From IMG/VR virus record IMGVR_UViG_3300030106_001041, positions 1 through 21,847 of that record: a stretch of 21,847 nt of DNA. One strand, 5' to 3'. Both the position numbers and the translations under genes were made by a program. Source of the DNA: a virus. How positions within the stretch are numbered: the first letter of the stretch is position 1; each line of letters begins with the position of its first letter. The notes beneath the pieces are model-generated. The model ran no database searches, was not told where the DNA came from, and saw only the letters and a list, made by a program, of their open reading frames with translations. Below are positions 1 through 21,847 of the stretch, one piece after another.

Positions 1-759
1 GATATAAAAACTTTGAATCGAGTATTAGAACTCACTCTTAAAAATGCGTCGCTAACTATTGCGGGTGTGTATACTGCGGTGGATACGGGTGTTATCAATC
101 CGAACTCAATCAATCTTGTTCCTGGTGCGATCATTCCTGTTAACTCCAACGGAGGACCAAGGGGAGCTGACTTACAACCTTTACCTAGATCAGGAGATCC
201 ACAGCTAAGTCAGATTATTACAAACGATCTTCGTATGAACATTAAGAAAATTTTACTCGATGAATCCTTACCGCCAGATAATATGTCGGCTCGAACTGCG
301 TTAGAAGTAGCAGAGCGAATGAAACAACTATCACAGAACTTAGGTTCGGCATACGGAAGATTAATTAATGAAACCATGTATCCTGTGGTTAAGAGAACCT
401 TAGAGGTTATGGATGCACTTGGTATTATCCAACTTCCCCTCAAGGTCAATGGATTGCAAGTGAAGATTCAACCCATAGGTGAAATTGCTATGGCAAGTAA
501 CATGACAAAAGTCAATCAGATTATGCAGTATATTCAGATTGCATCCAGTCTAGGTCCTACAGGACAGATGACATTTAAGATTGAAGAGGTTGCTGACTTT
601 ATTGCAGATGCAATGGCAGTTCCAGCAGTTATAAGAACAACATACGAAGAACGCCAACAGATGCAAGAAGCACAACAACAAATTGCAGAACAAGCTCAAG
701 CTATGATGTCACAACAACAAATGCAACAAACACCAGAACCAAATGTAGCAGAGGGGTAA
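1..759 (+). CDS. Portal / head-to-tail connector protein, C-terminal part (partial)
   Basis: The reading frame is open to the left edge, so the N-terminal half lies outside the window; about 252 residues are visible. The segment matches the C-terminal half of podovirus head-to-tail connecting proteins (T7 gp8 type): a GAIIPV stretch, a PLPRSGDPQ loop, a long helix with MSARTALEVAERM, then INETMYPVVKRTLEVM. In this family the protein forms the dodecameric ring at one capsid vertex, through which DNA enters and leaves and to which the tail tubular proteins attach. The last 40 residues are a Gln/Met-rich low-complexity tail (QQQ, MMSQQQMQQ), typical of the disordered portal C-terminus. It heads the structural operon; the next start follows two bases after the stop. 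The family is fairly certain, the exact subtype is not. Confidence 0.88.
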   Translation, partial: DIKTLNRVLELTLKNASLTIAGVYTAVDTGVINPNSINLVPGAIIPVNSNGGPRGADLQPLPRSGDPQLSQIITNDLRMNIKKILLDESLPPDNMSARTALEVAERMKQLSQNLGSAYGRLINETMYPVVKRTLEVMDALGIIQLPLKVNGLQVKIQPIGEIAMASNMTKVNQIMQYIQIASSLGPTGQMTFKIEEVADFIADAMAVPAVIRTTYEERQQMQEAQQQIAEQAQAMMSQQQMQQTPEPNVAEG

Positions 760-761
760 TT

Positions 762-902
762 ATGCAAGTACAAATGACTAAAAAAGAATTTGATAGACTT
801 CCAAGAATACAACAACAAGCAATTTTAATGATGTATCCAATGTTAAGAAAAAAGTTTAAACTCAAAAATGAAAACCAACAAAAGACAGCAACAAACAATT
901 AA
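762..902 (+). CDS. Small hypothetical protein, 46 aa
   Basis: A short frame starts two bases after the portal stop, with GAGGGG at 751-756 as ribosome binding site. It encodes 46 residues, begins MQVQMTKKEF, has a central Met-rich helix (AILMMYPMLRKKF), is strongly basic and ends in polar Gln/Asn/Thr residues. Its 3' end overlaps the next gene by 35 bases in another frame. I recognise no domain. Tight spacing, a good Shine-Dalgarno and position between portal and scaffold support a real gene, but its length leaves doubt. Confidence 0.6.
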   Translation: MQVQMTKKEFDRLPRIQQQAILMMYPMLRKKFKLKNENQQKTATNN

Positions 903-1158
903 TAGTCCTGGTTGGGAAGGATTGGATGCTATGCCTGATCCTAATGCAAGGATAGAACCAACAGAACTTGATAAATTATATCAACAAGTATTCTCAACAG
1001 AACAAGGACAAAAGTTACTTGTTCATTTAAAAAAAACCTATCTTGATGTTCCAGCATGGACACCAGGATATGATCACTCATTTGGCTATTTTAGAGATGG
1101 TCAAAATTCTATAATCAGAGAAATAATTTTAAAACTAAGGAGAGCAAGAAATGGATGA
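868..1158 (+). CDS. Bbp19-like phage protein, 96 aa
   Basis: The core runs from about residue 30 to 92. It contains LYQQVFSTEQGQKLL, then a short variable loop, then FRDGQNSIIREIILKL. This is the layout of the Bbp19-like family (F-x-T-x-x-G followed by F-R-x-G-Q-x-S), small proteins encoded near portal and scaffold genes in many podoviruses; their function is not established. No clear Shine-Dalgarno precedes the ATG at 868, and that start overlaps the upstream gene by 35 bases. An in-frame ATG at 931 has GGAAGG and GGA upstream, lies outside the overlap and would still keep the whole conserved core, so the true start may be 931. The 3' end overlaps the scaffold start (ATGGATGA). Likely a virion assembly factor, by context only. 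Confidence 0.72.
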   Translation: MKTNKRQQQTINSPGWEGLDAMPDPNARIEPTELDKLYQQVFSTEQGQKLLVHLKKTYLDVPAWTPGYDHSFGYFRDGQNSIIREIILKLRRARNG

Positions 1159-1966
1159 AACACAAAACCAAGAAGAAGTAAAAACGGAAGAAACAACAGA
1201 GCAACCAGAACAGGGGTTGATGTCTAAAGCTACACTTGAGCAAGAACAAACAACTCAAGATGAAGGTATGGCAACTAAACCTGGAGATCAAGTGGTTGAA
1301 GGTGAGGACTTAGATAATGTGCAATTTGAAAAACCCGAACATTGGCAAGATAAATTTTGGGATGATAAGGAAGGACCAGACCCAGACAAGTTGATGAAAA
1401 GCTATAATGAATTAGAAAAAGCATATCACAAAAAAAATAGCAAAGCACCTGAGTCTTACGATTTAAAAACTCTAGAAGAAAAAGGTATTGATAACAACGA
1501 TCCAGAAGTTGAATTTGCATCAAGCTGGGCAAAAGCAAACAACATCTCGCAAGAATCGTTTGATGAATTAGTCAGTAAGATTGCAGAGATTAGAGGTGAG
1601 AATGTTCAACAAGCAGAAATTAATGAAAAAGAAGAACTCGCCAAGCTTGGTGAAAATGCAAATGAAAAAATTCAAAGCATGGTGAATTGGGGTAGAAAGC
1701 TAGTCAGTCAAGGTATTCTAAACAAAGATGATTTTGAAGAATTTAAAATCATGGGAGGTACTGCTCAAGGTATAAGAATCTTAAACATCTTCAGAGGTAT
1801 GACAGGCGAAAAAGAAATACCAACTATGAATATGCAAGTTGATGGTTTGAATAAAGATGAAGTGCTATCCAGAGTCGCAGATCCTAAATATGCAACGGAT
1901 GAAGCATTTAGAAAGCAAGTTGAAAAAGATATGATTGAGTTAGAAAGGTCTGGAAAACTATCCTAA
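1151..1966 (+). CDS. Capsid assembly scaffolding protein
   Basis: 271 residues, very acidic and hydrophilic. The N-terminal 60 residues are a Glu/Gln/Thr-rich disordered segment; then comes the module ending FWDDKEGPDPDKLMKSYNELE, typical of T7 gp9-type scaffolds. The middle (about 100-190) is predicted helical (APESYDL, ASSWAKANNISQESFDELV), and the C-terminus is a charged helix ending ELERSGKLS. Scaffolds of this family line the inside of the procapsid, nucleate shell assembly and leave before DNA packaging. Position between portal and major capsid gene agrees. AAGGAGAG at about 1137-1144 serves as ribosome binding site, and the start overlaps the stop of the Bbp19-like gene. The stop falls beside a long open -1 frame (separate entry). 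Confidence 0.85.
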   Translation: MDETQNQEEVKTEETTEQPEQGLMSKATLEQEQTTQDEGMATKPGDQVVEGEDLDNVQFEKPEHWQDKFWDDKEGPDPDKLMKSYNELEKAYHKKNSKAPESYDLKTLEEKGIDNNDPEVEFASSWAKANNISQESFDELVSKIAEIRGENVQQAEINEKEELAKLGENANEKIQSMVNWGRKLVSQGILNKDDFEEFKIMGGTAQGIRILNIFRGMTGEKEIPTMNMQVDGLNKDEVLSRVADPKYATDEAFRKQVEKDMIELERSGKLS

Positions 1967-2166
1967 ACACAATCAAACAAAAATTTAAAGACGCTGATAA
2001 TATTATTGACTTTAGTGTTGATATCTTTTTGTTGATCTTTGATATTTTAACTACGCCCCTACTCATTCCTATTCGAATAGCAAAGTTCTATTTAAAATCT
2101 TGGATCAAGGCATTTATTAAAAAGTTTCTAAAAAAAACATATCACCGCATTTACGATAAACGCTAG
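1939..2166 (+). other. Open frame without ATG (possible membrane peptide or -1 frame scaffold extension)
   Basis: The frame one base back (-1) from the scaffold frame is open from 1939 to the TAG at 2164-2166. Past the scaffold stop it encodes about 67 residues: a polar stretch (KQKFKDADNIIDF), a strongly hydrophobic stretch (DIFLLIFDILTTPLLIPI) and a very basic tail (SWIKAFIKKFLKKTYHR). Such an ordered amphipathic layout is unlikely in random AT-rich DNA. There is no ATG or GTG. In-frame TTG codons at 2029 and 2032 lack a good ribosome binding site; AAAGG at 1944-1948 sits before near-cognate codons. I see no canonical slippery heptamer. It could be a TTG-started 45-residue peptide, a rare frameshift product, or a decayed gene. 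Confidence 0.35.
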
Positions 2167-2354
2167 ATGTTACTTTTTTTCTTGTAATGCTTGTCAAGAT
2201 ATGATTTAAATAAAATAACCAATAACCTTTTTTGGCTGGTTTGGCTTCTCAGAAATGAGATTGTGTAGGGCAATACCTTATATGTTTGGCTGGATCTTTT
2301 TCCAATAACCGAAGCGATTAATAAAAATTTTAATTATTTAACAGGAGTACAATT
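2167..2354 (+). promoter_or_regulatory. Leader region of the major capsid gene
   Basis: This non-coding stretch precedes the capsid gene. The AT-rich part at 2171-2220 holds a weak sigma70-like pair, TTGTAA (2182-2187) and TTTAAA (2205-2210) with a 17-base spacer, and an alternative -10 TATGAT (2200-2205); neither is strong. A short hairpin TCTCA-GAAA-TGAGA with a GNRA-type loop lies at 2247-2260. Two repeated motifs flank it (separate entry). The capsid ribosome binding site CAGGAG is at 2342-2347. A dedicated promoter or stabilising leader for the most abundant virion protein would make sense, but activity is inferred. Confidence 0.4.
2219..2310 (+). repeat. Paired short direct repeats in the capsid leader
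   Basis: CCAATAACC occurs at 2219-2227 and again at 2302-2310; TTTGGCTGG occurs at 2231-2239 and 2285-2293. The order is A-B ... B-A with all copies in the same orientation. A single GGTTTGG (2238-2244) can base-pair with either CCAATAACC copy (CCAA with TTGG, ACC with GGT, two bases bulged), giving two mutually exclusive folds around the 2247-2260 hairpin. The repeats are seen directly; the folding is inference by eye. Confidence 0.5.
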
Positions 2355-3209
2355 ATGAGTACAGGATTATCAACAGCTTTTATTACCCTGTTTGAAGCGG
2401 AGGTAAAACAAGCATATCAAGGCGAATCTGTATTGAATAATAGTGTTAGAATGAGAACAAATGTTCAAGGTTCTACTGTCAAGTTCCCTAAAATTGGAAA
2501 AGGTGTATCACAGATTAGAACTCCACAAACAGATGTTGTGCCATTGAACACAGATTTCAGCACAGTAACAGCCACAATGAGCGACTTTATTGCTGCGGAA
2601 TACAGCGATATTTTCGATCAAAGTAAAGTGAACTTCGATGAAAGACAAGAACTTGCTCAAGTAGTGGGTAAAGCGATTGCTAGAAGAGAAGATCAAATTA
2701 TCATCGATGTGATGGAAGCAGCTTCACCAGGAGCAACTATTGCGAACACAGTAGTAACTTCGGGATCAGCAACAGCTTCAGACCTTAATATTGGAAAAAT
2801 TATTGCAGCTAAAAAAGCTATGGACGCTGCTAATGTTCCACCAACAGATCGTCATGCGGTTGTTCATGCGAACAGCATTGCTGGATTATTAGGAGATGAA
2901 AGAGCAATCTCTGGTGATTTCCAAAACATCCGTGCATTAGTACAAGGTGAGATTGATACCATGATGGGATTTCAGTTTCATGTTGTAGGTGATCGTTCAG
3001 AAGGCGGACTTGCCATTGATGGAAGTTCAGATAGAAACACCTTCTTTTATCACAGATCAGCGATTGGATGTGGCGTAAGTGTCGCACCAAAAGTGGAGGT
3101 CAATTATGTTCCTGAGAAAACTTCGTTCTTGGTAAGTGCGATGTATTCTGCAGGTGCAGTTGTGATCGATACTGAAGGTCTAATTAAAGTAACTTGTAGA
3201 GAATCATAG
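2355..3209 (+). CDS. Major capsid protein
   Basis: 284 residues, short for a T7 gp10 relative but within the range of HK97-fold podovirus capsid proteins. Features seen: N-terminal FEAEVKQAYQGESVLNNSVRMRTNVQGSTVKFPKIGKG, given here as positions 13-50 (conserved N-arm and E-loop region); VGKAIARREDQIIIDVMEAA at about 103-122 (spine helix); DRHAVVHANSIAGLL near 162-176; and the C-terminal segment with YSAGAVVIDTEGLIKV (A-domain and C-term strand). It would form the icosahedral shell around the scaffold. A good ribosome binding site (CAGGAG) lies seven bases upstream, and a long leader precedes it. The small structural gene follows after ten bases and both end at a strong terminator, making a distinct capsid expression unit. 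Confidence 0.88.
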   Translation: MSTGLSTAFITLFEAEVKQAYQGESVLNNSVRMRTNVQGSTVKFPKIGKGVSQIRTPQTDVVPLNTDFSTVTATMSDFIAAEYSDIFDQSKVNFDERQELAQVVGKAIARREDQIIIDVMEAASPGATIANTVVTSGSATASDLNIGKIIAAKKAMDAANVPPTDRHAVVHANSIAGLLGDERAISGDFQNIRALVQGEIDTMMGFQFHVVGDRSEGGLAIDGSSDRNTFFYHRSAIGCGVSVAPKVEVNYVPEKTSFLVSAMYSAGAVVIDTEGLIKVTCRES

Positions 3210-3219
3210 GAGGTAAATT

Positions 3220-3498
3220 ATGGCATTTGCAAGAGCAGGTTGGAATCCTATTGGTGGCATGAGCAAACGTGGCTCTGCACCCCAAATGTGGTCTTATACC
3301 ACTACGGATAGTCTAGCCACAATGAATACTGAGGGATACTTTAATTCGGTATCTGATGAAGTAAAAGTCGGTGATCTAATTTATGCTCATGATTCAAACA
3401 CACCTACTGCTTCTCTAGTCGTTGTATTAAGTGTAACGGCTGCTGGGGTGGTTGATGTGAGTGATGGAACAGCACTTAGTGTAGCTGACTCAGACTAA
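3220..3498 (+). CDS. Small structural protein, possible capsid decoration (92 aa)
   Basis: 92 residues with a preceding AGGAGG ribosome binding site (3209-3214). The N-terminus is Gly/Arg/Pro-rich (GWNPIGGMSKRGSAPQMW), followed by a beta-rich part: a strand ending in YTTTDS, NTEGYFNSVSDEVKVGDLIYA, then a repeat of short strands with ASLVVVLSVTAAGVVDVSDG. Small proteins of this form are commonly found directly downstream of podovirus capsid genes in marine and other phages. Position, size and predicted all-beta content suggest a head decoration or fibre-like virion component, but I cannot identify a named family. It shares the transcript with the capsid gene and is followed at once by the terminator. 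Confidence 0.7.
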   Translation: MAFARAGWNPIGGMSKRGSAPQMWSYTTTDSLATMNTEGYFNSVSDEVKVGDLIYAHDSNTPTASLVVVLSVTAAGVVDVSDGTALSVADSD

Positions 3499-3509
3499 TA
3501 GACTAAACT

Positions 3510-3537
3510 GTGGGGAGCTTCGGCTCTCCACTTTTAA
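3510..3537 (+). terminator. Intrinsic terminator after the capsid unit
   Basis: The arms GTGGGGAGC (3510-3518) and GCTCTCCAC (3523-3531) pair over nine positions with one G-U wobble around a TTCG loop, the extra-stable C(UUCG)G tetraloop. TTTT (3532-3535) follows. This is the clearest intrinsic terminator in the window. It sits inside the structural operon between the capsid unit and the tail genes, so it probably acts as a partial terminator or 3' stabiliser. Confidence 0.88.
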
Positions 3538-3550
3538 TTAAGGAATTATT

Positions 3551-4171
3551 ATGGCAACGGGAGATAATCAGGTAAGTATAGCAAATCAAGCACTTCTTCT
3601 TCTCGGTGCTGATACAATAGCAAGTTTCTCAAATGGAACTGCGGTTGGTAATGCTTTAGATATTATTTATCCAAAAGTAAAAACAACAACGCTTGGAATG
3701 TATCCTTGGACATTCACTCTTAAAAAAGCAGAGTTATCAAGATTATCTACTGCTCCTACTGCACATTTTTTATATCAGTACAAACTTCCTTCTGACATGA
3801 TTAATAGTGTACCTAGATCTGTTTATAATTCTAGTGATCGAGGAGCTGCAACAATTAGAGATTGGCAGATACAAGGAGAAACATTATTAACGGATAACAC
3901 ACAAATTTTTGTAGATTACCAACAAGATATAGTAGAAGGTAAACTTCCTGTATATTTTACTCAATTACTGGTTTACATGTTGGCTTGGAATCTAGCAGAA
4001 ACAATTACGGATCAAACGGAAAAAGGAGCATACTATAAAAACATTGCACTCGGTGGAGCAGCAGATAATAATAGAGGAGGATATTTTAGAACCGCCATTA
4101 ATCTAGATGGTGCGGGAGAAACTCCTCCAGTTATTGCTCAGTATCTCTTAACTGAAGTGAGAGGAGCATGA
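3551..4171 (+). CDS. Tail tubular protein A (T7 gp11-like)
   Basis: 206 residues, close to the usual 190-200 for T7 gp11. The N-terminus (IANQALLLLGADTIASF) followed by a helix-turn and MYPWTFTLKKAELS is the family signature. PTAHFLYQYKLPSDMI, the DWQIQGETLLTD strand and VYFTQLLVYMLAWNLAETITD complete it. The protein forms the dodecameric gatekeeper ring bound beneath the portal. The gene starts just after the terminator with TTAAGGA as ribosome binding site, and its stop overlaps the next start (ATGA at 4168-4171), so A and B are translationally coupled. Confidence 0.88.
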   Translation: MATGDNQVSIANQALLLLGADTIASFSNGTAVGNALDIIYPKVKTTTLGMYPWTFTLKKAELSRLSTAPTAHFLYQYKLPSDMINSVPRSVYNSSDRGAATIRDWQIQGETLLTDNTQIFVDYQQDIVEGKLPVYFTQLLVYMLAWNLAETITDQTEKGAYYKNIALGGAADNNRGGYFRTAINLDGAGETPPVIAQYLLTEVRGA

Positions 4172-6543
4172 GCCGAATTGTACAGTATCAATCATCATTT
4201 ACTATGGGAGAATTTGATCCACTTGTAAAAGGTCGAGTGGATATTACTCAATATCAGGCGGGTCTTGAAAAAGCGACCAATGTTTTGTGTATTCCTCAAG
4301 GTGCATTAGAAAGAAGACCAGGACAACAATTTTTGCTTGATGTTACTTCAGATTTAGGATCATCTTTTACTGCTCAACAAGGACTTCGTTTGATTCCTTT
4401 TGAGTTTTCAAGTGTAGATTCATTTATGTTAGTCTTTGTAAAATTATCAACTAGTTCGTCAAACAATGCAAAGATGTTTGTGTTTAGACAAGGTGTATTG
4501 CAAACCAATATAAACTCAAGTGGTAATAACTATTTAACTGTATCATTAGGAGATATATCGTTTGATGCAATAACCTTTACACAATCTGCGGATACTTTGA
4601 TTTTAATGCATGAAGATCTTGCTCCGTTATCGATTGTAAGGGGTGCTAATAATACAACATGGACAGCAAGTACAATCAGTTTAACTTCGCCAAAGTTTGC
4701 TTTTACAAAATCTGTATCTGAACCTTCAGGAGATATTACGCCCTCTTCTATTGATGGTACTGCAACCATATCAGCATCGGCTAGTATATTTTCTAGTGGT
4801 AATGTCAATCAATATATTAATGTCAAAAATGGCTTTGGTAGAGCTAGGATTGTTGAGTTTGTTTCCGCCACCTCTATAAAAGTAAATGTAGAGATTCCAT
4901 TCTTTAATACTTCTGCAATATCGGCTGGAAGTTGGGAGCTAGAAGCTGGATATGAAGATGTCTTTTCTGCATCTAAAGGGTTTCCAAAAACAGGGGTATT
5001 TCATGAAGGGAGATTATATTTTGGCGGATCAAAAAGTTTACCCTCGGCTTTGTTTGGATCTAAGGTATCTGACTTTTTTAATTTTCTTGAAGCAGAAGGT
5101 TTAGATGATGACGCTATCTTTGCGTTACTATCTTCTGATTCTGTCAATGCCATTACAGGGATTCGTTCAGGAAGAGATTTGCAGATCTTCACTACGGGAT
5201 CAGAGTTTTTTGTACAACAAGCAGAAGGTCAACCGATAACCCCTGGCAACCTTACTATCAAAGCTGCAACTTCATCTGGATCTAAACCTAATATTATGCC
5301 TGTATCCGTTGAAGGGGGTACAATCTTTTTGCAAAGATCAGGAAAAGCGTTGCGAGAGTTTTTATTTAGCGATGCAGAATTATCGTATCAATCAAACAAT
5401 ATATCATTGTTATCAAGTCATTTGCTAAAAAGTCCTGTCAAGATTGCATTTAGAAGAGCAACCTCTACGGATGACGGAGATTTGTTAATGATCGTCAATG
5501 GTACTGATGGAACGATGGCAGCGTATTCAATACACCGATCACAAAAGGTAGTAGCTCCAAGTGAATTTATTACTGATGGTACATACGAGGATTGTGCGGT
5601 TGATATTGATGATATTTATGTGATTGTCAAAAGAACGATTGCAACGGGTGTAAGTGCAACAATCACAGTTACAGATTATGCTAACATTGCGGTTGGAACT
5701 AAACTTACATTTACAAAGAATGATGGAACAGTAATTACTTTGCAATCAGAAGCAGCGGGTTCAAGTAGTCCAAGTAGTGCGAGTGGCAACACTCATTTTT
5801 TTAGACCCAATACAAATAACGATACAACTGCCGATAATATTGCAACAGCACTCAATGCTGTGTCTGGCTTTACCGCTGCGAATCCGTCTGCAAATGTTGT
5901 TACTGTTGTACGAGATGTATCTGGATCAAGTAATTTAAGTGTAACAACAGAAGATTCTACTAGACTTGCCATAACAAACTTTGTGGAAAGTACAAAATTT
6001 TATATAGAAAGGTTAGACGATGATAGAACTACTGATGCTTCTTTTCAGCTTTTTGATGGGAGTTCTGATGGGAGCAAACCTACCTCAACAACAGTTACAG
6101 GTCTTAGTCATTTGGAAGGAGAAACTGTTGAATGTGTTCGGGATGATATATTCTTGGGTGAAAAAACTGTTTCGTCAGGACAAATAACAATCGATCAAGT
6201 TCCAACAAGTTATGTAGAGATTGGATTACATCATGACGTATTAGCGAAAACACTTCCCGCAGAACCTAGACTTGCTTCGGGTACAATGGTTGGAAGAAAA
6301 AAAAGAATAGTGGCGGTATCACCTGTTCTTAATCAAACACAAAATATTGCAATCAATGGTAATGAAGTGAGTTTAAAACAGTTTCCCTATACTCTTGATT
6401 CTTCTGAAACATTATTCACAGGGCGTAAGCGTGTCACACCTTTATTGGGATATAGCGAAGAAGCTCAAATATCAATCACTCAAACGAAACCCTTGTTTTT
6501 TACATTGTTGAGTTTAGAGTATAGCGTTAGTGGGAGTCAGTAA
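4168..6543 (+). CDS. Tail tubular protein B (T7 gp12-like nozzle) with an inserted beta domain
   Basis: 791 residues, similar to T7 gp12 (794). The N-terminus is characteristic: SSFTMGEFDPLVKGRVD, then YQAGLEKATNVLCIPQGALERRPG. Further family segments are FPKTGVFHEGRLYFGGSK (about 271-288) and SAITG-like DSVNAITGIRSGRDL. The protein makes the hexameric tail nozzle to which fibres attach. At about residues 490-607 the usual hairpin is interrupted: DDIYVIVKRTI is followed by a Thr/Ser/Asn-rich beta domain (TITVTDYANIAVGTKLTF ... TTADNIATALNAVSGF ... SRLAITNF-like end), after which TKFYIERLDD resumes. The insert resembles modules spread through marine phage virion proteins. It may alter host surface contact, which is inference. 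Overlaps both neighbours by a few bases. Confidence 0.87.
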   Translation: MSRIVQYQSSFTMGEFDPLVKGRVDITQYQAGLEKATNVLCIPQGALERRPGQQFLLDVTSDLGSSFTAQQGLRLIPFEFSSVDSFMLVFVKLSTSSSNNAKMFVFRQGVLQTNINSSGNNYLTVSLGDISFDAITFTQSADTLILMHEDLAPLSIVRGANNTTWTASTISLTSPKFAFTKSVSEPSGDITPSSIDGTATISASASIFSSGNVNQYINVKNGFGRARIVEFVSATSIKVNVEIPFFNTSAISAGSWELEAGYEDVFSASKGFPKTGVFHEGRLYFGGSKSLPSALFGSKVSDFFNFLEAEGLDDDAIFALLSSDSVNAITGIRSGRDLQIFTTGSEFFVQQAEGQPITPGNLTIKAATSSGSKPNIMPVSVEGGTIFLQRSGKALREFLFSDAELSYQSNNISLLSSHLLKSPVKIAFRRATSTDDGDLLMIVNGTDGTMAAYSIHRSQKVVAPSEFITDGTYEDCAVDIDDIYVIVKRTIATGVSATITVTDYANIAVGTKLTFTKNDGTVITLQSEAAGSSSPSSASGNTHFFRPNTNNDTTADNIATALNAVSGFTAANPSANVVTVVRDVSGSSNLSVTTEDSTRLAITNFVESTKFYIERLDDDRTTDASFQLFDGSSDGSKPTSTTVTGLSHLEGETVECVRDDIFLGEKTVSSGQITIDQVPTSYVEIGLHHDVLAKTLPAEPRLASGTMVGRKKRIVAVSPVLNQTQNIAINGNEVSLKQFPYTLDSSETLFTGRKRVTPLLGYSEEAQISITQTKPLFFTLLSLEYSVSGSQ

Positions 6544-7076
6544 TGACAGGCAGTACAGTATTAAATGTTTTAACAGCGGGAACAGTATTTGGATCTGTTT
6601 TACAGTACAGACAAACAGTTGCTCAAGGAAAAGTTCAACAAAGAATTGCTGAAGCAGAAGCTCGTAACAGAAGATTAGAAGGAAGAGTAGAAGCGGTCAA
6701 AGCAAAAGAATCAGCAAATGAAATATTAAGAAGAACAAAAAAAGCGTTAGCGAGTAATATTGCGAGAGGATATTCAAGTGGCGTTATACCAGAAATAGGA
6801 TCTTCTGCGGTATTTAGTGAGCAACAAGTCTTACGACCCGCTGCATTAGATGTTGGTATATTAGAACAAGATGCTTTCCTTGCTATTGAGCAATCACAAA
6901 GACAAGCAAGGAATATAGAGTATCAAGGACAAATGGCAGCAAGACAAGCAAAAACCGAAGCTCTATTTAAATTAGGCACAGATCTTGCTCAAGTCGCCAT
7001 GACAGGAGTGGGATCAGGAACTGATAAATCTATTGCACCAAAAATAGAACCTGCAAAAAATGTGAGATTTGGATAA
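6543..7076 (+). CDS. Internal virion protein, T7 gp14-like
   Basis: 177 residues starting in a TAATG overlap with the nozzle gene. A short hydrophobic N-terminal segment (VLNVLTAGTVFGSVLQY) is followed by a long Gln/Arg/Glu-rich helix (QRIAEAEARNRRLEGRVEAVKAK, positions about 33-55), a Gly-Ser turn (GYSSGVIPEIGSSA) and a second amphipathic helix region. This layout and gene position match the gp14 family of ejected core proteins, which inserts into the outer membrane during DNA ejection. The C-terminus is Ala/Gly-rich, ending KNVRFG. The family call rests on layout plus synteny. Confidence 0.72.
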   Translation: MTGSTVLNVLTAGTVFGSVLQYRQTVAQGKVQQRIAEAEARNRRLEGRVEAVKAKESANEILRRTKKALASNIARGYSSGVIPEIGSSAVFSEQQVLRPAALDVGILEQDAFLAIEQSQRQARNIEYQGQMAARQAKTEALFKLGTDLAQVAMTGVGSGTDKSIAPKIEPAKNVRFG

Positions 7077-8830
7077 TGGCTGAAAGAAAACGACTAGAAA
7101 GATCTATACTAAGTACAAGTTACAGACCAAGTGCTGCAACCGAGGTAGGTATTTTAGAACAACAGGCAGTAGGTCAATCACGTATGGGCAAACTGTTAGA
7201 TAACATGAGTAGTTTTTTCTTTGACCAAATGCAAGAAAAGGTTGTAGAAGAAGCTGAACAGTATGGAGCTGCTAATCCAATAACTTTAGAACAATTATCT
7301 AACGCTCAACAATCTGGTGAGGATGTTTTAAAAAAATATGGATATGGAACAAGAGGTAAAGTAGCCCGTAGTAAGGCATTAGAAGGATTAATATTAGACG
7401 TAGAATCTGAAGCTGCAAGAACATTTACTGCTTTAGAAATAAATGCAAAATCAACTAAGATTGATCCAGGTGAATATGCTGAACAATTAGATGCAACTAT
7501 TTTAGGTTTTACAAATGTAACTAAAGATTTTCCAGAAATATCTAACAAAATAAAATCAACGCTTTCTGTGTCAGCTAGTGGATATTTAAAAGAGTATTAT
7601 AAAGATATAGCAAAACTAGAAGTAGAAAATAAAAAAAGAAAATATACAGCCGCTTTCACAACTTCTCTAGAAAGTTTGCCACAGGAAATTGATAGCTACA
7701 TTGATAATGGTGGAACGATACAAGATTTATTCATAAAAAAAAAAAAAACATTAAGTGATGCAGCGTTTGTTAGTGATATTAGTAGTCCTGTTTTTAAAAA
7801 AGATCTTGAAGTTTATAGAAAAGACTTTGTTAAAACTTTATTTAGAGCGGGTGGAGAAGAAGCATTAAGAGATGAAAAAGCAAGTAATGACGCAATAGAA
7901 CTGTTAAGTAGACAAAAAACAAATAATAATAAAATAAACAATATCTACAATTTTTTAAAACCAGATGAACAACAAGATTTTATTAAATACTTGATAAAGC
8001 AAGATGAACTTCAAAATAAAGCTGTTAAAGATATGGCTGACCAAAAAGAAAATGAAAACAAACTTAATGAAGATATATTTACACAAGCAATTGCAAATGA
8101 AGAGTATTCAAAGGCAGAAGAAGCGTTATCAAAATTACCTTTAACAAAACAAAATCAATTAAAAAGTGTATTACAAAAAATAGGTCCAGAACCTCATCCA
8201 TCATTTCTAACTATGGAACAAAGAGAGATACAAAGTAATTTAATAACTAAGGGCGAAAATGGATCTTTGACTATGGAGGAACTTGTCAACAATAGAGAAA
8301 ACATTTTGTATGAAACTTTTCAAAGTTTAGTCAAACAAGTCAACGCAAACATAGATACTGAATTTACAAAAAGATCGCAATTATTTGTAGGTAAATATAA
8401 ATTAGATGCAGATTTAAGAGATTTATCTGATCAAGAAAGAAAAGATAGACAAATAGCATTAGAGATAAAAGCAGATGTTTTTGAAAAGTATATTGAAGCG
8501 AAAGCTAAAAACAAAACTTTTGATATTAAGGCAGAGTTTGAAACACAAGAGCAAAATTTAATTGTTAAAATAAATAAAGAAGTCGATAATAAATTGTTAA
8601 AAAACAAGGATAAAAAAATAAATGATGCTTCTTATATGAGATTTGGTGGTGAAGATCTTCAAGCAAAGCAATTACTTACCCTTGAACAAGCAATCCAATT
8701 TTTAACATATCTTAGTGAAAATCGAGAAGAAGCTGGAAAAAAATACAAGAAGGTTTTCTTTCAACCTCCCGCAACTGTTCAGACTTTATTAGAAGAATTA
8801 AAAAGAATTAAGGAATTAGAAAGTCAATAA
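7076..8830 (+). CDS. Internal virion protein, T7 gp15-like
   Basis: 584 residues, mostly helical and highly charged with a Lys/Glu/Asn-rich middle. The N-terminus has Arg-rich RKRLERSILSTSYRP followed by VGILEQQAVGQSR, a phrase echoed in the gp14-like protein before it. No enzymatic motif is visible. Size (T7 gp15 is about 750) and order after the gp14-like gene suggest the core protein that lines the ejection channel. Codon 221 onwards contains a run of fourteen A bases (7735-7748) encoding KKKK; any slippage there gives an early stop. Start is coupled to the previous stop (TAATG). Sequence-level similarity to gp15 itself is low by eye, so the call is from context. Confidence 0.65.
   Translation: MAERKRLERSILSTSYRPSAATEVGILEQQAVGQSRMGKLLDNMSSFFFDQMQEKVVEEAEQYGAANPITLEQLSNAQQSGEDVLKKYGYGTRGKVARSKALEGLILDVESEAARTFTALEINAKSTKIDPGEYAEQLDATILGFTNVTKDFPEISNKIKSTLSVSASGYLKEYYKDIAKLEVENKKRKYTAAFTTSLESLPQEIDSYIDNGGTIQDLFIKKKKTLSDAAFVSDISSPVFKKDLEVYRKDFVKTLFRAGGEEALRDEKASNDAIELLSRQKTNNNKINNIYNFLKPDEQQDFIKYLIKQDELQNKAVKDMADQKENENKLNEDIFTQAIANEEYSKAEEALSKLPLTKQNQLKSVLQKIGPEPHPSFLTMEQREIQSNLITKGENGSLTMEELVNNRENILYETFQSLVKQVNANIDTEFTKRSQLFVGKYKLDADLRDLSDQERKDRQIALEIKADVFEKYIEAKAKNKTFDIKAEFETQEQNLIVKINKEVDNKLLKNKDKKINDASYMRFGGEDLQAKQLLTLEQAIQFLTYLSENREEAGKKYKKVFFQPPATVQTLLEELKRIKELESQ
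7735..7748 (+). repeat. A14 homopolymer inside a virion gene
   Basis: Fourteen consecutive A bases run from the last base of an ATA codon through four AAA codons and into ACA. Both shifted frames stop within a few codons (TGA or TAA), so a slipped message would yield a product of about 225 residues. Such runs are known sites of polymerase slippage; whether it happens here is unknown. Confidence 0.9.
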
Positions 8831-8832
8831 TC

Positions 8833-11800
8833 ATGGATGTGTTTGAAGAAATATACAAAAAAAAAGAATTTGACGATCAAGGGATTGACTATGAGTTTGA
8901 CATTACAGACGGAGTTATGAAAGTAATGGTTAAAGATCCTGAACCTACATTATTAGAAAATATCGGAGAGGGTCTAGAACGAGTAGCGGGAACAACTGCA
9001 AGTATTGGTGCTGGAGCATTTGGAGCAACATTAGGGTTTCCTACTGATCTTGCAAGTTTGTTTATTAGTATTGGTAAATCTGTCGGTGCAGAAGATGGTA
9101 AGAAATTAGAAACATTTGCAAATACTTTTGAAACATTGTCAAAAGAAAATTATGGATCACAGTTTTATAAAGGTCTATTTGATAACTTTGTTGATGATTT
9201 AAAAATATCAGATCAAAAAAAAGAAGATTTTAAAGCTGGGTTTGTTGGCGGAGAGTTTTTAGGTGTTGGTAATATAGGAGGACAAGCAGCCAAGAAAGCT
9301 CCCGCAGTTGCCAAGAGTATAAGAGAAACATCAGAAGAAGTCGGAGAAGCTGCACAAAAAAGAGTAGATGAGAATCAAGGTTCAATGACTATGTCGAGTA
9401 TGGGTGTGGGTGAAATGGGTAACATGGTTAATAAAGGATTATCTAAACTAGCTCCAAAACTTTCTGTTAAAGATTCTGTCGTAAATTATGTGCAATCACC
9501 ATCTTTAATGTCAAGAGATGAATTAGTTAAGTCACTAGATAGTGACCCCACAGTAGTTAAAAAATCAGTTGCGGCATTAAGAAATTTAGGTAAAGTGAAT
9601 GACGATGGCACAGTAACCATATACAGACGAATTCCATTAAGAAAAGGTGAAGAGTTAAAAGATGAAGCGGTAATTTCAGGTTCACATGATGTTAGAGCCG
9701 TAAGAGATGCTCATGAAGGATTAGAGGGAATAACAACTTTTGATATATTTGGTCAACCAAAAGCAAGAGGAGAGGAAGCATTTGTTAAATATAAAGTTCC
9801 TATTGATAGAATTAAAGGCTATCTTCCTGAAGTAGGAGAGTATACTAGAGGTACACAAGCAAGAATACAAAGAGCTATGCAAGGTAGAATAGATGAAAAA
9901 CGGAAACAAGGTTTAGGTCAATTTACTAAACTGAAAGAAACAAAAAAGATATTTGAAAGACTTGTTAATAAAGAAAAAGAAATAATAGCTGATGTATCAG
10001 GTATCAAACCTGAAAAACTGGATAGAGCCATTCTTTATGATCCAAGTTTTGACGATATTATTGAAGGTAAGGTTAAAACAGGAGATGAATATAAAAAAGC
10101 AAATCCTGGAATTACTTTTGATGAAACTGCAAAAATAAGACAGGCCTTAGCAGGAGGTAATACTGTAAGAGCAGGTACAAATGAGCCAATCGAAATAGAC
10201 CAAAGTTTAGCAATCAATCCAAAAACAGGGAAAAGATTTACTTATGATGAGTTTATAGATTATGACAAACAAAAAGCTCAAGAATATGTAGATAAAATTA
10301 GAGATGATTTTGGGTTGCCTAAACTAGCTCCTAACAAAGGTGAGGTTATAGATCTTAAACCAAAAGTAGATCGTCTAAACTTTTACTCCAAAGCAGAAGA
10401 AGTAACCAATCAATTAAAACAAAACAAAGGCACAGGACAGCAGTATCGCCAACAATTACTTAAAGCGGGAGTAAAACCTGATGAGATAGAATGGCTAGGA
10501 CTTGATGATGTTCTCAAGAAAGGTAAAATTACTAAACAAGAACTACAGGATCAAATCAATGCAAACAGAATAGAGTTAGATGAGGTAGAGTTGTCTGGTG
10601 GTGGCGATAATGTAGCAGACGGATTAGCATCAAGATTTAACGAAAACGAAACAGTAATTTCCGCAGAAGATGCTTTTGGACCAAAGTATTTAAATGAACG
10701 AGCAGATAAGATTTTTGAAGAAGGTCCTTTAGATAAATCAAGAACAGACTTTACTAGAGACAAAGCAATGCAGTTGGCAAAGGCAGAATATGACGATAAT
10801 CCTGTCATGAAATATGTTGACCCAAAAACAGGATATACAATTACAGGAAATGATGATTTAGGGTATTCTATATTTAGGTCAGAAGCAGATAGCAGTAATT
10901 TCCGTAATGCTATTGATTATAATGAAAGTAACCCAAGTCAATCAAGAGATGTTCCATATTCACTTAATGAAGCGGTAATAAGAGCAAGAGAAGATATGAC
11001 GGATACAGGACTTGAATTTCAGATGAGTAGAGAATTGCAATCAATGGGTCGTACAAGGTTTGGAGAATTCACAGAACCAGGCGGAGATAATTACCGAGAG
11101 TTTTTAATTAAGTATAATGACCCTAAAGTGAAATTTGACGAAAGTCATTTTGATGAAGAGAATGTCATTGCTCATTTTAGAACAAAAGATAGAACAACAA
11201 GCGATGGTAAGAAAGTATTTTATATAGAGGAGATTCAATCGGATTGGGGTCAAAAAGGTAGACAAAGTGGTTTTAAAAAATCAGAAGAAGAAATGGTAGA
11301 AATATCAAATAAAAGAAAACAAGCACAAACAAAATTAGATAAATATATAAAACAAGTTCAAGATTCTGGTGAAGATTTAGCAGGTAAAGATTTAGATGAA
11401 GCAACTTCATTAAGAACTTATTTGCAACAAACTTCAACTTTTGTAGGTGACAATGACCGAAAATATTTTAAAGCACCATTCATAACAGATACCGATAAAT
11501 GGACACAGCTTACTCTAAAAAGAATATTATCTAAAGCAGTAGATGAAGGATATGATTTTGTATCTATAACTCCTGGCAAAGCACAAATGGATCGATGGAG
11601 AAATGAAGGTGTGGCTAAATTCTATGATGAGATTGTTCCAAAAAATGCAGAGAAGATTGTTAAGAAGTTAGATAAAAATGCTATACAGAAAGACAAAGCA
11701 ATAAGATTTCAAAAAACTTTTGAATCATCTCCTCCTTTAGATCAAAACGCAACAAGATTTAGCATAGAACTAACACCACAGCTAAAAGAAAAAGTAAAAA

Positions 11801-11856
11801 AAGGAATGGCGATGTTTAGTGCAACACCACTTGTTGTTGGTCAGGAGAACGAGTAA
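8833..11856 (+). CDS. Giant internal virion / polyvalent ejection protein, 1007 aa
   Basis: Begins two bases after the gp15-like stop. Residues 40-110 are Gly/Ala-rich hydrophobic (TTASIGAGAFGATLGF), possibly membrane-inserting. Residues about 258-335 (VTIYRRIPL, a Ser-Gly-Ser turn, then FVKYKVPIDRIKGYLPE) resemble an ADP-ribosyltransferase-like fold, but no clear catalytic Glu pair can be assigned. Residues about 515-570 contain a module seen in phage giant proteins (KGTGQQYRQQLLKAG, EIEWLGLDDVL). Residues about 750-1000 hold a second recurrent module: GGDNYREFLIKY, AHFRTKDRT, FYIEEIQSDWGQ, KAPFITD, LKRILSKAVDEGYDFVSITP, GVAKFYDEIVPK and the closing KGMAMFSATP. These modules recur in polyvalent proteins of phages and mobile elements; their chemistry is not known to me. 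Likely ejected into the host with the DNA. Its stop overlaps the next start. Confidence 0.75.
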   Translation: MDVFEEIYKKKEFDDQGIDYEFDITDGVMKVMVKDPEPTLLENIGEGLERVAGTTASIGAGAFGATLGFPTDLASLFISIGKSVGAEDGKKLETFANTFETLSKENYGSQFYKGLFDNFVDDLKISDQKKEDFKAGFVGGEFLGVGNIGGQAAKKAPAVAKSIRETSEEVGEAAQKRVDENQGSMTMSSMGVGEMGNMVNKGLSKLAPKLSVKDSVVNYVQSPSLMSRDELVKSLDSDPTVVKKSVAALRNLGKVNDDGTVTIYRRIPLRKGEELKDEAVISGSHDVRAVRDAHEGLEGITTFDIFGQPKARGEEAFVKYKVPIDRIKGYLPEVGEYTRGTQARIQRAMQGRIDEKRKQGLGQFTKLKETKKIFERLVNKEKEIIADVSGIKPEKLDRAILYDPSFDDIIEGKVKTGDEYKKANPGITFDETAKIRQALAGGNTVRAGTNEPIEIDQSLAINPKTGKRFTYDEFIDYDKQKAQEYVDKIRDDFGLPKLAPNKGEVIDLKPKVDRLNFYSKAEEVTNQLKQNKGTGQQYRQQLLKAGVKPDEIEWLGLDDVLKKGKITKQELQDQINANRIELDEVELSGGGDNVADGLASRFNENETVISAEDAFGPKYLNERADKIFEEGPLDKSRTDFTRDKAMQLAKAEYDDNPVMKYVDPKTGYTITGNDDLGYSIFRSEADSSNFRNAIDYNESNPSQSRDVPYSLNEAVIRAREDMTDTGLEFQMSRELQSMGRTRFGEFTEPGGDNYREFLIKYNDPKVKFDESHFDEENVIAHFRTKDRTTSDGKKVFYIEEIQSDWGQKGRQSGFKKSEEEMVEISNKRKQAQTKLDKYIKQVQDSGEDLAGKDLDEATSLRTYLQQTSTFVGDNDRKYFKAPFITDTDKWTQLTLKRILSKAVDEGYDFVSITPGKAQMDRWRNEGVAKFYDEIVPKNAEKIVKKLDKNAIQKDKAIRFQKTFESSPPLDQNATRFSIELTPQLKEKVKKGMAMFSATPLVVGQENE

Positions 11857-14720
11857 TGGTTAAAATAATTAAACGATTAATTGAGCTTGGGGAAGAATCT
11901 GAAAAAAGAGTTTATGGTAAAGATATTCCAGACGATAGAGATATTGTTCAACAAGATGGTAAAGTAATTATACAAAAAACAAGTCGAGCAGAAGCTCAAG
12001 AAATGTCAGATGCTTTTAACAAAGTGTTTGCTGATGCCACAACTATTGATGGAAGAGAGGTGTTAGAATCTTTAGATAATATGGAGATACCCACTACTTA
12101 CACTAAGGAATATTTGAATACAATCAAGGATGCAAATAAAAAATTATTTAATCATTTAAAACGAGGTAAGGTATCAACAGCCGATATGATTGCCTATGCA
12201 GAACAACTTGGTGAAAGAAATATTATAAAAAAATTAGTTATGATGAAACCAGGAGAAGTTACGAAAGCAGAAGATTTGTTTGCTGGTATGCTAGTAGTAC
12301 ACAAAAATTTAAGACGAATAGAAAAAAATTATAAAAAAATACGAGATGAAAATTTATCCGATGCAGAAATAAATAAATTAAATGATGAGATTGGGTTTCG
12401 CTCTTCCATAAATAAAAATATAGGATTACAAATTAAAGCTCAAAAATCAGAAGCTGGTCGTATTCTGAGAGATCCATTAGGAGGTAACACAGTAGAAAGC
12501 ATTATATTTACTGAAACACCCTCTGCGGGAGCATCTATTCCTGTAATTAAAAGAGCTGCTAAGTCATATCTTGCTTTGCCTATAAATGATCGTAGTCAGT
12601 TTCTTGTTAAAGGCGGACCTTTCGCAAAAACAAACCAAGTGATTCAAGAAATATATATTAATGCTTTGCTATCCTCTCCTGTAACACAAATGGTTAATAC
12701 TGCTGCTAACACCGCATTTCAATTTAAAACATTATTTGATACAGGCGTGGCGGGTACTGTAGGAACGATCAGAACAACAGCAAAAAAATTACTTGGTAAT
12801 GATCCAGAGTTTGATGAGTATGATCGAGTGTTTGTAGGAGAAGCAGCAGCAGAATTTTTTGGTAGTATTATGGCTCAAAAAGATGCTCTGACCTTAATGA
12901 GCAAAACTTTTATAAAAGGTGAAGCTCCAGATCTTTTAACTAAAACAGAACTAGAAGAATTAAGAGCTATAGGAAAAGAGCGAAATCCTTTAGCTATTGC
13001 AAAACAAATGAGAGAAGATCCTGGGGGGGCTTTTCTAAGTACAATCGGTGCGATCAACGGAATACCAGGCAGATTATTAGCAACAGGAGATGAATATTTT
13101 AAAGTAGTTTCAAGACAAAGATTTATTTATAAAGAAGCATACAAAGAAGCCATGGAAAGTTATCAGGTTACAAGAAAGGCTGAAAATGGAACAAGTGAAG
13201 AAGCGATAAGATCTTTTATAGATACATTTACAGATAGAATGGACAATCCAACAGAAGCAACTATTGAAGGTGCAAAACAATCGGCAAAAAGAATGACGTT
13301 CCAACAAGAATTAGGAAACAGTATACCAGAAAGGGGTGTGAGAAAATTAATGGAAATTAGTCCATTGATGCGATACATAATCCCTTTTGTAAGAACGCCA
13401 ACCAATGTTGTGAAAGAAGCTCTAGGTTCTACTATAATTGCTGCTGCTCATCCAAAATTTTATTCAAAATTAAAAAATGCAAGTGGTCGAGAATTTGATC
13501 AGTTAGTTGGTAAATTAGTTGTGGGTAATGGCATAGCAGCTACATTTATGGGTTATGCTTTAGGATGGTTTGGCGATGATGTCCGTATAACGGGTGCTGG
13601 TCCTAGTGCAAGAGGAGCTAGAAAATATTGGCAAGGTGCTGGAATACCGCAATACAGTATAGGTGTTCGTCAAGAAGATGGCAGTTATCAATGGACAAGT
13701 TACTCAAGGTTTGATCCAATATCAGGAATATTAGCGATGTCTGCTGATGCAGCTTATTACGTTCAAAATGAAAAAGACCCAAATTTAATTCAAGGTGTAT
13801 TTAACGCTTTAACTGTAAGTATTTTTGATTATGCTGGACAATTACCTTTTTTACAAGGGGTGTCTGATCTTACTAAAGCATTTGGAGATATAAAAAGCGA
13901 TCCGTTAAGAAGTTTAGAAACCATATCAAAGTTTGTAGGTCAAAAGGTTGGAAATGTTGCAACCACAGTTGGACGAACTGTCGGTCCTATAACAGGACCA
14001 ATGCAAGATTATCTAGCTAAATATACAGAGGATGCTTATTTTCCTATACCCCCAAGTAGTTCATCTTTTACCGCAACGCTTGAAAGAGTACAAGATCCTC
14101 GTAAGAGTCAAGTATATCGTTTAGAAGATCTTGAAGAAATAAGACAATTACCATCTTATATGCGAGGATTCTATACTGCTTTACAACAAGCAAAATCCCG
14201 TAACCCTAGATTTAGTGATGATCTATTACCAGAGTTAAATTTTTGGGGAGAAGAATTGACACAAACTGAAGGTCGTTTTGATGAATACTTTAATCCTTTT
14301 AGAAGAACTACAAGCAGAGAAGAAACACAACTTGAAAAAGAATTAATAGATATTGCCAATACATCAGGTAGAGTTTTTTCAAATCATCCATTTATTTTTA
14401 TGGCGGGTAAAGAACGAGTTGAACTGTCCGCTCCGTTATATAATACTTATATTAAGAATGTTAATTCTATTGATAACAGAGGTAGAGTATTTGGAGATGA
14501 TGGATATAACTATAATCAATCATTAATTCCAACATTAGAAAATATTATAAACGGAGAAGGTTCGATTGGTCGTTCCTATGTAGAACTTAAAGACCCAAGC
14601 CAAAAGTTTGACATACTCAATGCAGTTTTATCAACTAAAAGAAAACAAGCAAGAGATAAATTATATGAAGGCACAGACATAGAAACACAAAAACTTAATT
14701 TCTTTTTAGGCAATGAATAA
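11856..14720 (+). CDS. Giant internal virion protein, 954 aa (second half of a gp16-like role)
   Basis: Starts in a TAATG overlap with the 1007-residue gene. The N-terminal 220 residues are charged helix (Lys/Glu/Asp-rich). From about 265 comes the recurrent phrase INALLSSPVTQMVNTAANTA, then a helical region, GRLLATGDEYFKVVSRQRFIY (about 405-425) and ISPLMRYIIPFVRTPTNVVKEAL (about 502-524). A membrane-like stretch VVGNGIAATFMGYALGWFGDD (about 551-571) is followed by GARKYWQGAGIPQYSIGV and YSRFDPISGILAMSADAAYY. These phrases recur in giant structural or polyvalent proteins of marine podoviruses. I see no lytic transglycosylase domain like that of T7 gp16. Role inferred: DNA translocation channel component crossing the inner membrane. 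Confidence 0.7.
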   Translation: MVKIIKRLIELGEESEKRVYGKDIPDDRDIVQQDGKVIIQKTSRAEAQEMSDAFNKVFADATTIDGREVLESLDNMEIPTTYTKEYLNTIKDANKKLFNHLKRGKVSTADMIAYAEQLGERNIIKKLVMMKPGEVTKAEDLFAGMLVVHKNLRRIEKNYKKIRDENLSDAEINKLNDEIGFRSSINKNIGLQIKAQKSEAGRILRDPLGGNTVESIIFTETPSAGASIPVIKRAAKSYLALPINDRSQFLVKGGPFAKTNQVIQEIYINALLSSPVTQMVNTAANTAFQFKTLFDTGVAGTVGTIRTTAKKLLGNDPEFDEYDRVFVGEAAAEFFGSIMAQKDALTLMSKTFIKGEAPDLLTKTELEELRAIGKERNPLAIAKQMREDPGGAFLSTIGAINGIPGRLLATGDEYFKVVSRQRFIYKEAYKEAMESYQVTRKAENGTSEEAIRSFIDTFTDRMDNPTEATIEGAKQSAKRMTFQQELGNSIPERGVRKLMEISPLMRYIIPFVRTPTNVVKEALGSTIIAAAHPKFYSKLKNASGREFDQLVGKLVVGNGIAATFMGYALGWFGDDVRITGAGPSARGARKYWQGAGIPQYSIGVRQEDGSYQWTSYSRFDPISGILAMSADAAYYVQNEKDPNLIQGVFNALTVSIFDYAGQLPFLQGVSDLTKAFGDIKSDPLRSLETISKFVGQKVGNVATTVGRTVGPITGPMQDYLAKYTEDAYFPIPPSSSSFTATLERVQDPRKSQVYRLEDLEEIRQLPSYMRGFYTALQQAKSRNPRFSDDLLPELNFWGEELTQTEGRFDEYFNPFRRTTSREETQLEKELIDIANTSGRVFSNHPFIFMAGKERVELSAPLYNTYIKNVNSIDNRGRVFGDDGYNYNQSLIPTLENIINGEGSIGRSYVELKDPSQKFDILNAVLSTKRKQARDKLYEGTDIETQKLNFFLGNE

Positions 14721-14723
14721 TGT

Positions 14724-14752
14724 TTGAAATTAATCGATATATATTGTATAAA
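14724..14752 (+). promoter_or_regulatory. Sigma70-like promoter before the tail fibre gene
   Basis: TTGAAA (14724-14729) and TATAAA (14747-14752) are separated by exactly 17 bases; each matches the bacterial consensus at five of six positions. It fills the 49-base gap between the 954-residue gene and the tail fibre, one of few real gaps in the operon. The fibre ribosome binding site (GAGGTAAGG, about 14758-14766) follows. It would let host polymerase give an extra transcript of fibre, small basic genes and lysis genes. Confidence 0.62.
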
Positions 14753-14769
14753 AGGTAGAGGTAAGGTTT

Positions 14770-16671
14770 ATGGCTACATTTGATATTAACGATACTAATA
14801 GGCGGATTCAATATACGACTAACGGATCGCAAACATCTTTTGCCTTTTCGTTTCAAATCAATGCTGATACTGAACTTAAAGTTATTCTTGGTGAAACGAC
14901 TCAATCCTTATCAACTCATTATACTGTAACCATTGCAACCGATGGAACAGGCACAGTTAATTACTCCTCTGCACCCACTTCAGGACAGAAACTAACCATC
15001 CTCGCCAACAAACCTTTATCGAGAGAATCGGCATATTCGACAGGAGCATCTTTTACTGCTGCATCGTTAGAAACAGATTTTGATAATACGATCATGGTGT
15101 TACAACAGTTTGAAGAAAAAATAGATCGTACCTTACAATTACCAGAATTTGTTACAGGATCGACACCACCGAGTCTGATTGTTCCGTATAATGATACAAC
15201 ATCTAATAATGCAAATAAAGTAATTGGCTATGATACTGATGGTACTGCGTTAACTCTTTTGAAAAGAGGTATTGATACTGTTACAGTAAACACATCAACT
15301 GTTTCAGCGGGTGGTTCTGCAACGGGATCTGCTACATTATCTGGAGATGATTTAACATTTGCACTTGGCATACCTACTGGAGCTACGGGTGCAACAGGTG
15401 CTTTAGGTGCTAATTCTCAGTTGTCGATGACATTTAATAATTCAACGACTGACGCTGATCCAGGAGCGGGTAAGATTGCATTTAATAATGGAACGCTTTC
15501 AAGTGTATCAGTTTTATTTATAGATGATGCAGATGATGCAGGTGCAGATATTTCAACTTTTGTGCAATCATTTGATGATGTAAGTAATGCAGTAGCTAGA
15601 GGTATTATTACTATAACTAAAGAATCAACACCATCAACGTATGCTACATACAAAGTAACTGGAGCTATAACCGATGCCTCGGGATATACTAAAGTCGCAG
15701 TAACGCATCTTACAAGTTCTGGGTCATTTTCTAATTCAGATGGAGTGAGTGTACATTTTTCCTATTCAGGTGCGGATGGTTCTGGAAGTATGAATAGTTT
15801 TACTCTTGCGGGAAGCTCTGGATCAAATCAAACGATATCGGATGGTAACACACTTACAATAGCTGCTGGTGAAGGAATAACAACCACGGGTGGAGCAACC
15901 GATACTGTTACCATAGCTGGAGAAGATGCTACCTCTAGTAATAAAGGTATTGCAAGTTTTAACTCTAGTCATTTTGATGTCAGTAGTGGTGCTGTAACTA
16001 TTAAAGATAATGCAATTACTTTAGCAAAAATGGCTTCTGGAACAGATGGTAATATTATTTCATTTGATACCTCTGGAAACCCTGTTGCAGTTGCTACAGG
16101 CAGTTCTGGTCAAGTATTAACAAGTGCAGGCGCAGGTGCAGTACCTAGTTTTCAAACTCCTGCTGGTGGTGGAAAAATATTACAAGTCGTTACTGGTTTT
16201 AGTTCAGCGAAGCAGACAACTACTTCAAGTACAGATGTTGCTATAAGTGGATTGTCGGCATCATTAACACCAGCATCAACAAGCAGTAAAATTCTTATTA
16301 TGGCTGATATTGGGTCTGCATCAACAAGTTTAGAAAATCGTCAACAATTCTTTTCGTTTTATAGAGATATTGGTGGTGGTGGATATAGTGCTATTGGGAT
16401 AGGTACAGATAGTGGAGACAGCAACAATCAACAGTTTGGCTTTGGATTTAGTTTTGGAACTATTACAAGTCCACAAGATAATTATCACCCAGTATCTGGG
16501 CATTTTTTAGACTCTCCAAATACAACATCTGCTGTAACATATAAAGTATATCATAGAGTATATCAACATCCAGATTTATCGGGTTCGCCAGTAGGGTCAG
16601 TTAATGGCAGAGCATCAAGTTCTGGATTTAGTGCTTCTTCTAGTATTACAATAATGGAGATAGGAGCATGA
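14770..16671 (+). CDS. Tail fibre protein with T7 gp17-like N-terminal attachment domain
   Basis: 633 residues. The first 130 (VDTN-like [76 protein letters not shown]) match the podovirus fibre N-terminal domain that docks on the nozzle. Then comes a Gly-Ala-Thr collagen-like patch ([13 protein letters not shown], about 200-213), a long Ser/Thr/Gly/Asp-rich beta shaft with repeats such as [20 protein letters not shown] and [20 protein letters not shown], a linker [21 protein letters not shown] typical of marine phage fibres, and a C-terminal receptor-binding part from about 470. It probably trimerises and determines host range. Preceded by a promoter; the stop overlaps the next start (ATGA). 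Confidence 0.85.
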
Positions 16672-16946
16672 GACACGAAGCAATTAGAGCGTTATACGAT
16701 ACTGTTGTTACTATTATTGGTGAAGATGCATTAGATAAAGATGGAAATAAAGTTACTTTAGACGAGTCAGCAATTACTGCAAAGATTGCAGAATTACAAA
16801 CTGCTTATAACAACTTAGAATATCAAAGAAAAAGAGCATTTGAATACCCATCTATCGTAGACCAACTAGATGACATTTATCACAACGGAATAGATGGTTG
16901 GAAAGCTACTATAAAAACAGTTAAAGATAAATATCCTAAGAGTTAA
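16668..16946 (+). CDS. Small fibre-linked protein, possible fibre chaperone (92 aa)
   Basis: Starts four bases inside the fibre stop. Residues 1-55 are a mixed sheet/helix part ([16 protein letters not shown], then [20 protein letters not shown]). The C-terminal 35 residues carry the recurring phrase [19 protein letters not shown] followed by [10 protein letters not shown]. That motif appears in small phage proteins coded beside tail-fibre genes and in the C-termini of XkdW-type tail proteins. Translational coupling to the fibre makes a fibre assembly chaperone or fibre-tip partner likely. No catalytic residues are visible; function is inference. Confidence 0.7.
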
Positions 16947-16961
16947 AGGAAAGGAGGAGCT

Positions 16962-17021
16962 ATGCCAGGACATTATGGAAAAAAAAAGAAAATGATGGAT
17001 AAGAAAAAGAAAAAAAAATAA
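16962..17021 (+). CDS. 19-residue lysine-rich mini-protein
   Basis: AAGGAGG at 16951-16957 is the best Shine-Dalgarno in the window, just upstream of an ATG opening a 19-codon frame: MPGHYGKKKKMMDKKKKKK. Twelve of nineteen residues would be hit by Lys or Met, eleven being basic Lys or His. The stop overlaps the next start (TAATG). The strong ribosome binding site and coupled overlap argue for translation despite the size. It heads four consecutive very basic small genes; nucleic-acid binding is the obvious guess. Alternatively it only serves as a leader that feeds ribosomes to the next gene. Confidence 0.65.
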   Translation: MPGHYGKKKKMMDKKKKKK

Positions 17022-17221
17022 TGCGACACAAAAGAACATTGATGCGAAAGTTTGATCCTGTGCCTAAAACTAAGGGCGGTGTACCAAAGAAGTATGTATC
17101 GGGAGCTAAGAACCCAAAGGCAAGGGAAGCAGAAATAAAAAGAACTGCCAAACTTTATAGGCAAGGTAAACTGACACCAGCAATGATGGATAAAATATCG
17201 AAACAAAGGAGTAAAGGATAA
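17021..17221 (+). CDS. Small basic hypothetical protein, 66 aa
   Basis: 66 residues with about one third Lys plus Arg. The central phrase GGVPKKYVSGAKNPKAREAEIKRTAKLYRQGKL (about residues 19-51) followed by MMDKISKQRSK recurs in small proteins of marine phages; I know no function. It starts in the TAATG overlap of the 19-residue peptide and its own stop overlaps the next start in the same way. Predicted to be a helix with a basic tail; no membrane segment. Could bind DNA or RNA, or coat packaged DNA. Confidence 0.75.
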   Translation: MRHKRTLMRKFDPVPKTKGGVPKKYVSGAKNPKAREAEIKRTAKLYRQGKLTPAMMDKISKQRSKG

Positions 17222-17331
17222 TGCCATTTAGTAAATACAGTCCAAAACAAAAGAAGTTAGCGAGGGTTGCAAAACCTAGAAACAAAATAACGGGAGCAGA
17301 TTTTAGAAAGCTACAAAAGAAAAATAAATGA
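17221..17331 (+). CDS. 36-residue basic mini-protein
   Basis: Frame of 36 codons between overlapping starts and stops on both sides: TAATG upstream, ATGA downstream. Sequence runs MPFSKYSPKQKKLARVAKP then RNKITGADFRKLQKKNK. The phrase SPKQKKLA followed by ITGADF is familiar from tiny proteins of marine tailed phages. It is charged, with no hydrophobic segment. Gene-end overlaps and conservation support a true gene; role unknown. Confidence 0.72.
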   Translation: MPFSKYSPKQKKLARVAKPRNKITGADFRKLQKKNK

Positions 17332-17537
17332 GTAAATATTCTAGCATACCAGGAGCTTCAAGGTTTGGTAAATCAACACTTGACAAGGTATATAGACGCG
17401 GACTTGGAGCTTATTATAGTAGCGGGAGCAGACCAAAAACTTCAGCTCATGCCTGGGCAATGGGGCGGGTAAAATCTTTTGTATCTGGCAAAGGTGGAGC
17501 TAGAAAAGCGGACAAAGATTTGTTAAGAAAAAAATAG
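17328..17537 (+). CDS. DUF5824-like small protein, 69 aa
   Basis: 69 residues with the block TLDKVYRRGLGAYYSSGSRP (about 17-36), SAHAWAMGRVKSFVSGKGGARKADKDLL (about 39-66). The order VYRRG, AYYSSGSRP, WA-x-x-R and KADxxL is what I associate with family DUF5824, found in phages and giant viruses without known function. Very basic, no membrane segment. It is the last of the four basic genes and is coupled by an ATGA overlap to the 36-residue one. The family name is from memory. Confidence 0.75.
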   Translation: MSKYSSIPGASRFGKSTLDKVYRRGLGAYYSSGSRPKTSAHAWAMGRVKSFVSGKGGARKADKDLLRKK

Positions 17538-17560
17538 TATAAACGATAGAAGATAGGATT

Positions 17561-17749
17561 ATGGTAACTAAAGCAGATAAGAATGAAATGAGAATATCTA
17601 AGCATGAAGAGGTATGTTTGGAACGCTACAATAATATTCATGAAAATATTTCAGATCTTAAATCTAGAATCAAAAGATTAGAAACAGTTATCATGGGTAA
17701 CACCATTGCAGTTATTGTTGCTTTAATATCTATCTTTATAAAGGGATGA
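17561..17749 (+). CDS. Small tail-anchored membrane protein, 62 aa (XhlA-like layout)
   Basis: 62 residues. The first 42 form a polar helix likely to coil (HEEVCLERYNNIHENISDLKSRIKRLE); the last 20 (MGNTIAVIVALISIF) are a single membrane segment ending IKG. This layout is shared with XhlA-type haemolysin-like proteins found in lysis cassettes, and the gene precedes a holin and lysozyme. A weak ribosome binding site (AGGATT) is present. One Cys in the coil. Probably helps permeabilise the inner membrane or anchors another lysis protein; identity with XhlA is not proven. Confidence 0.65.
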   Translation: MVTKADKNEMRISKHEEVCLERYNNIHENISDLKSRIKRLETVIMGNTIAVIVALISIFIKG

Positions 17750-17750
17750 A

Positions 17751-18224
17751 ATGCTTGATCCGTTCACAGCATTTGCAGCAGTTAAGAGTGGTATTAATTT
17801 AATTGAACAAGGAATAAAATCTGGAAAACAACTTCATGATATGGCAAGTGCAGTAAGTAAATGGGCAAACGCTGAATCATCATTAGATATTCATGCAAGT
17901 AATAGAGGTAAGGGAGGAATGTTATCAAAGCTCGGTTTGTCCTCCATCGAAGAGGATGCTCTTGCTGCTCATTTAAGAAAAAGAGAACTAAATCAAAAAA
18001 GAAAAGAACTTAGAGAATTGTTTTTATTGTATTGCGACAATGGTTTGGCGGAATGGGAAGCTCTTCAAGCTGAGATAGCAAGGTTGCGGGCGAAAAAAAA
18101 AGAACAGTTGCGAATACAAATAAAAGAAAAAAAACAGATACGACAAGCTATTGCAATAGGTGTTCTTGTAATAATGATTGTAGTTTTAGGATTAATGTAT
18201 GGTAGATTGTTTAAATGGTTTTAA
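17751..18224 (+). CDS. Tail-anchored phage membrane protein, 157 aa
   Basis: Starts MLDPFTAFAAVKSGINLIEQGIKSG, a start characteristic of a protein common in marine phages near lysozyme genes. A middle segment (SKLGLSSIEEDALAAHLRKREL) leads to a Lys/Arg/Glu-rich coil (about 75-130: RELFLLYCDNGLAEWEALQAEI then RLRAKKKEQLRIQIKEKK), and the protein ends in a membrane segment AIAIGVLVIMIVVLGLMYG followed by RLFKWF. The single C-terminal membrane span with a cytoplasmic coil is opposite to an i-spanin. Context implies a lysis or membrane role. The start lies one base after the previous stop. Confidence 0.7.
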   Translation: MLDPFTAFAAVKSGINLIEQGIKSGKQLHDMASAVSKWANAESSLDIHASNRGKGGMLSKLGLSSIEEDALAAHLRKRELNQKRKELRELFLLYCDNGLAEWEALQAEIARLRAKKKEQLRIQIKEKKQIRQAIAIGVLVIMIVVLGLMYGRLFKWF

Positions 18225-18237
18225 CTAAGGAGGTAAA

Positions 18238-18630
18238 ATGTTACAAGCACTTATAGGTCCTGTTGCTGGATTGCTAGATAAATTCATCGAGGACAAAGAT
18301 CAAAAGAATAAGTTGGCTCATGAAATTGCAACGATGGCTGACAAACATTCACATGAACTTGCTAAAGCTCAAATTGAAGTTAATAAAACAGAAGCTCAAT
18401 CTCGAAGCTGGTGGATTGCTGGATGGCGACCCGCTACTGGCTGGATCTGTGCCTTGGCAATGGGATATCATTTTATTATCCAACCTTTTTTAATATTTTT
18501 TTTGGCATTGTTTGGTATGAAAATGGATCTACCAAGTTTTGATATGGATACTTTAATGACAGTCTTGTTAGGGATGCTTGGATTAGGAACGCTCAGGACT
18601 GTGGAAAAATCAAAAAAACTCACTAAATAG
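18238..18630 (+). CDS. Holin, 3-TM (GTA holin-like) family
   Basis: 130 residues preceded by AAGGAGGT (18226-18236). The N-terminal amphipathic part (ALIGPVAGLLDKFIEDKDQKNKLAHEIA) is followed by AQSRSWWIAGWRPATGWICALAM, the family's hallmark W-x-x-G-W-R-P, then membrane spans at about 61-90 (IIQPFLIFFLALFG) and 100-120 (MTVLLGMLGLGTLRTVEK). It matches holins of the 3-TM superfamily that open the inner membrane so that lysozyme, which lacks a signal peptide here, can reach the peptidoglycan. Position two genes before the lysozyme supports this. Confidence 0.85.
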   Translation: MLQALIGPVAGLLDKFIEDKDQKNKLAHEIATMADKHSHELAKAQIEVNKTEAQSRSWWIAGWRPATGWICALAMGYHFIIQPFLIFFLALFGMKMDLPSFDMDTLMTVLLGMLGLGTLRTVEKSKKLTK

Positions 18631-18638
18631 GAGGACGT

Positions 18639-18821
18639 ATGTTTAGTTTTTTAAAAAGACTTTTTGTCAAACCCAAACCAGAAATAAAGATAACTCATTT
18701 ACAAACTATGACTAAATCAGAACTTGAGCATTTTGGAAGAAAGCATGGTATAGAGCTGGATAGAAGATTTGCAAAAAGAGATTTAGTACATACTTTATAT
18801 AATCATTTAAGGAAAAAATAA
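18639..18821 (+). CDS. SAP-like small basic protein, 60 aa
   Basis: 60 residues with a hydrophobic, basic start (MFSFLKRLFVKPKPE) and a C-terminal helix-extended-helix (MTKSELEHFGRKHGIELDRR then RDLVHTLYNHLRKK). The second half has the SAP/HeH-like pattern K-x-x-L-x-x-x-G-x-x-x-G-I-x-L-D-x-R, which often binds DNA. AGGAGG lies at 18630-18635. It is wedged between holin and lysozyme and overlaps the lysozyme start by one base. A DNA-binding-type module in a lysis cassette is unexpected; role unknown. Confidence 0.68.
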   Translation: MFSFLKRLFVKPKPEIKITHLQTMTKSELEHFGRKHGIELDRRFAKRDLVHTLYNHLRKK

Positions 18822-19252
18822 TGTACGATATTTTAAAAGAAAGAATTAAAACCCATGAAGGGTTTAGGGATTTTTGTTATTTAGATTCGTTAGGAAAAAA
18901 AACAGTAGGCTGGGGACACTTATGTAGAGATGATGAAGAATGGGATATAAAAAAAACATACGAGATAGATTTTCTTGAAGAGGTTTTTGAGAAGGATTTT
19001 AAAAATGCTCTTGGTGGTGCAGAGAGTTTGATTGGTAATGTTAAGATACACCCTCAAGCAAAAGAGATCATTATTGAGATGGTGTTTCAACTAGGCAAAA
19101 CAGGCGTGAGTAAATTTAAAAAAATGTTAAAAGCTCTCAAGAAAAAAGATTACAAAGAAGCTGCTAACCAAATGCTTGATTCTAAATGGCATACACAAAC
19201 CCCTGAAAGAGCTAGAGCATTAGCATCGTTAATGAGAACTTTGCATGGTTAG
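18821..19252 (+). CDS. Endolysin, GH24 T4-type lysozyme (muramidase)
   Basis: 143 residues. The N-terminal catalytic pattern is intact: Glu13 in THEGF, Asp22 in YLDSLGKKT, and Thr28 before VGWGHL, with spacing identical to T4 lysozyme (Glu11, Asp20, Thr26). The helical lobe follows (EMVFQLGKTGVSKFKKML, about 86-103) and the conserved TQTPERARALASLMRT end. It cleaves the glycan backbone of peptidoglycan. No signal peptide or SAR helix, so it needs the upstream holin. Start overlaps the 60-residue gene (TAATG). Its stop overlaps the end of the opposing minus-strand operon by four bases. Confidence 0.9.
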   Translation: MYDILKERIKTHEGFRDFCYLDSLGKKTVGWGHLCRDDEEWDIKKTYEIDFLEEVFEKDFKNALGGAESLIGNVKIHPQAKEIIIEMVFQLGKTGVSKFKKMLKALKKKDYKEAANQMLDSKWHTQTPERARALASLMRTLHG

Positions 19253-19461
19253 TCCAACAGTCTAATAGATCTTCCCTTTCCTTTTACTCGTTCAATTTTT
19301 TTTAGTTGCTCTAATCTTTTCAAAGAATCCTGTACTGCTGATAAAGTTTTGTGATTCAGATATTCTTTGATCTCAACTTGCGAGGGTGCGAATCTCTCCC
19401 TGTCAATATAGTCTTTAATGAAGAGAAAAACTTTTTGGCTTAGTGGTGTTAGCTTAGTCAT
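19249..19461 (-). CDS. Stand-alone LexA-type winged helix protein (no peptidase domain), 70 aa
   Basis: The ATG at 19461 is chosen; a TTG at 19467 adds two residues. The protein starts MTKLTPLSQKVFLFIKDYI, followed by FAPSQVEIKEYLNHKTLSAVQDSLKRLEQLKKIERV and GKGRSIRLLD (three parts of one fold). This is the LexA N-terminal pattern: T-x-x-Q, a helix, P-S-x-x-E-I (recognition-helix lead), then L-K-x-L-x-x-x-x-x-I and the wing R-x-I-R-L. The Ser/Lys peptidase half of LexA is absent. It might repress the minus operon or compete with host LexA. Overlaps the RecT-like stop by eight bases. Confidence 0.74.
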   Translation of the reverse strand: MTKLTPLSQKVFLFIKDYIDRERFAPSQVEIKEYLNHKTLSAVQDSLKRLEQLKKIERVKGKGRSIRLLD

Positions 19462-20239
19462 GTTCAAACCTGTCTACTTTCTTTTGTATATCTTGATAGA
19501 TCTCAGGTTCAGCTTTAGACAATTCATCTAAAACTTTTTTATTGACAGTATATGCCTTTTTAATTTTTTTAAGTTTATCTATTTTAGTTGTATCAGGATC
19601 AGTCATAATCTGTAATATAAGATAATTAAAAGTTTCACCTAATGATTCTAAGGTATTATGTGCCTTTTCTTGATTACCAGGAAGCATTAGCTTGTAGGTG
19701 GCTTTATTAGACTCGTCTATTCGTTTTAATACATCTTGAGTAGTAGGAGTCATCTTGCCTTGCTTATGCTTACTAACAGCTCTCTGTGGGAGATCTTCTA
19801 CCTCGGTTTCATCTAAAAATCCACCGAGTCCACAAATTGACAGAGTTACTCTTCTTTTTGCTTTCGTGACTGCTTTGAGCATGGCATTACCCAGAGGATC
19901 TCCTCGAAGTCCTTGCACATTTGCAAATCCCATGTCAGAATCTTTTCTTCCTTTTGCATCTTCTGCTTCAACAACAATAGTTAATAAACCATTATCTATT
20001 TTTCTGTCTTTAACTGCGATACTTATTTTATGAAGTGATCGTAATTGATCCGTACAATTTTTAGTTGCATATAAAGTTTGTTTATTATTAAGAACAATGT
20101 AATCAAAAGGTTTAGTTAAGGGATTGATACCTATACTTTCACACACTTTTTTATAATAGATTAATTTATCTTGATCCGACAAGGTTCTAAGATCTTGTTT
20201 TAATATTACTTGTTGTAATTGATTTGCTAACTCATTCAT
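19454..20239 (-). CDS. RecT-like single-strand annealing recombinase
   Basis: 261 residues, second gene product after the exonuclease in the same operon. The core has YYKKVCESIGINPLTKPFDYI (about 28-48), LNNKQTLYATKNCTDQLR, DNGLLTIVVEAEDAKGRKDS, and the segment GNAMLKAVTKAKRRVTLSICGLGGFLDETEVE (about 117-148), which is the RecT/Bet-type annealing protein pattern. Such proteins coat single strands produced by an exonuclease and pair them with complementary DNA. The C-terminal 110 residues are a charged helical tail. Start GAGATAAGTAATG gives a weak ribosome binding site, and the gene overlaps the exonuclease stop by eight bases, so the pair is translationally coupled. Confidence 0.83.
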   Translation of the reverse strand: MNELANQLQQVILKQDLRTLSDQDKLIYYKKVCESIGINPLTKPFDYIVLNNKQTLYATKNCTDQLRSLHKISIAVKDRKIDNGLLTIVVEAEDAKGRKDSDMGFANVQGLRGDPLGNAMLKAVTKAKRRVTLSICGLGGFLDETEVEDLPQRAVSKHKQGKMTPTTQDVLKRIDESNKATYKLMLPGNQEKAHNTLESLGETFNYLILQIMTDPDTTKIDKLKKIKKAYTVNKKVLDELSKAEPEIYQDIQKKVDRFEHD

Positions 20240-21185
20240 TACTTATCTCCTTTACTGTTAGTTTTTCATATTTACTTTCTGGTTTTGCTGGTACAATTTT
20301 TTCAACTGTTGCTTTGCGAGTAATAGTTTCAAATGCTATTTGTTTATTTCTAATTTTTACATGACTCGCATTTTCCTGTTGCAAAATAGATTTAATATTA
20401 TTTGCTAGTTGATCTTTTGTTGTGGTCCATGCTTGTATTTCTTTTTTTGCAAGATCATAATCATCGCATAACTGAGTTAATCCCTTATCATTATTTGACC
20501 AATCAGAAAACACTTTCTCTGTTGATTCCTCTGATAGTGGGTAAGGTTTATCTTTGATAACCCGTTGCCAAAACTCTTGAACATGTTGAATTATTTTTTT
20601 CTGTATATCCTTGTTAGATTCAAAGACAAACATTTGCATTTTTAATCGAGGACCAAGGTGTCCAATTACACCCCATTTAAATCCTGATACTTGCATCTGT
20701 GCTTGGAGTTGGAGGATATGTTCATAATCAATACCATCATTATATCCTTGAGTTTTAATTTCACATACACCCTTGCCAGACAAAATCAAAGTCTTTCCTG
20801 TTTGTGGGTCATCATAATGTATTGATCCGCCATGCACTTCTAATATACCATCAAGAGATGCTGCCATTTTATGTTTGTCTAAACGAAATGCATCTTGGGG
20901 TTTAGTGAATGAAATACTTATCTTATCTAAACACAAAGAATCTAAAGTATCGGATACCCAATGGGCAATACCATCTTCTAAATAGTTTCCTCGATCTTTG
21001 GCGTTTTGGTTTTGCCGACTTTCAAGTTGAACAACGTCAGGGTTTTGTCTTATCTCAACAAATGTTTTTCTAAGATCTTCACGGGTCAAACCAAAATCGT
21101 TCTGACCTAGAACAATCGTAGGAATCTTCGATGCACCGACTTCAAATCCGTCTTTGCTAAATTTATTTTTTGGTACTGACATCAT
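20232..21185 (-). CDS. YqaJ-like PD-(D/E)XK exonuclease
   Basis: The ATG at 21185 gives 317 residues. It sits in an ATGA overlap with the 52-residue gene; a second ATG at 21182 is also well placed after GGGAGG (21189-21194 on this strand). An upstream ATG at 21212 adds nine residues but has no good ribosome binding site. The nuclease core is visible: GASKI-P, RGNYLEDG with Glu70, AASLDG with Asp112, CEIKTQG with Glu142 and Lys144, and HILQLQAQM with Gln159/161, the YqaJ/lambda-exonuclease style active site. C-terminal 110 residues are helical. It would resect double-strand ends 5' to 3' for the RecT-like partner. Confidence 0.85.
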   Translation of the reverse strand: MMSVPKNKFSKDGFEVGASKIPTIVLGQNDFGLTREDLRKTFVEIRQNPDVVQLESRQNQNAKDRGNYLEDGIAHWVSDTLDSLCLDKISISFTKPQDAFRLDKHKMAASLDGILEVHGGSIHYDDPQTGKTLILSGKGVCEIKTQGYNDGIDYEHILQLQAQMQVSGFKWGVIGHLGPRLKMQMFVFESNKDIQKKIIQHVQEFWQRVIKDKPYPLSEESTEKVFSDWSNNDKGLTQLCDDYDLAKKEIQAWTTTKDQLANNIKSILQQENASHVKIRNKQIAFETITRKATVEKIVPAKPESKYEKLTVKEISNE

Positions 21186-21340
21186 GCACCTCCCATGTAA
21201 AAAGATGCACATTGATCATCAATCGCACATAGAAAAATAGACAAGAAATAAAAAAAAACAAACATCAAAATGAGTGAAACAGTTGTTCCAAACAATTCTT
21301 TCATGCCTGTGCTTGTAATAAAATCAAAAAAGTTTTTCAT
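21182..21340 (-). CDS. 52-residue single-TM membrane peptide
   Basis: Begins nine bases after the recombinase stop with AGGGG upstream. It encodes MKNFFDFITSTGMKELFG, then a strong membrane segment (VSLILMFVFFYFLSIFLCAI, residues 21-40), then DDQCASFYMGGA. The stop TGA overlaps the exonuclease start. Two Cys (38 and 44) lie near and after the membrane end. Its Shine-Dalgarno, tight operon spacing and clear hydrophobic pattern support translation. I know no family. It is odd to find a membrane peptide between a recombinase and a nuclease; it might localise the recombination complex or act as a small toxin-like peptide. Confidence 0.7.
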   Translation of the reverse strand: MKNFFDFITSTGMKELFGTTVSLILMFVFFYFLSIFLCAIDDQCASFYMGGA

Positions 21341-21348
21341 ATATACCC

Positions 21349-21847
21349 CTAATTTAAAGTTGATATTCTATCTAATGCTCTCTTGACTGTGGATGCACTC
21401 CAACAACACCCTTTAGCCGTTTTTATGTTACGAACATTTAGATAATTAGCCATGCCAAGTAAGGACTTGGAATGATTCTTTGCATCGTCAAGATGAATCC
21501 GAACCTTGGATAAATTGTTTATAGCTTTATGTTTCAAAGCTTCAGAAGCTTTTGCTCTTGCTTTATCCATAGAGTTATGCACACCCAGTTTCGTCATCTT
21601 ACGATTTGTAGATTTAGTAATGTAATAACCTTTTTCAGCAATAGAAGTTTTCATCTCTAAACATTTTTCTTTTTGCTTGACAGATAAATCTCTTCTGTAT
21701 TGGTCAGAAAACATCGCATTGACACCAAACATAATTCTATTTTTATCTTTAGTTATCTCTGGATTATTACACACCACCAAATTAAAATTTTTATTATCTC
21801 TAAACTTAATCATGTCATAGTCTAGACGACCTAACCTAGACAAGTCG
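21349..21847 (-). CDS. Small serine recombinase (resolvase/invertase type), N-terminus outside the window
   Basis: The frame is open to the right edge; about 165 C-terminal residues are seen. The first visible block DLSRLGRLDYDM is the conserved active-site Arg segment (L-x-R-L-x-R) of serine recombinases. It is followed by VVCNNPEITK, a helix MFGVNAMFSDQYRRDLSVKQKE that corresponds to the dimer helix E, and a C-terminal helix-turn-helix (LGMANYLNVRNIKTAKGCCWSASTVKRALDRI), whose N-rG-xkT-x-G-x-W-S-x-x-x-V pattern is typical of this family. The catalytic Ser and about 60 residues lie off-window; total length near 230 suggests an invertase or resolvase rather than a large integrase. Confidence 0.8.
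   Translation of the reverse strand, partial: DLSRLGRLDYDMIKFRDNKNFNLVVCNNPEITKDKNRIMFGVNAMFSDQYRRDLSVKQKEKCLEMKTSIAEKGYYITKSTNRKMTKLGVHNSMDKARAKASEALKHKAINNLSKVRIHLDDAKNHSKSLLGMANYLNVRNIKTAKGCCWSASTVKRALDRISTLN

Follow-up and report, generated by a model that had tools for sequence, protein, structure and literature searches.

A further gene in the ejection-protein cluster

The window analysed here, a virus record of 21.8 kb, carries late genes in a T7-like order: capsid, tail tubular proteins A and B, a gp14-like gene, a gene in the gp15 position, the gene at 8833-11856, a gp16-like gene and a fibre gene (Table 1). Methylophilales phage MEP301 is the closest isolate for the tail (45% in tubular B). 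The gene at 8833-11856 is a genuine open reading frame, as an earlier note on this DNA had assumed, and its product has a modular anatomy in which an N-terminal module, a KLAP motif, an inserted cassette, a second KLAP and a C-terminal unit follow one another. The earlier note had placed the gene where T7 encodes gp16. This placement misses by one gene: the adjoining gene is the one homologous to internal virion protein D. A PHROG search revealed no homology of the 1007-residue protein to T7 gp16 or internal virion protein D, and its identity as gp16 was ruled out. Searches with the full-length protein gave no credible match in Pfam, PHROG, NCBIfam or PDB.

Table 1. Features of the gene at 8833-11856 and its neighbours (positions in the window; residues of the 1007-aa protein)
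Feature	Position	Strand	Remarks
gp14-like internal virion protein	6543..7076	+	phrog_418, 3.2e-9
Gene in gp15 position	7076..8830	+	position and weak similarity to MEP301 gp26
Whole gene	8833..11856	+	ATG start; 1007 aa
N-terminal module, type A	8833..9441	+	residues 1-203
Left 13-bp repeat copy, CTAAACTAGCTCC	9443..9455	+	codes for SKLAP linker
Cassette core	9460..10017	+	residues 210-395; ART-like stretch preceded by a helical N part
Rest of cassette	10018..10318	+	poorly conserved relative to the second carrier (L028)
C-terminal unit, M1	10312..11853	+	residues 494-1007; GLDD part plus EIQSDW part
Right 13-bp repeat copy	10319..10331	+	at KLAP 497-500, kept in all relatives
GLDD part	10375..10602	+	residues 515-590; the GNAT-like match begins with its final strand, IELDEVEL
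Hypervariable segment	10603..11052	+	residues 591-740; alternative versions in relatives
KVFYIEEIQSDWGQKGRQSG	11212..11271	+	residues 794-813; predicted beta4 plus following loop
Second hypervariable insert	11284..11463	+	residues 818-877; predicted helical hairpin
gp16-like internal virion protein D	11856..14720	+	homology to internal virion protein D

The slot between the gp15-like and gp16-like genes is syntenic in the window and its relatives, and gp34 of Pelagibacter phage HTVC028P, a cultured relative, has the same two-part C-terminal unit in the same slot. MEP301 encodes a 161-aa protein, gp25, in this slot; its similarity to the N-terminal module is not significant (profile score of 1.7 bits against a best of 6.3 in 1000 shuffles), and gp25 was rejected as a proven homologue of that module. 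Median identities, which include some duplicate contigs, are 35% for the gp15-like and 31% for the gp16-like neighbours against 94% for the capsid. These neighbours are therefore also highly variable; exchange extends over the entire ejection cluster and is not unique to the gene at 8833-11856.

Further downstream, the window encodes an ordinary lysis pair, consisting of a GTA-type 3TM holin (18238-18630, +, E 9.8e-20) and a phage lysozyme (18821-19252, +, E 2e-11). The window also encodes a LexA DNA-binding-domain protein (19249-19467, -, E 4.8e-12) and an unassigned 261-aa protein (19454-20239, -) that adjoins a RecE-like exonuclease (20232-21212, -, phrog_434, E 2.7e-24) and is perhaps its annealing partner. 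At 21349-21843 (-), a match to Pfam Recombinase below cut-off (E 0.0088) may mark the C-terminal part of a serine recombinase; this part and the LexA-domain protein could mean that the phage is temperate or has a recombinase module.

The C-terminal unit and its predicted fold

Relatives conserve the protein from the second KLAP (residues 497-500) to the C-terminus. The earlier note had described at least two recurrent modules, and both motifs are present (EIEWLGLDD at residues 551-559 and FYIEEIQSDWGQ at 796-807) and recur between phages, not inside the 1007-aa protein, but they belong to a single unit. A GLDD module lies 65-307 aa upstream of EIQSDW in 55 of 70 distant EIQSDW ORFs; two separate modules were therefore rejected in favour of one two-part unit, M1. 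Relatives of M1 were found in at least 442 viral stretches, and the unit recurs in many giant phage proteins. In one ORF of 2622 aa (L098) it shares the polypeptide with Pfam ART-PolyVal (E 4.9e-22) and LPD22 (E 9.1e-19), and among the Foldseek matches of the unit in BFVD are proteins whose names refer to polyvalent domains. These associations agree with the earlier picture of a multi-module phage protein encoded in an ejection-protein cluster.

Profile searches, which the earlier note had proposed, gave no Pfam or NCBIfam match for the EIQSDW unit, hmmsearch of M1 against PDB returned 0 matches, and no GNAT was present among the best 25 of the 88 Pfam families matched by 74 members of the unit. 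As no sequence profile picks it up, M1 was not assigned to the GNATs. The literature searched, comprising open-licence papers only, yielded no description of the EIQSDW unit or of a cargo slot between gp15 and gp16, and no papers on EEIQSDW or DUF7178.

The AlphaFold model of M1 (residues 494-1007) is confident, with a pLDDT of 86 from 74 sequences; the alignment included 16 relatives from the protein search and 57 of the 70 distant ORFs, after leaving out duplicates, partial sequences, sequences more than 90% identical and one (L019) that does not end as expected at its C-terminus. GNAT-fold chains made up 48 of the 50 best VIA-align rows, the remaining two being ASFV polymerase rows. The top match was ICL2 (Z 9.5, rmsd 3.4, 147 aligned residues), and further best matches were AtaT, KacT, TacT, GCN5 and NatD; ICL2, Rv1916, BjaI and 7byy are chains that we take to be GNAT folds. 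Foldseek gave a weak best PDB E-value of 0.21. The GNAT-like predicted fold spans residues ~581 to 990, and the order of its predicted elements (strands at model positions 262-268, 285-296 and 301-309, a helix at 394-411, a strand at 416-419, a helix at 432-453 and two final strands) suits the GNAT order of beta1-alpha-beta2-3-4, alpha3, beta5, alpha4 and beta6-7.

The model is accompanied by a set of invariant, largely polar residues: Y754, E756, H772, R783, R787, E799, E800, Q802, S803, D804, G915 and R921 are identical in all 57 distant rows, and within KVFYIEEIQSDWGQKGRQSG the invariant positions are E799, E800, Q802, S803, D804 and G813. EEIQSD is carried on predicted strand beta4, and Y931, the tyrosine of FYDE, lies in the penultimate helix of the model, where the general acid of many GNATs sits. 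The acyl-CoA pyrophosphate loop of GNATs has the motif [QR]xxGx[GA] after beta4, and a conserved WxQxG[RK]xxG at this point in M1 is related in form, with a spacing that is not canonical. The earlier note had named purely structural predicted folds as grounds for refutation, and this is not what the model and the invariant residues of M1 point to: M1 has a GNAT-like predicted fold and is probably an enzyme, whose catalysis would depend on acyl-CoA. The two hypervariable segments, one of them in the predicted beta4-alpha3 loop, occur in alternative versions among close relatives and may set substrate choice.

The inserted cassette

Exact copies of the repeat lie 876 bp apart, equal to 292 codons in frame. 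The window reads NKGLSKLAP-cassette-LPKLAPNKGEV and relatives from the protein search read NKGLSKLAPNKGEV, and in each of the 21 relatives with sequence at this site KLAP is present and free of an insert. The ART-like stretch that the earlier note had marked at residues 258-335 does exist, but as part of this separate in-frame insertion, which those 21 relatives lack. A foreign composition of the insert was rejected, its codon-usage distance of 0.094 being within the null.

Viral scans identified a single other carrier, contig 3300030406_004683 (L028) of an unrelated marine phage, whose remaining genes differ from those of the window. The two cassettes share 81% protein identity; their cores share 89% nucleotide identity at a dN/dS of 0.12, and identity drops after residue 395. 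By this comparison, the cassette is a recently shared domain under purifying selection. Ahead of the cassette, the protein of the second carrier has a stretch that we read as ParB-like and that has no Pfam match. The degenerate pattern VPxDRIxxYLP gave 7 matches, in the relevant frame only on this same contig (as L114). Nothing was found when the cassette was searched in INPHARED, PLSDB, genome_contigs and PDB, or when the cassette-bearing protein of the second carrier was searched in INPHARED.

The arrangement in the window is known from one metagenomic contig, and an assembler could have stitched the 876-bp insertion in via the short repeats that flank it. Such a chimera appears very improbable: the k-mers used in assembly are usually longer than a 13-bp repeat, the frame is kept at both joints over 292 codons, and at another locus (L186) a compact YHHT-type ART-like domain stands at the same place, before KLAP. 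The first strand of the L186 domain aligns with that of the cassette (pairwise E 6e-4), and the domain has sub-threshold Pfam matches to KptA (E 0.053) and Tox-ART-HYD1 (E 0.093), both ART-fold families. KptA is listed among ART-superfamily proteins in PMC9503650, which also served as the source for ART clades.

The ART-like stretch of the cassette opens with a DGTVT[IV]Y strand (DGTVTIYRR in the window). Residues of the kind that the earlier note had named for an ART pocket are present as R265/R266, S282-x-S284 and E381-x-E383, but the same R...SxS...ExE pattern also arose in 193 of 2000 shuffles. Conservation relative to the second carrier falls directly after EKEIIADVSGIKPEK, and the motif thus lies inside the conserved core. 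The cassette matched nothing in Pfam, PHROG or PDB, and its model, built from 2 sequences, reached a pLDDT of 41.7. Assignment to ART-PolyVal (PF18760, H-Y-D active site) was rejected, on the grounds that there is no Pfam match and that strand 1 reads TIYRR instead of carrying His. On these sequence features, the cassette is probably ART-like. More specifically, it might be a genuine R-S-E ADP-ribosyltransferase delivered with the DNA like T4 Alt, which passages of PMC5512222 describe as a virion-delivered ART. The DGTVTIYRR strand, the place of the motif inside the conserved core and the L186 domain speak for this reading, which is compatible with our preferred explanation, and the missing matches, the low-confidence model and the shuffles speak against it, leaving about an even chance that it is correct. 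Profile searches indicated no sequence relation between T4 Alt and the cassette.

Exchange at the linker and the proposed role of the cargo

A protein scan with N-module A identified 39 loci, at which the tail is the GNAT-like M1 in 18, M2 in 11, M3 in five and a compact ART-like domain in one (L186, with the order N-module, ART-like domain, KLAP and M1 tail). The remaining four have no tail; three are contig ends and one is a closed solo protein (L187:3197-3760), a cargo-free N-module of 187 aa between gp15-like and gp16-like genes. Across the 34 loci with M1, M2 or M3, the linker reads SKLAP in 32, SKLSP in one and AKFAP in one, and a second N-terminal module, B, uses this linker too, continuing into M1 in 3 contigs and into M2 in 2. 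M2 matches DUF7178 (E down to 3.1e-28), a Pfam family of unknown function that occurs as exchangeable ejection-cluster cargo at L118:1919-3085 and L171:5610-6860. Neither M2 nor M3 had a BLAST match to M1, the cassette or each other at E 1e-3; a common superfamily of M2 and M3 (hhalign E 0.28) and a relationship between M2 and M1 (E 0.055) were both rejected.

Modules are exchanged at this linker. Over 11 relatives in which N-module A and M1 are both complete, identity to the window in the N part is uncorrelated with that in the C part (rho 0.06), as exemplified by L020 (95% and 45%, respectively) and L018 (46% and 76%), and at L154 the capsid and tubular A are 99% identical to those of the window, yet the cargo is M3. 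Conservation of the linker is modest, its K, L and A showing a synonymous difference of 0.08 compared with 0.0-0.7 nearby; this was taken only from loci found by protein, since DNA-selected sites had been chosen with the linker itself. A narrow-pattern scan of genome_contigs found nothing. The repeats and the reassortment suggest recombination at the short shared linker, and the RecE-like exonuclease of the phage could drive or help such short-homology recombination. N-module A, the putative packaging or delivery part, has a Gly-rich hydrophobic stretch at residues 62-80; the score of its most hydrophobic stretch is similar to those found for the gp14-like and gp16-like proteins, but also to that of the capsid protein, and is thus a weak indicator.

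Variable C-terminal parts could also belong to a purely structural, non-catalytic ejection protein and serve to match the DNA-translocating channel to the envelopes of different hosts. The slot lies among core proteins, the gp15-like and gp16-like neighbours are equally variable, and mosaic ejection proteins with swapped functional domains are on record in passages of PMC8954989. We nevertheless regard this as unlikely in view of the charged and polar residues invariant across 57 distant rows, the GNAT-like fold predicted for M1, the occurrence of DUF7178 and ART-like domains as alternatives, the cargo-free version at L187 and the presence of M1 in unrelated giant phage proteins.

We slightly favour the view that the product of 8833-11856 is an internal (ejection) protein, the fourth in this T7-like marine podovirus, with exchangeable cargo after SKLAP. 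The position of the gene suggests delivery by the virion: the constant N-module would package the protein with the gp14/15/16-like core, the protein would leave the virion along with the DNA, and the cargo behind the conserved SKLAP linker would act early in the newly infected cell by modifying host molecules, perhaps host proteins or tRNA. In the window phage, this cargo would comprise a GNAT-like domain of acyltransferase type and a recently inserted, probably ART-like domain, the latter perhaps with ART activity.

By analogy, we infer that such a swappable-cargo ejection protein would work like a polymorphic toxin or a polyvalent protein. Polyvalent proteins are, in the portions of PMC5512222 that describe them (Iyer et al. 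2017), large modular phage proteins, predicted to be injected, in which GNAT and ART domains are typical. The 1007-aa protein is likewise large and modular and, as is the rule for polyvalent proteins, is encoded among virion structural genes; with its predicted GNAT-like unit and putative ART-like cassette, it may also combine domains of disparate activity. Its C-terminal unit co-occurs with ART-PolyVal and LPD22 in L098. Unlike polyvalent proteins, it has no Pfam polyvalent domain, and it features a fixed linker, a constant N-module and one exchangeable cargo. The MuF polymorphic toxins of temperate phages, as covered in passages of PMC12226406, similarly join a constant N-terminal delivery domain to a variable C-terminal enzymatic domain. 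Here, however, the slot belongs to a T7-like ejection cluster and not to a MuF head gene, no MuF domain was matched in Pfam, PHROGs or NCBIfam, and no immunity gene was identified for 8833-11856. The gene shares its cluster with T7-type gp14, gp15 and gp16, as outlined in part in PMC8954989, and differs from that system in that its product is additional to gp15 and gp16, is encoded between them and has cargo other than a peptidoglycan hydrolase. Literature searches for swappable ejection cargo, within open-licence papers, contributed nothing beyond PMC5512222, PMC12226406, PMC8954989 and PMC9503650.

For M1, this work proposes a first fold and a first set of active-site residues for a domain that occurs in at least 442 viral stretches and had no Pfam or NCBIfam match. 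More tentatively, T7-like marine phages might possess a polymorphic ejection cargo slot, in which a constant core-protein module stands empty or is joined to unrelated enzymes via a fixed linker of ~13-16 bp; the cargo set, on this still somewhat doubtful reading, could comprise ART-like domains of two kinds, a divergent GNAT-like family, DUF7178 and a third module. If the slot is real, the SKLAP linker after a constant N-module would provide a simple handle for finding more cargo, these phages would swap their injected content as polymorphic toxins swap warheads, and even small T7-like phages would deliver exchangeable enzymes with their genomes.
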